This document shows positions 1 to 64,000 of a stretch of DNA of 64,000 nt, one piece after another; the stretch's first letter is position 1; the number at the start of each line of letters is the position of its first letter. The position numbers were made by a program, and so were the translations under genes. Where the stretch lies: positions 186,001 to 250,000 of the forward strand of contig JACPYT010000003.1 of the NCBI GenBank assembly GCA_016195805.1. Reading direction: 5' to 3'. Under the pieces are notes generated by a model. The model saw nothing but the letters and a program-made list of their open reading frames with translations. It was not told the origin of the DNA and searched no databases. This DNA is from Hydrogenophilales bacterium (GTDB lineage Bacteria; Pseudomonadota; Gammaproteobacteria; Burkholderiales; Thiobacillaceae).

Positions 1-184
1 TCCAGTGCATGAGGCGAACAGGCCAGGTATGCCGCTGGTACCCGCCAGCCTGGGCACGTGCAGCAGCCGCGTCGTATGGTGGCATAGTGCCTCCCCTGCT
101 TAGGGTGAGCCGACTTGGTAACTTCTATACCTTAGATGACACCTCGACAAATCCCAAGTTCAACGGAACGTGCCGCGCGTCGCC

Positions 185-2143
<1,959 letters not shown>

Positions 2144-2319
2144 GCAGAAAATGCGCCGCGCAGAACACGCGTCGCCCAAATCGAAAGCCGGATTCTACCC
2201 TGTCGCGCCTATCCGCCTCGCCGGCGTGTCGACTGTTTAACGCTTCGACACGGGATGACGGTTTTCCGTCAACCCAAGCCGCGGCCCATGCCCGCAGCCC
2301 CGGAACACAAAACACAACT

Positions 2320-2338
2320 AATTGTTTTATAAACAATT
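2320..2338. promoter_or_regulatory. perfect AT-rich palindrome upstream of the microprotein pair
   Basis: Two 8-bp arms, AATTGTTT and AAACAATT, flank a 3-bp centre, about 80 bp upstream of the first microprotein start. No gene reads into it from the left on the plus strand, so it is a better candidate for an operator, or for a promoter overlapped by one, than for a terminator. The regulator is unknown. Confidence 0.4.
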
Positions 2339-2418
2339 TTTGCGATCGAGCTTGCAGGCATTCAGATGGCACAGGCATTGCAAGTATTCGGGCAAGCAAG
2401 CCAACCAAGGAGCACATC

Positions 2419-2571
2419 ATGAAACTGCAATTCGGCAAAAACCAACTGGTCCTCGAACTCAGCTCCTCGCCTTTCGCCTGGTTTCACGGCCAGACCGAAC
2501 GTATGAGCCTCACCAGCCTGTCGCTGCTGTTCGTGCAGTTCTCCCTGTTTGCCCGTCAGCCTGTCCTCTGA
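2419..2571 (+). CDS. microprotein A of a tandem paralogous pair (unknown function)
   Basis: This is a 50-residue open frame with a strong ribosome binding site, AAGGAG, 6 bases before the ATG. I do not recognise the family. The C-terminal half has the pattern SSPFAWFHGQTERMS followed by a hydrophobic run, SLSLLFVQFSLF, that could form one short membrane-associated helix or strand. The stop codon overlaps the start of the next frame (TGATG), which implies translational coupling. Residues 10-47 align without gaps to residues 9-46 of the downstream protein, with 18 of 38 identical by my count. That similarity is the main argument that both frames are real genes. They lie convergent to the envZ-like kinase gene. 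Confidence 0.65.
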   Translation: MKLQFGKNQLVLELSSSPFAWFHGQTERMSLTSLSLLFVQFSLFARQPVL

Positions 2572-2726
2572 TGCAAGTAGGTCGAGCCACCAGCGTGAGC
2601 ATCAACCTGTCTCGCTCGCCGCTGGGATTCTTCAGCGGCAGTACCTGTCGCATGTCGATGTTCAGCCTGACGCTGCTGTTCGTCGAATTCCGGGTGCTGC
2701 GACGTACGACCGCGCATTGCGCGTGA
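2571..2726 (+). CDS. microprotein B of a tandem paralogous pair (unknown function)
   Basis: This 51-residue frame starts at the ATG overlapping the stop of microprotein A. It shares the core L-S-x-S-P-x-x-x-F-x-G-x-T-x-R-M-S followed by S-L-x-L-L-F-V-x-F. It differs in an N-terminal MQVGRATSVSIN and a basic, Cys-containing C-terminus (RRTTAHCA). No signal peptide is evident. The stop is 5 bp before the 3' end of the convergent sensor kinase gene. Function is unknown. The conserved RMS plus hydrophobic core suggests a membrane- or protein-binding peptide. An ancient duplication of one small gene explains the pair. Confidence 0.6.
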   Translation: MQVGRATSVSINLSRSPLGFFSGSTCRMSMFSLTLLFVEFRVLRRTTAHCA

Positions 2727-2730
2727 CCGC

Positions 2731-4017
2731 CTAACGGCGGATTTCCAGTACCGCCTCCAGCCCGCCTTGCGGGCGATTGCGGAGCGCCACTTTCAAGCCG
2801 TTTGTTTCTGCCAGCTGGCGCACGATCGCCAGCCCCAGCCCGGTTCCCCCGGTTGCCTGCGAACGTGACGTTTCCAGGCGATAGAACGGCCTGAACACTT
2901 TTTCCAGCTGATCCTCCGGAATCCCCGCGCCGGTATCGCGCACGATCACCCGCGCCAGCTTGTCGGTGCATTCCAGAACCAGTTCGGCTGGCATGCCGCC
3001 GCCATAACGCTGTGCGTTCTGGATCAGGTTCGACACGATCTGCCGCACCGCCAGCCGGCCGGCCTCGATCATGCACGGTGCCGCGCCCGGCCACGCCAGG
3101 TCCGCATCGGCAGCCGCCTCTTCCAGCAAGCCTGCAAGGTCGAAGCGCACCCGGTTTTCCGCCTGGGTGGTACGCGCCAGTTCCAGATAGCCGGTAATCA
3201 GCTTGTTCATGTCGGCCAGATCGGCCATCGCGCGGTCGATGCGCGCCGGGCTGGGGGCATCACGCAGCATTTCCAGGTTGAGTTGCAGGCGCGTCATGGG
3301 CGTGCGCAAGTCGTGCGAGACGCCCGCCAGGAGGGTGGTGCGGTTGTCCAGCAATGCACGCACCTCGGCCGCCATGGTATTGAAGCGGCGCGCCAGCTCG
3401 GCCAGCTCGGCGGGGCCGGTTTCCGGCAGAGGATCGGGCAGCTCGCCCGCCCCGACCAGGCTGGCCGCGCCCGCCGCGCGCGCCAGCGGCACGGTGATGC
3501 GGCGTACCAGGAACACGGCGGTCAGCAGACTAAGAAACGTGCCCAGGGCGATGACGGCGATCGCCGCCAGCGGCGGCTTGACGGCGTAGCGGCGCGGGAA
3601 GAAACCGACGTGCAGGTCATGGCCGCCCAGCGGAATGTCCAGCCAGGCGGCCGCCGTGCCCGGCACGCCGCGCAGGATCACATCGTCGCCTACGCGATGG
3701 CTCAGCGCGGCTTCGATCTGGGTACGGAAGGCGAAATGCGGCGCAGCTGTCGTCGCACCGAGGTTCGCGGTGGTCAGGCGCAGCCCGTGGCGGCGCGCCA
3801 GTTCGCGCTCGAACGCGGCGCGCGTCTGCGGCGGCAGTTCCACCCAGGTTTGCGCCGACAGCACGATCAGGCCGGCCAGGTCGTCGGCCGAGCGCTCCGC
3901 CACCGGCACGATCAGCGTGCGATACACCACCCAGAACGCAGCCGCCTGGAACACGACGAAGGCCAGCGCCAGCGTCAGCGCGGTACGGGCGAACAACGAG
4001 CGGGTGAGGCGCTTCAC
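2731..4017 (-). CDS. envZ: EnvZ-like sensor histidine kinase
   Basis: This 428-residue membrane histidine kinase has a transmembrane helix at about residues 12-34, a periplasmic domain of about 110 residues, and a second helix at about 149-172. HAMP and HisKA domains follow, with phospho-acceptor His235 in SHDLRTPMTRLQ, the EnvZ-style H box. The ATPase domain has the N box SNLIQNAQRY, RDTGAGIPE and GGTGLGLAIV. It overlaps the response regulator gene by 4 bp (ATGA), so the pair is co-translated. The H box and the OmpR-like partner support an EnvZ assignment. The stimulus may differ from osmolarity, because the periplasmic domain is poorly conserved in this family. Confidence 0.85.
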   Translation of the reverse strand: MKRLTRSLFARTALTLALAFVVFQAAAFWVVYRTLIVPVAERSADDLAGLIVLSAQTWVELPPQTRAAFERELARRHGLRLTTANLGATTAAPHFAFRTQIEAALSHRVGDDVILRGVPGTAAAWLDIPLGGHDLHVGFFPRRYAVKPPLAAIAVIALGTFLSLLTAVFLVRRITVPLARAAGAASLVGAGELPDPLPETGPAELAELARRFNTMAAEVRALLDNRTTLLAGVSHDLRTPMTRLQLNLEMLRDAPSPARIDRAMADLADMNKLITGYLELARTTQAENRVRFDLAGLLEEAAADADLAWPGAAPCMIEAGRLAVRQIVSNLIQNAQRYGGGMPAELVLECTDKLARVIVRDTGAGIPEDQLEKVFRPFYRLETSRSQATGGTGLGLAIVRQLAETNGLKVALRNRPQGGLEAVLEIRR

Positions 4018-4724
4018 CCTTTGCCCTGCGGAACGAACAGGTAGCCCTGCCCGCGCTGGGTGCGGATATAGGCCGGATTGGCCGGATCGTCCTCGATCTT
4101 CTTGCGCAGACGATTCACCCGCACGTCGATGCTGCGGTCGAACGGGTCGCGTTCGAAGCCGCGCAGCTGGTCCATCAGCCAGTCGCGCGACAGCGCACGG
4201 TTGGCGTGGGTGACGAAAATTTCAAGCAATTCGTATTCCCCGCTGGTCAGCGGGATTTCGGCGGCGGCGCGGCTGAGGGTGCGGGCGTCGAGATTGACGC
4301 TGAACGGGCCGAAATGCACGAGCCGGGCAGTCTCCGCCGCAGCCGGTGCTGCGCCGCCTTGCCGTCGCAGTACCGCCCGGATGCGGGCCAGCAGTTCGCG
4401 TGGATTGAACGGCTTGGGCAGGTAATCGTCGGCGCCGACCTCGAGGCCGATGATGCGATCGATGTCTTCGCCCTTGGCCGACAACATGATGATGGGGGGA
4501 AAGCCCGGCTGCGCGCGCAAGCGCCGCGCGATCGACAGGCCGTCCTCGCCCGGCATCATCCAGTCGAGCACCAGCAGGTCCGGCAGGCGGACGGCCAGCA
4601 GGCGATCGAGCGAGACCGCGTCTTCCGCCGTCTCGACGCGATAGCCCTGGCTTGTCAGGTACTCGGCCACCAGCTCGCGGATGCCCGGGTCGTCGTCGGT
4701 CACATAAATGCTGTCTTTTTCCAT
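4014..4724 (-). CDS. ompR: OmpR-family response regulator
   Basis: This 236-residue regulator has a receiver domain with phospho-acceptor Asp54 in LVLDWMMPGEDG, acidic residues near position 10, and the conserved lysine in PKPFNPRELLARI. A winged-helix DNA-binding domain makes up the C-terminal 100 residues and ends in the RGQGYLFVP wing typical of OmpR. The receiver is very close to E. coli OmpR in the ADDYLPKPFNPRELL region. It lies first in a two-gene unit with the kinase, and divergent from small secreted-protein genes. A direct repeat of GTTACA with 10-bp periodicity lies in the shared intergenic region. Confidence 0.9.
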   Translation of the reverse strand: MEKDSIYVTDDDPGIRELVAEYLTSQGYRVETAEDAVSLDRLLAVRLPDLLVLDWMMPGEDGLSIARRLRAQPGFPPIIMLSAKGEDIDRIIGLEVGADDYLPKPFNPRELLARIRAVLRRQGGAAPAAAETARLVHFGPFSVNLDARTLSRAAAEIPLTSGEYELLEIFVTHANRALSRDWLMDQLRGFERDPFDRSIDVRVNRLRKKIEDDPANPAYIRTQRGQGYLFVPQGKG

Positions 4725-4763
4725 GCGGCAAATATATCAGCAGGGATGACCCGCTATCCGCCG

Positions 4764-4779
4764 GTTACACACTGTTACA
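4764..4779. promoter_or_regulatory. tandem GTTACA direct repeat, candidate OmpR-type operator
   Basis: Two identical hexamers, GTTACA, are separated by 4 bases, giving a 10-bp repeat that puts both on one face of the helix. OmpR/PhoB-family regulators bind as head-to-tail dimers to such direct repeats. The site is between the ompR-like gene and the divergent secreted-protein gene, so it could serve autoregulation, the divergent unit, or both. Binding by this regulator is inferred. Confidence 0.5.
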
Positions 4780-4873
4780 AAATCCCCCTTGCGTGAAACA
4801 GTACGCTTACTTTCCTCAACCAGACTGCGAAGCGTGGAAGCGACCTATCGCAACCACGGAAATGGAGACCACG

Positions 4874-5164
4874 ATGACGACACGACACAACTGGATTTTT
4901 GCACTGGCAGGATTGGGACTGGCGATCGCCGCTCCGGTTCAGGCAGCGCCGAATTTCATGGGCGACGTGATCATCGTGGCCAAGCGCGATCGCGCCGACG
5001 AGGTTCGCCAGGATCCGCGCGACGCCCGTCGGGACGAGCGACGCGACGAGCGGCGCGATGCCAGGCGCGACCGCGGCGACGAACCGCAAGGCTACGGCTA
5101 CGGCTATGAACGTCGCCAGCAGCAACGATTTGAAGAAGACAACCGCACCCGCGGTCGTCGCTGA
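4874..5164 (+). CDS. small secreted Arg/Asp-rich protein, unknown function
   Basis: This 96-residue protein has an N-terminal signal peptide (MTTRHNWIFALAGLGLAIA, cleavage probably after PVQA). The mature part is dominated by a repetitive alternation of Arg, Asp and Glu (RDARRDERRDERRDARRDR). I took the ATG at 4874 because GGAG lies 6 bases before it; an in-frame ATG at 4862 is possible but has a poorer site. The family is unknown to me. It is the first of three small exported proteins reading away from ompR. The charged low-complexity stretch suggests a disordered, polyelectrolyte-like periplasmic protein. Confidence 0.7.
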   Translation: MTTRHNWIFALAGLGLAIAAPVQAAPNFMGDVIIVAKRDRADEVRQDPRDARRDERRDERRDARRDRGDEPQGYGYGYERRQQQRFEEDNRTRGRR

Positions 5165-5218
5165 ACCCTCTGCAGGGCATAAGCCCGCACCGAATTCACT
5201 GTAGCAAGGAGAGTAAAC

Positions 5219-5830
5219 ATGAAAACACGCACCCTGACGGGCATGAACCTTTTGAACACGACCCTGGTCGCCACCCTGCTTGCCGCCAGCGGCGCCGCGC
5301 AAGCCGGCCCCGGCCGTTACGACCCGGATGGCTTCGTCACCCGCGCCCGCGTGATCTCAAGCACGCCGATCTACGACACGGTCAACGAACCGCACCGCGA
5401 ATGCTGGACCGAAACCGCCGGCTATGAAAGCCGCAGCTACCGCGACGGCAACGGCAGCGGCAGCGGCGGGGCGATTCTCGGCGCCATCGCCGGCGGCCTG
5501 CTCGGCTCCACCGTCGGCAAGGGCGACGGCAGGGTCGCCGCCGCCGCCGTGGGCGCAGCCACCGGCGCGGTGGTGGGAGATCGCTGGAATGGCGGCGGCA
5601 CGCGCTACGAAGAAACGCGCCCGCGCCAGGTCGAGCGTTGCCGCGTCCAGGACAATTATCGCCAGGTGGTCAGCGGCTACGACGTGCGTTACCGCTTCCA
5701 GGGCCGCGTGTACGCCACCCAGCTGCCGTACAACCCCGGCAAATGGCTGACCCTCAACGGGAATTTTTCGGTAAACGACGATCCGCGCGATGCGCACTGG
5801 AGCGCCCCCGACGACAACGGGGACGATTGA
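5219..5830 (+). CDS. glycine-zipper 2TM-domain envelope protein
   Basis: This 203-residue protein starts with a signal peptide (about residues 1-29, ending SGAAQA). In the middle is a glycine-zipper block of small residues, GAILGAIAGGLLGSTVG, followed by a second such helix (AAVGAATGAVVGD), the pattern of the Rickettsia 17-kDa antigen type 2TM family of outer-membrane-associated proteins. The C-terminal part is a basic region with a YRFQGRVYATQLPYNPG motif seen in relatives of this family. It has no lipobox. The start is supported by AAGGAG upstream. Its role is probably envelope structure or stress; the precise function is unknown. Confidence 0.8.
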   Translation: MKTRTLTGMNLLNTTLVATLLAASGAAQAGPGRYDPDGFVTRARVISSTPIYDTVNEPHRECWTETAGYESRSYRDGNGSGSGGAILGAIAGGLLGSTVGKGDGRVAAAAVGAATGAVVGDRWNGGGTRYEETRPRQVERCRVQDNYRQVVSGYDVRYRFQGRVYATQLPYNPGKWLTLNGNFSVNDDPRDAHWSAPDDNGDD

Positions 5831-5870
5831 CCACCCGCGCGCCCATCTCAAGGCTGAAAGGAGCATCACC

Positions 5871-6248
5871 ATGTTACGCAAACTGCTATTGGCAACCGCC
5901 CAGCTCGCCGCCTCCGGCGCCAGCTTCGCCCATGATGGCGATTATGGCTACGGCCGCGTGGTGTCGGTCGAGCCGCATTTCATCATTTCGTTCGGCACGC
6001 GCGAGCGGGACGGGTTCCGGGTCCTGTACGAATCCGGCGGCGCACGTTACTGGACGACCACCTCGTACTACCCCGGCCCCACCATCGTGCTGCCGCCGCC
6101 CTACCGGGTCGAGCGGGTCTATTACCGCGATTATGGACGCGGCTGGGATGATAGGGGCTGGGACCGCCGCGACGGATGGGGCGGCTGGCGACACGAGCGG
6201 TGGGAACATGGCCGCGAGCACCGCCATCACGACGATGACGATGACTGA
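5871..6248 (+). CDS. small exported Tyr/Trp-rich protein with His/Asp tail
   Basis: This 125-residue protein has a signal peptide (MLRKLLLATAQLAASGASFA) and an AAAGGAG site before the ATG. The mature part is rich in Tyr, Trp, Gly and Arg (YYRDYGRGWDDRGWDRRD) and ends in a His- and Asp-rich tail with five terminal aspartates. I do not recognise a named family. Such tails often bind divalent metals, so periplasmic metal binding is one possibility, but this is inference. It sits 40 bp after the glycine-zipper gene and is probably in the same transcript. Confidence 0.7.
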   Translation: MLRKLLLATAQLAASGASFAHDGDYGYGRVVSVEPHFIISFGTRERDGFRVLYESGGARYWTTTSYYPGPTIVLPPPYRVERVYYRDYGRGWDDRGWDRRDGWGGWRHERWEHGREHRHHDDDDD

Positions 6249-6294
6249 GTTCCGGTCCCTGCGCTGGCCTACCCCCTGAAACGGGACGGGCCGG

Positions 6295-8178
6295 CTAGAT
6301 TTCCACCCGCGAGCCGAGTTCGATCACCCGGTTTGCCGGCAGGTTGAAATATTCCACCGCACTGCCAGCATTGCGCGACAACCAGCGAAACAGCTGTTCG
6401 CGCCAGTTGGCCAGCCCGCTGTCGACAGCCGGACTGGGCACGATGGTCTCGCGACTCAGGAAATACGAAGTCTGCATGGGCTCGAACGTCAGACCGAACT
6501 GCGGCCCCAGCCCCTGGAGCGCAGCAGGCACATCGGGACGGTTCTTGAAGCCGAACGTGAGGGTCACGGCATAGGCTTCGTTGCCGAGCGGCTCGACCCG
6601 CATGCGGTCGTCGAACGGCACCCACGGTTCGGTCTCGATCCGGACGGTGAGAAACACCAGCCGCTCGTGCAGCACCCGGTTGTGGTTCAGGTTGTGCAAC
6701 AGCGCGTGCGGCACGGTATGCGCGCTGGCATTGAGGAACACCGCGGTTCCCGGCACCCGCGTCGGCGGATGCGCCATCAGGCCGGCGAGAAAATCGGCCA
6801 GCGGAATATCCGCCACGCCGACCCGCGCCAGCAGGCTGCGCCGCCCGCGCACCCAGGTCCGCATGACGATGAAGACCAGGCTGCCCAGGGCCAAGGGAAA
6901 CCAGCCACCTTCGGCGATTTTCAACAAACTGGAAGAAAAAAATGCCGCGTCGATCAGCAGGAACACGCCGGTCGCCGCGAGACTGGCGGACAGACCATAT
7001 CCCCACCCGTAATGGATGACGAAGAAGGTGAGCAGCGTCGTCACCAGCATGGTGCCGGTCACGGCAAGACCGTACGCGGCGGCGAGATGGTCCGACTTGC
7101 CAAAACCGGCGACCACCGCCACGACGAGCACGAACAAGAGCCAGTTGACGACCGGAATGTAAATTTGTCCGAACGCCCTGGACGACGTTTGCACCACCTG
7201 CATGCGCGGCAAATAGCCCAGTTGGATGGCCTGGCGCGTGAGCGAGAACGCGCCGGTGATCGTGGCCTGGGAAGCGATCACGGTGGCGGCGGTGGCCAGC
7301 AGCACCATGGGATAGAGCACCCATTTCGGGTAAAGCAGGAAAAACGGGTTGCTCAAGGCAGTAGGCACGCGCGACAGCAACGCGCCCTGCCCCAGATAAT
7401 TCAGCACCAGCGCGGGAAACACCAGGCCGTACCAGGCCAGCCGGATCGGCGCGCGGCCGAAATGGCCCATGTCGGCATACAACGCCTCGGCACCGGTAAA
7501 AGCCAGCAGCACGGCCCCCAGCACCACGAACGACGCAAAGCCGTGCTGGGTGACGAACCACCACGCATGATCCGGATAGAGCGCAGCGAGCACTTGCGGA
7601 TGCTGGGCGATCTGGTACACGCCGCCGGCTGCCAGCGCGGCAAACCAAAGCACCGCGATCGGGCCGAACCAGGCGCCCACGCTGGCCGTGCCATGCTGCT
7701 GCATGAAAAACAGCCCGGCGAGCACGCCGATCGCAAGCGGCATCACATAAGGTTCGAATACATGGGTGCCGACCGACAGACCCTCGACCGCCGACAGCAC
7801 CGAAATCGCGGGGGTCAGCACGGCATCGCCGTAGAACAGCGCAGCACCCGCCATGCCGGCCAGCGCCACGATGCGCAATACGCGCGGCGGCCGCTGCGCC
7901 ACGGCCTGCCGCGCCAGCGCGAGCAGGGCCATGATGCCGCCTTCGCCGTGGTTGTCGGCACGCAACACCAGCAACACGTATTTCAGGGAGACCACCAGCA
8001 TCAATGCCCAGAAAATCGCCGACGCGGCGCCCAGCACGGTTTCGGGTCCGGCCGGAATGCCGTGGGCCGGACTCAGGGTTTCCTTCAGGGCATAGAGCGG
8101 GCTGGTTCCGATATCGCCGTAGACGACACCGAGCGCAGCGAGGGTCAGTGCCGCGCGGCTATGCGAGTTTGCTTCCAT
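6295..8178 (-). CDS. kup: Kup-type potassium uptake permease
   Basis: This 627-residue inner-membrane protein, close in length to E. coli Kup (622), imports K+ with protons. The N-terminus carries the family hallmark GVVYGDIGTSPLYALKE, and about twelve hydrophobic helices follow up to about residue 445. A cytoplasmic C-terminal domain of about 180 residues makes up the rest (FLTVRIETEPWVP). The frame is intact and ends with the family-like ELGSRVEI. It is a single gene, convergent to the small secreted-protein cluster. Confidence 0.95.
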   Translation of the reverse strand: MEANSHSRAALTLAALGVVYGDIGTSPLYALKETLSPAHGIPAGPETVLGAASAIFWALMLVVSLKYVLLVLRADNHGEGGIMALLALARQAVAQRPPRVLRIVALAGMAGAALFYGDAVLTPAISVLSAVEGLSVGTHVFEPYVMPLAIGVLAGLFFMQQHGTASVGAWFGPIAVLWFAALAAGGVYQIAQHPQVLAALYPDHAWWFVTQHGFASFVVLGAVLLAFTGAEALYADMGHFGRAPIRLAWYGLVFPALVLNYLGQGALLSRVPTALSNPFFLLYPKWVLYPMVLLATAATVIASQATITGAFSLTRQAIQLGYLPRMQVVQTSSRAFGQIYIPVVNWLLFVLVVAVVAGFGKSDHLAAAYGLAVTGTMLVTTLLTFFVIHYGWGYGLSASLAATGVFLLIDAAFFSSSLLKIAEGGWFPLALGSLVFIVMRTWVRGRRSLLARVGVADIPLADFLAGLMAHPPTRVPGTAVFLNASAHTVPHALLHNLNHNRVLHERLVFLTVRIETEPWVPFDDRMRVEPLGNEAYAVTLTFGFKNRPDVPAALQGLGPQFGLTFEPMQTSYFLSRETIVPSPAVDSGLANWREQLFRWLSRNAGSAVEYFNLPANRVIELGSRVEI

Positions 8179-8219
8179 GAAGCGGGCGATGTCGGCTCGG
8201 GAAGATGAAAGCCGGCAGA

Positions 8220-8966
8220 CTATTCGTGATGCACGACAAAAGCAATTTCGGTGGTGAAATTGCCGATGCCGCGATGGTTGGTCAGCGTCCAGCCCGCGTC
8301 CTTGAGGTGATGCGTCAGTTCGCGCGTCATCTCCGGATTGCCGCAGATCATCACGCGGTCGTGCTCCGGATCCGGCGCGGGCAGGCCGAGACGCTGCGAC
8401 AGCGCGCCCGAGCGGAACAGGTCGCCCCCGCGTTCGGGCGTGGGGAACGGCTCGCGCGTCACCGTCGGCACGTAATGCAGCCGGTCGTTGTGCATGGCCT
8501 CGATTTCGGCGCGATAGGCCAATTCGGCCACTGTGCGCACCGAATGCACCAGCACCACGTTCTCATAGCGGGCATAGAGTTCGGGGTCGCGAATCAGGCT
8601 CATGAACGGGGCAAGGCCCGTGCCGGTAGCCAGCATGTACAGCGTACGCCCGGGCAGCACATGATTGAGCGTGAGCGAGCCGGTGGCCTTGCTGTTGACC
8701 CACACGCTGTCGCCCGGGCGGATGTGGACCAGCTGGCTGGTCAGAGGGCCGTCCGGCACGTGGATGCTGAGAAACTCGAGATGGTCGCGGTCGGCGGTGG
8801 AGACGATGGAATAGGCGCGCGCCACCAGCTTGCCTTCGCGCTTCAAACCGATGGTGACGAATTCACCGTTCTCGAATGAGAAATCCTGCGGGCGGCTGAG
8901 GGTAAAGCTGAACGTTTTGTCCGACCACGGACGCACCGACTGCACGGTCTGTTCACTGTAAGGCAT
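8220..8966 (-). CDS. fpr: ferredoxin--NADP(+) reductase
   Basis: This FAD- and NADP(H)-dependent reductase of 248 residues equals the length of E. coli Fpr. The FAD-binding RAYSIVS motif, the pyrophosphate-binding GTGLAPFMSLIRD and the C-terminal AFVVHHE are all present. The start is ambiguous: TTG at 8978 gives MESTMPYSEQ, but ATG at 8966 has GGAA 6 bases upstream and is preferred. An AT-rich promoter-like stretch lies in the 108-bp gap behind it. The enzyme exchanges electrons between NADPH and ferredoxin or flavodoxin and often responds to oxidative stress. Confidence 0.9.
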   Translation of the reverse strand: MPYSEQTVQSVRPWSDKTFSFTLSRPQDFSFENGEFVTIGLKREGKLVARAYSIVSTADRDHLEFLSIHVPDGPLTSQLVHIRPGDSVWVNSKATGSLTLNHVLPGRTLYMLATGTGLAPFMSLIRDPELYARYENVVLVHSVRTVAELAYRAEIEAMHNDRLHYVPTVTREPFPTPERGGDLFRSGALSQRLGLPAPDPEHDRVMICGNPEMTRELTHHLKDAGWTLTNHRGIGNFTTEIAFVVHHE

Positions 8967-9074
8967 GGTCGATTCCAAGTTTTCCGGGTTGATTAGTGAA
9001 TTTATATATTCTACTCAACAACCTCCGGGTGCAACACGGGCGGCGCCGGATAACGAAGGTACCGATTCGGCCGC

Positions 9075-10505
9075 TCAACCCTTGATGCAGACCAGCGGCT
9101 TCAGTCTGGCCACCTTGCACGCCAGCCCGGCACGGTCGGCCGCCTCCACCACGGCGCCGACGTCCTTGTAGGCGCCCGGCGCTTCTTCCGCCACGCCGCG
9201 CAGCGAGGGACTGCGGATCAGCACGCCCTGGCCGGCGAGTTCGTCCATCAACGTGCGGCCATGCCACTGGCGGGTCGCCTGGTGGCGGCTCATGGCCCGC
9301 CCGGCACCGTGGCAGGCGGAGCTGAAGGCGCGCGTCATGCCCGTCTCGGTACCGACCAGGATGTAGGACGCGGTACCCATGCTGCCGCCGATCAGCACCG
9401 GCTGGCCGATGTCGCGCAGCTCATTGGGCAGCGCCGGATAGCCGGGCCCGAAGGCGCGCGTCGCCCCCTTGCGGTGTACATAGAGGCGGCGCGACTGGCC
9501 GTCGACCGTGTGCGATTCCAGCTTGCAGGTATTGTGCGAAACGTCGTAGATCAGGGTGAGATGCGTCCCCGGAAGCAGGTCGGCGAACACTTGGCGGGTG
9601 AGATGGGTGATCACCTGACGGTTGGCCAGCGCACAGTTGATGGCAGCACGCATGGCGCCGAGATAGGCCTGTCCCAGCGAAGAGTTGATGGGCGCGCAGG
9701 CGAGCTCGCGGTCGGGCAGTTCAATGCCGTAACCCGGCGCGGCGATCACCATCTGCTTGAGGAATTCGGTGCCGATCTGGTGCCCCAGCCCGCGCGAGCC
9801 GCAGTGGATGCTGACCACCACTTCGCCCACGCGCAGGCGGAAGCGGTCGGCCGCTTTCGTATCGTGGATCTCGACGATTTCCTGCAGTTCGAGGTAATGA
9901 TTGCCGGACCCCAGGGTGCCGATCTCGTCGCGCTGGCGACGCTTGGCCTGGTCGGACACCTGATCCGGTTCGGCGCCGGCCATGTAGCCATGTTCCTCGA
10001 TGCGGTCCAGGTCGGCCGCGCTGCCGTAGCCGTGTTCGACCGCCCAGCGCGCACCGCCGCGCAGCATGGCGTCCATCTCGTTCGCATTCAGTCGCAACGG
10101 GCCGGTGCTGCCGACCCCGGCCGGAATGCGGGCGAACAGGCGGTCGGCCAGCCGCTGCTTGAGCGGCGCAACCTCGTCAGCCCTGAGCCCAGTATGCAAG
10201 GTGCGTACGCCGCAGGAAATGTCGAACCCCACCCCTCCTGCCGATACCACCCCGCCTGCGTCGGCATCGAACGCCGCCACCCCGCCGATCGGAAAGCCGT
10301 AGCCCCAGTGCGCGTCGGGCATGGCGTAGGCCGCCTGCACGATGCCCGGCAGGGTGGCGACGTTGGTGAGCTGCTCGAAGACCTTGTCGTCCATGTCCCG
10401 GATCAGCGCCTGATCGGCAAAAATCACCGCCGGTACGCGCATCTTGCCGAACGGCGCGATCTTCCATTCGACCTCCGACACCTGCTTGAACTGGGCGAGA
10501 TTCAT
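9075..10505 (-). CDS. rtcB: RtcB RNA-splicing/repair ligase (long form)
   Basis: This 476-residue GTP- and Mn-dependent ligase joins RNA 2',3'-cyclic phosphate ends to 5'-OH ends. Conserved blocks are MPDAHWGYGFPIGGVAAFD, GVGFDISCGVRTL with metal-binding Asp and Cys, and HCGSRGLGHQIGT. The HRKGATRAFGPGYP block contains a conserved His, which I believe is the guanylylated one. It is longer than E. coli RtcB (408 residues) and closer to the archaeal length, a form that usually works with archease. The gene lies 39 bp downstream of the cca-archease fusion on the same strand, so the enzyme and its activator are probably co-transcribed. No intein is visible. Confidence 0.95.
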   Translation of the reverse strand: MNLAQFKQVSEVEWKIAPFGKMRVPAVIFADQALIRDMDDKVFEQLTNVATLPGIVQAAYAMPDAHWGYGFPIGGVAAFDADAGGVVSAGGVGFDISCGVRTLHTGLRADEVAPLKQRLADRLFARIPAGVGSTGPLRLNANEMDAMLRGGARWAVEHGYGSAADLDRIEEHGYMAGAEPDQVSDQAKRRQRDEIGTLGSGNHYLELQEIVEIHDTKAADRFRLRVGEVVVSIHCGSRGLGHQIGTEFLKQMVIAAPGYGIELPDRELACAPINSSLGQAYLGAMRAAINCALANRQVITHLTRQVFADLLPGTHLTLIYDVSHNTCKLESHTVDGQSRRLYVHRKGATRAFGPGYPALPNELRDIGQPVLIGGSMGTASYILVGTETGMTRAFSSACHGAGRAMSRHQATRQWHGRTLMDELAGQGVLIRSPSLRGVAEEAPGAYKDVGAVVEAADRAGLACKVARLKPLVCIKG

Positions 10506-10544
10506 CCTGGAATCCTCAGTCGACTGCCAAGGGTTTTGTGGAAT

Positions 10545-12170
10545 TCAGACGTCCACCACGCACTGGGCCAACCATTGCCCCGCGTCATTCTTCCTTACAC
10601 GCAATTCAGTATAGGTGGCGCCCTTGATTTCGACGGCCGGCCGGTGTTTGTCCAGGTCGACCGGCTCGCCCCATGCGGTGGCATGCAGGTGGTGGCCGTC
10701 CAGCCTGACCTCGAAGCGGCCGAACAGCATGCGGCGCGCGGCCATCTCCAGGATCAGCGCGTTCAGCCAGTCGACCAGCAGCAGTTCGTCGTCCGGCGCC
10801 TCGCAGCGGATGTCCACCGCCTCGTTCGCCGCCACCCCGGACGGATCGGTCACCACGGCGGTCATGGCCAGCGCGGTCTGCTCGAATGCGGCCGCCAGGG
10901 TAGGCCCGATGCCGCGCACGCCCATGTCCGCCTGATGCGGGAAATGTTCCCAGTGCGCGCCCTGGCTGCGCGACGCGGCCACCGCTCGCGTCCGCGCCTG
11001 GAAGATCGCTTCCCGGATACGCGCCGGCTCGACGCTGCGCGCCACCTCGGCGGCATCGATGGTCTGCGCTGCCTGCAGCGCCTGCCGCAGGTAATCGGGC
11101 TCGGGAAAAGGTTTGTCCTCGTAGCCGGGGCGGCCACGGAAATCGCATTCGCAAGCCTGCAGAAAGGCCTCGAAGCGTTCGGGACGGCGGAAGGCGTCGA
11201 CCCGTTCCAGCAGTTCGACGACCGTTCCGGGGCGCAATTCCAGCGCGCGATGGGCGTTGCCGTGGTCGCGCGCCACCGCAACGGCGAGGTCGCGGCAGTC
11301 GGCCGGCACCCGGATGCGCTCGCTCAGCGCACGCACCAGTTCGACGCTCCTGGCTTCGTGGCCGTGATGTCTGGGCCACAGTTCGGGCGGGGTGACGCCC
11401 TTGCCGAGGTCGTGCGTCAAGGCGGCGAAGCGCACCGGCAGGCTCATGCCCTGCCGCGCCGCCCAGTCGACCACGAGCATGACATGAACGCCGGCATCGA
11501 TTTCGGGATGATGCTGCGGCGGCTGCGGTACGCCGAACAGGCGATCGATTTCGGGAAACAGCCGCGCCAGCGCGCCGCAGTCGCGCAGCACCTGGAACAT
11601 GCGCGAGGGTTGCGCTTCCATCAGGCCGCGTGCGATTTCCTGCCACACGCGCTCGGGCACCAGCGCGTCGATTTCGCCGTTGTCGACCATCTGCCGCATC
11701 AGCGCGTTGGTTTCCGGCGCCACGACAAAGTCGGTGAAGCGTGCGGCAAAGCGCGCCAAGCGCAGAATCCGCACCGGATCCTCGGCAAAGGCTTCGCTCA
11801 CATGGCGGAAAATTTTCGCCGCCAGATCGCGCTGGCCGCCGTAGGGGTCAACCAGCGCGCCGGCCGCGTCTTCGGCCATCGCATTGATGGTGAGGTCGCG
11901 TCGGCGCAGGTCCTCCTCCAGCGTGACCTCCGGTGCGGCATAGACCTTGAAGCCCTTGTAGCCATGCCCGGACTTGCGCTCGGTACGCGCGAGCGCGTAT
12001 TCCTCGTGGGTTTTAGGGTGCAGGAAGACCGGAAAATCCTTGCCGACCGGCTGGTAGCCCAGCGCCACCATGGCATCGGGGGTCGCGCCGACGACGACGT
12101 GATCGCGGTCGGCCACCGGCAGGCCCAGCAACCGGTCACGCACTGCGCCGCCAACGATGTAGGTTTTCAT
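10545..12170 (-). CDS. cca: CCA-adding tRNA nucleotidyltransferase fused to archease
   Basis: This 541-residue protein has two parts in one uninterrupted frame. Residues 1-404 are a bacterial Cca: VGGAVRD, the catalytic pair Asp21 and Asp23 in [35 protein letters not shown], and an HD phosphohydrolase motif (THDLGKG, about 252-258). Residues 406-541 match archease: [15 protein letters not shown], a helix rich in Ala, [17 protein letters not shown] and the terminal CVVDV. Asp415 and Asp540 correspond to the two metal-binding aspartates I know from archeases. E. coli Cca is 412 residues, so the extra 136 residues are an added domain with almost no linker. rtcB follows directly. A sequencing indel joining two genes cannot be excluded. 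Confidence 0.88.
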
Positions 12171-12185
12171 GGCGGCGCGGCGGCT

Positions 12186-13223
12186 TTAGCGGTGGGCGTT
12201 TTCCCGATAATCCTCATATCGCGCACGTGGGGTATCGGCACGCAGGTATTCGGGGGCGATGGCTTCGAGCGATGCCGGCTGGAAATCGAACACCGAAGGC
12301 CAGCCGCCATGGCATACGTTGTCCGTGCTCATGGCATAGAAGTTGTCGCGCGTCATCAGCTTCTTGCCCGGCTTGAATTCCAGTGCCCAGGCCTGGAAAT
12401 ACGACATCCATTTGCCCAGTGGGATGATGCTGCGCTTCTTGCCGATCACCTCGCCGACGTAGGCCACCAATTCACCCAAGGTATAGGCCCTGGGGCCGCA
12501 TAGCTCGTAGGTCTGGCCGAAGGTGACGGTGTTGTCCAGGCTGTTGGCAAAGGCGCGTGCGACGTCCTCGACATAGACGGGCGCAAAGCGGCTGTCGGCC
12601 GCTGCGAGCGGCAGCACCGGGAATGTTTTCAGCAGACGGGCGAACATCGAGAGAAAGGAATCGCCGCGGCCAAAGATCACCGATGGCCGGAAGATGGTGA
12701 CATTGAGGCCGTACCCGTGGATGAACTTGGGACCGTTCAGGTACCAGTTCTCATGTTCGACGTGGTGTCTCCCGGCTTCGCGCACCAGCGCTTCGGCAAT
12801 GCCCTTGGAGCGCTGGTAGGCCGAACGCGAGTTCGGGTGGGCACCCAGTGCGCTCATGTGCAGCAGGCGATGCACGCCCGATTCGCCGCAGGCATGGATG
12901 ACCTTGCGCGGCAATTCGATGTGGACCTTCTGGAAATCGCCGCGGCGGGCGCTCGGCAAGTCGACACGCCCGACCTTGCCTTCGTGCAGGATGCCGACCA
13001 GATTGATGACGGCGTCCATGCCGCGGAAATGCTGGATGAGCTCCTGCTGGTCGTGCACGTCGGCCTCGATCACTTCCACCGTGGGCAGCAGGATCAGTTC
13101 CTTGGCCATTTCGCGGCGGTGGGACAGCACGCGAACCTGGAGGCCTCGCGCGGCGAGCTGGCTGACGAGCTGGGTGCCGACAAAGCCGGACCCGCCGAGG
13201 ATGCAGATGCGTTGAATCTTCAT
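12186..13223 (-). CDS. NDUFA9-like NAD(P)-binding SDR protein
   Basis: This 345-residue atypical short-chain dehydrogenase has a Rossmann GGSGFVG (residues 10-16), YQRSK as the YxxxK motif, and GRGDSFLSMFARL, typical of the complex I NDUFA9 / nucleoside-diphosphate-sugar epimerase-like group. Bacterial members are not proven complex I subunits and may act in quinone or lipid metabolism. It sits 15 bp upstream of the cca-archease gene on the same strand and probably heads that operon. The inverted-repeat element lies just behind its start region. The substrate cannot be told from the sequence. Confidence 0.8.
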   Translation of the reverse strand: MKIQRICILGGSGFVGTQLVSQLAARGLQVRVLSHRREMAKELILLPTVEVIEADVHDQQELIQHFRGMDAVINLVGILHEGKVGRVDLPSARRGDFQKVHIELPRKVIHACGESGVHRLLHMSALGAHPNSRSAYQRSKGIAEALVREAGRHHVEHENWYLNGPKFIHGYGLNVTIFRPSVIFGRGDSFLSMFARLLKTFPVLPLAAADSRFAPVYVEDVARAFANSLDNTVTFGQTYELCGPRAYTLGELVAYVGEVIGKKRSIIPLGKWMSYFQAWALEFKPGKKLMTRDNFYAMSTDNVCHGGWPSVFDFQPASLEAIAPEYLRADTPRARYEDYRENAHR

Positions 13224-13260
13224 GGTGTAGTTCGTTTCGGTATATAAGGCGACGCTGATT

Positions 13261-13428
13261 TTAGCCCGGAAGTTTCATAAATTCGCGCGATGATCGCGCA
13301 GGATTTTGATTGAGAAGGAAGTTTTGAGAAGGAGTGTCGTAGTTATTCATACGACCGACTGAACAAAATCTTTCATATCAAGCAAAAGACAAACGAGGGC
13401 GCGCGCATTTATGAAACTTCCGGGCTAA
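13261..13428. mobile_element. 168-bp MITE-like element with 29-bp terminal inverted repeats
   Basis: The left arm, 13261-13289, begins TTAGCCCGGAAGTTTCATAA and its inverted copy at 13400-13428 ends TTATGAAACTTCCGGGCTAA; 28 of 29 positions match. The 110-bp centre has no reading frame. It holds a palindrome GCGCGATGATCGCGC overlapping the left arm and a hairpin GTCGTA-N8-TACGAC. The centre is noticeably more AT-rich than its surroundings. Small size, long terminal repeats and absence of a transposase fit a miniature inverted-repeat transposable element or a remnant of one. The ends faintly resemble those of some IS families, but I cannot name one. A bidirectional structured regulatory RNA is the alternative. 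Confidence 0.6.
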
Positions 13429-15383
13429 TCGTCCGGCCGCCCGACTTCCAGCGACGTGTCCGAATCGGGTGACGCAGAGGCAGGCGTTTTGCGCGGGGGG
13501 ATCATGCCCAGCCGGTCCTTCAGCAGGACCGAGGGCTGGCCGAAACGCACCGCGTAATGCATGGCATTGCTCATCACCTTCTTCACATAGTCGCGCGTTT
13601 CGGCGAATGGGATCGACTCGATGTAGACCGCCGCCTCCATAGGCCGGATATCGCGCCAGCGCTGCGCGCGGCTCGGGCCGGCATTGTAGGCAGCGGTAGC
13701 CAGCACCGGCGAACCGTCCAGCGAGGACTGGATGTGCTTCAGGTAATACGCGCCGAACTCGATGTTCCGCGCAGGATCGCGCATCTCGTCCACCTGGAAT
13801 CGCCTGATGCCGAGGCGCTGCGCGATCCAGCGCGCGGTGGCCGGCATGATCTGCATCAGACCGGCGGCGCCGACGCTCGAGCGCGCGACGTTGACGAAGC
13901 GGCTTTCCTGCCGCATCAGGCCGTACACCCAGGCTTCGTCGATGTCGTTCTCGCGCGCGGCCTGGTGCGCCTGTTCGCGGTAAGGCGCCAGAAAGCGCAG
14001 TTCGAAATCGTGCAGTTCGCGGGTGCGCTCGGCCGTGTTGATGGCGCTGTCATACCATTCCATGCGCCGGGCGAGCTCGGCCGCCGCCAGCAACTGCGCA
14101 TCGGAGAAATCCCGGACCGTCCAGTTCCATTCCTGGGTGGCGTCGCCACGCAAGCCAAGTTCATACAGGGCCACTGCGCGGGCGATACCGGGCTGGCGGG
14201 CGACGGCCTCCACGTCATCGCCACCCACCTTGATGTTGATGGCGGGGGCCTGCACGACCGGTCCGAGTTCTTCCTCGGCCAGCTGGCTGTAGTAATCGTG
14301 CTCGCGCGACAAAGCCAGAAAAATGGCATTGGCCGCGACGCGCTTGCCGCTTTCCTGCAGGGCGCGTGCGCGCCAGTAGCGCCAGACAGGCTGGCCGCGG
14401 GTGGTATCGCCCATGCTTTCGATCGCGCGCTGCGCCGTCTTCCAGTCGCCGGCACGGAGCGCGGCGCGCGCCCACCATTCGCGCTGAAAATCGCTGAGCG
14501 CCACGTCTCCCGCCTGCTGGAACCAATCCAGTGCGACCGTTTCGTGACGGCGGGCGGCCCAGGTTGCGAGGCGTGCCCAGGCCGTGCGCAGCTCCAGCGG
14601 ATTGAGTTGCGGCGCCCATTTGCGCAGGGCCTGTTCCGCCTGGCCGGAGTCGCGCCTGGCCAACTGGTCGAGCGCATAGAGCGCGATTTCGCGGTCGCCG
14701 CGACGGGCCAGATCGAGGGTGCCCGCGTTCAGCAAGCGGGCCGGGTCGCGGCCGGCCCGATCCAGCAACGCGGCGTTCGGACGTTGCGCTTCGGTCAGGG
14801 CGTTCGACACCACCCTGGCCACGTTGAGATTGCCCGCTTCCAACGCCAGACGGAAACGCCGCCAGACGTCTTCCTGGCCGATCAGTCCGGCTTCCATCAA
14901 CTGCGCGAACAGAGGCGTACAAACCGTCGGCATGTCGCGTCCGGTAAACCACAGGGAAATCGCCTCGCGCTCATGGCTGCGATTGCCCAGCGCCCATTCC
15001 GCACGGTAGGCATAGCACTGAAGCGCCGCATCGGGCTTGACGAGACGCGGGTACTCGGCCAGGTATGCCGGCCAGGCTTCCCGCGCGCCGAGCGATTTCA
15101 GCCAGTCGGCGCGCAGGGATTCGGCCAGACGGCTACCGGGGTAACGTGCCAGAAAATCGGCGATGCGGCCATCGTCGGTGCGGCTCGCCAGCATCAGGCG
15201 CCAGTATTCGACATAGGGGGCCAATACATGATCGGCCGGCACGTCGCGCGCTGCACGCTCCAGATCCGCAAGCCTGCGCGCCGCGTAGGCCTGCTGCGCC
15301 TGCTTCACAGCCGCATCGCCCGGCGCCGCCCACGTGGACACGGCCAACGCACTCAGCAGAAAAAACGTGATTATTCGAAGCAT
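13425..15383 (-). CDS. slt: soluble lytic murein transglycosylase
   Basis: This 652-residue periplasmic enzyme cleaves peptidoglycan to 1,6-anhydromuropeptides. I chose the ATG at 15383 because it begins a clear signal peptide (MLRIITFFLLSALAVSTWA). A long alpha-helical superhelix occupies about residues 20-470. The C-terminal catalytic domain follows: LMRQESRFVNVARSSVGAAG with the catalytic Glu of the ES motif, GLMQIMPATA, and AAYNAGPSRAQRW. The stop codon TAG (13427-13425) falls inside the right arm of the inverted-repeat element. The last residues (EVGRPDD) are therefore where the element abuts, and the native C-terminus may have been altered slightly. Confidence 0.9.
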   Translation of the reverse strand: MLRIITFFLLSALAVSTWAAPGDAAVKQAQQAYAARRLADLERAARDVPADHVLAPYVEYWRLMLASRTDDGRIADFLARYPGSRLAESLRADWLKSLGAREAWPAYLAEYPRLVKPDAALQCYAYRAEWALGNRSHEREAISLWFTGRDMPTVCTPLFAQLMEAGLIGQEDVWRRFRLALEAGNLNVARVVSNALTEAQRPNAALLDRAGRDPARLLNAGTLDLARRGDREIALYALDQLARRDSGQAEQALRKWAPQLNPLELRTAWARLATWAARRHETVALDWFQQAGDVALSDFQREWWARAALRAGDWKTAQRAIESMGDTTRGQPVWRYWRARALQESGKRVAANAIFLALSREHDYYSQLAEEELGPVVQAPAINIKVGGDDVEAVARQPGIARAVALYELGLRGDATQEWNWTVRDFSDAQLLAAAELARRMEWYDSAINTAERTRELHDFELRFLAPYREQAHQAARENDIDEAWVYGLMRQESRFVNVARSSVGAAGLMQIMPATARWIAQRLGIRRFQVDEMRDPARNIEFGAYYLKHIQSSLDGSPVLATAAYNAGPSRAQRWRDIRPMEAAVYIESIPFAETRDYVKKVMSNAMHYAVRFGQPSVLLKDRLGMIPPRKTPASASPDSDTSLEVGRPDD

Positions 15384-15568
15384 GGTGCGAGGGTAACATG
15401 CTGCCTCCTGGCGTTTGCCGAGCAAAATCCGCCATGGGCGCCACCGCATCCATTCGTCGTCGCGGACATTGCGAACGCCCAGCAACGGGGGGCGCTCAAC
15501 GCGGCACCGCTCAATTTCCGGGGTGTCCGCCTCGAGGCATCCGCGCCTGAAGCACGAGCTTGTACGCG

Positions 15569-17086
15569 TCAAGCCAGGAACAGCTTGTAAGCCGGATTGC
15601 GGGACTCGTCCCAGTAGCGGTAGCCCAGCTCGTCCAGAAACTTCTGGAAGCCGGGTTTTTCCTTCTCCGGCACCTGGATGCCGACCAGTACGCGACCGTA
15701 GTCCGCCCCGTGGTTGCGATAGTGGAACAGGCTGATGTTCCAGCCGCGGCTCATGCTCTGCAGGAACTGCATCAGGGCGCCCGGACGTTCCGGGAATTCG
15801 AAACGGTACAGCACTTCGTTGACTGCTTCAGGCGCGCGCCCGCCGACCAGATGGCGCACATGCAGCTTGGCCATCTCGTTGTCGGTGAGGTCGATCGCTT
15901 CCAGGCCGTGACGCTGCAACAGGTCGACCACGCGCGCGCTCTCCCCCGCCCCCGGCACCGACAGGCCGACGAACACGCGCGCCTGCCTGGGGTCGGAATA
16001 GCGGTAGTTGAACTCGGTGATGCTGCGCGCCCCCAGCAGGCCGCAAAAGGTCTTGAAGCTGCCCGGCGTCTCGGGAATAGTCACGGCCAGCACGGCTTCG
16101 CGCTTTTCCCCCAGTTCGGCACGTTCGGCAATGTAGCGCAGACGGTCGAAGTTCATGTTGGCGCCCGAGGCCACCGCGACCAGCGTCTTACCCTTGAGCT
16201 TGTCGCCGGCGATGGCCGCTTTCAGCCCGGCGACCGACAAGGCACCCGCCGGCTCCAGGATCGAGCGCGTATCCTCGAACACGTCCTTGATCGCCGCGCA
16301 GATGGCGTCGTTGTTGACGCGGATAATTTCGTCCACGTACAGCTGCGCCAGCCGGAAGGTTTCCTTGCCCACTTTCTTCACCGCCACGCCGTCGGCGAAG
16401 ATGCCCACGCGCGGCAGCGTGATGCGTTCGCCCTTGCACAGCGAGCGCGCCATGGCGTCGGCATCCTCGGGCTCGACGCCGACAATCTTGATTTCCGGCC
16501 GCAGCCGCTTGATGTAGGCGGCCATGCCGGCGATCAGCCCGCCACCGCCGACCGGGATGTAGACCGAGTGGATCGGGCCAGGATGCTGACGCAGCAATTC
16601 CATTGCCACGGTGCCCTGGCCGGCGATCACATCGGGATCGTCGTAAGGATGGACGAAGGTCGCCTTGGCTTCCTTGGTCAGCTGGGTTGCGTGCGCCCAG
16701 GCGTCGTCGTAGCTATCTCCATGCAAGATCACTTGCGCACCGCGCGCGGCCACCGCATCGACCTTGATTTTCGGCGTGGTCACCGGCATCACGATGATGG
16801 CGGTCGCGCCAAGTTTCTGCGCCGCCAGCGCCACCCCCTGCGCATGGTTGCCGGCCGACGCCGCCACTACGCCACGCGCCAGCTGGGCCGCCGTCAGCTT
16901 CGCCATCTTGTTGTAGGCGCCGCGGCACTTGAAGGAGAACACCGGCTGCAGGTCTTCACGCTTCAACAGGATCTGGTTGTTGAGACGGCGCGACAGATTG
17001 TGGGCCACGTCGAGCGGCGACTCGATCGCCACATCGTAGACGCGCGAGGTGAGGATGCGTTCGAGGTAATCGTCAGGTTGGCTCAT
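15569..17086 (-). CDS. ilvA: threonine ammonia-lyase, biosynthetic
   Basis: This 505-residue PLP enzyme deaminates threonine to 2-oxobutanoate, the first step of isoleucine synthesis. PLP would bind Lys53 in SFKCRGAYNK; the phosphate-binding glycine loop is VGGGGLIAG. The C-terminal 170 residues are two ACT-like regulatory domains (LAVTIPETPGSFKTFCGLLG; RFEFPERPGALMQFLQSM), which marks the isoleucine-inhibited biosynthetic form rather than the short catabolic TdcB. It is divergent from rpiA with a 77-bp gap and has no same-strand neighbour close by. Confidence 0.95.
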   Translation of the reverse strand: MSQPDDYLERILTSRVYDVAIESPLDVAHNLSRRLNNQILLKREDLQPVFSFKCRGAYNKMAKLTAAQLARGVVAASAGNHAQGVALAAQKLGATAIIVMPVTTPKIKVDAVAARGAQVILHGDSYDDAWAHATQLTKEAKATFVHPYDDPDVIAGQGTVAMELLRQHPGPIHSVYIPVGGGGLIAGMAAYIKRLRPEIKIVGVEPEDADAMARSLCKGERITLPRVGIFADGVAVKKVGKETFRLAQLYVDEIIRVNNDAICAAIKDVFEDTRSILEPAGALSVAGLKAAIAGDKLKGKTLVAVASGANMNFDRLRYIAERAELGEKREAVLAVTIPETPGSFKTFCGLLGARSITEFNYRYSDPRQARVFVGLSVPGAGESARVVDLLQRHGLEAIDLTDNEMAKLHVRHLVGGRAPEAVNEVLYRFEFPERPGALMQFLQSMSRGWNISLFHYRNHGADYGRVLVGIQVPEKEKPGFQKFLDELGYRYWDESRNPAYKLFLA

Positions 17087-17163
17087 GGCGGCAGGTGCAA
17101 GGTTTGTAAAAAGGGGGCGATGCCGCTATCTTAGCGGGCTGCATCCAAATCGACGAAAACATC

Positions 17164-17820
17164 ATGACTCAGGACGAAATGAAGCAAGCCGTGGCGCGTG
17201 CTGCGGTGGATTATGCCAAGGGCGGAATCATCGGGGTAGGCACAGGCTCGACCGCCAACTATTTCATCGATGCGTTGGCCGACGTGAAAGGCCGCATCGA
17301 CGGCGCCGTCGCCAGTTCGGAAGCCACGGCCGCCCGCCTGAAGCGCCACGGCATCCAGGTACTGGATCTCAACAACGTGGGCGAGCTCGAAATCTATGTC
17401 GACGGCGCCGACGAGATCACCGAACATTTCGCCATGGTGAAAGGCGGCGGCGGCGCGCTGACGCGCGAGAAAATTGTTGCCGCGTGCAGCAAGCAGTTCA
17501 TCTGCATCGCCGATGAAAGCAAGCTGGTCGGGGTGCTCGGCAAGTTTCCGCTGCCGGTGGAAGTGATCCCAATGGCCCGCTCCTACGTCGCGCGCGAACT
17601 GGTGAAACTGGGTGGCCAGCCGCGGCTGCGCGAAGGCTTCACCACTGACAACGGCAACCTCATTCTCGACGTCCATGGAATGTCGATCGTCGATCCGGTG
17701 TCGTTGGAAACCGCGATCAATCACATCGTAGGCGTGGTCACCAACGGCCTGTTTGCCCGGCGCGGCGCGGACGTGCTGCTGCTCGGCACGCCAAACGGCG
17801 TCAAGACCTACACAAAGTAA
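17164..17820 (+). CDS. rpiA: ribose-5-phosphate isomerase A
   Basis: This 218-residue enzyme interconverts ribose 5-phosphate and ribulose 5-phosphate in the pentose phosphate pathway and, in autotrophs, the Calvin cycle. The phosphate-binding [13 protein letters not shown], catalytic DGADEI and [11 protein letters not shown] motifs are all present, and the length matches E. coli RpiA (219). It ends 3 bp from the convergent yacG gene, so no room exists for a separate terminator between them. Confidence 0.95.
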
Positions 17821-17823
17821 GCC

Positions 17824-18018
17824 TTACTGCGACTGCGCGGACTCGTCGTCGGGTTCCTGCTCTTCGGCCGGCACGCGATATTTCTCGGTGGCCCACTGGC
17901 CCAGATCGATCATCTTGCAGCGCTCGCTGCAGAATGGCTTCCACTTGCTTTCAGCCGTCCACGAAACCGCCACGCCGCAGGTCGGGCAGGTCACGACAGG
18001 AGGCTTGGTGGGTTTCAC
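17824..18018 (-). CDS. yacG: YacG-type zinc protein, DNA gyrase inhibitor family
   Basis: This 64-residue zinc-binding protein has the treble-clef cysteines CPTCG and CSERCK and an acidic tail. E. coli YacG binds the GyrB C-terminus and blocks DNA binding. The start is GTG at 18018, which overlaps the zapD stop codon as GTGA; translation is probably coupled. The order zapD-yacG behind coaE and the pil genes is the usual proteobacterial arrangement. The longer frame upstream of the GTG lies inside zapD and is not used. Confidence 0.9.
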
Positions 18019-18770
18019 AGTGTGCAGAAGGTCAGGTCGAAGTCGATCGACTGGCCGGTACAGGTGCGTAGCGCGCCCGAACCCGCGTGTACGAAACGGA
18101 TATTGAGCATGTATTTGTTGGCCGAAATTTCGGGCACGCACGGCAGGTCGTCAACCAGGGTGACCCGGATCAGCTGAGGATTGCGCGATTCGAGCATGCG
18201 CTGATAGCTGCCATTGTTCGCGTGCTGCAGGTCGGGCCGACCGCTGTCGCGCAGCAAACCGAGCACGATTTCGACCGCGGCGCGAATCGATGAGAACGGC
18301 GCCAGCCACTTGTGCAACTGGCTTACACGCAAATCCGCCGCCTGGTGCAGCCAGTAATGATAGGAGGGCAGATCGAATTCGCACATGCCGCCCGGGATGG
18401 CCGCGCGCTGCTTGATGGCCATCAGCCACTCGTCTTCGCGCAGGTGATGGCCCACTTTCCCGGGCAGCTGATAGATGCCCTGATGGGCCGCCTCGATCGC
18501 GGCCAGAACCTGCTCCAGCGTGGCGTCCTGCACATGCGGATTGCCGCGCAGCGCGGTCAGCACCGCTTTCTGCCGGTCCAGTTCCTGCAACAGATCGGAT
18601 TTAAGATCGGCACGCGCGGCGACTTCGGCCATCTCGAACAAGGTCAACAGGGCGGCATGATGCGCGTGCGGGTCGGGCGATGCGGCGTAGGCATCGAAGC
18701 GGTCGAACAGATCTTCCAGCCGCAACAGCGTGCGGATGCGTTCGCTCAGGGGGTATTCGTAGTGGATCAC
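18015..18770 (-). CDS. zapD: cell division protein ZapD
   Basis: This 251-residue cytoplasmic protein bundles FtsZ filaments and stabilises the Z ring. The sequence runs along the whole length of E. coli YacF/ZapD (247 residues), with [17 protein letters not shown] at the N-terminus, the conserved [11 protein letters not shown] in the middle and a beta-rich C-terminus ending DFDLTFCTL. It follows coaE with a 52-bp gap and overlaps yacG by 4 bp. Confidence 0.92.
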
Positions 18771-18822
18771 GCCGCAACGCGTTGGTTTGGTTTAGCCGAT
18801 TGTCGCCTATCCATGCGGAAAA

Positions 18823-19431
18823 TCAAGACGATGGCGTAGTAGAAAGCGCCAGGTAACGCCGGTGCAGCGTCGCGACCTGGGTGCGCAATGCCTCGGGAGA
18901 AGCCGTGTTCAGGATCACATCGTCTGCTGCCGCAAGCCGCTCGGGACGCCCGGCCTGCGCTGCGAGTATGGCTTCCACCTCGCCCTGCGCGAGTCCGTTG
19001 CGCGCCATCACCCGCGCGACCTGCAGATCTTCGGGACAATCGACCACCAGCACGCGGTTCAGCACACCCCGGTAGCCGCCTGTTTCCACCAGCAGGGGAA
19101 TCACGATCAGCGCATAGGGTCCGGTCAGCGTCGCCAGTGTCTGCGCCACGGCCTGCCGGATACGCGGATGCAGGATGGCTTCGAGCTGGTGCCGGGCGCT
19201 GGCATCCGAGAATACGCGTCGGCGCAAGGCGGCACGATCCAGGGTGCCATCCACCTGCATAACCGATTCGCCGAACGACGCGCGGATCGCACCCAGCGCT
19301 GCGCCCGCAGGCGCAGTCAACTCGTGCGCGATGGCGTCGGTGTCGATCACCGGCGTGCCAAGTTCGGCAAACAGGTCGGCAACGGTCGACTTGCCCGAGC
19401 CGATCCCGCCGGTGAGTCCTACCGTGAACAT
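18823..19431 (-). CDS. coaE: dephospho-CoA kinase
   Basis: This 202-residue kinase phosphorylates the ribose 3'-OH of dephospho-CoA, the last step of CoA synthesis. It has a P-loop GLTGGIGSGKSTVADLFAELG at the N-terminus, then DTDAIAHELT, LEAILHPRIR and IPLLVETGGY, all characteristic of the family. Its ATG overlaps the pilD stop codon by one base (TGATG). The pilD-coaE linkage is conserved in proteobacteria. Confidence 0.95.
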   Translation of the reverse strand: MFTVGLTGGIGSGKSTVADLFAELGTPVIDTDAIAHELTAPAGAALGAIRASFGESVMQVDGTLDRAALRRRVFSDASARHQLEAILHPRIRQAVAQTLATLTGPYALIVIPLLVETGGYRGVLNRVLVVDCPEDLQVARVMARNGLAQGEVEAILAAQAGRPERLAAADDVILNTASPEALRTQVATLHRRYLALSTTPSS

Positions 19432-20303
19432 CAGAATTGTGCGAGGTAGGCCTGAGTCAGGTCCGCGCCGAAGAACAGCGCCACCAGGCCGCCGCCCGCC
19501 AGATAGGGGCCGAACGGAATCGGCACGCGGCGATCATGTTTCACCAGCACGACCATCGAAACGCCAATCGCCGCACCAACCACGGACGACAGCAGCAGGG
19601 TAACAGGCAGCATCTGCCAGCCGAGCCAGGCGCCGATGGCAGACAGCAGCTTGAAATCGCCGAATCCCATGCCCTCCTTGCCAGTCGCGAGCTTGAACAG
19701 CCAGTACACCGACCACAGTATCCCGTAGCCTGCCATGGCGCCGATCACCGCATCCGGCAAGCTGGCGAAATGCCCACCAAGATTGAACAGCAGTCCCAGC
19801 CACACAAGCGGCAGGGTGAGACTGTCGGGCAGCAGGGTGGTATCGAGGTCGATGAAGGCCAGTGCGACCAGCGCCCAAACCAGCAGCAGCGCGCCCCCAG
19901 TTTGCACGCTCGCACCCCACTTCCAGGCCGCCGCCGCCGACAGCAGCGCGGTGAGCAGCTCCACCAACGGATAGCGGGCGCTGATCGACGTGCTGCAGGC
20001 CGAGCAGCGCCCGCGCAGCCACAGCCACGACAGCAGCGGGATATTTTCCAGCGCGGTGATCTGATGTCCGCACTGGGTACAGGCCGAGCGCGGCAGCCAC
20101 AGGTTGTAGCGCTTGCGCCCTTCAGGGTGTGGGGCCTCAACCAGGGTTTCGCCGCTCAACTCGGCACACTGCGCCCGCCATTCGGCCTCCATCATTTTTG
20201 GGAGTCGATGGATGACGACATTCAGAAAACTGCCCACCAGCAGGCCGAATAAAAAAACCAGCCCGGTGAAGAGGGCTGGTTCGGTGTTCAGCAGATCCAT
20301 CAC
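19431..20303 (-). CDS. pilD: type IV prepilin peptidase / N-methyltransferase
   Basis: This 290-residue inner-membrane aspartic protease cleaves and N-methylates type IV prepilins. The N-terminus has the GSFLNVVIHRLP motif. A cytoplasmic zinc domain with two Cys pairs (CTQCG and CSAC) follows, as in bifunctional PilD. Catalytic aspartates lie in DLDTTLLPD and GFGDFKLL, and there are about seven hydrophobic helices. It overlaps pilC by 4 bp (ATGA) and coaE by 1 bp. Confidence 0.95.
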   Translation of the reverse strand: MMDLLNTEPALFTGLVFLFGLLVGSFLNVVIHRLPKMMEAEWRAQCAELSGETLVEAPHPEGRKRYNLWLPRSACTQCGHQITALENIPLLSWLWLRGRCSACSTSISARYPLVELLTALLSAAAAWKWGASVQTGGALLLVWALVALAFIDLDTTLLPDSLTLPLVWLGLLFNLGGHFASLPDAVIGAMAGYGILWSVYWLFKLATGKEGMGFGDFKLLSAIGAWLGWQMLPVTLLLSSVVGAAIGVSMVVLVKHDRRVPIPFGPYLAGGGLVALFFGADLTQAYLAQF

Positions 20304-21523
20304 CCTACGACCGAGCCCATCTTGAAGATCGGCAAGTACATCGCGATCACCATGCCGCCGATGAGCGTGCCCAGCACGACCATGATGAGCGGCTCCATCA
20401 GGCTGGACAGCGCCTCGACCGCATCATCGACTTCCGCCTCGTAGAAATCGGCCACCTTGCCCAGCATGGCGTCGAGCGAACCGGATTCTTCGCCAATGGC
20501 TGCCATCTGCAGCACCATGTTGGGAAACCGCCCGGTGTTCTGCATCGCCACGGTCAACGCCGTGCCGGTCGCCACTTCGCCGCGGATCTTGTTGGTGGCC
20601 TCGACGAATACCTGGTTTCCCGACGCGCCGCCCACCGATTCGAGCGCCTCGACCAGCGGCACACCGGCGGCGAACATGGTGGCCAGCGTGCGCGTCCAGC
20701 GTGCGATGGTAGCCTTCTCGATCACCGGGCCGAAAATCGGCAGCTTGAGCATGAGGCGATCCATGGACATCTGCACCTTGCGCGAGCGCTTCCACGCCTG
20801 GAAAAAGGCATACAGCCCCCCGCCTATTGCGCCGAAGATCGCCCACCACCATTTGACGAAGAAATCCGACATCGTCATGACCACGAGGGTTGGCCCCGGC
20901 AGATCCGCGCCGAAACTGCTGAACAGGCTCTTGAATGCCGGAATCACGAAAATCATGATGATGGCGGTGATGACGAACGCCACCACGATGATGGATACCG
21001 GGTAGAACAGGGCCGACTTGATCTTGCTCTTGATGGCGAGAATTTTTTCCTTGTAGACCGCGAGCCGGTCGAGCACGCCTTCGAGAATACCGGCCGACTC
21101 GCCTGCCCCGACCAGGTTGCAGAACAGCGCGTCAAAATACAGCGGATGACGACTGAATGACTGGGTCAAGCTGCTGCCCTTCTCGATATCCGCCTTGATC
21201 TCCAGCAGCAAACGCTGCATCGAAGGATTGGAATGCCCGCGCGCCACGATTTCGAAAGATTGCAGCAAGGGCACCCCCGCTTTCATCATGGTAGCCAGCT
21301 GGCGGGTGAACAGCGCGACATCCTTGTCGGTGATTTTCTTCGCACCGCTGAACAGGGTACTTTGCTTCTTGACCTTGGTGACCGTGATGCCCTGCTTGCG
21401 CAGCTGGGAATTGACCACGGCCTCGCCGCCAGCCTGCATCTGCCCCTTGACCTTCTTGCCGCGCTTGTCCATGCCTTCCCACAGAAAGGTGGCGTCCTTG
21501 ACTGCTTTTGCCGCTGTAGCCAT
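20300..21523 (-). CDS. pilC: type IV pilus platform protein PilC
   Basis: This 407-residue inner-membrane platform protein of the type IV pilus machine has two repeated GspF/T2SSF domains, each with a cytoplasmic helical bundle (LATMMKAGVPLLQSFEIV and LATMFAAGVPLVEALESV). They are separated by hydrophobic helices, with one more at the C-terminus (IMVVLGTLIGGMVIAMYLP). It lies 12 bp after pilB and overlaps pilD. Pilins and the outer-membrane parts are not in this window. Confidence 0.95.
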   Translation of the reverse strand: MATAAKAVKDATFLWEGMDKRGKKVKGQMQAGGEAVVNSQLRKQGITVTKVKKQSTLFSGAKKITDKDVALFTRQLATMMKAGVPLLQSFEIVARGHSNPSMQRLLLEIKADIEKGSSLTQSFSRHPLYFDALFCNLVGAGESAGILEGVLDRLAVYKEKILAIKSKIKSALFYPVSIIVVAFVITAIIMIFVIPAFKSLFSSFGADLPGPTLVVMTMSDFFVKWWWAIFGAIGGGLYAFFQAWKRSRKVQMSMDRLMLKLPIFGPVIEKATIARWTRTLATMFAAGVPLVEALESVGGASGNQVFVEATNKIRGEVATGTALTVAMQNTGRFPNMVLQMAAIGEESGSLDAMLGKVADFYEAEVDDAVEALSSLMEPLIMVVLGTLIGGMVIAMYLPIFKMGSVVG

Positions 21524-21535
21524 AGAGGTAATTCC

Positions 21536-23251
21536 TTAAATGTTGGTAACGGCCTCGACCTCTTCCAGCGAAGTGAGACCGGATTTCACTTTCAACAAAC
21601 CTGCCTGCCGCAGGTCGAGCACGCCTTCGCGTCGCGCCTGGTCGGCAATATCGGATTCGTTCCCGCCCGTAAGGATGATGCGGGTCATGGCATCGGTGAT
21701 CGGCATGACCTGGTAGATGCCTACGCGCCCCTTGTAGCCGGTACCGCCGCAGATATCGCAGCCCACCGGCTTGTAGGGTTTCCAGGTGCCGTCCAGCTGC
21801 TCCTCGGTAAAGCCAGCAGCCAGCAGGGCTTCCTGCGGGATATCGGCAGACTGCTTGCAACTGCACAGCTTCCGCCCTAGGCGTTGCGCAGTAATCAGAA
21901 TGACCGAAGAGGCCACGTTGAACGGTGCCACCCCCATGTTCAGCAGACGGGTCAGCGTGCCGGGCGCATCGTTGGTGTGCAGGGTGGACATCACCATGTG
22001 GCCGGTTTGCGCGGCCTTGATGGCGATGTCGGCAGTTTCCAGATCACGGATTTCGCCGACCATGATGACGTCGGGATCCTGCCGCAGGAAGGATTTCAAC
22101 GCCGCCGAGAACGTCAGCCCGGCCTTGTCGTTGACGTTGACCTGGTTGATCCCGGGCAATTGGATTTCCGCCGGATCTTCCGCCGTGGAGATGTTGACGT
22201 CGGGCTTGTTGAGGATGTTGAGGCAGGTATAGAGCGATACCGTCTTGCCGGAGCCGGTGGGGCCTGTCACCAACACCATGCCGTAGGGGCGCTGCACCGC
22301 ATTCAGCAGCAGCTCCTTCTGGAATGGCTCGTAGCCAAGCGCCTCGATCCCCAGCTGCGCGCTGGTAGGGTCGAGAATACGCATGACGATCTTTTCGCCA
22401 TACAGCGTGGGCAAGGTGCTGACCCGGAAATCGATGGCGCGGTTCTTCGACAGCACCATTTTCATGCGGCCGTCCTGCGGCACCCGCTTTTCCGAAATGT
22501 CCAGCCGCGACAACACCTTGATGCGCGAAGCCACCTTGTCCTTGATCGCCATCGGCGGCTGGGCGATTTCGGACAAGATGCCGTCACGCCGGTAGCGGAT
22601 GCGGTAAAACTTCTCGTACGGCTCAAAGTGAATATCGGATGCGCCGATATTGATGGCATCGAGCATGATCTTTTGCAGATAGCGCACCACCGGCGCATCG
22701 TCGATTTCGATGCCGCCGGTATCCTGCTGGGCCGCGGTACTTTCCTCATCGGCAAAATCCAGATTGAGGTCTTCCGCGTTCAACACGGCCATCGTGTTGT
22801 CGTTCGCCTCGCCTGCCTTCTCGATCAGCTTGCCGAGCTTGTCGTCTTCCACCACCACGGGTTCGACCGTCTGCCCGGTCTGGAACTTCACTTCGTCCAG
22901 CGCCTGCAGATGCGTGGGGTCGGACGTCGCCACATACAGCTTGTTGCCCCGCAGGTACAGGGCAAGCACGCGGCGCTTCTGCACCAGTTTCGGATCGAGC
23001 AACCCCTGCGGCAGGCTCTCGTGATCCATGGCATTCAGATCCAGGTAGGGGAACCCGAACGAGACGGCTGCAAATTCGGCAACCTGGTCTGCCTTGAATC
23101 GCCGCCCCTTGATCAATTCGGTCACGAACGAGTCGCCCGACTGGCTGGCACGTTTCCAGACCCCTTCGGCGTCGTCCTCGGACAGCCAGCCATGGTTGAC
23201 CATGGCACGCGCCAGTCCGGTTAAATTGTTGGTGTTTGTCACAGCTGCCAT
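21536..23251 (-). CDS. pilB: type IV pilus extension ATPase PilB
   Basis: This 571-residue hexameric ATPase powers pilus extension. An N-terminal T2SSE/MshEN-type domain (about residues 1-150) resembles c-di-GMP-binding MshEN modules (GLLDPKLVQKRRVLALYLR). I did not verify the ligand motif. The catalytic core has Walker A GPTGSGKTV, DPAEIQLPGINQV, Walker B VGEIRDLETADIA and a GHMVMSTLHTND box. A zinc-binding CDICGGTGYKGRVGIY and an upstream CSC complete the type II/IV pilus ATPase pattern. The gene heads a pilB-pilC-pilD-coaE-zapD-yacG unit. Confidence 0.95.
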   Translation of the reverse strand: MAAVTNTNNLTGLARAMVNHGWLSEDDAEGVWKRASQSGDSFVTELIKGRRFKADQVAEFAAVSFGFPYLDLNAMDHESLPQGLLDPKLVQKRRVLALYLRGNKLYVATSDPTHLQALDEVKFQTGQTVEPVVVEDDKLGKLIEKAGEANDNTMAVLNAEDLNLDFADEESTAAQQDTGGIEIDDAPVVRYLQKIMLDAINIGASDIHFEPYEKFYRIRYRRDGILSEIAQPPMAIKDKVASRIKVLSRLDISEKRVPQDGRMKMVLSKNRAIDFRVSTLPTLYGEKIVMRILDPTSAQLGIEALGYEPFQKELLLNAVQRPYGMVLVTGPTGSGKTVSLYTCLNILNKPDVNISTAEDPAEIQLPGINQVNVNDKAGLTFSAALKSFLRQDPDVIMVGEIRDLETADIAIKAAQTGHMVMSTLHTNDAPGTLTRLLNMGVAPFNVASSVILITAQRLGRKLCSCKQSADIPQEALLAAGFTEEQLDGTWKPYKPVGCDICGGTGYKGRVGIYQVMPITDAMTRIILTGGNESDIADQARREGVLDLRQAGLLKVKSGLTSLEEVEAVTNI

Positions 23252-23350
23252 AGCTCGGTCCAGACAAGTCCAGCGTCAAATTATCGCCCACACGCCCGTC
23301 CGGAAAACAGCGGACATGGGGAATCACAGGCCTTAACGGCGATTTTTCGA

Positions 23351-24649
23351 CTAAATTGAGGTGTTTTCGGTGAGGACCTCATCCGCTGCCGGCAGATAGA
23401 TGCGCGCCATTTTGACCGCGCGATCCTGCGTCTGCACGATTTCCACCGGCACGTCGCCCAGCTTGAGACTCACGCCCGCCTCGGGGATGTCCTCGAATTG
23501 CTCCAGCAACAGGCCGTTCAGCGTCTTCGGGCCGTCCAGCGGCAGCGACAGGCCCAGCTTGCGGTTGAGATGGCGCAGCAGGACACTGCCCTCGACCAGC
23601 CAGCTGCCATCTTCCTCGCGCCGCAGATACCCCGTATCCGACGGCGCCTGCGTGGTGAACTCGCCGACCATTTCTTCCAGCAGGTCTTCCAGCGTCACCA
23701 GGCCCTGAAGTTCGCCGTATTCATCGACCACCAGCGCCAGCCGCCGCCGGCTGGACTGGAAATTACGCAGCTGGGTAAACAGCGGCGTCCCCGCCGGAAC
23801 AAAATAGGGCGCCTCAAGATTGGCTTTCAATGTCTCCGGATCCAGTTCCGCGCCGGTCAGCGCATGCAGCACCCTGCGCACATGCAACACGCCCAACAGA
23901 TTGTCGGACGACCCGGCATGCACCACCAACCGGGTATGGTGGCTGGTGGAAATCTGCTGCCGCATCCGTTCGGAATCGTCCTCGATATCGATCGCCTCGA
24001 TCTGGTTGCGTGGCGTCATCACGTCATCGACCGTGATGTCCTCCAGTTCCAGCAGGTTCATCAGAATCCGGTGGTGTTCGCGCGGCAGCCGACCCGATGA
24101 TTCCAGCACGATGGTGCGCAACTCTTCCAGCCCCAGGCTGTTGCCCTGCCCCTGCTCGGGAGGCTTGATCCGCAGCAGTCGCAAAATGCCCTGTACAAAC
24201 AGGTTCACGAACCACACCACGGGATAGGCCAGTTTCAGCAGCGGCGTGAGCAGCAGCGTCGCCGGGTAGGCGACGCGTTCGGGGAAGGCGGCCCCCACCA
24301 CCTTGGGCGTGACTTCGCTGAACACCAGAATCAGGAAGGTGAGCAGCAGCGTCGCCACGAACAGCACGACTTCGCCCGAGCCGAACAGGCGAATCGCCAG
24401 CACGGCCGACAGCGTAGCCGAGGCGGAATTGACCAGGTTGTTGCCGAGCAGGATCACGCCCAGCAGCTTGTCAGTCTTGTCCAGCAGCGCCTGCGCACGC
24501 ATTGCACCCCGCACACCGGATTCGGCGGCATGGCGCAGCCGATAGCGGTTGATCGCCATCATCGCAGTCTCGGACGCGGAAAAAAAAGCCGACGTCAGCA
24601 GCAAGACGGCGAGTGCCGCAAAAAGCGTGCTGGTGGAAATGCTGTCCAA
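23351..24649 (-). CDS. CorC/HlyC-family CNNM-type membrane protein (YfjD-like)
   Basis: This 432-residue protein has an N-terminal CNNM/DUF21 membrane domain of about 180 residues (SAFFSASETAMMAINRYRLRH), two CBS domains (about residues 205-330; VMTPRNQIEAIDIEDD, VVDEYGELQGLVTLEDLLEE) and a C-terminal CorC_HlyC domain. Relatives are linked to Mg2+/Co2+ efflux and tolerance. Its position next to a YpjD-like gene and ffh matches the E. coli yfjD-ypjD-ffh neighbourhood. The transported ion cannot be read from the sequence. Confidence 0.85.
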   Translation of the reverse strand: MDSISTSTLFAALAVLLLTSAFFSASETAMMAINRYRLRHAAESGVRGAMRAQALLDKTDKLLGVILLGNNLVNSASATLSAVLAIRLFGSGEVVLFVATLLLTFLILVFSEVTPKVVGAAFPERVAYPATLLLTPLLKLAYPVVWFVNLFVQGILRLLRIKPPEQGQGNSLGLEELRTIVLESSGRLPREHHRILMNLLELEDITVDDVMTPRNQIEAIDIEDDSERMRQQISTSHHTRLVVHAGSSDNLLGVLHVRRVLHALTGAELDPETLKANLEAPYFVPAGTPLFTQLRNFQSSRRRLALVVDEYGELQGLVTLEDLLEEMVGEFTTQAPSDTGYLRREEDGSWLVEGSVLLRHLNRKLGLSLPLDGPKTLNGLLLEQFEDIPEAGVSLKLGDVPVEIVQTQDRAVKMARIYLPAADEVLTENTSI

Positions 24650-24660
24650 TCAGAATCGCC

Positions 24661-25446
24661 TCAACGCCGGAGCACGATTTCCAGCACGAACTGGGTGCCC
24701 AGATAAGCCAGCAGCAACAGGGTGAAACCGGTGATCGTCCAGACCAGCGCCGTGCGGCCGCGCCAGCCGCGGAAATGGCGGCCCAGCAGCAGCCCGCCGA
24801 ATACCAGCCAAGACAGGATGGCGAACACGATCTTGTGGGTAAACTGCAGGGGCGTACCGAACAGTTCCTCCGAAAAGAACACCCCGCTGAACACCGCCAG
24901 GGTCAACAGCGCAAACCCCACGCCGATGGTCTTGAACAACATCGCTTCCAGCGTCAGCAAAGGCGGCGTCTCACCCTGCAGAAAAGCGCCGCGATGCAGC
25001 TGCTTTTCCAGCATGGTCATCATCACCGCATGCAAGGCGGCCACCGCCAGCAAGCCATAGGCGAGGAAAGACACCACCAGATGCGCGCGCAAGGCCAGCG
25101 CCTGCGAATCGGGAATCGCGTGGGTCTCGGTAAAAACCGCCATGAGCAGCACGGACAGCCCCGCCAGGCCGCTGACCCACGACTGCAGGCGCGCCAGCGG
25201 CGCGCCCTGGCTGGCCAGCCAGTACGTCAGCGCGGTCAGCCATAGAATCGTCGACAGGGAGTTGCCGAATCCCAGCCGGATATCGCCCTGCCCGAGCGCC
25301 GAATTGAAGATCAACGCACCGTGCGCCAGCAAGGCCAGTGGCGTCAGCACACGTACCGAGGCATCGGACGGCGCGCGCTGCAGGCGCCAGGCAACCCAGC
25401 CATACAGCGCGCTTACACACAAAGTAACCAGCAATAGCGGGGACAT
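24661..25446 (-). CDS. CcsA/HemX-family inner-membrane protein (YpjD-like)
   Basis: This 261-residue polytopic protein of about eight hydrophobic helices is in the cytochrome c assembly (CcsA/HemX) superfamily and resembles E. coli YpjD, which has been implicated in Mg2+/Co2+ handling with YfjD. Conserved features include FLAYGLLAVAALHAVMMTM and HKIVFAILSWLVFG with a histidine. I did not find a WWD haem-handling motif, so a haem ligation role is unlikely. It lies 11 bp upstream of the CorC-like gene and divergent from ffh. Confidence 0.8.
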   Translation of the reverse strand: MSPLLLVTLCVSALYGWVAWRLQRAPSDASVRVLTPLALLAHGALIFNSALGQGDIRLGFGNSLSTILWLTALTYWLASQGAPLARLQSWVSGLAGLSVLLMAVFTETHAIPDSQALALRAHLVVSFLAYGLLAVAALHAVMMTMLEKQLHRGAFLQGETPPLLTLEAMLFKTIGVGFALLTLAVFSGVFFSEELFGTPLQFTHKIVFAILSWLVFGGLLLGRHFRGWRGRTALVWTITGFTLLLLAYLGTQFVLEIVLRR

Positions 25447-25515
25447 TCGTTAAAATGGATATTGGATTCAGCCAGCCTCATTATCCATGCCGCCCATAGC
25501 GGCAACAAGGAAGCC

Positions 25516-26859
<1,344 letters not shown>

Positions 26860-26869
26860 TCCTTCCCCA

Positions 26870-26898
26870 CTGGCAAGCCGGAGGATTTTGGGTATAAT
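26870..26898 (+). promoter_or_regulatory. sigma-70 type promoter of the rpsP operon
   Basis: CTGGCA (26870-26875) and a perfect TATAAT (26893-26898) are spaced by 17 bp. Transcription would start around 26905, about 28 bp before the rpsP ATG. The -35 box differs from consensus at two positions. Confidence 0.7.
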
Positions 26899-26932
26899 TC
26901 GCGGTTTTCTCCGTTTACCGGTGGGTTGAATC

Positions 26933-27184
26933 ATGGTCGTTATTCGTCTTTCGCGCGGCGGCGCCAAAAACCGTCCTTTCTACAACGTGGTGGTGGCCGA
27001 TTCGCGCTGCCGTCGTGATGGCCGCTTCATCGAGCGCGTCGGTTTCTACAATCCGGTCGCTGCCGAAGGCGCCGAAGCCGTGCGCCTGGATCAGGACCGC
27101 ATCGGCTACTGGGTGAGCAACGGTGCGCAGATGTCCGACACCGTCGCCCGTCTGGTCAAGCAGAACAAGCCCGCTGCTGCCTGA
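26933..27184 (+). CDS. rpsP: 30S ribosomal protein S16
   Basis: This 83-residue ribosomal protein begins [25 protein letters not shown], unmistakable for bS16. It is first in the conserved rpsP-rimM-trmD-rplS operon behind its own promoter. The start is fixed by family length. The gap to the next start (TTG at 27186) is one base. Confidence 0.97.
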
Positions 27185-27185
27185 T

Positions 27186-27692
27186 TTGGCTGAACAAGAA
27201 GCCTGGGTCGTGATGGGGCGCATCGCCGCCCCGTTCGGCATCAAGGGCTGGGTCAAGGTCCAGCCCTACAGCGAAGACCCGGGCACGCTGATGGATTTCG
27301 AATCCTGGCGTGTCGGGCGCGGCGAGCAGCAGACGAATTACACCGTCGAGACCATCCAGGACCACGGCAAAGCCCTGGTCGCCAAACTGGCGGGCATCGA
27401 TGACCGCGACGCGGCGTATGCCCTGCGCGGACAGGAAATCTCGGTGGCGAAAAGCGATCTGCCGCCGCCGGAAGAAAACGAGTTTTACTGGTCCGACCTG
27501 ATCGGCCTGACCGTGGTCAACCGTGAAGGCATCGAGTTGGGCAAGGTCGACAGCCTGATGGAAAGCGGGGCGAACGATCTGCTCGTCGTCAAAGGCGCGC
27601 GCGAGCGCCTGATTCCGTTCGTTGCGGCGTTCGTCGGCAAGGTGGACCTGGCAGGCGGAACGATCGAGGTAGACTGGGGCGAAGACTACTGA
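27186..27692 (+). CDS. rimM: ribosome maturation factor RimM
   Basis: This 168-residue assembly factor for the 30S head binds S19. The N-terminal RimM domain carries [20 protein letters not shown] and a PRC-barrel forms the C-terminal half ([16 protein letters not shown]). I use TTG at 27186, directly behind the rpsP stop. GTG at 27210 and ATG at 27213 are in-frame alternatives that would leave only a few residues before the conserved GRI. The stop overlaps the trmD start as TGATG. Confidence 0.92.
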
Positions 27693-28390
27693 TGCGCTTC
27701 GATGCGGTCACGCTCTTCCCCGAGATGTTCGATGCCGTACTGGATTACGGCATCACGCGGCGGGCGCTGGATCGCGGGCTGTACCGGTTCAAGGCGTGGA
27801 ATCCGCGCGATTTTACCGATGATCCGCACCGCACGGTGGATGACCGGCCCTACGGCGGCGGCCCCGGCATGCTGATGCTGGCGGAACCGCTGGATCGCAC
27901 ATTGAATGCGGTGCAGCAGGACTTGGCCAACGAGAATTTGACGCCGTGGGTGGTGCATTTTTCACCCCGGGGTCATCCGCTGACGCACCAGCGGGTAATG
28001 GAACTGAAGGAAAGGCCTGCACTGGTATTGCTGTGCGGACGCTATGAAGGCATCGACGAGCGGCTGCTGCAGCGCCGCGTGGACGAGGAACTCTCGCTCG
28101 GCGACTTCGTGCTGTCGGGTGGCGAACTCCCTGCGCTGGCGCTGATGGATGCCCTCATCCGGCAGTTGCCGGGCGCGCTGAACGACGCCGAATCGGCCGC
28201 GCAGGATTCGTTCAGTCACGTGCTGCTGGACTGTCCGCACTACACCCGGCCTGATGTGTGGCAGGGCATGGCGGTGCCGGAAGTGCTGAAAAGCGGCAAC
28301 CATGCGGCGATTGCCAAGTGGCGGCACGAAGAAAGCCTGCGGCTCACCGCCGCGCTGCGGCCCGACCTGCTGGAGCAGGCGCAGAAGTAA
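27692..28390 (+). CDS. trmD: tRNA (guanine-N1-)-methyltransferase TrmD
   Basis: This 232-residue SPOUT enzyme makes m1G37 in tRNAs with a G36G37, preventing frameshifts. It has the [21 protein letters not shown] start, the [10 protein letters not shown] loop, the knot residues [12 protein letters not shown] and [15 protein letters not shown], and the catalytic Asp region [17 protein letters not shown]. It is translationally coupled to rimM and followed after 134 bp by rplS. Confidence 0.96.
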
Positions 28391-28399
28391 ACGGATTGA

Positions 28400-28421
28400 C
28401 CGGTCTGCTTAGGCAGGCCGG
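28400..28421 (+). other. RNA hairpin in the trmD-rplS spacer
   Basis: CCGGTCTGC and GCAGGCCGG form a 9-bp stem in RNA (one U-G pair) around a TTAG loop, starting 10 bases after the trmD stop. There is no T-run, so it is more likely an mRNA processing or differential-expression element than a terminator. Confidence 0.45.
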
Positions 28422-28524
28422 AAATGAGCGGCGCTGTGGTTAAAACAAACCCCTGGGCCAATGTGAAACGGCGTGACGTCCACCCGCCAGGGTGCACCTC
28501 TCCCGCCAGATGTAAGGAAACATC

Positions 28525-28908
28525 ATGAACATCATCGAGCAACTCGAACAGGAAGAAATCGCCCGCCTGGGCAAAACCCTCCCCGACTTCGCCCCCGGCG
28601 ACACCGTCGTCGTTCAGGTGAAAGTGAAGGAAGGCAACCGCGAGCGTCTGCAGGCCTACGAAGGCGTCGTCATCGCCAAGCGCAATCGCGGCCTCAACTC
28701 CGCCTTCACCGTGCGCAAGATCTCCGCCGGCGAAGGCGTTGAGCGTACCTTCCAGACCTACTCGCCGCTGGTCGCCAGTGTCGAAGTCAAGCGCCGTGGC
28801 GACGTGCGACGCGCCAAGCTGTACTACCTGCGCGAGCGTTCCGGCAAGTCCGCACGCATCAAGGAAAAGCTGCCCGCCCGCAAGGCCGCAGCAACGGCTG
28901 CCGAATAA
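28525..28908 (+). CDS. rplS: 50S ribosomal protein L19
   Basis: This 127-residue ribosomal protein bL19 has [38 protein letters not shown] and [36 protein letters not shown] in the family order. It sits last in the rpsP operon, with AAGGA before the ATG and a strong terminator 22 bp after the stop. Its mRNA is separated from trmD by a hairpin that may tune its expression. Confidence 0.97.
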
Positions 28909-28930
28909 GCAACTTCCTGCCGCAACAAAG

Positions 28931-28953
28931 CGCCCGCTTCATGCGGGCGTTTT
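28931..28953 (+). terminator. rho-independent terminator of the rpsP-rplS operon
   Basis: A perfect 7-bp stem, CGCCCGC/GCGGGCG, has a TTCAT loop and is followed by TTTTGTTTT. It is placed directly after rplS. Confidence 0.88.
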
Positions 28954-28959
28954 GTTTTG

Positions 28960-28980
28960 GCCGGGAGGTAAAATCCCGGC
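28960..28980 (+). promoter_or_regulatory. hairpin abutting the ogt start codon, hiding the ribosome binding site
   Basis: GCCGGGA (28960-28966) and TCCCGGC (28974-28980) pair perfectly around GGTAAAA. The purine-rich GGGAGGT that would serve as the ribosome binding site is split between stem and loop, and the ATG begins at the next base. This geometry could limit ogt translation unless the hairpin is opened. Confidence 0.45.
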
Positions 28981-29451
28981 ATGCACGATTACGATGCCAT
29001 TCTGGACGCTCCTCCCTGCCGCCTCGGTGCGATCTTCACCGGTGACGCATTGACGCGGCTGGATTTCCTGCCTGCCGACACGCCTGTCTCCTCGCATTGG
29101 GACGCGCGCGTGCGACATCTGGCCCGCGAACTCGATGCCTACTGGCAGAATCCGGCCCATGCCTTCGATCTGCTTTTCGTACCGCTGGGTACGCCGTTCC
29201 AGCTGCGTGTATGGCATGCCCTGATGAGCATTCCCGCCGGCCAGCCGACGACCTACGGTGGCTTAGCGAAACAGCTCGGCACAGCCGCCCGTGCAGTGGG
29301 TCAGGCGTGTGGCTCGAATCCTTTGCCGTTACTTATCCCCTGCCACCGCGTGGTGGCGGCACGTGGACTGGGCGGCTTCATGCATTCGGCAGTGGGCGCG
29401 CCGCTGGATGTGAAGACCTGGCTCCTGGCGCATGAACGACGCGCTGATTGA
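28981..29451 (+). CDS. ogt: methylated-DNA--protein-cysteine methyltransferase
   Basis: This 156-residue suicide repair protein transfers alkyl groups from O6-alkylguanine to its own cysteine, Cys121 in LLIPCHRVV. The helix-turn-helix region FQLRVWHALMSIPAGQPTTYGG and the VGQACGSNPLPLLIPCHRV block match the Ogt/MGMT fold. It lacks the Ada regulatory domain, so it is Ogt-like. It overlaps xerD by 20 bp and follows the rplS terminator. Its start codon abuts a hairpin. Confidence 0.92.
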   Translation: MHDYDAILDAPPCRLGAIFTGDALTRLDFLPADTPVSSHWDARVRHLARELDAYWQNPAHAFDLLFVPLGTPFQLRVWHALMSIPAGQPTTYGGLAKQLGTAARAVGQACGSNPLPLLIPCHRVVAARGLGGFMHSAVGAPLDVKTWLLAHERRAD

Positions 29452-30322
29452 CCGGTTTTGCGATCATCTGTGGCTGGAAGACGGGCTGGCCGACCTGACG
29501 CTGGCCGCCTATCGGCGCGACCTGAAGGCCTTTGCCGTCTGGCTGGAGAAGGAACGCACCCGGGGTCTGGATGCGGTCGTGTCGGGCGACATCGAGGCCT
29601 ACCTGGGATGGCGCTTCGCGCGCCGCAGCCAGCCGCGCAGCGCGGCGCGCTACACGTCAGCGCTGAAGCGCTTTTACCGCTACCTGCTGCGCGAAAACCT
29701 GATCGCCGCCGATCCCACGCTCAACCTCGACCGCCCCAAACTGCCGCGCGCGCTGCCCAAGACGCTGACCGAGACGGATGTCGAACGCCTGCTCGACAAT
29801 GCCGACGCCACCACGCCCCTAGGCCTGCGCGACCGCGCGATGCTGGAAACGTTGTATGCCACTGGCTTGCGCGTATCGGAACTGGTGGGGCTGAGATTGA
29901 CTGCAGTCAATCTCAGCGACGGCGTGCTGCGCGTCACCGGCAAGGGCAACAAGGATCGGCTGGTGCCGCTGGGCGAGGAAGCGGTGCAGTGGCTCAAGCG
30001 CTACATAACGGAGGCGCGCCCGCTGCTGCTGGAGAAGAAGCTTTCCGACGCGGTGTTCGTGACCGCGCGCGGCGACGGCATGACGCGCCAGGCGTTCTGG
30101 TATCTCATCAAGCGGCGCGCCCACGCAGCCGGCATCGAGCGCCCGCTGTCGCCGCACACGCTGCGTCACGCCTTCGCCACCCACCTGCTGAACCATGGCG
30201 CCGACCTGCGTGTGGTGCAGATGCTGCTCGGGCACAGCGACATTTCCACCACGCAGATCTATACCCACGTGGCGCGCGAACGGCTGAAGCAGCTGCACGC
30301 GCAACATCACCCGCGCGGCTGA
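29432..30322 (+). CDS. xerD: tyrosine recombinase XerD
   Basis: This 296-residue site-specific recombinase resolves chromosome dimers at dif together with XerC. It has an N-terminal SAM-like core-binding domain and a catalytic domain with Arg in TGLRVSELVGL, Lys in GKGNKDRLVPLGEEA, HTLRHAFATHLLNHG, LGHSDISTTQIYTHV and the nucleophilic Tyr in that last motif. The length equals E. coli XerD (298). It is a housekeeping recombinase; no att or integrative element accompanies it. Confidence 0.92.
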   Translation: MNDALIDRFCDHLWLEDGLADLTLAAYRRDLKAFAVWLEKERTRGLDAVVSGDIEAYLGWRFARRSQPRSAARYTSALKRFYRYLLRENLIAADPTLNLDRPKLPRALPKTLTETDVERLLDNADATTPLGLRDRAMLETLYATGLRVSELVGLRLTAVNLSDGVLRVTGKGNKDRLVPLGEEAVQWLKRYITEARPLLLEKKLSDAVFVTARGDGMTRQAFWYLIKRRAHAAGIERPLSPHTLRHAFATHLLNHGADLRVVQMLLGHSDISTTQIYTHVARERLKQLHAQHHPRG

Positions 30323-30326
30323 GCAC

Positions 30327-31283
30327 CTATACCCGCGCACTCTGCTTCGCCAGATAAAACCACTCCTGCCCCGGCTGTGCCCCGGGATTGGGAAATACGA
30401 TATAGCCGTCCCGGCCAGCCGCCACCGATGTGCCATCGTGGCGCATGCCGATGATTTCGCCCGCACGCACGCGATCGAAGCTGGCCCAGTCGCGGGAAAA
30501 CCGGTCGTCCGCGTGGGCGCGGTCGACGACCTGGTACAGACGCAGCGCTTCGGTGTCGGCCACGGCCGCCGGCCTCGCTGCAGCCGTCAGGCCCAGGTGC
30601 GCCAGCGTATTGTGTATGGCCAGATAGGCCACCTGCGGAGCGGCCGAATCGTCGTGCTGGCCGCATTCCAGCGTGAGCGCGATACCTCCTTGCGCTCGCA
30701 TGTATTCGGTGGTGCCCACGCCGTAATGCACATCGGCCTCGCGTGCCGACACGCCCGCCGCCAGTCGGCGCGCTACACCGGCGGCATAGGTATCGAGCCA
30801 GCCGTCGACGAAGCGGTGCACGCCCAGGCGCAACGCCAGTGCGGTTTCCTCGGCCGAGCGCGCAAACGGCTCCAACGGACCCTGGTTGTCTTCCGGTCCC
30901 AGCATGACGAATGGCTCGCCTGCGGTGTGGAACGAATGCAGGTCGAGTAAAGCGTCGTGCTGCGCCAGCAGCGGGCACAGCCAGTTGGCGATGCGGTCCT
31001 CGAATTCGACCGGCTTATCGGTGGGGACGAGATTGCGGTTGAGGTTGCGGTCGCCCATGCGCTGGTGGCGGGCATAAGCCAGCGGATTGGTGACCGGGAC
31101 GAAGGTGACGCTGCCGGCAACGATGCCCAGTTGTCCGGATTCGATTTCCGCGATCACCCGCCGGATCGCCTGTGTCCCGCAGGTTTCGTTGCCGTGCACC
31201 GCGCCCAGCACGATGAGGCGCGCGCCAGATGCCAAGCCGCTGAACGACACGGACTGGAAATGCAGCGATTCGGGTTCGTTCAT
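30327..31283 (-). CDS. succinylglutamate desuccinylase/aspartoacylase family zinc hydrolase
   Basis: This 318-residue M14-like zinc amidohydrolase has the zinc ligands of the first motif in GAVHGNETCG (His and Glu). The third ligand is probably the His in LLDLHSFHTAGEP, and the general-base Glu lies downstream. I start at ATG 31283, which overlaps the TauE stop (ATGA); longer upstream frame residues belong to that gene. The substrate is not determined; AstE-like N-acyl amino acids are plausible, but no arginine-succinyltransferase genes are near. Confidence 0.82.
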   Translation of the reverse strand: MNEPESLHFQSVSFSGLASGARLIVLGAVHGNETCGTQAIRRVIAEIESGQLGIVAGSVTFVPVTNPLAYARHQRMGDRNLNRNLVPTDKPVEFEDRIANWLCPLLAQHDALLDLHSFHTAGEPFVMLGPEDNQGPLEPFARSAEETALALRLGVHRFVDGWLDTYAAGVARRLAAGVSAREADVHYGVGTTEYMRAQGGIALTLECGQHDDSAAPQVAYLAIHNTLAHLGLTAAARPAAVADTEALRLYQVVDRAHADDRFSRDWASFDRVRAGEIIGMRHDGTSVAAGRDGYIVFPNPGAQPGQEWFYLAKQSARV

Positions 31284-32017
31284 ATGTGCAAGGCCTTGAA
31301 CAGCAGCGACACGCTCGACACCAGCAACAGCACGCCGACCAGCCGCGTCATCTGTACTTGGCTCAAGCCCACATGCGCCCGCCCGCCCAGATAGAGGGCG
31401 CCCAGCATGAGCGGCAACGCGGCAAAATACGCGATCCACACCTTCGTGCTCAGCAGCAGTCCGGCCACCAGGAAGCTGACGATGCGCGTCAATCCATCGG
31501 TGAAGAACAGTGCCGAAAAGGTCGCGCGCAGATCGCTTTTATCGTGGATGCGATGAGTCAGGTAAATCACATAAGGCGGCCCGCCGGTGCCGAACAACGC
31601 GCCCACCGTGCCGCCGGTGAGCGCGGCCGGCACGGCCCAGCCGCGCGAGATCGGCTTGTCGCCGCGGATATTGAACACGCTACGCACCGCAAAGACAAAC
31701 ACGAACCCGGCCAGCGCAAGCAGCATGGGTCCGGAGGGCAATTTGATCAGCAGGCTGGTGCCCAGCACTACGCCAACCATGCCGAGCGGAATCAGTATCC
31801 CGATCTCGCCCCAGTTCACGCGCTTGAAATGCAGTCCGCCGATCACGACCGAGGCGGTGAAATCCAGCAGCAGAATCAGTGGCACCACAAATTTGAGCGG
31901 CAGAAACAGTGCCAGCAGGGGCACCGCAATCAGCCCCGAGCCGAAGCCGGCGATGCCGCGGATGAAATACGCCGTCAGCAGGATGGCCGCCGTCGCGGCG
32001 ATCTGTTCGACCGTCAC
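31280..32017 (-). CDS. TauE/SafE family membrane permease
   Basis: This 245-residue protein has eight or so hydrophobic helices and the family's repeated pattern (IRGIAGFGSGLIAVPLLALFLPL; LTGGTVGALFGTGGPPYVIYL). Members export sulfite, sulfoacetate or other small organic anions. GTG at 32017 overlaps the folB stop as GTGA, so I use that start; the longer ATG frame runs inside folB. It is co-transcribed with folB and the AstE-like gene. Confidence 0.82.
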   Translation of the reverse strand: MTVEQIAATAAILLTAYFIRGIAGFGSGLIAVPLLALFLPLKFVVPLILLLDFTASVVIGGLHFKRVNWGEIGILIPLGMVGVVLGTSLLIKLPSGPMLLALAGFVFVFAVRSVFNIRGDKPISRGWAVPAALTGGTVGALFGTGGPPYVIYLTHRIHDKSDLRATFSALFFTDGLTRIVSFLVAGLLLSTKVWIAYFAALPLMLGALYLGGRAHVGLSQVQMTRLVGVLLLVSSVSLLFKALHI

Positions 32018-32376
32018 AGCCGCGCGCCGCGCTCGATGGTGATGCCGAGCTCCTTGATACCCGGCACGATGGCGAACTTGGTCACCGACACCTTCACCCA
32101 CGGCGCGCCGAATTCGTCGCGCACGATCGCGGCCACGTGCTCGGCGACCGATTCGACCAGGGTGATCGGCTGCGGCGCGTTGTGCAGGTATTCCTTCACC
32201 CGCTTGGCCACCGCGCCGTAGTCGATGGTGTCGGCCACGTTATCGGTGCCGCCCGCCTTGTTGTCGGGCAGTCCGATCTCCAGATCGAGCCGCACCGGTT
32301 GCGGCACTTTGCGTTCCCACTCGTATATGCCGATAATCAACTCGAGCCGGAAGTCCCGCAAAAATAGAATATCCAT
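32014..32376 (-). CDS. folB: dihydroneopterin aldolase
   Basis: This 120-residue folate-biosynthesis enzyme cleaves 7,8-dihydroneopterin. It has the MDILFLRDFRLELIIGIYEWERKVPQ start, DTIDYGAVAKRVKEYL and LVESVAEHVAAIVRDEF, with the active-site Glu and Tyr in family positions. It is first in a three-gene minus-strand unit and divergent from plsY with a 47-bp gap, the common folB-plsY arrangement. Confidence 0.95.
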   Translation of the reverse strand: MDILFLRDFRLELIIGIYEWERKVPQPVRLDLEIGLPDNKAGGTDNVADTIDYGAVAKRVKEYLHNAPQPITLVESVAEHVAAIVRDEFGAPWVKVSVTKFAIVPGIKELGITIERGARL

Positions 32377-32423
32377 CGCGCAGCCCCCAGGGGCTCAATC
32401 AAAACCCGCCATTTTACTGACTT

Positions 32424-33026
32424 ATGACCACGCTGTTGTTTATTGCTGTTGCCTACCTGCTGGGCTCCCTGTCGTTTGCCGTGATCGTCAGCCGGGCCAT
32501 GGGGCTGCCCGACCCGCGCAGCTTCGGTTCGGGCAATCCCGGCGCCACCAACGTGCTGCGTACCGGACGCAAGGCAGCGGCTGCGCTGACCCTGCTCGGC
32601 GATGCCTTGAAGGGCTGGGTGGCGGTGGCACTGGCGCGCATGCTGGCCCCGCAATTCGGCCTCACTGAAGAGATTGCCCTGCTGTGCGCGCTGGCAGTGT
32701 TCATCGGCCATCTGTTCCCGCTGTTTTTCCGCTTTCAGGGCGGTAAGGGCGTGGCCACCGCGCTCGGCGTGCTGCTCGGCCTCAATCCCTGGATTGGACT
32801 GGCGTGCCTGGCGACCTGGCTGCTCATGGCCAAGGCGTTCCGAATTTCCTCGCTCGCCGCGCTGACCACCGCCGCGCTCGCCCCGCTTTATACGGGGCTA
32901 CTGATGGGCTGGGGCAATACGGCCATCACCGTATTGGTGATCGCGCTGCTGCTGGTCTATCGTCACAAGAGCAATCTCATCAAGCTGGTAACCGGTCAGG
33001 AAGGACGCATCGGTAGCCGCTCCTGA
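32424..33026 (+). CDS. plsY: glycerol-3-phosphate acyltransferase PlsY
   Basis: This 200-residue inner-membrane enzyme transfers acyl from acyl-phosphate to glycerol 3-phosphate, starting phospholipid synthesis. It has five or so helices and the two signature motifs SFGSGNPGATNVLRTGRKA and FRFQGGKGVATALGVLLG. The next gene follows after 16 bp. Confidence 0.95.
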   Translation: MTTLLFIAVAYLLGSLSFAVIVSRAMGLPDPRSFGSGNPGATNVLRTGRKAAAALTLLGDALKGWVAVALARMLAPQFGLTEEIALLCALAVFIGHLFPLFFRFQGGKGVATALGVLLGLNPWIGLACLATWLLMAKAFRISSLAALTTAALAPLYTGLLMGWGNTAITVLVIALLLVYRHKSNLIKLVTGQEGRIGSRS

Positions 33027-33042
33027 CCCTCGCTCCCTGAAT

Positions 33043-33843
33043 ATGGCCTTCTTCGACAAAACCATTGAACACGCGAAAGACAGCCTCGCCGAGGTGTCGC
33101 GCGAAGCGATCGACCACGCCGGCGAGCGCCTGTCGGGAGTGGTCAGGGAGGGTGTGTCGCAAGCCGGCACCGAACTGAAGGACGTCATCTGGCGGGCCAG
33201 CCAGGAAATCGACGCCAAGCTCGACAAGATTTCCGACGAACTGCATGAGCAAAGGCAGTTCACCAAGGACGACGTGCGCGAACTGGTCGACTATGCCGGC
33301 GAAAAGCTCGGCACGCTGATGGACGCACGCATCGCCCACGCCAAGGCAGAGTTTTCGTCGCTGGTGCAGGAAAAGGTCGAATACTTCAAGCGCGAAGTCG
33401 ACAGCTTTTTCATCGAACGGCAGCGCGACCTCGCCCGCGAACGGCGGCGGCTGTTCATCAACGTCGCCGTTGCCATCCTGGCATCGCTGTCGCTGGGATT
33501 CGTGTCCTGGCTGTATCACCAGTATCTCGGCGGGGAACTGGACGTATTCTCGGTCTTCCGCATCGTGTTCGCCTCGCTGGCCGGCGGCTATGCGGCGTAC
33601 CTCGCGATCAAACTGCTGCGGCGCTGGCTGTCGATGTCGGAGCACAGGAAGGACACACTGTTCCTGGTCAGCCGCTACTGGGGCGTGCTGCGCCCGGAAA
33701 GCATTTTCGGCACCGTGGTTCTGGTCTGCCTGATGGCGATTCTGGTGGGATTCCTGCTGTTTCCGGACCAGATCGCGCACTTCACCGGCGGGGAAAAATG
33801 GCTCAAGGCCTTGCGCGAGGCCTACCCGATGTTACGCAAGTAG
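33043..33843 (+). CDS. uncharacterised membrane protein with long helical N-terminus
   Basis: This 266-residue protein of unknown family has about 145 amphipathic, Ala/Glu/Lys-rich residues at the N-terminus (AKDSLAEVSREAIDHAGERL, with repeated 11-residue-like periods). Three hydrophobic segments follow at about 146-166, 178-198 and 223-242. No signal peptide or catalytic motif is visible. The amphipathic repeat suggests membrane-surface or coiled-coil association in the cytoplasm. It follows plsY in the same direction and is convergent with tsaD, 4 bp apart. Confidence 0.8.
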   Translation: MAFFDKTIEHAKDSLAEVSREAIDHAGERLSGVVREGVSQAGTELKDVIWRASQEIDAKLDKISDELHEQRQFTKDDVRELVDYAGEKLGTLMDARIAHAKAEFSSLVQEKVEYFKREVDSFFIERQRDLARERRRLFINVAVAILASLSLGFVSWLYHQYLGGELDVFSVFRIVFASLAGGYAAYLAIKLLRRWLSMSEHRKDTLFLVSRYWGVLRPESIFGTVVLVCLMAILVGFLLFPDQIAHFTGGEKWLKALREAYPMLRK

Positions 33844-33847
33844 GGGC

Positions 33848-34879
33848 CTACACGGCGTCGAGCGTCGCCAGTTCCCAGCGCGGCTTGACGGCAAACGTCA
33901 GATCTCCGCCCTGCGCGTGAGCCAGCCGCTGCGCGCCGGCGTAGGCGATCATCGCGCCGTTGTCGGTGCAGAACTCCAGCCGCGGATAGAACACGCTGAT
34001 GCCGCGAGCCGCCGCCTCGCGGGTAAGCCGTTCGCGCAAATGGGTGTTCGCGCCCACGCCGCCGGCGACCACCAGCCGCGTTGCACTGCTGTGCGCGCAG
34101 GCCGCCAGGCTTTTTCTCACCAGCACCTCCACTGCTGCCGCCTGGAACGCCGCTGCGATATCCGCCGCCTGTTCCAACCCCTGCTTGCGCACCAGCGTCA
34201 GCACCGCGGTCTTCAAGCCGCTGAAGCTGAAATCGAAATCGCCTGAATTGAGCATCGGCCGCGGCAGGGTAAAGCGGCTGGCGTCGCCCGTCGCCGCCAG
34301 TTTCGACAGCGCCGGCCCGCCCGGATAGCCCAGGCCCAACAATTGTGCGGTCTTGTCGAAGGCCTCACCGGCCGCGTCGTCGAGCGTCTCGCCCAACAGC
34401 GTGTAGCGGCCCACGCCCGACACCAGCATCAATTGTGTGTGCCCGCCCGACACCAGCAGCGCGACGAAGGGGAACTCCGGCGGCGTATCGGAAATTAGCG
34501 GCGACAGCATATGGCCCTCCAGATGGTGCACGCCGACCGCCGGGATATTCAGCGCAAACGCCAGCGCGCGCGCCATCCCGGCCCCCACCAGCAAGGCGCC
34601 GGCGAGCCCCGGCCCCTGCGTATAGGCAATCCCGTCGATGTCGGCCAGCGTGCGCCCACTCTCGGCCAGCACTTGGCGCGTTAAAGGCAGCACCCGCCTG
34701 ATGTGGTCGCGCGACGCCAGCTCGGGCACTACGCCGCCATAGTCGTTATGCATGGCGATCTGCGAATACAGGGCATGCGCCAGCAGGCCTGTCCTGAGCG
34801 ACGACGAAGGGCCGTGCGCACTGTCATACAGCGCGACACCGGTTTCATCGCAGGAGGATTCGACGCCAAGTACCAGCAT
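33848..34879 (-). CDS. tsaD: tRNA N6-threonylcarbamoyladenosine synthase TsaD
   Basis: This 343-residue ASKHA-fold metalloprotein catalyses t6A37 formation with TsaB/TsaC/TsaE. Metal-binding [10 protein letters not shown], the nucleotide-binding LVSGGHTQL and [24 protein letters not shown] and [13 protein letters not shown] are all in place. It is divergent from rpsU, the classical tsaD-rpsU-dnaG-rpoD arrangement of proteobacteria. Confidence 0.96.
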
Positions 34880-34963
34880 GGAGGATAAACGGGGGGGACT
34901 GGAAAAAAGCTCGGGGGCTTGTTATTATTCTTGTTTTTCCCGTTCTCCGGAAGCCATCTTCAT

Positions 34964-35176
34964 ATGCCTCACGTCAAAGTCAAAGAAAACGAGCCGTTTG
35001 ATGTCGCCCTGCGTCGCTTCAAGCGTTCCATCGAAAAAGTCGGCCTCCTGACCGAGCTGCGCGCCCGCGAGTTCTACGAGAAGCCCACCGCCGAGCGCAA
35101 GCGCAAGCTCGCCGCCGCGGTCAAGCGCCAGAGCAAGCGTCTGCGCGGCCAGCAACTCCCCCCCAAGATGTATTGA
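34964..35176 (+). CDS. rpsU: 30S ribosomal protein S21
   Basis: This 70-residue ribosomal protein bS21 begins [21 protein letters not shown] and has the usual basic C-terminus ([17 protein letters not shown]). A GGAAG lies before the ATG at 34964. A TATTAT at 34923-34928 may be its -10 box, with only a weak -35. It is the first gene of the macromolecular-synthesis operon. A hairpin overlaps its stop codon. Confidence 0.95.
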
Positions 35177-35195
35177 TTCTGCCGTTCGGCAGAAT
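35176..35195 (+). terminator. hairpin overlapping the rpsU stop codon, probable attenuator
   Basis: ATTCTGCC and GGCAGAAT form a perfect 8-bp stem with a GTTC loop, starting at the last base of the rpsU stop codon. There is no T-run, so it would reduce rather than stop transcription into yqeY-dnaG-rpoD or mark an mRNA processing site. Confidence 0.5.
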
Positions 35196-35213
35196 TCCAC
35201 ACCCACGCCCGGC

Positions 35214-35660
35214 ATGTCGCTCAAGCTCCGCATCACGGACGACATGAAGGCGGCGATGCGCGCCAAGGAAACAGCGCGCCTCGGTACGATTCGCCTGCTG
35301 CTGGCTGCGGTCAAACAGAAAGAAGTCGACGAGCGCATCGAGCTGGACGATGCCGCAGTCAGCAGCATCGTCGAAAAACTCATCAAGCAACGCAAGGATT
35401 CGATCAGCCAGTTCCAGGCTGCCGGGCGTGACGACCTGGTGGCCGCCGAACAGGCCGAACTCGCCGTGCTGCAGGCTTACCTGCCCGAGCAGCTTTCCGC
35501 CGCCGAAGTCGAAGCCGCGGTTGTCGCGGCCATTGCCGAATCCGGCGCGTCCAGCGCCAAGGATATGGGCAAGGTCATGGGCCTGCTGAAACCCCGCCTT
35601 GCCGGCCGTGCCGACATGGGGCAGGTCTCCGCGCTGATCAAGGCCCGCCTCGCGGGCTAA
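35214..35660 (+). CDS. YqeY/GatB-like domain protein
   Basis: This 148-residue protein is made of the YqeY domain shared with the tail of GatB. Typical motifs are KAAMRAKETARLGTIRLLLA, EAELAVLQAYLPEQLS-like QAELAVLQAYLPEQ, and SAKDMGKVMGLLKPRLAGRAD. The molecular role is not established; tRNA or aminoacyl-tRNA-related functions are suspected from the domain. In many betaproteobacteria it stands between rpsU and dnaG, as here. Confidence 0.9.
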   Translation: MSLKLRITDDMKAAMRAKETARLGTIRLLLAAVKQKEVDERIELDDAAVSSIVEKLIKQRKDSISQFQAAGRDDLVAAEQAELAVLQAYLPEQLSAAEVEAAVVAAIAESGASSAKDMGKVMGLLKPRLAGRADMGQVSALIKARLAG

Positions 35661-35702
35661 TCCCACCCGGCGCAGTGCGCCCGGGTTTATCATGCGGTCA
35701 TC

Positions 35703-37397
35703 ATGATCCCGCGCGATTTCATCGACACCCTGCTCGCCCGCGTCGACATCGTCGACGTCATCGACCGGCGTGTACCGCTGAAGAAAGCCGGACAGAACTA
35801 CCAGGCCTGCTGCCCCTTCCACAGCGAGAAAACCCCCTCGTTCACCGTCAGCCCGACCAAGCAGTTCTATCATTGCTTCGGCTGCGGTGCGCACGGCACC
35901 GCGCTCGGCTTCCTGATGGAATATGAGCACATGGGCTTTCCCGACGCGGTGGCAGCGCTGGCCCAGGATGTCGGCCTGCCGGTTCCGGAATCCGGTGAAC
36001 CCGACCGCCCCAAACCGCCGCCCGCGCTGTGGGACGCGCTGGAACTGGCGGCGCAGTTCTACAAGAAGCAACTCAAGCAGACACCCCGCGCGATCGATTA
36101 TCTGAAGCGGCGCGGGCTGACCGGGGCCATCGCCGCCCGCTACGGCATCGGCTATGCGCCCGACGGTTCGCCGCTGAAGCAGGTCTTCAAGGATTACGCC
36201 GCCGACGCCCTCGCCGCCTCCGGCCTGGTCGTCGACGGCGATCGCGGACGCTACGACCGCTTCCGCGACCGCATCATGTTCCCCATCCGCAACGTCAAGG
36301 GCCAGATCGTCGGCTTCGGCGGGCGCGTGCTCGACCAGGGCGAGCCGAAATACCTCAATTCGCCGGAAACCCCGTTGTTCCACAAGGGATCGGAAATCTA
36401 CGGCCTGTTCGAGGCACGTTCCGCGATCAAGGCAGCCGGACGCGCCATCGTGGTCGAAGGCTACATGGACGTGGTTGCGCTGGCGCAGCACGGCGTGGAG
36501 TTCGCCGTCGCCACCCTCGGCACCGCCACCACGCCGATCCACGCACGCACCCTGCTGCGCCACACTGACCGCCTGATCTACGCCTTCGACGGCGACAACG
36601 CCGGGCGCAAAGCCGCCTGGCGCGCGCTGGAAAACACCCTGGAAGCGCTGCAGGACGGCAAGGAAGTCAGCTTCCTGTTTCTGCCCGAAGGCGAAGACCC
36701 CGACAGTTACATCCGCACCCACGGTCACGATGCTTTTCTGCACCTGCTGGATACCGACACGCTGCCGCTGTCGGCCTTTCTGGTGCGCGAACTGGCGCGC
36801 GGCCGCAAGCTCGACAGCCAGGAAGGCCGGGCCGCCCTGATCAAGGACGCCAAGCCGCTGCTGGAAAAAATTGCCGCCCCCCTGCTGGCCAGCTTGATCC
36901 AGCGGCAAATTGCGGAACTTGCGCATCTGCAGGCTGACGAACTCGGCCACATGGGCGTGAAAGGTCATGTCGCCCGGCGGGCGCCCCCCCGTCCGCAGCG
37001 CCGGCCGGCGCCCTCTCGCCTGCGTAGTTTGGCGCGTACGCTGCTGATGAACCCGCAGCGCGCCGCCGCAATCGATCCCTGCTGGCTCGACGCCAATGAC
37101 CCGTTGAGCAGCCACATGAGCGAACTGATGGACTGGCTGCGCGACATCGGGCAGCTCAGCCTGCCCGCCCTCGCCGAAGCGGCGCGGGGCAGCGCACTGG
37201 AACCCCTGATCGATGAACTCATGACGGATTTGCTCGACAAAGACGAGACCTGGGACTGGAACGCGGAGTTCGATGGCGCCGTCAAACAACTACGGGACGA
37301 CTGGCGACGACGACGGCAACAGGAATTGGCCACGCGCCCGCTCGCCAGTTTGAGCGCCGGCGAACGCCAGGAACTGACCGAACTGGCACGTTCCTAG
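35703..37397 (+). CDS. dnaG: DNA primase DnaG
   Basis: This 564-residue primase has an N-terminal zinc finger (CPFHSEKTPSF then HCFGCGAHG, the CHC2 arrangement) and an RNA polymerase core. The Toprim segment has VVEGYMDVVALAQHG with the catalytic Glu, and FDGDNAGRKAAWRALE. A C-terminal helicase-binding domain ends TRPLASLSAGERQEL. It is slightly shorter than E. coli DnaG (581). It lies 42 bp after yqeY. Confidence 0.96.
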   Translation: MIPRDFIDTLLARVDIVDVIDRRVPLKKAGQNYQACCPFHSEKTPSFTVSPTKQFYHCFGCGAHGTALGFLMEYEHMGFPDAVAALAQDVGLPVPESGEPDRPKPPPALWDALELAAQFYKKQLKQTPRAIDYLKRRGLTGAIAARYGIGYAPDGSPLKQVFKDYAADALAASGLVVDGDRGRYDRFRDRIMFPIRNVKGQIVGFGGRVLDQGEPKYLNSPETPLFHKGSEIYGLFEARSAIKAAGRAIVVEGYMDVVALAQHGVEFAVATLGTATTPIHARTLLRHTDRLIYAFDGDNAGRKAAWRALENTLEALQDGKEVSFLFLPEGEDPDSYIRTHGHDAFLHLLDTDTLPLSAFLVRELARGRKLDSQEGRAALIKDAKPLLEKIAAPLLASLIQRQIAELAHLQADELGHMGVKGHVARRAPPRPQRRPAPSRLRSLARTLLMNPQRAAAIDPCWLDANDPLSSHMSELMDWLRDIGQLSLPALAEAARGSALEPLIDELMTDLLDKDETWDWNAEFDGAVKQLRDDWRRRRQQELATRPLASLSAGERQELTELARS

Positions 37398-37412
37398 CTT
37401 GCCAGAAACGGC

Positions 37413-37440
37413 GAGACAAAGCCCCGGTTTGCGGTATAAT
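37413..37440 (+). promoter_or_regulatory. promoter immediately upstream of rpoD
   Basis: A perfect TATAAT at 37435-37440 lies 16 bp behind a weak -35 box, GAGACA (37413-37418). Transcription would start near 37447. This provides rpoD with its own promoter inside the operon and rules out the frame extension that starts before it. Confidence 0.65.
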
Positions 37441-37508
37441 TGCCGGTTTTTGAACGATTTTTTCTCCCTGCCCGCGTGGCCCGGGAGAACCTGAGCGGAG
37501 AAAACCCT

Positions 37509-39428
<1,920 letters not shown>

Positions 39429-39433
39429 GCGCC

Positions 39434-39455
39434 CTGCCCCGCCCACGCGGGGCAG
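39434..39455 (+). terminator. GC-rich hairpin after rpoD
   Basis: CTGCCCCG and CGGGGCAG pair over 8 bp around a 6-base loop, starting 5 bases past the rpoD stop codon. No T-run follows, so some read-through into the tRNA gene 10 bp later is likely. Confidence 0.5.
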
Positions 39456-39465
39456 TTCCGGTTTC

Positions 39466-39542
<77 letters not shown>

Positions 39543-39592
39543 TTTACCCCAACATCAGCGATAATCATCCCGAATAAAACGGGGAGTGTCTG

Positions 39593-40177
39593 ATGCAAGG
39601 GGAAGCCAGAAAGCCCGGCGAGCGCCGTTTGCAGATTCTGCAAACGCTCGCCGCCATGCTGCAGGAACCGCAGCCGGAGAAAATCACCACGGCAGCGCTG
39701 GCAGCGCGCATCGGGGTATCCGAAGCGGCGCTGTACCGCCATTTTTCCAGCAAGGCGCAAATGTACGAGGGGCTGATCGAGTTCATCGAGCAGACCCTGT
39801 TCGGACTGATTGCGCGCATCACCGCCGACACGCCTTCGCCAGCTGCCCAGATCGAGGCCATCCTCAGCATGCTACTGAATTTTGCAGCGAAGAATCCCGG
39901 GATGACACGCGTGCTGATCGGCGATGCGCTGGTGCATGAAAACGAGCGCCTGCAAAAACGCATCAATCAGCTGCACGACCGCATCGAAGCCCAGTTGCGG
40001 CAATGCCTGCGTTTTTGCGGCGAAAAACAGTCCGAACTGAGCGGGCCGCTGGCCAATCTGCTGCAATGCGTGGTGGTGGGACGCTGGCACCAGTTCGCCA
40101 AGAGCGGCTTTACCCGCCCCCCCGGCGGCGACCTCGACCTGCTGCTGTCGCGCCTACTCGACGTTCATCCCGCCTGA
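39593..40177 (+). CDS. slmA: nucleoid occlusion factor SlmA
   Basis: This 194-residue TetR-fold protein has a helix-turn-helix TTAALAARIGVSEAALYRHFSSK followed by the SlmA-specific helical domain (MYEGLIEFIEQTLFGLI, NPGMTRVLIGDALVHENERLQ). In E. coli it binds SBS sites on the chromosome and breaks FtsZ polymers, preventing division over DNA. Length and the HENERLQKRI segment match SlmA. It overlaps the convergent moeB gene by 13 bp. Confidence 0.92.
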   Translation: MQGEARKPGERRLQILQTLAAMLQEPQPEKITTAALAARIGVSEAALYRHFSSKAQMYEGLIEFIEQTLFGLIARITADTPSPAAQIEAILSMLLNFAAKNPGMTRVLIGDALVHENERLQKRINQLHDRIEAQLRQCLRFCGEKQSELSGPLANLLQCVVVGRWHQFAKSGFTRPPGGDLDLLLSRLLDVHPA

Positions 40178-40941
40178 CGCGCAGCCGGTCCGCACACCGG
40201 GCAAGCTGGGTCACGCGGCACTTTCATCACGCGGGCGTCGGCGCGCAGGCCATCCCATAGCAGCAGCCGGCCGACAAGCAACTCGCCCACCCGGGCCAGG
40301 TATTTCAGCGCCTCCATCGCCTGCATCGCCCCGATGACGCCGACCAAGGGTGAAAACACGCCGTTCTCGGCACAACGCACCTCCGCTTCATTGGCTTCGT
40401 CCGGGAACAGGCAGTGGTAGCAGGGACCGTCAGCGCGGCGAGTATCGAAAACGGCCAGTTGCCCCGAAAACCCGATCGCCGCACCCGACACGAGAGGTTT
40501 TCCAAGCTGCACGCAGGCCCGGTTGACCGCATGCCGGGTGGCAAAGTTGTCCGAGGCATCGACCACCAGATCGACCGCCGCCACCGCTTCATGCAGTGCG
40601 CTGCCGCTCAGCGCTTCGCGAATGGGCTGCACCTCGATTTCAGGGTTGATGGCGCGCACGCTGCGTGCCAGCGAATCGGCCTTGTTTTCGCCGATGGCCG
40701 CAGTGGCGTGGCCGATCTGACGTTGCAGGTTGGTGAGGTCGACCGTGTCGCCGTCCGCCAGCCGCAGCAGACCCACGCCCGAGGCTCCCAGATAAAGCGC
40801 CACCGGGCACCCCAGCCCGCCGGCGCCGACGATCAGCACCGACGCAGCGGAGATCCTCGCCTGGCCGGCCACGCCGACATCAGGCAGCAGAATGTGGCGG
40901 CTGTAGCGCAGCAACTGGTCGTCGTTCAACTCCATCGGCAA
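40165..40941 (-). CDS. moeB: MoeB/ThiF-family adenylyltransferase
   Basis: This 258-residue E1-like enzyme adenylates the C-terminus of a ubiquitin-like sulfur carrier, MoaD or ThiS. It has the ATP-binding VGAGGLGCPVALYLGASGVG, the DTVDLTNLQRQI segment and two zinc CxxC pairs (CYHC, CPVC). The N-terminal LLRYSRHILLPDVG is typical of MoeB. There is no rhodanese domain, so a separate sulfur donor is needed; the rhodanese near 53 kb is one candidate. It lies 7 bp after an unknown gene and probably is co-transcribed with it. Confidence 0.88.
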   Translation of the reverse strand: MPMELNDDQLLRYSRHILLPDVGVAGQARISAASVLIVGAGGLGCPVALYLGASGVGLLRLADGDTVDLTNLQRQIGHATAAIGENKADSLARSVRAINPEIEVQPIREALSGSALHEAVAAVDLVVDASDNFATRHAVNRACVQLGKPLVSGAAIGFSGQLAVFDTRRADGPCYHCLFPDEANEAEVRCAENGVFSPLVGVIGAMQAMEALKYLARVGELLVGRLLLWDGLRADARVMKVPRDPACPVCGPAARQAG

Positions 40942-40948
40942 TACGGGC

Positions 40949-41344
40949 CTATTTATAGCTGCGCCATTCTTCCGGCGTCTCGTCGCTATCGCCGTGCAGA
41001 TGGCGCTCGTAGACTTTCATGAATGCCTGCTGGGATTTGATGTCCGGTTCGTTGGCCGCGACGTTGCGCCGCTGCACGCTCTCGCAAAAATACGCCAGCG
41101 CACGCCTGAGTTTGCTCAGCAGACTGTTGTCAAGATGGAATCCCTGGCTCGCCAAGGCCGTTTCGAGGCCCTCCAGGGTGTACTCGCAGATGTGATAACG
41201 CACCTGCAGGCGATAGATGTCCGCTCCGGCAGTCACGTCCAGCCCCTCCAGACCGGCCAATAGCGACAAGGCACGCTCCGCCTGGCCGGCGGGCAGGGAA
41301 TGAAAGACGATTTCGCGGTTTTTTTCGAGGTCGCACGGACGCAT
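40949..41344 (-). CDS. uncharacterised protein upstream of moeB
   Basis: This 131-residue cytoplasmic protein is from a family I cannot name. The first half (REIVFHSLPAGQAERALSLL and DIYRLQVRYHICEYTLEGLE) has the beta-alpha-beta spacing of a ferredoxin-like, HMA-type domain but lacks the metal-binding CxxC. The second half is helical and charged (RRNVAANEPDIKSQQ). ATG 41344 is preferred because GGGAGG lies 8 bases upstream; GTG 41353 is the alternative. A good promoter precedes it. A role beside MoeB in sulfur transfer is possible but unproven. Confidence 0.75.
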   Translation of the reverse strand: MRPCDLEKNREIVFHSLPAGQAERALSLLAGLEGLDVTAGADIYRLQVRYHICEYTLEGLETALASQGFHLDNSLLSKLRRALAYFCESVQRRNVAANEPDIKSQQAFMKVYERHLHGDSDETPEEWRSYK

Positions 41345-41376
41345 GGCAGGCACCTCCCGGCAGACTAGATCGATTC

Positions 41377-41405
41377 AGTATACCGCGCCGCGGATGCTGT
41401 GGCAG
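41377..41405 (-). promoter_or_regulatory. sigma-70 type promoter of the unknown gene and moeB
   Basis: On the minus strand CTGCCA (41405-41400) and TATACT (41382-41377) are spaced by 17 bp, about 33 bp before the ATG at 41344. The -35 box lies within the hairpin that follows ctpA. Confidence 0.6.
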
Positions 41406-41431
41406 CCCTGCAGCCGCCACAGCATATCCGC
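41390..41431 (-). terminator. large hairpin directly after ctpA
   Basis: ATGCTGTGGC and GCCACAGCAT pair perfectly, extended by GCGG/CCGC past a 2-base bulge, giving a 14-bp stem. It begins at the base after the ctpA stop codon. There is no T-run; it may terminate weakly or protect the 3' end, and it overlaps the promoter of the next gene. Confidence 0.5.
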
Positions 41432-42847
41432 TCAACGTCCCTGCATAATCTGCAGCCCTTTCAGCAGATTCAGCGCCTGATTCACCTGGAAGTCGTTCTT
41501 CGACACGATTTCGCCGGGCTTCAGCGGAGCCGGCGTCTTCTCTACACCGCCCGGCGCGGCGCGGTCTGCAGGCGGCGCCTTGATGACATCGCTCGGCTTG
41601 CTCGCGGGAGTCGAATCCCCACCATTCGGATTGCTCAGATGATTCTCGAGATCCGCCTCGCGGATTCCCAGGCCCTGATCGTCGGACGGCAGGGATGGGT
41701 CCTCCACCACGATATCCGGCTCGATGCCCTTGTTCTGGATGGAACGCCCGCTCGGCGTAAAGTAGCGTGCCGTGGTGAGTTTGACCGCCGTGCCGTTGCC
41801 GAGCGGCAGGATGGTCTGCACCGACCCCTTGCCGAAGGTGCGGGTACCCATGATGACGGCGCGCTTGTCATCCTGCAAGGCGCCCGCCACGATTTCGGAG
41901 GCCGAAGCGGAGCCGCCGTTGACCAGCACCACCATCGGCACCTGCTTGACGCCTTCCGGCAGGTTCTTCAGGTAATCCGCCTGCATCGGGCGCAGATAAT
42001 TCTCGCGGCTGGCGGTCAGCCGCATCTTCGCGTCCTCGGTGCGGCCGTCGGTGTACACCACCAGGCTGTCCGGCTTGACGAAGGCCGCCGCCACCGCCAC
42101 CGCACCATTCAGCAGGCCGCCCGGGTCATTGCGCAGATCCATGATCAGGCCCTTGAGCGGCGCCTTGTTGTCCTTGTAGAGTGTTTTCAATGCTTCGGCC
42201 AGCAGTTCGCCAGTGTGCTCCTGGAACTGCGTCACGCGCACGTACCCGTAGCCGTTTTCCAGCAGCTTGAATTTGACGCTGCGGACCTTGATGACCGCAC
42301 GGGTCAGGGTCAGCACGAGGGGCTTGTCGGCGCCCTTGCGTACGATGGTAAGTTTGATGGTCGAACCCGGCTTGCCGCGCATGCGCTTCACTGCGTCGTT
42401 CAGCGTCATGCCCTTCACCGGAGCGTCATCGAGCTTGATGATCAGGTCGCCGGGCTTGACCCCGGCCTTGAAGGCAGGCGTATCCTCGATCGGCGAGACC
42501 ACCTTGACGAAGCCGTCTTCCATGCCGACTTCGATCCCGAGACCACCGAACTCGCCCTGGGTTCCCACCTGCAGATCCTTGAAACCTTCGGCGTCGAGAT
42601 AGGCCGAATGCGGGTCCAGCCCGCTCACCATGCCGTTGATCGCAGACTCGATCAGTTTCTTGTCGTCGACCGGCTCGACGTAGTCGCTCTTGATGCGGGC
42701 AAACACATCGGTAAAGGCACGCAACTCCTCGACCGGCAGCGCCGTCTGCGCATCCTTGTCTGCGATGGCCGGCAGGTTGAGCGTCAATGCAGCGCCAGCC
42801 AATACCCCTGCCAGACCGACCAGTACGAATTTTGCCTTTTGTGTCAT
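41432..42847 (-). CDS. ctpA: S41 family C-terminal processing peptidase
   Basis: This 471-residue exported serine protease has a signal peptide or anchor (residues 1-27), a PDZ domain (KVVSPIEDTPAFKAGVKPGD) and the catalytic Ser/Lys dyad in NGGSASASEIVAGAL and GTRTFGKGSVQ. A Pro-rich tail follows. Family members trim periplasmic proteins and peptidoglycan hydrolases. It lies 1 bp after the EnvC-like gene, so the pair may act together in cell-wall turnover. Confidence 0.93.
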   Translation of the reverse strand: MTQKAKFVLVGLAGVLAGAALTLNLPAIADKDAQTALPVEELRAFTDVFARIKSDYVEPVDDKKLIESAINGMVSGLDPHSAYLDAEGFKDLQVGTQGEFGGLGIEVGMEDGFVKVVSPIEDTPAFKAGVKPGDLIIKLDDAPVKGMTLNDAVKRMRGKPGSTIKLTIVRKGADKPLVLTLTRAVIKVRSVKFKLLENGYGYVRVTQFQEHTGELLAEALKTLYKDNKAPLKGLIMDLRNDPGGLLNGAVAVAAAFVKPDSLVVYTDGRTEDAKMRLTASRENYLRPMQADYLKNLPEGVKQVPMVVLVNGGSASASEIVAGALQDDKRAVIMGTRTFGKGSVQTILPLGNGTAVKLTTARYFTPSGRSIQNKGIEPDIVVEDPSLPSDDQGLGIREADLENHLSNPNGGDSTPASKPSDVIKAPPADRAAPGGVEKTPAPLKPGEIVSKNDFQVNQALNLLKGLQIMQGR

Positions 42848-42848
42848 C

Positions 42849-44099
42849 TCACTTCACCCAATCGAGGGGGTTTACAGGACGGCTTTGATGCCGCAATTCA
42901 AAATACAGACCGCTGTCGGGCTGGCCGCCGCTGTTGCCGACCGCGGCGATCGTGTCGCCGGGCTGGACCCGTTCGCCCACCTGCTTATACAGACTTTCAT
43001 TATTGCTGTACAGGCTCATATAGCCGTCGCCGTGGTCGACAATAATGAGGTTGCCGAAGCCGCGTAGCCACTCGGCAAACACCACCTGCCCGGCCGCGAT
43101 CGCCTTCACTGCCGTGCCTTGGGCGGCCCGGATGAACAAGCCTTTCCAGCTCAGCCCGCCGCCTTCTCTCGGAGCGCCGAAACGGTTCATCAGTTCCCCG
43201 GCGACCGGCAAATGCAGGGAACCTTTCAGGCGTGAAAAAGGCTGGCTCGAACGAAATGCCACCGGCGTGTCGGTATTCACTCCCACGGGGCGGGACGGCT
43301 GGCTTGCTGTGCCGCGCCCCGCTTCCCGCTTCCGCTGCGCCTGCTGGGCTGCGCGCGCGCGTGCGGCCTCACGCTCCGCCTGCTGCGCCATCAGGCGGTT
43401 GAGGCGCTCCACCAGCTGCGTCAGGCTGCGCTCGTTGCGCTTCAGGTTGGAAATCTCGCGCCGCTGCTGCTGGATTTTCACGGAGAGTTTCTGCAGCACC
43501 TGCTCGCGGGCCTGCTTGTCGGCCACCAGCTTTTTCTGCTCGGCCTCGTGTGCCGCCTGCAATTGCGTCAGCTCGGTCGTTTTTTGTGTAGCCTGCTGCT
43601 GCAGGGCGGACAGTTGCGCGAGGTCGGCGCGCAACGATTCGATCATGGTCTGCTGGGCGCGCGACAATTGCGCCAGATAGCGCAAATCGCGCGCGGTCTG
43701 GTTGGGATCCGCGCCATTGAGGATGAGCTTGAGCGCATCGCCCTGCCCGCGCAGGTAGGCGCCCTTGAGCGTCTGCGCCAGATGAGCCTGCTGCGTGCGA
43801 ATACGCGCCGAGGTGGCTTCGGACTGCTGCGTCAGCGATTGCAGATCACTCTGGGTCCGCTGGCGTTCGCCATCCAGCTGGCGCAACTGGCGCACGGAAC
43901 TGCTGATGGCGCGTTCGGACTGCCGCAGTTCGTCGGCCGCTTCCTGCTGATGCGTCTGCGTGGTGTGGAAATCCTGCTGCAGGGTTTGCAGCCGCTGCTT
44001 GAGGGCATCGAGCTCGGATTGTTTGCGATCGGCCTGATTGGCGCTGACGCACAGCGGCCCGCACAGGGCCAGCATGACGAAGAAATGTTTGAAGTTCAC
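42849..44099 (-). CDS. envC: EnvC-like murein hydrolase activator
   Basis: This 416-residue exported protein has a signal peptide (about 1-20), a long coiled coil (about 24-270) and a C-terminal LytM/M23 domain. The usual zinc ligands of active M23 enzymes are missing: the first His/Asp region reads GLSWKGLFIRAAQGTAV and the last motif reads LYFELRHQ. This degeneracy is what EnvC has, which activates amidases AmiA/B rather than cutting itself. IIVDHGDGYMSLYSNN is conserved. It is between gpmI and ctpA, all on one strand. Confidence 0.9.
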   Translation of the reverse strand: MNFKHFFVMLALCGPLCVSANQADRKQSELDALKQRLQTLQQDFHTTQTHQQEAADELRQSERAISSSVRQLRQLDGERQRTQSDLQSLTQQSEATSARIRTQQAHLAQTLKGAYLRGQGDALKLILNGADPNQTARDLRYLAQLSRAQQTMIESLRADLAQLSALQQQATQKTTELTQLQAAHEAEQKKLVADKQAREQVLQKLSVKIQQQRREISNLKRNERSLTQLVERLNRLMAQQAEREAARARAAQQAQRKREAGRGTASQPSRPVGVNTDTPVAFRSSQPFSRLKGSLHLPVAGELMNRFGAPREGGGLSWKGLFIRAAQGTAVKAIAAGQVVFAEWLRGFGNLIIVDHGDGYMSLYSNNESLYKQVGERVQPGDTIAAVGNSGGQPDSGLYFELRHQSRPVNPLDWVK

Positions 44100-44128
44100 C
44101 CTGTCGAGCTTACCCGAAGCGGGCGGGC

Positions 44129-45670
44129 TTACTCAAACCGCACCAGGGCTTCGCCGGTCATTTCGGAAGGTTGCGCCAGCCCCATCATTTTCAGCAGGGT
44201 CGGACTGATGTCTTCGAGCGCACCGGTCTCCGCCAGCGTGGCGTGGCGTCGGCCGACGTAGATCAGCGGCACCAGGTTCAGGGTATGCGCGGTATGCGGC
44301 TGGCCGGTTGCGGCGTCGCGCATCAACTCGGCGTTGCCGTGGTCGGCGGTCACCAGCACGTCGCCGCCGCGCGCCAGCTGGGCTTCCACCACCCGGCCCA
44401 GGCAGGTGTCGACGGTTTCGATCGCCTTGGTCGCCGCCTGCAGGTCGCCGGTATGCCCCACCATGTCCGGGTTGGCGTAATTGCAGACGATCAGGTCGTA
44501 TTGTTTGCTGCCGATCGCCGCGACCAGTTTGTCGGTCACCTCGGCGGCACTCATCTCGGGCTTGAGATCATAGGTCGCGACGTCGGGCGACGGCACCAGC
44601 ACGCGGTCCTCGCCGGGGAAGGAGATCTCCTCGCCGCCGTTGAAGAAAAAGGTGACGTGCGGGTATTTCTCGGTTTCGGCGATGCGCAACTGGCGCAACC
44701 CGAGGTTGGCAACGTATTCGCCCAGGCCATTCTTGATGCGCTCGGGTGGAAACGCGACCGACACCTGGAAGTCGTCGCTGTAGCCGGTCAGGGTGCAATA
44801 GGTAGCCAGACGCGGGGTCACCTCGCGTTCGAATTCGCCGAAATCGGACTCGATGAAGGGCCGCGACAGCTGGCGCGCACGGTCGGAACGGAAGTTGAGA
44901 AAGATGACCGAATCGCCGTCTTCCATTTTCACCGGCTTGCCGTCGGCCGGCAGGATGGCCGTGGCCTTGACGAATTCGTCGGTCTCGCCCCGCGCATAGG
45001 CCGCCTCCAACCCGGTCAGCGCATTCTCCGCCATGTATTCGGCGCGCCCCTGGGTCAGCAGATCGTAGGCCGATTTGACGCGCTGCCAGCGGCGGTCACG
45101 GTCCATCGCGTAATAGCGGCCGATCATCGACGCGATGTGGCCGACGCCGGTCTGCTCGATTTTCTCGGAGAGGCGGCGCAAATAGATTTCGGCGCTTTTC
45201 GGCGGCGTGTCACGTCCGTCCAGGAACACGTGCAGGCACACCTTGTGCAGGCCCTCGCGGCGCGCCAGTTCGAGCAGCGCGTGGAAATGCGCTTCGTGGC
45301 TGTGCACGCCGCCGTCCGACAGCAGACCAAGCACGTGCAAGGTCTTCTGGTTGTCGCGCGCCAGGTGAACCGCGTTCAGCAGCGCCGGATTGGTATAGAA
45401 ATAGCCGGATTCGATGGCGCGATCGATGCGGGTGAATTCCTGGTACACCACCCGCCCCGCGCCGATGTTCAGATGTCCCACCTCGGAATTGCCCATTTGC
45501 CCCTTGGGCAACCCCACCTCGGATTCCGAGGCATGGATGAGGGTATGGGGATGGTGCTTCCAGAGCCGATCCCAATTGGGCTTGTCGGCCTGGGCAATCG
45601 CGTTGTCTGCGCGCTCCGCGCGGCAACCGAAACCGTCGAGGATGATGAGGAGAACCGGCACGGTTTTCAT
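44129..45670 (-). CDS. gpmI: 2,3-bisphosphoglycerate-independent phosphoglycerate mutase
   Basis: This 513-residue Mn2+ enzyme interconverts 3- and 2-phosphoglycerate. The phosphoserine site is in MGNSEVGHLNIGAGR; metal ligands include ILDGFG and VTADHGNAE. The ATG at 45670 (MKTVPVLLIILDGFG) is chosen because the longer frame upstream is AT-rich intergenic DNA. It heads the gpmI-envC-ctpA unit. Confidence 0.96.
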   Translation of the reverse strand: MKTVPVLLIILDGFGCRAERADNAIAQADKPNWDRLWKHHPHTLIHASESEVGLPKGQMGNSEVGHLNIGAGRVVYQEFTRIDRAIESGYFYTNPALLNAVHLARDNQKTLHVLGLLSDGGVHSHEAHFHALLELARREGLHKVCLHVFLDGRDTPPKSAEIYLRRLSEKIEQTGVGHIASMIGRYYAMDRDRRWQRVKSAYDLLTQGRAEYMAENALTGLEAAYARGETDEFVKATAILPADGKPVKMEDGDSVIFLNFRSDRARQLSRPFIESDFGEFEREVTPRLATYCTLTGYSDDFQVSVAFPPERIKNGLGEYVANLGLRQLRIAETEKYPHVTFFFNGGEEISFPGEDRVLVPSPDVATYDLKPEMSAAEVTDKLVAAIGSKQYDLIVCNYANPDMVGHTGDLQAATKAIETVDTCLGRVVEAQLARGGDVLVTADHGNAELMRDAATGQPHTAHTLNLVPLIYVGRRHATLAETGALEDISPTLLKMMGLAQPSEMTGEALVRFE

Positions 45671-45724
45671 GAAAAAGTTTATATAACCTGACTCGTTTTC
45701 GTGGAAATATTTTAATATATGCGT

Positions 45725-45746
45725 GATTGCTAATCTATACGCAATC
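45725..45746. promoter_or_regulatory. inverted repeat GATTGC-N10-GCAATC between gpmI and arsR-type gene
   Basis: Perfect 6-bp arms flank TAATCTATAC in the divergent region between the gpmI start and the ArsR-family gene. AT-rich DNA with AATATAT lies just to the left. The spacing suits a dimeric helix-turn-helix repressor such as the adjacent ArsR protein. Confidence 0.45.
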
Positions 45747-45828
45747 CGCAAAGCGGGATTAAAAGTGGCGCGTGCGGGGTGTTTTGCGAAAAGCTGACCG
45801 CGCCGTTGCGCACCTGAAGGATCGAGGA

Positions 45829-46158
45829 ATGAATATGGCGGCTGATTGGGACGAAGTGGACCTCATGGACAAGGACGAGCACATCGAGCAGGCCTCGCGT
45901 GCGATGAAGGCCATGTCGCATCCGCTGCGCCTGAAAATTCTCTGCGTGCTGGGCGACAAGGAAGTCAGCGTTCAAGACATCGTCGACCATGTCGGCACCT
46001 CCCAGAGCAATATCTCGCAGCACCTCGCCATTCTTCGCGACAAAGGCGTGCTGCGTACCCGCAAGGATGCCAACCGCGTGTTCTATCGCGTCGGCGACAC
46101 CCGCACGTTGAAGCTTCTGGGCATGATGCGCGACGTCTTTTGCGGTTTTACCAAGTAA
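45829..46158 (+). CDS. ArsR/SmtB-family repressor with SqrR/BigR/YgaV-type cysteine pair
   Basis: This 109-residue winged-helix repressor has AMKAMSHPLRLKILCVLGD and the recognition helix VGTSQSNISQHLAILRDKG. It has cysteines at 39 and 105, 66 residues apart, exactly the spacing of the redox pair in persulfide sensors SqrR (41 and 107) and BigR. The arsenic-site CVC motif is absent. E. coli YgaV has the same ILC and terminal Cys context. It likely senses reactive sulfur. ATG 45829 and 45835 both have good ribosome binding sites. A terminator follows, so it is transcribed alone. Confidence 0.88.
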   Translation: MNMAADWDEVDLMDKDEHIEQASRAMKAMSHPLRLKILCVLGDKEVSVQDIVDHVGTSQSNISQHLAILRDKGVLRTRKDANRVFYRVGDTRTLKLLGMMRDVFCGFTK

Positions 46159-46177
46159 GCTGACTGCCTACCGCGGA

Positions 46178-46213
46178 GCCCGGCGACGCGCAAGCGGGCC
46201 GGGCCTTTGTTTT
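46178..46213 (+). terminator. rho-independent terminator after the ArsR-family gene
   Basis: GCCCGGC and GCCGGGC form a 7-bp stem with a 13-base loop, followed by CTTTGTTTTT. Confidence 0.8.
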
Positions 46214-46257
46214 TGAGGCGGTACTGGCGATCATTTCCAACCAGGGTTCGCCCGACC

Positions 46258-46266
46258 AGGCATCTT
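46258..46266. promoter_or_regulatory. NsrR-like half-site upstream of nsrR
   Basis: AGGCATCTT is the complement of AAGATGCCT, which matches the half-site of the NsrR consensus (AAGATGCYTTT) at nine positions. An AT-rich run (ATATATATAATAATT) follows within 20 bp. A second half-site is not evident. Confidence 0.35.
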
Positions 46267-46343
46267 GGCAGATATATATAATAATTGAACGCCAATCGGG
46301 ACATCCACACACAACGCCACATGGCAAGACGGAAGGAGATGCC

Positions 46344-46826
46344 ATGCGCCTGACCAAATTCACGGATTATTCCTTGCGCGTGGCAATCTATCTGGCGCGC
46401 CATCCCGAGGGCCTGGCGACCATTGCCGACATCGCGCACGCGTACGACATCCCCGCCACCCATCTGATGAAGGTGGTCCATCGGCTGGCGCAATGCGGGT
46501 ACATCGTGACCGTGCGCGGGAAAGGCGGCGGGATGCGCCTCGCCCGCACGCCCGACAAGATCAACATCGGGGATCTGGTGCGGGATACCGAGGACAATAT
46601 GGATATCGCGGAATGCTTCAGCGCCGCGCACCAGGATTGTCCGATGCTGCCCGCATGCGGCCTGAAATCGGTGCTGGTCGAGGCACGCCAGAGCTTTTTG
46701 GCTACCCTGGATTTTTACCGTTTGTCCGACATCATGGGGGACGCCCTGCCGGCCGGTGAATCCTTGCACCCGGCAATTGGCTCATTTTCCCCTACAAGCC
46801 CGCGCACAAAACAGGGGCGCGGCTGA
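46344..46826 (+). CDS. nsrR: NsrR-like Rrf2 family [Fe-S] regulator
   Basis: This 160-residue Rrf2 protein has the winged helix MRLTKFTDYSLRVAIYLA, VRGKGGGMRLARTP and three clustered cysteines (91, 99, 105) in AECFSAAHQDCPMLPACGL, the NsrR ligand region. NsrR is a nitric-oxide-responsive repressor of nitrosative stress genes. The start is supported by GGAAGGAG. The order ArsR-type, NsrR, then TolC/adaptor/RND suggests dual control of the efflux block. The extra Cys51 is unusual. Confidence 0.85.
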   Translation: MRLTKFTDYSLRVAIYLARHPEGLATIADIAHAYDIPATHLMKVVHRLAQCGYIVTVRGKGGGMRLARTPDKINIGDLVRDTEDNMDIAECFSAAHQDCPMLPACGLKSVLVEARQSFLATLDFYRLSDIMGDALPAGESLHPAIGSFSPTSPRTKQGRG

Positions 46827-46872
46827 GCGAACCGGACCACAGCGGAAACATCCCCGTAATAAGGAGCGGTTT

Positions 46873-46959
46873 ATGATTCGGCTGGCGCCTTGCCACACCC
46901 TATCAAGCTTGTGGCAACATCGCGCATGCCCAAGCCGTTGTACATCGATCAACAGTTGA
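46873..46959 (+). CDS. possible 28-residue microORF in the nsrR-tolC gap
   Basis: The ATG follows an excellent ribosome binding site (AAGGAG, 7-base spacing) and the frame runs 28 codons with three cysteines. The amino-acid content is not obviously protein-like. In a shifted frame the DNA stays open to 47033. It could be a leader peptide, the start of a decayed gene, or chance. Confidence 0.25.
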   Translation: MIRLAPCHTLSSLWQHRACPSRCTSINS

Positions 46960-47021
46960 GAAATCCCGACCGGAATCCAGTTCATTGTGGCTACATGTAC
47001 ATAAGGTGTACTCATGGCCGG

Positions 47022-47045
47022 ATTAATTATTAATATATAATTAAT
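47022..47045. promoter_or_regulatory. AT-only palindrome upstream of the efflux operon, candidate operator
   Basis: ATTAATTAT and ATAATTAAT are perfect 9-bp arms around TAATAT, an all-AT sequence in a GC-rich genome, 54 bp before the tolC start. ArsR/SmtB-family repressors bind such AT-rich dyads. AATATAT runs also occur upstream of the ArsR-family gene (about 45705-45720) and a related ATATATATAATAATT upstream of nsrR (46271-46286). Confidence 0.5.
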
Positions 47046-47098
47046 TTCTAATGCACACCCCGCGCGCCTATTGCGGGCCACTAAGATGAGGGGAATTG

Positions 47099-48496
47099 AT
47101 GCCGCTTACGAAAAAAAATCCAGCCCGGCTGAGAGCGCTGACGTTCTTCTCGTTATTGGCCATTGCCACCGGGACATCAGCGGAAACGCTGGATTTCGGA
47201 CAGGCCGTGCAGCGTGCACTGGCGCAAAACCCGGACATCCTCGTCGCGGGGGCGCAAATAGGCCAGGCGCAAGCTGCCGTCAAGCAGAGCGAAGGGGCAC
47301 GACTGCCCAAGCTGACGGCCTCGGTCAATGTCACCCGCACCAACGACGCGCTCAATGCCTTTGGACTCAAGTTGTCGCAGCGCGACGCCACCTTCAACGA
47401 CTTTGGCGCGGGTGAATTCAATCCGGCCAATCCCAATGTCCTGAATGTCGCGCCGTACAACCTCAATCACCCCGACCCCGTCAACAATTTCAACACCCGC
47501 CTGGAAGCGCAACTGCCGCTGTATACCGGCGGCATGATCAAGGGCTACAACGAGCAGGCCAACGCCTATTTGCGGGCCGCCCGCCAGGGCGATGTACTGG
47601 CACGCCAGAAGGTGATTTTCGACGTGCTGCGCGCCTACGAGGGCGTGCATGCGGCACGCGCCTATGCGGATGTCGCCAAGCAGGGACGCAGCGCTGCCGA
47701 GTCCTATGTCAAGACCATCGACAACCTGTACAGGGGGGGCGTGGTGGTTAAAAGTGACCTGCTGTCCGCCAAGGTACACCTGGAGGACGTCAAGGTGCAG
47801 CAGGCGCAAGCGGAAAATGCCGTGCAGCAGGCCCTCGATCAACTCCACCTGGTGCTGGGCATGCCGCTGGCGGAGCCGCTGGACGTGGCAGGTGAGATAG
47901 AAGTGCGGCCGCTGGAGGGCAAGCTGGCCGATTATCAGGACGAAGCGCTCAAATCCAATCCCGGTCTGGCCGCCTTGCGCAACCAGCTGGACGCCGCGCA
48001 GGCTGCCGTCAAGGTGGCGCGTGCCGGCAAATATCCGCAAGCAGGCCTGCTGGCCCGCTTCGATACCAACGACAACGCCGTCGGGTTCGATGCCCATTCC
48101 TATACGCTGGGTGGGCAGGTGTCGTGGCAGCTATTTGACGGCGGCGTCACCAACGGCGCCATCCAGCGAGCCCAGGCCAGCCGCGACGAACTGGCAGCCA
48201 AGCTCGGTCAGGCCGAAAACGGTATTCGCTATCAGGTGGCCGATGCGTGGCGTCGAGCCGATGAAGCGCAGCGGCGGGTCGCCGCACGGGAACTGGCGGT
48301 GAGCCAGGCCGAGGAAGCCCTGCGCATCGTGGAAAAACGCTATGCCAGCGGCGTGACGACCATCACCGAGCTGCTGGGCGCCCAGGCCCAGCTGGACAAG
48401 ACCCGGGCGGATCGGGTGGCAGCGCGCTATGAACTCAAGGTGCAACGCGCCAGCGCCCGTCTGGCGGTCGGCCGCCTGCAACCGGACCAACTGTGA
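47099..48496 (+). CDS. TolC family outer-membrane efflux channel
   Basis: This 465-residue outer-membrane channel has a signal peptide ending about residue 26 (ATGTSA) and then two repeats of the TolC coiled-coil/beta module (ALAQNPDILVAGAQIGQAQA and ALKSNPGLAALRNQLDAAQA). GAGGGG precedes the ATG at 47099. It is the first gene of a TolC-adaptor-RND operon, 10 bp from the adaptor. It pairs with the adjacent pump to form a tripartite exporter. Confidence 0.9.
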   Translation: MPLTKKNPARLRALTFFSLLAIATGTSAETLDFGQAVQRALAQNPDILVAGAQIGQAQAAVKQSEGARLPKLTASVNVTRTNDALNAFGLKLSQRDATFNDFGAGEFNPANPNVLNVAPYNLNHPDPVNNFNTRLEAQLPLYTGGMIKGYNEQANAYLRAARQGDVLARQKVIFDVLRAYEGVHAARAYADVAKQGRSAAESYVKTIDNLYRGGVVVKSDLLSAKVHLEDVKVQQAQAENAVQQALDQLHLVLGMPLAEPLDVAGEIEVRPLEGKLADYQDEALKSNPGLAALRNQLDAAQAAVKVARAGKYPQAGLLARFDTNDNAVGFDAHSYTLGGQVSWQLFDGGVTNGAIQRAQASRDELAAKLGQAENGIRYQVADAWRRADEAQRRVAARELAVSQAEEALRIVEKRYASGVTTITELLGAQAQLDKTRADRVAARYELKVQRASARLAVGRLQPDQL

Positions 48497-48506
48497 GCAA
48501 TCCGAA

Positions 48507-49610
48507 ATGAACCCCATGGCTAAATCCCACTTTTTGCGTGTTGCCTTGCTTGGCCTGACAGTCAGTCTGGTCAACGGTTGTGGCAAACACGAATCTCCAG
48601 AACAACAGGCTGCCGCCGTCGGCCGCACGGTGGCAGCCGAGGTGCAGACGGTGATGCAGGCCCCGTTGAGCGTGCGTGTGGAAACGCCAGGCGCGGTGGT
48701 TTCGGAAGACCAGGTCCAGGTGGCCTCGCGGCTGATGGGCTATATCCGCGAGATCAAGGTCGGGGAGGGACAAGCGGTCAAGGCCGGTCAATTGCTGTTC
48801 GTGGTCGACCCCTCCGATATACAAGGGCAGATGAACCAGGCCCGCGCCGGGCTGGCGCAGGCCGAGGCTGCGCTGGCGGACGCCAAGCTCGACTATGAGC
48901 GTTTCGGCACGCTTTACAAGGAAGAGGCCATCCCCAAATTGCAGTGGGACAAGATCCGTCTGCAATATCAGGTCGCGCAGCAACAGGTCGCAGCCGCCCG
49001 CGCCGGCCTGGGACAGGCATCCAGCCAGATGCGCTATGCCTCGGTGGTGGCGCCGATCAGCGGCGTCGTCACGCAGAAGATGGCCAATGTCGGCGACCTC
49101 GCCGCACCTGGGCGGCCGGTGCTGGCGATCGAAGGCCTGAAGAAACTCCAGGTGCGGACCAGCGTGAGCGGCGATGTGTTCGCCCGCATCAAGACGGGCG
49201 AGAAAGTCAGCATCGTGCCCGATGGCGATGCGACGCAGGCGCCGATCGAAGGCGTGATCGCCCAGGCGGTGCCGGCGGCCGATCCGGCCAGCCACACCCA
49301 CCTGGTAAAGATCGACTTGCCCGCGGGCAGCGGCCTCTCGAGCGGCAATTTCGTGCGCGTGGGATTTGCCGTCGGCAGCCGTCAGGGCATCCGCGTGCCG
49401 GTTGCGGCCCTGGCCGAACGCGCGGGCATTACCGGCGTGTTCGTGGTCGACGCCCAGGGCATCGCGCGTTATCGCATGGTGCGCACCGGCGCGACCGCGC
49501 AGGACGGGGTGGAAATCGTGTCCGGCCTGAACCCGGGCGACAAGGTGGCCGTCTCCCAGGTCGAACGACTGGAGAACGGCGACAGGGTGAGCGGGGCTGC
49601 CCATGACTGA
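48507..49610 (+). CDS. RND efflux periplasmic adaptor lipoprotein
   Basis: This 367-residue membrane-fusion protein has a lipobox (LVNGC, Cys25), a lipoyl/hairpin region (VGEGQAVKAGQLLFVVDPSD; AGLAQAEAALADAKLDYERF) and beta-barrel parts (VVAPISGVVTQKMANVGD; GIRVPVAALAERAG). ATG 48507 is chosen because it starts the lipoprotein signal. It ends 8 bp inside the RND gene. Substrate specificity cannot be inferred from the adaptor. Confidence 0.9.
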   Translation: MNPMAKSHFLRVALLGLTVSLVNGCGKHESPEQQAAAVGRTVAAEVQTVMQAPLSVRVETPGAVVSEDQVQVASRLMGYIREIKVGEGQAVKAGQLLFVVDPSDIQGQMNQARAGLAQAEAALADAKLDYERFGTLYKEEAIPKLQWDKIRLQYQVAQQQVAAARAGLGQASSQMRYASVVAPISGVVTQKMANVGDLAAPGRPVLAIEGLKKLQVRTSVSGDVFARIKTGEKVSIVPDGDATQAPIEGVIAQAVPAADPASHTHLVKIDLPAGSGLSSGNFVRVGFAVGSRQGIRVPVAALAERAGITGVFVVDAQGIARYRMVRTGATAQDGVEIVSGLNPGDKVAVSQVERLENGDRVSGAAHD

Positions 49611-52600
49611 GCGCGCCGCTCCGCTCAATATCGCCGGCAAACTGGCCGGCGTTTTCATCGAATCCAAGATCACCGCCATGATCATGCTGGCGGTGGCGCT
49701 GGCGGGCATGATGGCGCTGTTCGTCACCCCGCGCGAATACAACCCGCAGATTGTGGTGCCGGCCGCCAACATCATCGTCGCCAAGCCGGGCGCCTCGTCC
49801 GAGGAAATCCAGAACCTGGTGGTCAAGCCGCTGGAAGCCATCATGAACGCCCAGTCCGGCGTCGATCACACCTTCGGCTATGCCGCCCCGGATTTCGGCC
49901 TGGTGACCGTGCAGTTCAAGGTGGGGGAAGACCAGGAAAAGAGCCTGGTCAAGCTCTACAACCAGCTGATGCAGAACATGGACCGCATGCCGCCCGGGGC
50001 CATGCAGCCGGTGGTCAAGCCGGTCAACGTCGACGACGTGCCGATCATGACGCTGACGTTGTCCTCCGCCCGGCTTGACGATCAGCAGATCCGCCAGGTG
50101 GCGAGCCGCGTTCTGGAGCAGCTGCGCAATGTGCCCGGGGTGTCGTTCACCCAGCTCCTGGGCGGCGCGCCGCGCGCGGTCAACGTGTGGATTTCGCCTG
50201 CCAAGCTGGCGGCCGCCGGCATCGCGCTCGACCAGGTCGACCAGATGCTGCAGGGGCAGAACGTCGCCGTGCCGGCCGGTACGCTGGTGGACAACAACCG
50301 GGCCTCGCCCTTGCGGGTGCAGGGTTTCCTCGGCAGCGCCCGCGAAGTGGGCGACATCGTCATCGGCGTGCCCAACGGGCGTCCGGTATTCCTGAAGGAC
50401 GTCGCCACCATCGTCGACGGCCCGCAGGAGGTGGACCAGAGCACGCGCTTTGCCTTTGGCCCCGCGGCCGGCAAGGGCGCGGGGCGCGGCGAGGCGCCGG
50501 CCGTAACGCTGGCCATCGCGAAGAAAGCCGGCACCAATGCGGTGGTGGTCGCCGATGCCGTGCTGAAGAAACTCGACCAGCTCAAACGCCAGGCCATCCC
50601 CGCCGACATCACGGTGGCGGTGACCCGCGACGACGGCGCCCGTGCCAACGATGCGGTCAACACCCTGGTCGAGCACCTCGGCATCGCCATCGGTTCGGTA
50701 GTGGTGATCCTGATGTTCTTTCTCGGCTGGCGCGAAGCCGGCATCGTCACCCTGACCGTGCCGCTGATCCTGTTCGTGGTGCTGACCATCGGCCTGTTCG
50801 CCGGCCAGACCATCAACCGCATCACGCTGTTCGCGCTGATCCTGTCGCTGGGCCTGCTGGTCGACGCCGCCATCGTGGTGGTGGAGAACATCCACCGCCA
50901 CCTGCATCACGGCATCGGCGACCGCGATTTCAAGGCCGTGGTCATCCAGGCCACCAACGAAATCGGCAACCCCACCAACATCGCCACCATCGCGGTGATC
51001 TTGGCCTTCATCCCCATGGCCTTCGTCACCGGCATGATGGGCCCCTTCATGCTGCCCATCCCGTTCAACGTGCCGGTGGCCATGATCGCCTCGCTGCTGA
51101 TCGCCTACATCGTGGTGCCGTGGGCGACCAATCTGTGGCTCAGGAAAAAGGCCGCACTGAGCGAACTGGCGCGCAAGGAGAGTCTGGAAGAAGCCGGCGC
51201 GCACAAGACCGACCGGCTGCATCGCGCCTACGTCAAAACCGTCACGCCCTTCATCGAGCACAGCGGCCGCCGCAATCTGATGTTTCTGGCGGTGCTGGGC
51301 CTGCTGGTGGCGGCCATGCTGATGCCGGCATGGCAGTTCATCCGCCCTTCCGGCATCAACGGGCCGCTGTCGGCGCTGGGGGTGGAACTCAAGATGCTAC
51401 CCAACGACAACACCAATACCTTCCTGGTGGAAATCGACACCCCGGCCGGCACCACGCTGGAAGAGACCGACCGCGCCGCGCGTGCGGTGGGCGAGGTGCT
51501 GGCGCACAACCGCTTCGTCACCGATTACCAGACCTTCCTCGGCATGACCGCACCCATCGACTTCGCCGCCCTGGTGCGGGGCGATCCGATCAAGCGCGGC
51601 GACAATCTGGCGCAGATCCGAGTCAACCTGGTGGACAAGCATCGGCGTTCGACCTCGTCGCACCAGATCGTGCAGGCGCTCAACGACAGCCTCAAGCCGC
51701 TGCACCAGGCGTTCCCGCAGGCCCGCATCAAGCTCTACGAAACCCCGCCCGGCCCGCCGGTGCAGGCGCAGGTGCTGGCCGAGCTGTACGGGCCCGACTA
51801 TGAAAAACTGCGCAGCGCCTCGCCCGAGGTGCGGCGCGCGTTCGAGTCGGTCTACGGCATGATCAATACCGACGATTCGGTGACCGCCACCCTGCAATCC
51901 TTCTCGGTCCAGGTGGACCGCGAGAAGGCCGCGCTGGCGGGCATCGTCGCCGGCCAGGTGGGCAAGCTGCTGCGCGACTACGTGACGGGCCTGTCGATCG
52001 GCTCGGTGCACGTCGATTCCGCGCGCGACCCCGTCAACATCGTGGTGCGCCTGCCGCGCGCGGAACGCCAGTCGCCCGCGTCGCTGATGGCGATCCGCCT
52101 GACCAACATGATGGGCAAGCAGGTGCCGCTGGGCGCGATCGCCAAGGTGGAAACCATTCCCTACGGCAAACCCATTTACGACCGCGACCAGCATCCCATG
52201 GTCATGGTGGGCGGTGAAATGATCACCTCCAGCCCGGTCTATGCCGTGCTGGCGCTGGACAAGATGCTGGACGGCACCCTGCTGCCCAATGGCGTACGCT
52301 TCAAGACCGGTAATCTGGGCTTCACCCAGGCGACGCCGGACGACGTCACCGGTTACCACCTGCTGTGGGGCGGGGAAATGCGCCTGACCCTGGACGTGTT
52401 CCGCGACCTCGGCTCGGCCTTCATCATCGCCCTGGTGTTCATCTACCTGCTGCTGGTCGGCTACTACAAGTCCTTCGTCATGCCGATGATCGTGATGGGC
52501 GCCATTCCGCTGACCCTGATTGGCGTCTTCCCCGGCCACTGGGCGACCAGCCAGGCGTTCACCGCCACCTCGATGATCGGCGTCATCGCGCTGGCCGGCA

Positions 52601-52887
52601 TCGTGGTGCGCAACTCGCTGCTGCTGATCGACTTCATCGTCGATTACCGCGCCCAGGGCTACGGCCTCAAGGAAGCGGTGATCGAGGCCGGCGCGGTGCG
52701 GCTGCGGCCCATCCTGCTGACTGCGCTCGCCATCATCCTGGGATCGGCGATCATGATCACCGACCCGGTGTTCGGCGGTTTGGCGGTATCGCTGATTTTC
52801 GGCACCTTCGCCTCCACCGCGCTCACCCTGATCGTCATCCCGCTGCTGTATTACATCTGGCAGAAACGCAGCGAGCCCCCGGCTTGA
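49603..52887 (+). CDS. RND efflux permease
   Basis: This 1094-residue inner-membrane proton antiporter of the AcrB/CzcA superfamily has twelve hydrophobic helices with two large periplasmic loops. The essential proton-relay Asp is in GLLVDAAIVVVENIH. The second half repeats the fold, with IALAGIVVRNSLLLIDFIVD. It is longer than AcrB (1049). Specificity is unclear; it lacks an obvious CzcA-type heavy-metal signature, and its position with sulfur-related genes hints at export of a thiol or sulfur compound. It is followed by the DUF2892 gene after 52 bp. Confidence 0.92.
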   Translation: MTERAAPLNIAGKLAGVFIESKITAMIMLAVALAGMMALFVTPREYNPQIVVPAANIIVAKPGASSEEIQNLVVKPLEAIMNAQSGVDHTFGYAAPDFGLVTVQFKVGEDQEKSLVKLYNQLMQNMDRMPPGAMQPVVKPVNVDDVPIMTLTLSSARLDDQQIRQVASRVLEQLRNVPGVSFTQLLGGAPRAVNVWISPAKLAAAGIALDQVDQMLQGQNVAVPAGTLVDNNRASPLRVQGFLGSAREVGDIVIGVPNGRPVFLKDVATIVDGPQEVDQSTRFAFGPAAGKGAGRGEAPAVTLAIAKKAGTNAVVVADAVLKKLDQLKRQAIPADITVAVTRDDGARANDAVNTLVEHLGIAIGSVVVILMFFLGWREAGIVTLTVPLILFVVLTIGLFAGQTINRITLFALILSLGLLVDAAIVVVENIHRHLHHGIGDRDFKAVVIQATNEIGNPTNIATIAVILAFIPMAFVTGMMGPFMLPIPFNVPVAMIASLLIAYIVVPWATNLWLRKKAALSELARKESLEEAGAHKTDRLHRAYVKTVTPFIEHSGRRNLMFLAVLGLLVAAMLMPAWQFIRPSGINGPLSALGVELKMLPNDNTNTFLVEIDTPAGTTLEETDRAARAVGEVLAHNRFVTDYQTFLGMTAPIDFAALVRGDPIKRGDNLAQIRVNLVDKHRRSTSSHQIVQALNDSLKPLHQAFPQARIKLYETPPGPPVQAQVLAELYGPDYEKLRSASPEVRRAFESVYGMINTDDSVTATLQSFSVQVDREKAALAGIVAGQVGKLLRDYVTGLSIGSVHVDSARDPVNIVVRLPRAERQSPASLMAIRLTNMMGKQVPLGAIAKVETIPYGKPIYDRDQHPMVMVGGEMITSSPVYAVLALDKMLDGTLLPNGVRFKTGNLGFTQATPDDVTGYHLLWGGEMRLTLDVFRDLGSAFIIALVFIYLLLVGYYKSFVMPMIVMGAIPLTLIGVFPGHWATSQAFTATSMIGVIALAGIVVRNSLLLIDFIVDYRAQGYGLKEAVIEAGAVRLRPILLTALAIILGSAIMITDPVFGGLAVSLIFGTFASTALTLIVIPLLYYIWQKRSEPPA

Positions 52888-52939
52888 TAAAACATGAGCC
52901 GCCCTTATCTTTGTTATTGTTTTTCTCGAGGAAACCATC

Positions 52940-53158
52940 ATGACCGTTGAACGTATGGTCCGCATCATCGCCGGCTTTTTCATCATGCTTTCGCTGGCGC
53001 TGGCGCACTTTTCCGGCAGCATCGACATGACCCATGTGTCGTGGCTGTGGTTCACCGCCTTCGTCGGCTTCAACCTGTTCCAGTCCGGCATCACCCGCTT
53101 CTGCCCGATGGACATCATGCTGAAGAAGGCCGGGGTCCAACAAGGCTGCGGCCTGTAA
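52940..53158 (+). CDS. DUF2892 small inner-membrane protein
   Basis: This 72-residue protein has two hydrophobic helices (MVRIIAGFFIMLSLALAHF; WLWFTAFVGFNLFQSGI) and a C-terminal FCPMDIMLKKAGVQQGCGL. The FCP...C tail is the DUF2892 signature, a module also fused to rhodanese in E. coli YgaP. In this window the rhodanese is the next gene, but that protein looks more like YibN. The two cysteines may carry sulfur or nitric oxide adducts, as suggested for YgaP; this is inference. Confidence 0.85.
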   Translation: MTVERMVRIIAGFFIMLSLALAHFSGSIDMTHVSWLWFTAFVGFNLFQSGITRFCPMDIMLKKAGVQQGCGL

Positions 53159-53167
53159 GGGGGAAAC

Positions 53168-53581
53168 ATGGACATTCAATTCCTGCAGCAGAACTGGATG
53201 CTGGTGGCGGTGGCGGTGGTGTCCGGCGCGATGCTGGTGTGGTCCTTCATCGGCGGCAAGCTGTCCGGCATCGAGGAGGCCGACACGCTCAAGGCCACCC
53301 GCCTCTACAACGACGACGCCCTGGTGCTCGACGTGCGCGAGGACAAGGAATACGCCGCCGGCCACATCCCCAAGGCCAGGCACATTCCGCTCGGACAGCT
53401 GGCCGGCCGCCTCCAGGAACTCGAGAAATTCAAGGGCAAACCCATCCTCGTCACCTGCCGCAGCGGCCAGCGCTCGGCGCGCGCCTGCGGCATGCTGAAA
53501 AAGGCCGGTTTCGAGACCGTATACAACCAGGCGGGCGGCATCGTCGCGTGGGAACGCGCCAACCTGCCCGTCGCCAAGTAA
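53168..53581 (+). CDS. membrane-anchored rhodanese (YibN-like)
   Basis: This 137-residue protein has an N-terminal transmembrane helix (residues 9-29) and one rhodanese domain with the active-site loop TCRSGQRSARA, Cys about 98, and DVREDKEYAAGHIPKARHI. The neighbours grxC, secB and gpsA make it the counterpart of E. coli YibN, which heads yibN-grxC-secB-gpsA. It transfers sulfane sulfur. It follows the DUF2892 gene by 9 bp. Confidence 0.9.
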   Translation: MDIQFLQQNWMLVAVAVVSGAMLVWSFIGGKLSGIEEADTLKATRLYNDDALVLDVREDKEYAAGHIPKARHIPLGQLAGRLQELEKFKGKPILVTCRSGQRSARACGMLKKAGFETVYNQAGGIVAWERANLPVAK

Positions 53582-53601
53582 TAAGCAACAAGGAAACTCT
53601 C

Positions 53602-53865
53602 ATGGCCAAAGTCGTAATGTATTGCACCGCCATCTGCCCCTACTGCGTCGCCGCCGAGCGCCTGCTCAAGAGCCGCGGCGTTGCCGAGATCGAGAAAATC
53701 CGCATCGATCTCGACCCGGCGAAGCAGGAGGAAATGATCGCCCGCTCCGGCGGCCGCCGCACCGTCCCGCAGGTGTTCATCGGCGACACCCACGTCGGCG
53801 GCTTCGACGACACCTCGGCGCTCGACGCCGCCGGCGAACTGGTGCCGCTGCTCGCCCGCACCTGA
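53602..53865 (+). CDS. grxC: glutaredoxin 3
   Basis: This 87-residue dithiol glutaredoxin has active site CPYC (residues 12-15) in YCTAICPYCVAAERLL, cis-proline TVPQVFIGD and the glutathione-binding GGFDD. AAGGAAA precedes the ATG. It reduces protein disulfides and glutathionylated thiols with GSH; gshA and gshB occur at the end of the window. It lies between the rhodanese and trxC. Confidence 0.95.
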   Translation: MAKVVMYCTAICPYCVAAERLLKSRGVAEIEKIRIDLDPAKQEEMIARSGGRRTVPQVFIGDTHVGGFDDTSALDAAGELVPLLART

Positions 53866-53944
53866 GCCCCCGCTGGCGTGCGCTTGAATTCCCGGCGCAC
53901 GCCACCACCTTGAAGCAGTCATCCACCGTTTCGAGGATCGCCCC

Positions 53945-54373
53945 ATGGAACTCGCCTGCCCCCATTGCCTCGCCGTCAACCGCGTGCCGGACGACCGGCT
54001 GGCGAATGCGCCCAAATGCGGCAAATGCGGCACGCCGCTGCTGCCCGGCAAACCGGTGGACCTCACTGCCGACACGTTCGACCGCTTCATCGCCCGCGCC
54101 GGCCTGCCGGTGCTGGTCGATTTCTGGGCCGGCTGGTGTGGCCCCTGCAAGATGATGGCACCGGTGTTCCAGCAGATGGCCGCCGAGATGGGCACCCGCG
54201 TGCGCTTTGCCAAGGTCGATACCGAAGCGCATCCGCAGGTGTCGATGCGCCACCACATCAAGGGCATCCCCAGCCTGATCCTGTTCCGGGATGGCGCCGA
54301 AGTAGCGCGCATCTCGGGCGCCATGGAAGCCCATGCGCTGAAGCGCTGGCTGGCGTCGCAGGGCATTCAGTAA
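53945..54373 (+). CDS. trxC: thioredoxin 2 (zinc-binding N-terminus)
   Basis: This 142-residue TrxC has an N-terminal zinc module (CPHC about residues 5-8 and CGKCG about 27-31) and a thioredoxin domain with active site WAGWCGPCKMM. E. coli TrxC is an OxyR-regulated reductase induced by oxidative stress. The four N-terminal cysteines are all present. It adds a second thiol reductase to the glutaredoxin unit and ends at the hairpin before secB. Confidence 0.95.
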   Translation: MELACPHCLAVNRVPDDRLANAPKCGKCGTPLLPGKPVDLTADTFDRFIARAGLPVLVDFWAGWCGPCKMMAPVFQQMAAEMGTRVRFAKVDTEAHPQVSMRHHIKGIPSLILFRDGAEVARISGAMEAHALKRWLASQGIQ

Positions 54374-54428
54374 GGGGCATGGCCGATTCATGGAAGTGCC
54401 TTAAAGCCCGTGTAAAATAAACCCATCC

Positions 54429-54450
54429 CCGGAGCGCACGCTCCGGTTTT
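54429..54450 (+). terminator. hairpin with T-run between trxC and secB
   Basis: CCGGAGCG and CGCTCCGG pair perfectly around CA, followed by TTTTCTTATT. It looks like a terminator for the rhodanese-grxC-trxC unit. An extended -10 box (TGTAAAAT, 54411-54418) lies just upstream, so a transcript from there would run straight into the hairpin. Confidence 0.7.
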
Positions 54451-54473
54451 CTTATTCAGGGAGACGAGACATC

Positions 54474-54932
54474 ATGGCCGACGCACAACAACCCGTATTC
54501 AATATCGAAAAGCTCTACGTCAAGGATCTGTCGGTGGAAGTGCCCAACGCGCCCGGCATCTACCTGGAACGCGAAGCCCCGCAGATCGACGTCAACATGT
54601 CGACCGAAAGCCGCGCGCTGGGCGAAGACCTGTACCACGCCAGCATCACCGTCACCGTCACCGCCAAGACCGGCGACAAGACCATGTTCCTGGTCGAATG
54701 CACCCAGGCCGGCATCTTCCGCATCGAACACGTGCCGCAGGACCAGCTGCCCATGGTGCTGGGCATCGGCTGCCCCAACATCGTCTTCCCGTATCTGCGC
54801 GAGACCGTCTCCGACGTGGTGATCCGCGCCGGCTTCCCGCCGCTGCTGCTGAACCCGGTCAACTTCGAGTCGCTGTTCGTGCAGCAACAGCAGGCGCAAC
54901 AGCAACAGGCTGCGCCTGCACAAACCCATTGA
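54474..54932 (+). CDS. secB: protein-export chaperone SecB
   Basis: This 152-residue tetrameric chaperone keeps preproteins unfolded and passes them to SecA. Typical segments are FNIEKLYVKDLSVEVPNAP, MFLVECTQAGIFRIEHVP and LGIGCPNIVFPYLRETVSD; the tail is Gln-rich (QQQQAQQQQAA). ATG follows GGGAGACGAGACATC, a fair ribosome binding site. It is followed by an SH3 protein and gpsA. Confidence 0.96.
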   Translation: MADAQQPVFNIEKLYVKDLSVEVPNAPGIYLEREAPQIDVNMSTESRALGEDLYHASITVTVTAKTGDKTMFLVECTQAGIFRIEHVPQDQLPMVLGIGCPNIVFPYLRETVSDVVIRAGFPPLLLNPVNFESLFVQQQQAQQQQAAPAQTH

Positions 54933-54939
54933 ACCGGGC

Positions 54940-55401
54940 GTGCTGACACTGCGACGGCCCCGCGCCGCCCTGCTCCTCACGGGCGGCCTGCTGCTCGCGC
55001 TGGCGCATCCTGCCAGTGCGCTGGAATACCGCAGCACCGGACGCGCCGCCCTGCTGTATGACGCGCCGTCGACCGCAGCCGGCAAGCTGGCGGTTGCGGG
55101 GAGCGGCCTGCCGCTCGAAGTCGTCGTCGACACCGAGGCCTGGGCCAAGGTGCGCGACTACACCGGCCGTCTGGCATGGATCGAGAAGTCCGCCCTCGGC
55201 GGCCCCCGGAGTGTCATGGTCAAGGCCGACACCAGCACCATCCGGCAGCAACCGCGGGCCGATGCCGACGTCGTGTTTCGCGCCGCACGCGGCGTCCTGC
55301 TCGACGTCACCGGCAAGCCCGACGCGTACGGCTGGCTGCCGGTGAAGCATGCCGACGGCCTCGCCGGCTGGGTGCCTATGCGCGAGGTATGGGGCCAATG
55401 A
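54940..55401 (+). CDS. exported protein with two SH3b-like domains
   Basis: This 153-residue protein starts at GTG 54940 with a signal peptide (RRPRAALLLTGGLLLALAHP, ending ASA). Two bacterial SH3-like repeats follow (about residues 26-85 and 88-150), each with the family-like WAKVRDYTGRLAWI or WLPVKHADGLAGWV. Such domains bind cell wall or act as adaptors. Catalytic residues are absent. It lies 7 bp after secB and overlaps gpsA by 4 bp. Confidence 0.82.
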   Translation: MLTLRRPRAALLLTGGLLLALAHPASALEYRSTGRAALLYDAPSTAAGKLAVAGSGLPLEVVVDTEAWAKVRDYTGRLAWIEKSALGGPRSVMVKADTSTIRQQPRADADVVFRAARGVLLDVTGKPDAYGWLPVKHADGLAGWVPMREVWGQ

Positions 55402-56384
55402 AACTGGCAGTGCTCGGTGCCGGTGCATGGGGCACTGCGCTGGCGGCCAGCTGGGCCCCCCACCACGGCGTCACCCTGTGGGGACGCAACGCAGCCGAAC
55501 TCGACGCCATGCGCGTGACCCGCGTCAACGCGCGCTATCTGCCTGATTGCGGGCTGCCGGACGCGCTGCATTTCAGCGCCGACCTGAATGCCGCCGTCGA
55601 CGGCGCCGATCTGGTCGTCGTCGCCGTTCCCAGCAGCGGCTTGCGCGCCACCCTGGCAGCGCTGGCGAGCCGCCCGGCGCTGCCGCCGCTGATCTGGGTA
55701 TGCAAGGGCTTCGAGCCCGGCAGCCGAAAATTGCCGCACCAGCTCGTCGCCGAACTGCTGCCCTCACACAGCCAGACCGGCGTGCTGTCGGGGCCCAGCT
55801 TTGCCTTGGAAGTCGCACAGGGTTACCCCACTGCGCTGACGCTAGCGTCCCACGACACCATGCTGGCACAACGCTTGGCTGAAACCCTGTCCGGCCAACG
55901 CCTGCGCATCTATGCGCACGACGACGTCATCGGCGTGGAAATCGGCGGCGCGCTGAAAAACGTCATGGCGATCGCCGCCGGCATCTGCGACGGCCTGCAG
56001 CTCGGCCACAACGCACGCGCCGCCCTCATCACCCGCGGGCTCGCCGAAATGACCCGCCTCGGGGTCCGGCTCGGCGGCCACTTCGAGACCTTCATGGGAC
56101 TGTCCGGCCTCGGCGACCTCATCCTCACCACCACCGGCGATCTTTCGCGCAACCGCCAGGTCGGCCTGCGCCTCGCGCGTGGCCAGGCGCTCGACGCCAT
56201 CCTCGCCGAACTCGGCCACGTCGCCGAAGGCGTCACCACCGCGCGCGAAGTCGCCGCGCTCGCCACCGGGCTTGGCGTCGACATGCCGATCGCCCGCGCC
56301 GTCTGCCAGATGCTGTTTGAAGGCCTGCCCGCCGCGCAGGCGGTCGATGCCCTGCTGAACCGGGAAATCAAGGCCGAATTCTAA
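55398..56384 (+). CDS. gpsA: NAD(P)H-dependent glycerol-3-phosphate dehydrogenase
   Basis: This 328-residue dehydrogenase makes glycerol 3-phosphate for phospholipids; plsY elsewhere in the window uses it. It has an NAD-binding LGAGAWGTALA (residues 4-14), the catalytic Lys in IGGALKNVMAIAAG and FMGLSGLGDLILTTTG. It starts at the ATG overlapping the stop of the SH3 gene (ATGA). The position after secB is conserved. Confidence 0.96.
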   Translation: MKLAVLGAGAWGTALAASWAPHHGVTLWGRNAAELDAMRVTRVNARYLPDCGLPDALHFSADLNAAVDGADLVVVAVPSSGLRATLAALASRPALPPLIWVCKGFEPGSRKLPHQLVAELLPSHSQTGVLSGPSFALEVAQGYPTALTLASHDTMLAQRLAETLSGQRLRIYAHDDVIGVEIGGALKNVMAIAAGICDGLQLGHNARAALITRGLAEMTRLGVRLGGHFETFMGLSGLGDLILTTTGDLSRNRQVGLRLARGQALDAILAELGHVAEGVTTAREVAALATGLGVDMPIARAVCQMLFEGLPAAQAVDALLNREIKAEF

Positions 56385-56635
56385 AAACCGGCTCCCCATC
56401 CCGTTCCTGAAGAGCGCATTGCCCGTTCCGCGGCAGATCTGCATTCGGGCATCCGCCCAGGTCGTGCTTGTTGTCGCGCAAGCGCCCAGCTACAGTCCAT
56501 ATTAGCAATGCCCGTCACACCGACCTGAAGTGTGCCGAAGGAACGCCAGGACGCCCGGCACAAAACTGGCTGCATTCGACAACACAACAACATCATTTAC
56601 CAGGGAAAAGCTGCCTACAAGGCCTCGCCGCCAGC

Positions 56636-59600
56636 ATGAGCCGCCCCAACAATCCGTCCTCCCGGAACGACTCCAGGCCGCTGCGTGGCCTTTTTTATGC
56701 CTTGATCGGATTCTTCGTGCTGGCCTATTTCTTGGCCATCGCCCGGCACTGGATTGACGTGAAACAGGATGCCGAAACGCAATTGCGTTATTTCAACGGC
56801 ATCCTGGTGCAGAACACGCGCACCACATTGAAGAACTACGAACTGGTCCTGCAGGGCCTGGGCAGCGAACTGGTTGCGGAGGGTGCGTTGCAGTCGCCGG
56901 CACGCGGGCGCGAACTCATCGAACGGATGAAGTCGATCGATCCCGGCATGGCAGGATTGGGACTGGCAAGACCCGATGGACAACTCGTCCTGGTCAGCGG
57001 CATCCGGGACGGCCAGCCTTTACCCAATCTGCTGAGCCAACCCGAAACCCGCGACAGCTTCCGCGCCAGCATCACCTCCGGCCATCTTGAGCTCGGCAGG
57101 CCGTATTACATGAAGGCGCTGAAACTTTGGGTGAACCCCGTACGCGTACCCATCCTTGATCCACAGGGCCGCACCGTGGCGGTCATGACGGCGGGGTATT
57201 CCCTCAATGGCGGCACCACCTTGGCGGCTCACGTCGCGCTGCCACCGGAAATCCAGATGGCGCTGCTGCGCGACGACAATTACCTCCAGTATTTCCATCC
57301 GCTGCCAGCGGGTCCGGAACCGACCATCGTACACAATACGTATGGCCAGCCGATTCACCCCGGAACCATCCAACAGCTTGCTGCGGTCAGGCAGGGACGC
57401 GGGGCCATGACGATCGACCTGCCGCGCGACCGGGGGCTTCATTATGCGGTCTATGAGCGCATTGACGAGTATGGGCTGCTGGCGGCGTCTCTCATTCCCC
57501 GGCGCTCTATCGTGCATACCTGGTTGCAAGGGCTGCTGTTGCCCAGCCTGCTGCTATGTGCCTTCCTGTTTGGCGGCCTGTGGGTCTATCGGCGTTCACT
57601 GGCACGCCAGATCAAATCCGATGCGGCGGTCGCCCACCTTTCTGCCTGGCAACAGGCCATTCTGGATGGTGTCGACTACAGCATCATCTCCACCAACACC
57701 GCCGGTATTATCGTCAGCTTCAACTCAGCGGCCCAGCGCATGCTCGGCTATACCGCGGAAGAAGTGATCGGTGAACGCACCCCGGCCCTCTTCCACGACG
57801 AGGACGAGGTGCGTCAACACGCGATCGAACTCGGCGAGGAACTGGGCGAACCCATCCAGCCTGGCTTCGACGTCTTCGTCGCCAAAGCCAGGCGCGGCCA
57901 ATCCGAGGAACGCGAGTGGACTTACCTGCGTAAGGATGGCAGCCGTTTCCCGGTCCGGCTGTCGGTCACCCCGTTGCTCGGTCCGGATGGCAGGATCGAG
58001 GGGTTCATCGGGATCGCCGCCGACCTGTCCGCGCACAAACAGGCCCAGGCCAATCTGCGCGACAGCCAGGCGCGCTATCGCACCCTGTTCGAACGTGCAG
58101 GCGACAGCATCTTCCTGATGAAGGGCGAGCAATTCGTGGATTGCAACCCGGCAACACTGGAGATGTTCGGCTGCACGCGCGATCAGATTGTCGGCGCCAC
58201 GCCTTATCGATACTCCCCCGAGTACCAGCCGGATGGCCGCCCGTCCAAGGCCAAGGCGCTAGAAAGAATCGCGGCCGCCTTCGATGGCGAGACCCAGTTC
58301 TTCGAGTGGCGCCATCAACGCCACGATGGCACGCCCTTCGACGCGGAAGTGACGCTAAACATGGTGATGATCGGGGACGAGGCCCACATCCTTGCCACCG
58401 TTCGCGACATCAGCCAACGTAAAAAAGCCGAGGCAGAACTGCTGCAATCCCGCCAGGCCCTGATCGAGCGCAACGAGAACCTGCGCCTCATCAACCAGCT
58501 GGCCAACCGGCTGCACGCCTCGCTTGCACTGGACGACATCCTGAAAGAAACCATGGATGCCCTGCTCGGCCTGAGTCATGCGCCGAATATTGCAATCTAC
58601 CTGCTGGATCCGGACGCAGCCCGCCTGAACCTGGTGGCCAATCGCGGGTTCAAGGCGGGATTGCCTCAACTGGGCGCCAACCTTCCCGTGGAGGGCAGCC
58701 TGAGCGGCCTGGCGCTGACCAGCAGACATTTGCTGGTCAGCAATGACTTTGCCCATGACATGCGCCTGTACCCCGAGGTAAGGGAGGGCCTGGTGGCTGC
58801 GGGCTTGCATTCGGGCGTCGTCATTCCGATGATCTATCACGAGCGCCCGCTGGGCAGCATCAATCTGATCTACGGCGAACACAGGGTGTTCAGCGAGGTG
58901 GAACTGGAAACGCTCAGTGCTTTCAGCAATACGGTTGCCCTGGCAATCGCCAATGCGCGCCATATCGTCAGCCTGGCATTCCAGGCCAAGCACGACAGTC
59001 TCACCGCCCTGCCCAACCGTTCCGTCCTGCACGAGGAATTTGCAGATCGTGTCGGACGAACCCCGGACGGAAAGGTCGCGCTCCTGCTGCTGGATCTGGA
59101 CCGTTTCAAGGAAATCAACGACACCCTCGGCCACCATGTGGGCGATCACCTGCTGACCCACATCGGCCCGCGTCTGCAGGAAGCGCTCACGGAATACGAC
59201 GCGCTGATCTGCCGCCTGGGGGGCGACGAATTCTCCGTATTGCTGACCGGCCTGGCCGACCAGGCCGATGCTGTTGCATTGGCAAGACGCATGATCGAGG
59301 TACTGCGCCGGCCTTTCATGGTGGAAGGCATGGCCTTGCAACTAGGGGTGAGCGTAGGCGTGGCGTATTACCCGGAGCATGGCGGTACCAGCCATGCTTT
59401 GCTGCGGGCAGCGGATGTGGCGATGTACCGGGCGAAGAAACTGACGACGGGCGTCGTGGTCTACGATCGCGGATTCGACGACTACAGCCCGGACCGTCTC
59501 GCACTCGCCAGCGAACTGGTTCAGGCGCTCCGCAATGGCGAACTGATCCTGCATTACCAGCCCAAGCTGGACATCGCCAGCGGGCAGGTCACGGGATTCG

Positions 59601-60256
59601 AGGCCTTGGTACGCTGGCAGAATCCCCGACTGGGCATCCTGTACCCGGACACTTTCCTCCACCTGGTGGAAATGAACGAAGTCATTCATCCCTTTACGCG
59701 CGCCGTCATGGATATCGCGCTGGCAGACAAGCGCCAGCTGCATGACCTCGGATACACGCAGCCGGTGGCGATCAATCTTTCCGTACGCAATCTGGTGGAT
59801 GCCCACTGCGTATCCCGGCTCGCGGATGCCATCGCCAAGCACGGCATTCCCCAGCAAGAGGTTGAGCTGGAGTTGACCGAGACCGCCCTGATGTACGATC
59901 CGGACAGTGCAGTCGTCCTGTTGCAGGAGATCACGGCCATGGGGGTGAACATCGCGATCGACGATTTCGGCACCGGCTATTCCTCCCTGGCCTACCTGCG
60001 GCGTCTCCCTCTCAAAGCCCTGAAGATCGACCGTTCATTCGTCATGGGCATGAACGACAATGCCCAGGACGCGATCATCGTGCGCTCCACGGTCGCCCTT
60101 GCCCACAGCCTGGGGCTCAGCGTCATCGCCGAGGGCGTGGAAAACGCCGAGACCCTGGCCCTCCTGGCAGGCATGGGTTGCGAACAGGCCCAGGGCTACC
60201 ACCTCAGCCGGCCGCTGCCCTTGAACAAGCTGATCGACTGGCTGCAGACGCACTGA
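56636..60256 (+). CDS. membrane GGDEF-EAL protein with PAS and GAF domains
   Basis: This 1206-residue c-di-GMP signalling protein has a transmembrane helix at about 19-38, a periplasmic sensor domain to about 295 and a second helix at about 298-318. Two PAS domains (about 340-470 and 475-590) and a GAF (about 615-750) follow. GGDEF (about 775-930) has an intact [15 protein letters not shown] (about 950-1195) has [11 protein letters not shown] and [17 protein letters not shown]. The I-site RxxD is absent, so the cyclase, if active, lacks that product inhibition. Both motifs being intact leaves cyclase, phosphodiesterase or both possible. It starts at ATG 56636. Confidence 0.88.
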
Positions 60257-60277
60257 GGCACTGAGGCACTGAGGCAC
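60251..60277. repeat. tandem octamer repeat at the 3' end of the GGDEF-EAL gene
   Basis: CACTGAGG occurs three times in a row plus a partial fourth copy. The first copy contains the TGA stop codon of the GGDEF-EAL gene and later copies lie just after it. Copy-number change cannot move the stop, but may matter for the 3' end. Confidence 0.8.
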
Positions 60278-60355
60278 AACAGAAACCCGATTGGCTGGGG
60301 GTATCCGGGCGCCGGCAGGCATTGCCGAGACCGGCCGCGGGAAAAGGGAACAGCT

Positions 60356-61363
60356 TCAGAAGAGCTCGATCGAACCGCTTTGATGTGTCTCCGGCGCGAG
60401 CTTGCCGCTACACACCAGCGCGCGGTAGTCGCAGACTTGGTTGCGGCCGTTCTCCTTGGCGTAATACAGCGCCTTGTCGGCTTCCTCGAATACGTAGGGC
60501 GGCAGCTTCTGGTCGCCGATCGCCGTGTAGCCGATGCTCGCCGTCACCTGTCCAACCTGCGGAAAGCAATGGTTCTGCACCTTGATGCGGATGCGGTCGA
60601 GGATGGCCACGATGGTCTCGGGTGAAACATCCTTGATCAACACGACGAATTCCTCGCCGCCGTAGCGAAACACCCAGTCCACATCGCGCAGGGCGTTGCG
60701 CATCAGACCGGCGAACACGAGCAGCACCTCGTCGCCGATCAGATGGCCATGGCTATCGTTGATGCGCTTGAAATGATCGAGATCGATCACGGCCAGGTAA
60801 TCGGCCGTGCCCTGATCGCGCTTGCGGTTGCGTCCATTGAGCCGGCCGGTGAGCAGTTCGCCCAGTTTCTGCTCCAGCTTCTTGCGGTTGTACAGCCCGG
60901 TCAGCGTGTCGCGTTCGCTGTCGAACAGCATTTTCGCGTAGTTGGCGTAAATCTTGAGCATCCCCTGGGCGATGCGCAGGTCGGCTTGAACCCATTCGGG
61001 TTGCCTGAGCACGATCGCCTTGCGCCGCTCTTCCAGCAGGCCCAGGCTGCTGATGAGATAGCTCTGACCGTCCTGAACCAGCTGTCTGGCCGGCGCATCG
61101 GCACTCAGGCTGGCCGCCTCCGCCATCAGGGCATCGGTCACGGGGAACATGGGCTTCGGCAGGGGACAGGCCGCGTCTTGGAGCCACTGGTCGCGCTGCG
61201 GGCCCGGCACCAGACAGACCATGGCCGTCTGCACGCCCGGCAGCATCTCCTGGATCGACGCCTGCAGACTGCGCAGCAGGGTCAGCTCGTCCCGCTGCTC
61301 GGTCAGATGCACCACGGACTCGATCACTTCATGGGCGATTTCGGACTGTCTGGACGGCTGCAT
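60356..61363 (-). CDS. cytoplasmic GGEEF diguanylate cyclase
   Basis: This 335-residue protein has an N-terminal sensor-like region of about 170 residues (helical, DALMAEAASLSADAPARQL, similar to GAF/PAS-type inputs) and a C-terminal GGDEF domain. The motif is YGGEEFVVLI and the inhibitory I-site RDVD lies 5 residues before it, so feedback inhibition is likely. No membrane helix is seen. The start is uncertain: I use ATG 61363 (MQPSRQSEIAHE), while ATG 61453 would add 30 residues. It converges with the GGDEF-EAL gene. Confidence 0.85.
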   Translation of the reverse strand: MQPSRQSEIAHEVIESVVHLTEQRDELTLLRSLQASIQEMLPGVQTAMVCLVPGPQRDQWLQDAACPLPKPMFPVTDALMAEAASLSADAPARQLVQDGQSYLISSLGLLEERRKAIVLRQPEWVQADLRIAQGMLKIYANYAKMLFDSERDTLTGLYNRKKLEQKLGELLTGRLNGRNRKRDQGTADYLAVIDLDHFKRINDSHGHLIGDEVLLVFAGLMRNALRDVDWVFRYGGEEFVVLIKDVSPETIVAILDRIRIKVQNHCFPQVGQVTASIGYTAIGDQKLPPYVFEEADKALYYAKENGRNQVCDYRALVCSGKLAPETHQSGSIELF

Positions 61364-61503
61364 GGCGACGGACAACGAGACCCCGGAAAAAACAGGTTCA
61401 ACGATTTTACGCCTTCGCGCCGCATAAAAGGCGGGTTCACGCGGACAGCTCATTGCCTGCGGCCCATTTCGTGCCGTTTCCCCCCGGCCAGGGCAACAAT
61501 CGC

Positions 61504-61983
61504 TTATCCCGCTGCGCTCGCAGTCGTCTCGGCAATCCGCCGGATCGTTGCCACAAACCCCGGATCTTCTCCATGCAGCAACGGCGGCAAGGCGGCGCGG
61601 AAATCCTGGCGCGCGCACCATTCATGCATGTAGTCCTCCCACGACTGCCACAGCCGCGCCTGCTGGCGGCTCATCCTTTCTTCGTAGACCAGCACATAGG
61701 CGCGCTCGAACAGGCTGACCAGGATGGCGAACAGGGCGTGCTTGCGTTCCCGCTGCTCTTCGCTGAGTTCGCCTTTTACGGCGGGCGACAGCAGATGCAG
61801 GTCGGCGTTGTCGATGACCAGCCGCATGAAATCGGCATACTCGTCGGACAGCCGCAGGAAGATTTCCTCCTCGTCGGCCTGCCGGTCGCGGCGGCGATCG
61901 TAGACGTACACGCCGATGGCGAACGGCAGGCCGACGATGGTGACGAGATAGCTGGCCGCTTCCAGCCATTCGAGTCCGCTCAT
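61504..61983 (-). CDS. uncharacterised single-helix membrane protein
   Basis: This 159-residue protein has one N-terminal transmembrane helix (about residues 10-28, ASYLVTIVGLPFAIGVYVYD) and a charged helical cytoplasmic domain with LFERAYVLVYEERMSRQQA and WEDYMHEW. I do not recognise the family by name; the pattern recalls small bacterial membrane proteins of unknown function. It lies 13 bp downstream of trmL on the same strand. ATG 61983 was chosen because upstream residues fall inside trmL. Confidence 0.75.
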   Translation of the reverse strand: MSGLEWLEAASYLVTIVGLPFAIGVYVYDRRRDRQADEEEIFLRLSDEYADFMRLVIDNADLHLLSPAVKGELSEEQRERKHALFAILVSLFERAYVLVYEERMSRQQARLWQSWEDYMHEWCARQDFRAALPPLLHGEDPGFVATIRRIAETTASAAG

Positions 61984-61996
61984 GCCCGCTCCCTCA

Positions 61997-62461
61997 TTAG
62001 GCGCCTCCGGCAAAACCGTTCTGCCGCCACGCCTCGAACACGACCACGCTGACCGCATTGGACAGATTCATGCTGCGCGAACCGGGCAACATCGGCAAGC
62101 GCAGACGATGGTCAACGTCGAACTGCGTCAGGATGTCGGGTGGCAGGCCGCGCGACTCGGGGCCGAACAGCAGCACGTCGCCGGCCCGAAAGGCGATATC
62201 GGCATAGCGGGCGCTCCCCTTGGTGGTGAGCGCAAACCAGCGCCTGCCGGGCAAGGCCGCCTGCACCGCTTCCCAGTCCGCATGCACGGTCACGCAGGCC
62301 ATGTCGTGGTAATCCAGCCCGGCGCGCGCCACCTGCTTGTCGGACAGGTCGAAGCCCAGCGGCTCGACCAGATGCAGGCGGCATCCGGTGTTGGCCGCGA
62401 GGCGGATGAGGTTGCCGGTGTTGGGCGGGATCTCGGGCTGAAACAAAACGATGTCAAACAT
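61997..62461 (-). CDS. trmL: tRNA (cytidine/uridine-2'-O-)-methyltransferase TrmL
   Basis: This 154-residue minimal SPOUT methyltransferase modifies the ribose of nucleotide 34 in tRNA-Leu. It has FDIVLFQPEIPPNTGNLIRLAANTG, VLLFGPESRGLPPDIL and the SMNLSNAVSVVVFEAWRQ knot end. Length matches E. coli TrmL (157). It lies divergent from gshA, 43 bp away. Confidence 0.95.
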   Translation of the reverse strand: MFDIVLFQPEIPPNTGNLIRLAANTGCRLHLVEPLGFDLSDKQVARAGLDYHDMACVTVHADWEAVQAALPGRRWFALTTKGSARYADIAFRAGDVLLFGPESRGLPPDILTQFDVDHRLRLPMLPGSRSMNLSNAVSVVVFEAWRQNGFAGGA

Positions 62462-62504
62462 CCGGCTTGGCCTAAAATAAAACCTTCTTTGAAAGCCCTA
62501 TTCT

Positions 62505-63800
62505 ATGGTCCCTTACCTCACCACCGCACTTACCGGCCCGCTGCTGGAACTGGAAAAGCGCCTGCTCGATGCCCAGCCGACCATCGAGCACTGGTTTCGC
62601 CAGCAATGGAAGGAGCAGTCGGCACCGTTCTACACCTCGGTCGATATCCGCAACGCGGGCTTCAAGCTGGCGCCGGTCGACACCAACCTGTTTCCGGGCG
62701 GCTTCAACAATCTCAACCCGTCGTTCATGTCGCTGTCGATCCACGCGGCGATGGGCGCGGTGGAAAAGATCTGCCCCGACGCACAACGTTTATTGCTGAT
62801 CCCCGAGAACCACACGCGCAACACCTTCTACCTGCAGAACGTCGCGGTGCTGGCGCACATCCTGCGCCAGACCGGCCTCATCGTGCGCATCGGCACGCTG
62901 ATTCCCGAGATCACCCAGCCGACCACGCTGGAACTGCCCGCCGGCGGCCGCCTCACGCTGGAGCCGCTGATCCGCAAGGGTGACCGGATCGGGCTGGAAG
63001 GCTTCGACCCCTGTGCGGTGCTGCTCAACAACGATCTCTCGGCGGGCGTGCCGGATATTCTGAAAGGCATTGAGCAGACCATCATGCCGCCGCTGCACGC
63101 CGGCTGGGCGACGCGCCGCAAGTCGCGCCACTTCGCCGCCTACCAAAACGTCGCCATCGAATTCGCGCGGCTGGTCGGCATCGACCCCTGGCTGATCGAT
63201 CCCTATTTCAACCACTGCGGCCGGATCGACTTCCAGGCACGCCAGGGCGAGGACTGCCTGGCCGAGAAAGTCAGCGATATGCTGGCCAAGATCCGCGTCA
63301 AGTATGACGAATACGGCATCGACCAACCGCCCTTCGTCATCGTCAAGGCCGACGCCGGCACCTACGGCATGGGCATCATGACGGTGAAATCGCCCGACGA
63401 CGTGCGCGAACTCAATCGCAAGCAGCGCAACAAGATGGCCGTGATCAAGGAAGGCATGGAGGTCACCGAGGTGCTGATCCAGGAAGGCGTCTACACCTTC
63501 GAGAGCATCAACGACGCGGTCGCCGAACCGGTGGTCTACATGCTCGACCACTTCGTCGTCGGCGGCTTCTACCGCGTGCACACCGGGCGCGGATCGGACG
63601 AGAACCTCAACAGCCCCGGCATGCATTTCGTGCCGCTGGCGTTCGACGAGACCTGCCTGACGCCCGATCGCAGCGCCAACCCGGACGCCACGCCCAACCG
63701 CTTCTATGCCTACGGGGTGATCGCGCGGCTGGCGATGCTGGCCGCCAGCATCGAGCTCGACGAGGTGCTCAACGAGACCGAGAACGCGGTTGCCGCATGA
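62505..63800 (+). CDS. gshA: glutamate--cysteine ligase, proteobacterial ATP-grasp-like type
   Basis: This 431-residue enzyme makes gamma-glutamylcysteine, the first step in glutathione synthesis. It belongs to the type found in Nitrosomonas, Thiobacillus and relatives, unrelated in sequence to E. coli GshA; FYTSVDIRNAGFKLAPVDTN, NNLNPSFMSLS, PFVIVKADAGTYGMGIM and YRVHTGRGSDENLNSPG are characteristic. The stop overlaps the gshB start as ATGA, so both glutathione genes are coupled. Confidence 0.9.
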   Translation: MVPYLTTALTGPLLELEKRLLDAQPTIEHWFRQQWKEQSAPFYTSVDIRNAGFKLAPVDTNLFPGGFNNLNPSFMSLSIHAAMGAVEKICPDAQRLLLIPENHTRNTFYLQNVAVLAHILRQTGLIVRIGTLIPEITQPTTLELPAGGRLTLEPLIRKGDRIGLEGFDPCAVLLNNDLSAGVPDILKGIEQTIMPPLHAGWATRRKSRHFAAYQNVAIEFARLVGIDPWLIDPYFNHCGRIDFQARQGEDCLAEKVSDMLAKIRVKYDEYGIDQPPFVIVKADAGTYGMGIMTVKSPDDVRELNRKQRNKMAVIKEGMEVTEVLIQEGVYTFESINDAVAEPVVYMLDHFVVGGFYRVHTGRGSDENLNSPGMHFVPLAFDETCLTPDRSANPDATPNRFYAYGVIARLAMLAASIELDEVLNETENAVAA

Positions 63801-64000
63801 AGCTGCTGTTCGTCGTCGATCCGCTCACGGGCCTCAAATCCTACAAGGACAGTTCGGTAGCCATGATGCGCGCGGCGGTGGCGCGCGGCCATGCCGTGTT
63901 CGCCACCGAGGCGCGCCAGCTCTATGTAAAGGACGGCATCGCCCGCGCCGCCTGCGCCGGACTCGATGTGCGCAGCGACGACGACTGGTATCGCGAAACG
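63797..64000 (+). CDS. gshB: glutathione synthetase, N-terminal part (cut by window end)
   Basis: Only the first 68 codons are in the window. MKLLFVVDPLTGLKSYKDSS followed by VAMMRAAVARGHAVFATEARQL is the N-terminal domain of GshB, whose full length is about 315 residues. The ATG overlaps the gshA stop, and this completes the glutathione pathway used by the glutaredoxin at 53.6 kb. Confidence 0.9.
   Translation, partial: MKLLFVVDPLTGLKSYKDSSVAMMRAAVARGHAVFATEARQLYVKDGIARAACAGLDVRSDDDWYRET

Follow-up and report, generated by a model that had tools for sequence, protein, structure and literature searches.

The window, the 64,000-nucleotide stretch of DNA that was analyzed, carries on its minus strand a cca-archease fusion gene encoding 541 residues (positions 10545 to 12170; ATG at 12170, stop at 10545). 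The single unbroken frame of Cca followed by archease that had been proposed here was confirmed over 541 codons, with Pfam and NCBIfam domains at residues 1 to 403 (10962 to 12170, minus strand) and 406 to 541 (10548 to 10955, minus strand). The junction between them, residues 404 and 405 (10956 to 10961, minus strand), is open in frame and corresponds to a linker that is variable among fused relatives. The adjoining rtcB gene, also anticipated in the original prediction, was found on the same strand at 9075 to 10505; it encodes an RNA ligase of 476 residues (PF01139, 562 bits), on which the archease part presumably acts. The fusion stop and the rtcB ATG are 39 bases apart, which is the adjacency of an archease-rtcB operon. 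Just upstream of the fusion, with 15 bases between its end and the fusion start, lies a gene for an NAD-dependent epimerase/SDR (12186 to 13223, minus strand), which forms part of an SDR-cca-FNR locus, and downstream of rtcB lies a gene for an FNR-like FAD/NAD(P) oxidoreductase (8220 to 8978, minus strand). In most genomes that have no archease-rtcB cassette, the latter gene comes after cca. Because a promoter and terminator scan at the fusion locus gave no signal above chance, co-transcription is suggested by spacing and strand alone.

The N-terminal part matched the full-length Cca model NF008137 ("multifunctional CCA addition/repair protein") over residues 1 to 403, with 655 bits against a cut-off of 451. 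Pfam resolved this part into PolyA_pol at residues 3 to 121 (PF01743, 63 bits), the nucleotidyltransferase head with D21 and D23; an RNA-binding domain at 147 to 210 (PF12627); and an HD phosphohydrolase domain at 229 to 309 (PF01966, 35 bits) with H253 and D254. None of these four residues varied among 58 aligned Cca sequences, and the Asp21, Asp23, and HD motif named in the original prediction are thereby confirmed; D21 and D23 presumably form the catalytic aspartate pair of the Cca head. Judged by these matches, the N-terminal part is a complete bacterial Cca of the E. coli type.

E. coli Cca is a repair enzyme. In the genome to which the window belongs, a tRNA model gave 39 matches, 38 of them above the cut-off, and CCA was encoded in all 33 distinct tRNA genes found in 30 fetched loci. 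Since all 33 examined tRNA genes encode CCA, the Cca of the fusion is probably a repair enzyme rather than a maker of CCA ends. The proposed role of the fusion in tRNA 3'-end synthesis or repair is thereby narrowed, synthesis being unlikely as the main job and repair being the likelier function. The HD domain of this kind of Cca removes 2',3'-cyclic phosphates at tRNA 3' ends in E. coli, according to work cited in the available text of PMC10673834. A search of the same genome with the whole protein gave a single further relative, a 33% match to the polymerase head, which would be a poly(A) polymerase. Predicted Cca-like HD paralogues were also noted in other genomes (G396:C6:340910-341851 and on G394:C21, G402:C99, G376:C52, G395:C347, and G384:C12); they were about 40% identical to Cca residues ∼132 to 402, covering the RNA-binding and HD parts, and had no match to the polymerase head.

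The C-terminal part matched PF01951 (Archease) at residues 407 to 541 with 137 bits against a cut-off of 25, covering model positions 1 to 136 of 136. At residues 406 to 541, the NCBIfam model NF001617, which is named "hypothetical protein" and has 139 positions, scored 107.1 bits, below its cut-off of 126; this miss lowers membership in that equivalog group only. To compare functional residues, the part was aligned to the Pyrococcus horikoshii archease 4n2p, with chain numbering one higher than in PMC3973293. In the available text of that report, changes of H9, D12, K117, or D141 and deletion of the last residue, I142, drastically or severely cut GTP-dependent RtcB activation. These positions align with H412, D415, K516, D540, and V541 of the fusion, so that the conservation claimed for Asp415 and Asp540 holds through their alignment with D12 and D141. 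The fusion therefore retains the two metal-ligand aspartates and a free C-terminal carboxylate, together with the His and Lys of GTP-dependent activation. The last-residue carboxylate of archease is described as a metal ligand in the accessible parts of PMC3973293 and PMC10944509, and in the complex from humans the third manganese ion is bound by the corresponding aspartates together with the C-terminal carboxylate (PMC10944509, same parts). As archease forms the C-terminal part of the fusion, this terminal ligand stays free. The P. horikoshii E8 position, at which a change impaired ATP use and left GTP use unaffected (PMC3973293, available text), is P411 in the fusion; as far as is known, this position is not family-defining. 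Cca is attached about 10 residues upstream of D415. By these sequence criteria the C-terminal part is a complete archease.

Structure prediction was informative for the Cca part only. In an AlphaFold model of the whole fusion built from 58 rows, 33 of 40 ten-residue blocks up to residue 400 reached a pLDDT of ≥90. The archease blocks of this model were below 60, because just 6 of the 58 rows cover the archease. A model of the archease alone (16 rows) had a mean pLDDT of 44, with block means below 60.

Fourteen of 56 Thiobacillus genomes carry the fusion. In 13 of these, that of the window included, it was one unbroken frame from residue 1 to 541, which speaks against a stop and start at the junction. 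In the remaining genome (G414) the gene was split by contig ends: a single frame at the end of one contig holds residues 142 to 541, and a second contig holds residues 1 to 188. Among the 13 unbroken cases were two single-contig assemblies (G375 and G370) and the isolate Thiobacillus thioparus DSM 505 (L045; contig coordinates the same as in G423). A GTDB scan gave at least five fused loci among 80 of 535 loci, L045 being one of the five. In the fused relatives, the linker differs in both length and sequence and the frame nevertheless stays open, and rtcB lies directly downstream of all 14 fused genes. The recurrence of the unbroken junction in 13 genomes, together with one split gene, cannot be explained by chance or an indel. 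The probability that an assembly or sequencing error joined two genes is therefore negligible, and the Cca-archease fusion is real.

Archease was present in 27 of the 56 genomes and RtcB of the same type in 28, namely, the 27 archease-bearing genomes and G407, whose rtcB is cut by a contig end. Apart from the stump described below, the other 29 genomes gave no archease match; in three of them (G383, G407, and G419) the cca gene was likewise not found. G382 and G413 gave only distant RtcB-like matches (33 to 42%). As some assemblies of the genus are ∼70 to 80% complete, these absences are upper bounds. In G394, archease-rtcB and cca lie on different contigs, and the archease-rtcB pair is of other origin.

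In 12 of the 56 genomes, cca stands apart from archease-rtcB, with a gene of 138 codons in between. This gene is lipoprotein-like by its N terminus as judged by eye and was located at L014:6394-6810 and at the same place in the 11 other genomes. A 46 to 59% relative of it occurs elsewhere in 7 of the 14 fused genomes. The separated state with its intervening gene is perhaps a later un-fusing.

A decayed form was present in G413. The match of its DNA to the window passes through the junction without interruption and ends at position 10907 (80% over 1,490 bases); it begins again at 9040 (86% over 816 bases), a short way upstream of the gene for the oxidoreductase. The whole of rtcB and the greater part of archease are missing, and the Cca frame is open. 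The fusion stump (L177, ∼3260-3325) has a stop at the position of W407, followed in the same frame by about 15 recognizable residues. The assembly is 84% complete, and a search of the genome found no second archease. A single deletion that took out rtcB and the bulk of archease would be the simplest cause, and the stump suggests that this lineage once had the fused form, with archease and rtcB lost together and Cca kept without archease. Such a joint deletion suggests that RtcB, and not Cca, is the partner served by archease. The physical tie between Cca and ligation that had been proposed is probably not an obligatory one, given the 12 genomes with the genes apart and this genome, which lost archease and rtcB and kept Cca. 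Seven genomes in which the Cca match runs past the stop were read, and archease sequence after the stop was seen only in G413. A fusion remnant in G382 was considered and not supported, as homology to its fused sister stops at the end of Cca.

Outside the genus, no Cca-archease fusion was found in the sampled genomes of the family, order, class, and phylum, so that the requested mapping of its spread yields 14 of 56 genomes of one genus. Within the family, all 61 other genomes were without it among the matches listed. At least 15 archease matches in the rest of the family were 37 to 44% identical and lay on a different contig from cca or, in G465, 390 kb away. Archease was found in 81 of 369 genomes of the class sample, 75 of 399 of the order sample, and 7 of 299 of the phylum sample; these samples overlap, and each was drawn from a larger group. 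Phyla beyond that of the window were covered by 14 control genomes. Archease frames of at least 480 residues were read as candidate fusions in G147, G133, G213, and G062 (class) and G501 (order), as were shorter ones in G035, G008, G667, G913, and G636; all were without Cca. Other archease frames below 480 residues, such as those of G728 (345) and G442 (325), were left out of this reading.

The neighborhood of cca and archease does occur elsewhere without fusion. In the family f230, in which 0 of 10 genomes had the fusion, the candidate G625 (L222, ∼4260-4275) was rejected, as cca and archease overlap by 4 bases in different frames. The overlap reads GTGA, with a putative start codon, and rtcB is next. 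In G714 and G555, of the same genus as G625, cca and archease are separated by a gene that is glutathione-S-transferase-like by eye. In the class and order samples, rtcB was beside archease in 57 of 58 fetched archease loci, three of which are of Thiobacillus. Two damaged loci were also seen: in G655 (L226, ∼3547-3642) just the C-terminal end of archease lies beside an RtcB frame, which could be decay or an error in the metagenome-assembled genome, and in G636 (L220, 1585-2747) the first 98 archease residues abut an internal RtcB match in a different frame, apparently a broken archease-rtcB pair.

In a quick tree of archease plus RtcB (78 rows), the copies of the genus grouped with those of family f197 of the same order with an SH-aLRT of 100; at three f197 loci, archease was 76 to 78% and RtcB 79 to 81% identical, and neither cca nor the 138-residue gene was found in the 14 kb read at each. 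The oxidoreductase gene was within the fetched stretch at 19 of 25 cassette-free cca loci of the genus. It is probable from these comparisons that an archease-rtcB pair closest to that of f197 entered the SDR-cca-FNR locus between cca and FNR. In the best trees, the separated genomes were placed among the fused ones, and in none of 200 bootstrap trees did either group come out as a clade of its own. In AU tests, a single clade was not rejected with the archease plus RtcB protein tree (P = 0.251 for separated and 0.236 for fused) and was marginally rejected with the DNA tree (P = 0.044 each), the latter being tested once the first tree was known and drawn with G370 as a chosen root. The basal row varied between trees (G370 versus G372). 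In a quick tree of SDR plus Cca (48 rows), cassette-free genomes also fell among the fused ones, with weak support. The order favored by these trees is fused first and separated later, and the simplest story would be cassette entry, fusion to cca, and later separation by the 138-residue gene.

All three proteins are under purifying selection. The median pairwise dN/dS of Cca was 0.153 in fused genomes (91 pairs), 0.108 in separated genomes (66 pairs), and 0.115 in cassette-free genomes (300 pairs from 25 loci, G394 included), so that Cca appeared slightly less constrained in fused genomes than elsewhere. For archease, the medians were 0.188 (fused, 91 pairs) and 0.169 (separated, 66 pairs), and for RtcB they were 0.135 beside fused genes (91 pairs) and 0.127 beside separated genes (66 pairs). 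The pairs are nonindependent, and the order of size alone is meant.

The reading that we consider fairly probable is that the gene encodes one bifunctional RNA-end-repair protein, of fusion origin, whose parts are most likely independent and which is made together with its RtcB. The Cca part would re-add missing CCA residues, and its HD domain would clear phosphates at tRNA 3' ends. The archease part would bind the RtcB of the next gene and drive its guanylylation, and RtcB, once guanylylated, would reseal RNAs with 2',3'-cyclic-phosphate and 5'-OH ends. This state would have arisen when archease-rtcB from another lineage entered the SDR-cca-FNR locus, where the frame of cca was joined to that of archease, and the main gain would be the constant coproduction of the two functions, repair of tRNA ends and activation of the ligase. 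The frame, the domains, the key residues, the spread, the purifying constraint, and the joint absence with rtcB were observed directly; what we infer is that the protein has both activities, that it activates RtcB in this species, how the fusion originated, and that there is no channeling. The parts are taken to be independent because 12 genomes have them separated, G413 lacks archease and rtcB together, and the linker varies. Counting against this reading, not all bacterial RtcB proteins need archease, according to the available text of PMC10630183.

A closer form of cooperation would be substrate coupling, in which Cca holds or recruits damaged tRNA and archease brings RtcB to the break in that very molecule; a tRNA with a cut anticodon loop and a nibbled 3' end would then be mended in one visit. 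Both activities do act on RNA ends, and tRNA is what Cca acts on; 14 of 56 genomes retain the fusion, their Cca identity to the window going down to 76 to 82%, and both parts are under constraint; and in Salmonella, broken tRNA halves induce the rtcBA operon, implying tRNA repair (PMC7790460, available text). We nevertheless hold such coupling to be unlikely, in view of the 12 genomes with the genes apart, the one that keeps Cca without archease and rtcB, and a linker that varies in length and sequence. The chemistry of the ends also argues against it. A CCA-adding enzyme extends a 3'-OH. RtcB seals a 5'-OH end to one that carries a 2',3'-cyclic phosphate or a 3'-phosphate (PMC3973293, available text), and the two enzymes therefore act on different ends. 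For the same reason, the hand-over of ends from CCA addition to RtcB advanced in the original prediction found no support, and a transfer of tRNA ends between the fusion parts is at most possible. In a more specific version, which appears quite unlikely, Cca would dock on a tRNA damaged in its anticodon loop and at its 3' end and restore the acceptor end through its HD domain and polymerase, while the tethered archease would charge RtcB for sealing of the loop; if this were true, the tether would concentrate activated ligase locally around broken tRNAs.

The whole fusion might also be translated and then yield two working pieces by proteolysis, or archease might be made from an internal start as well. 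In 12 of the 14 fused genes, at least one in-frame NTG was present at residues 386 to 415, in most cases a GTG in the final helix of Cca; in G409 an ATG stands immediately ahead of the archease start, and G375 and G370 have a GGAGG run two bases ahead of an in-frame GTG. Such a two-base spacing is closer than usual, the other sites have no clear Shine-Dalgarno sequence by eye, and the GTG codons mostly encode a Cca valine that is present in unfused relatives too. The remaining two genes have no in-frame ATG, GTG, TTG, or CTG in this range, so that by ordinary starts archease is made there solely within the fusion. Two pieces are thus decidedly improbable. A far-fetched reading is that the archease part works for Cca, in the manner of a chaperone or specificity factor, and not for RtcB. 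Its precedent is the Pyrococcus abyssi archease, which improved a tRNA m5C methyltransferase (Auxilien 2007, cited in the available text of PMC3973293 and PMC4275035); the residues needed for RtcB activation are kept in the fusion, however, and archease and rtcB are present or absent together, both being gone in G413, where Cca is open.

The preferred reading, a bifunctional protein with independent parts, has some bearing beyond this locus. The RNA substrates of bacterial RtcB are not yet settled, and the natural joining of its activator to a repair enzyme specific for tRNA suggests, on genomic grounds, that tRNA is a substrate in this lineage. As the genus contains genomes in the fused, separated, absent, and decayed states, the value of the fusion can be compared among them. 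The layout also fits the chemistry, in that archease needs a free C terminus and is the C-terminal part in all 14 fused genes.

Among known systems, the E. coli-type multifunctional CCA protein (NF008137) shares with the fusion its complete nucleotidyltransferase, RNA-binding, and HD parts; to our knowledge, E. coli Cca is without an archease part. The RtcAB/RtcR RNA repair operon, as described in the available text of PMC7790460, resembles the present locus in its RtcB ligase and presumed resealing of broken tRNA, and bacterial RtcB is held there to reseal cut RNAs, probably including tRNA halves. That operon contains rtcA, whereas no rtcA match (PF01137) was found in the genome of the window, which is 99.85% complete (an E. 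coli control was positive), and archease is the accessory factor here. Phage tRNA-repair sets (PMC7824862) likewise bring CCA addition and RNA ligation into one repair setting, although neither a fusion of a CCA enzyme to a ligase nor archease was seen in the portion available. As the original prediction had supposed, the literature searched on archease, some of it available in part, held no earlier report of a Cca-archease fusion. A further counterpart is the archease-rtcB operon (Desai et al. 2014, PMC3973293, available text), in which archease lies beside rtcB and has the same metal ligands. There, archease is a free 16-kDa protein with E8 required for ATP use; here, the corresponding residue is a proline, and archease is the C-terminal part of a CCA-adding enzyme. 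The domain architecture is thus, as far as the searches show, a new one, built of two known families and seen so far in one genus.
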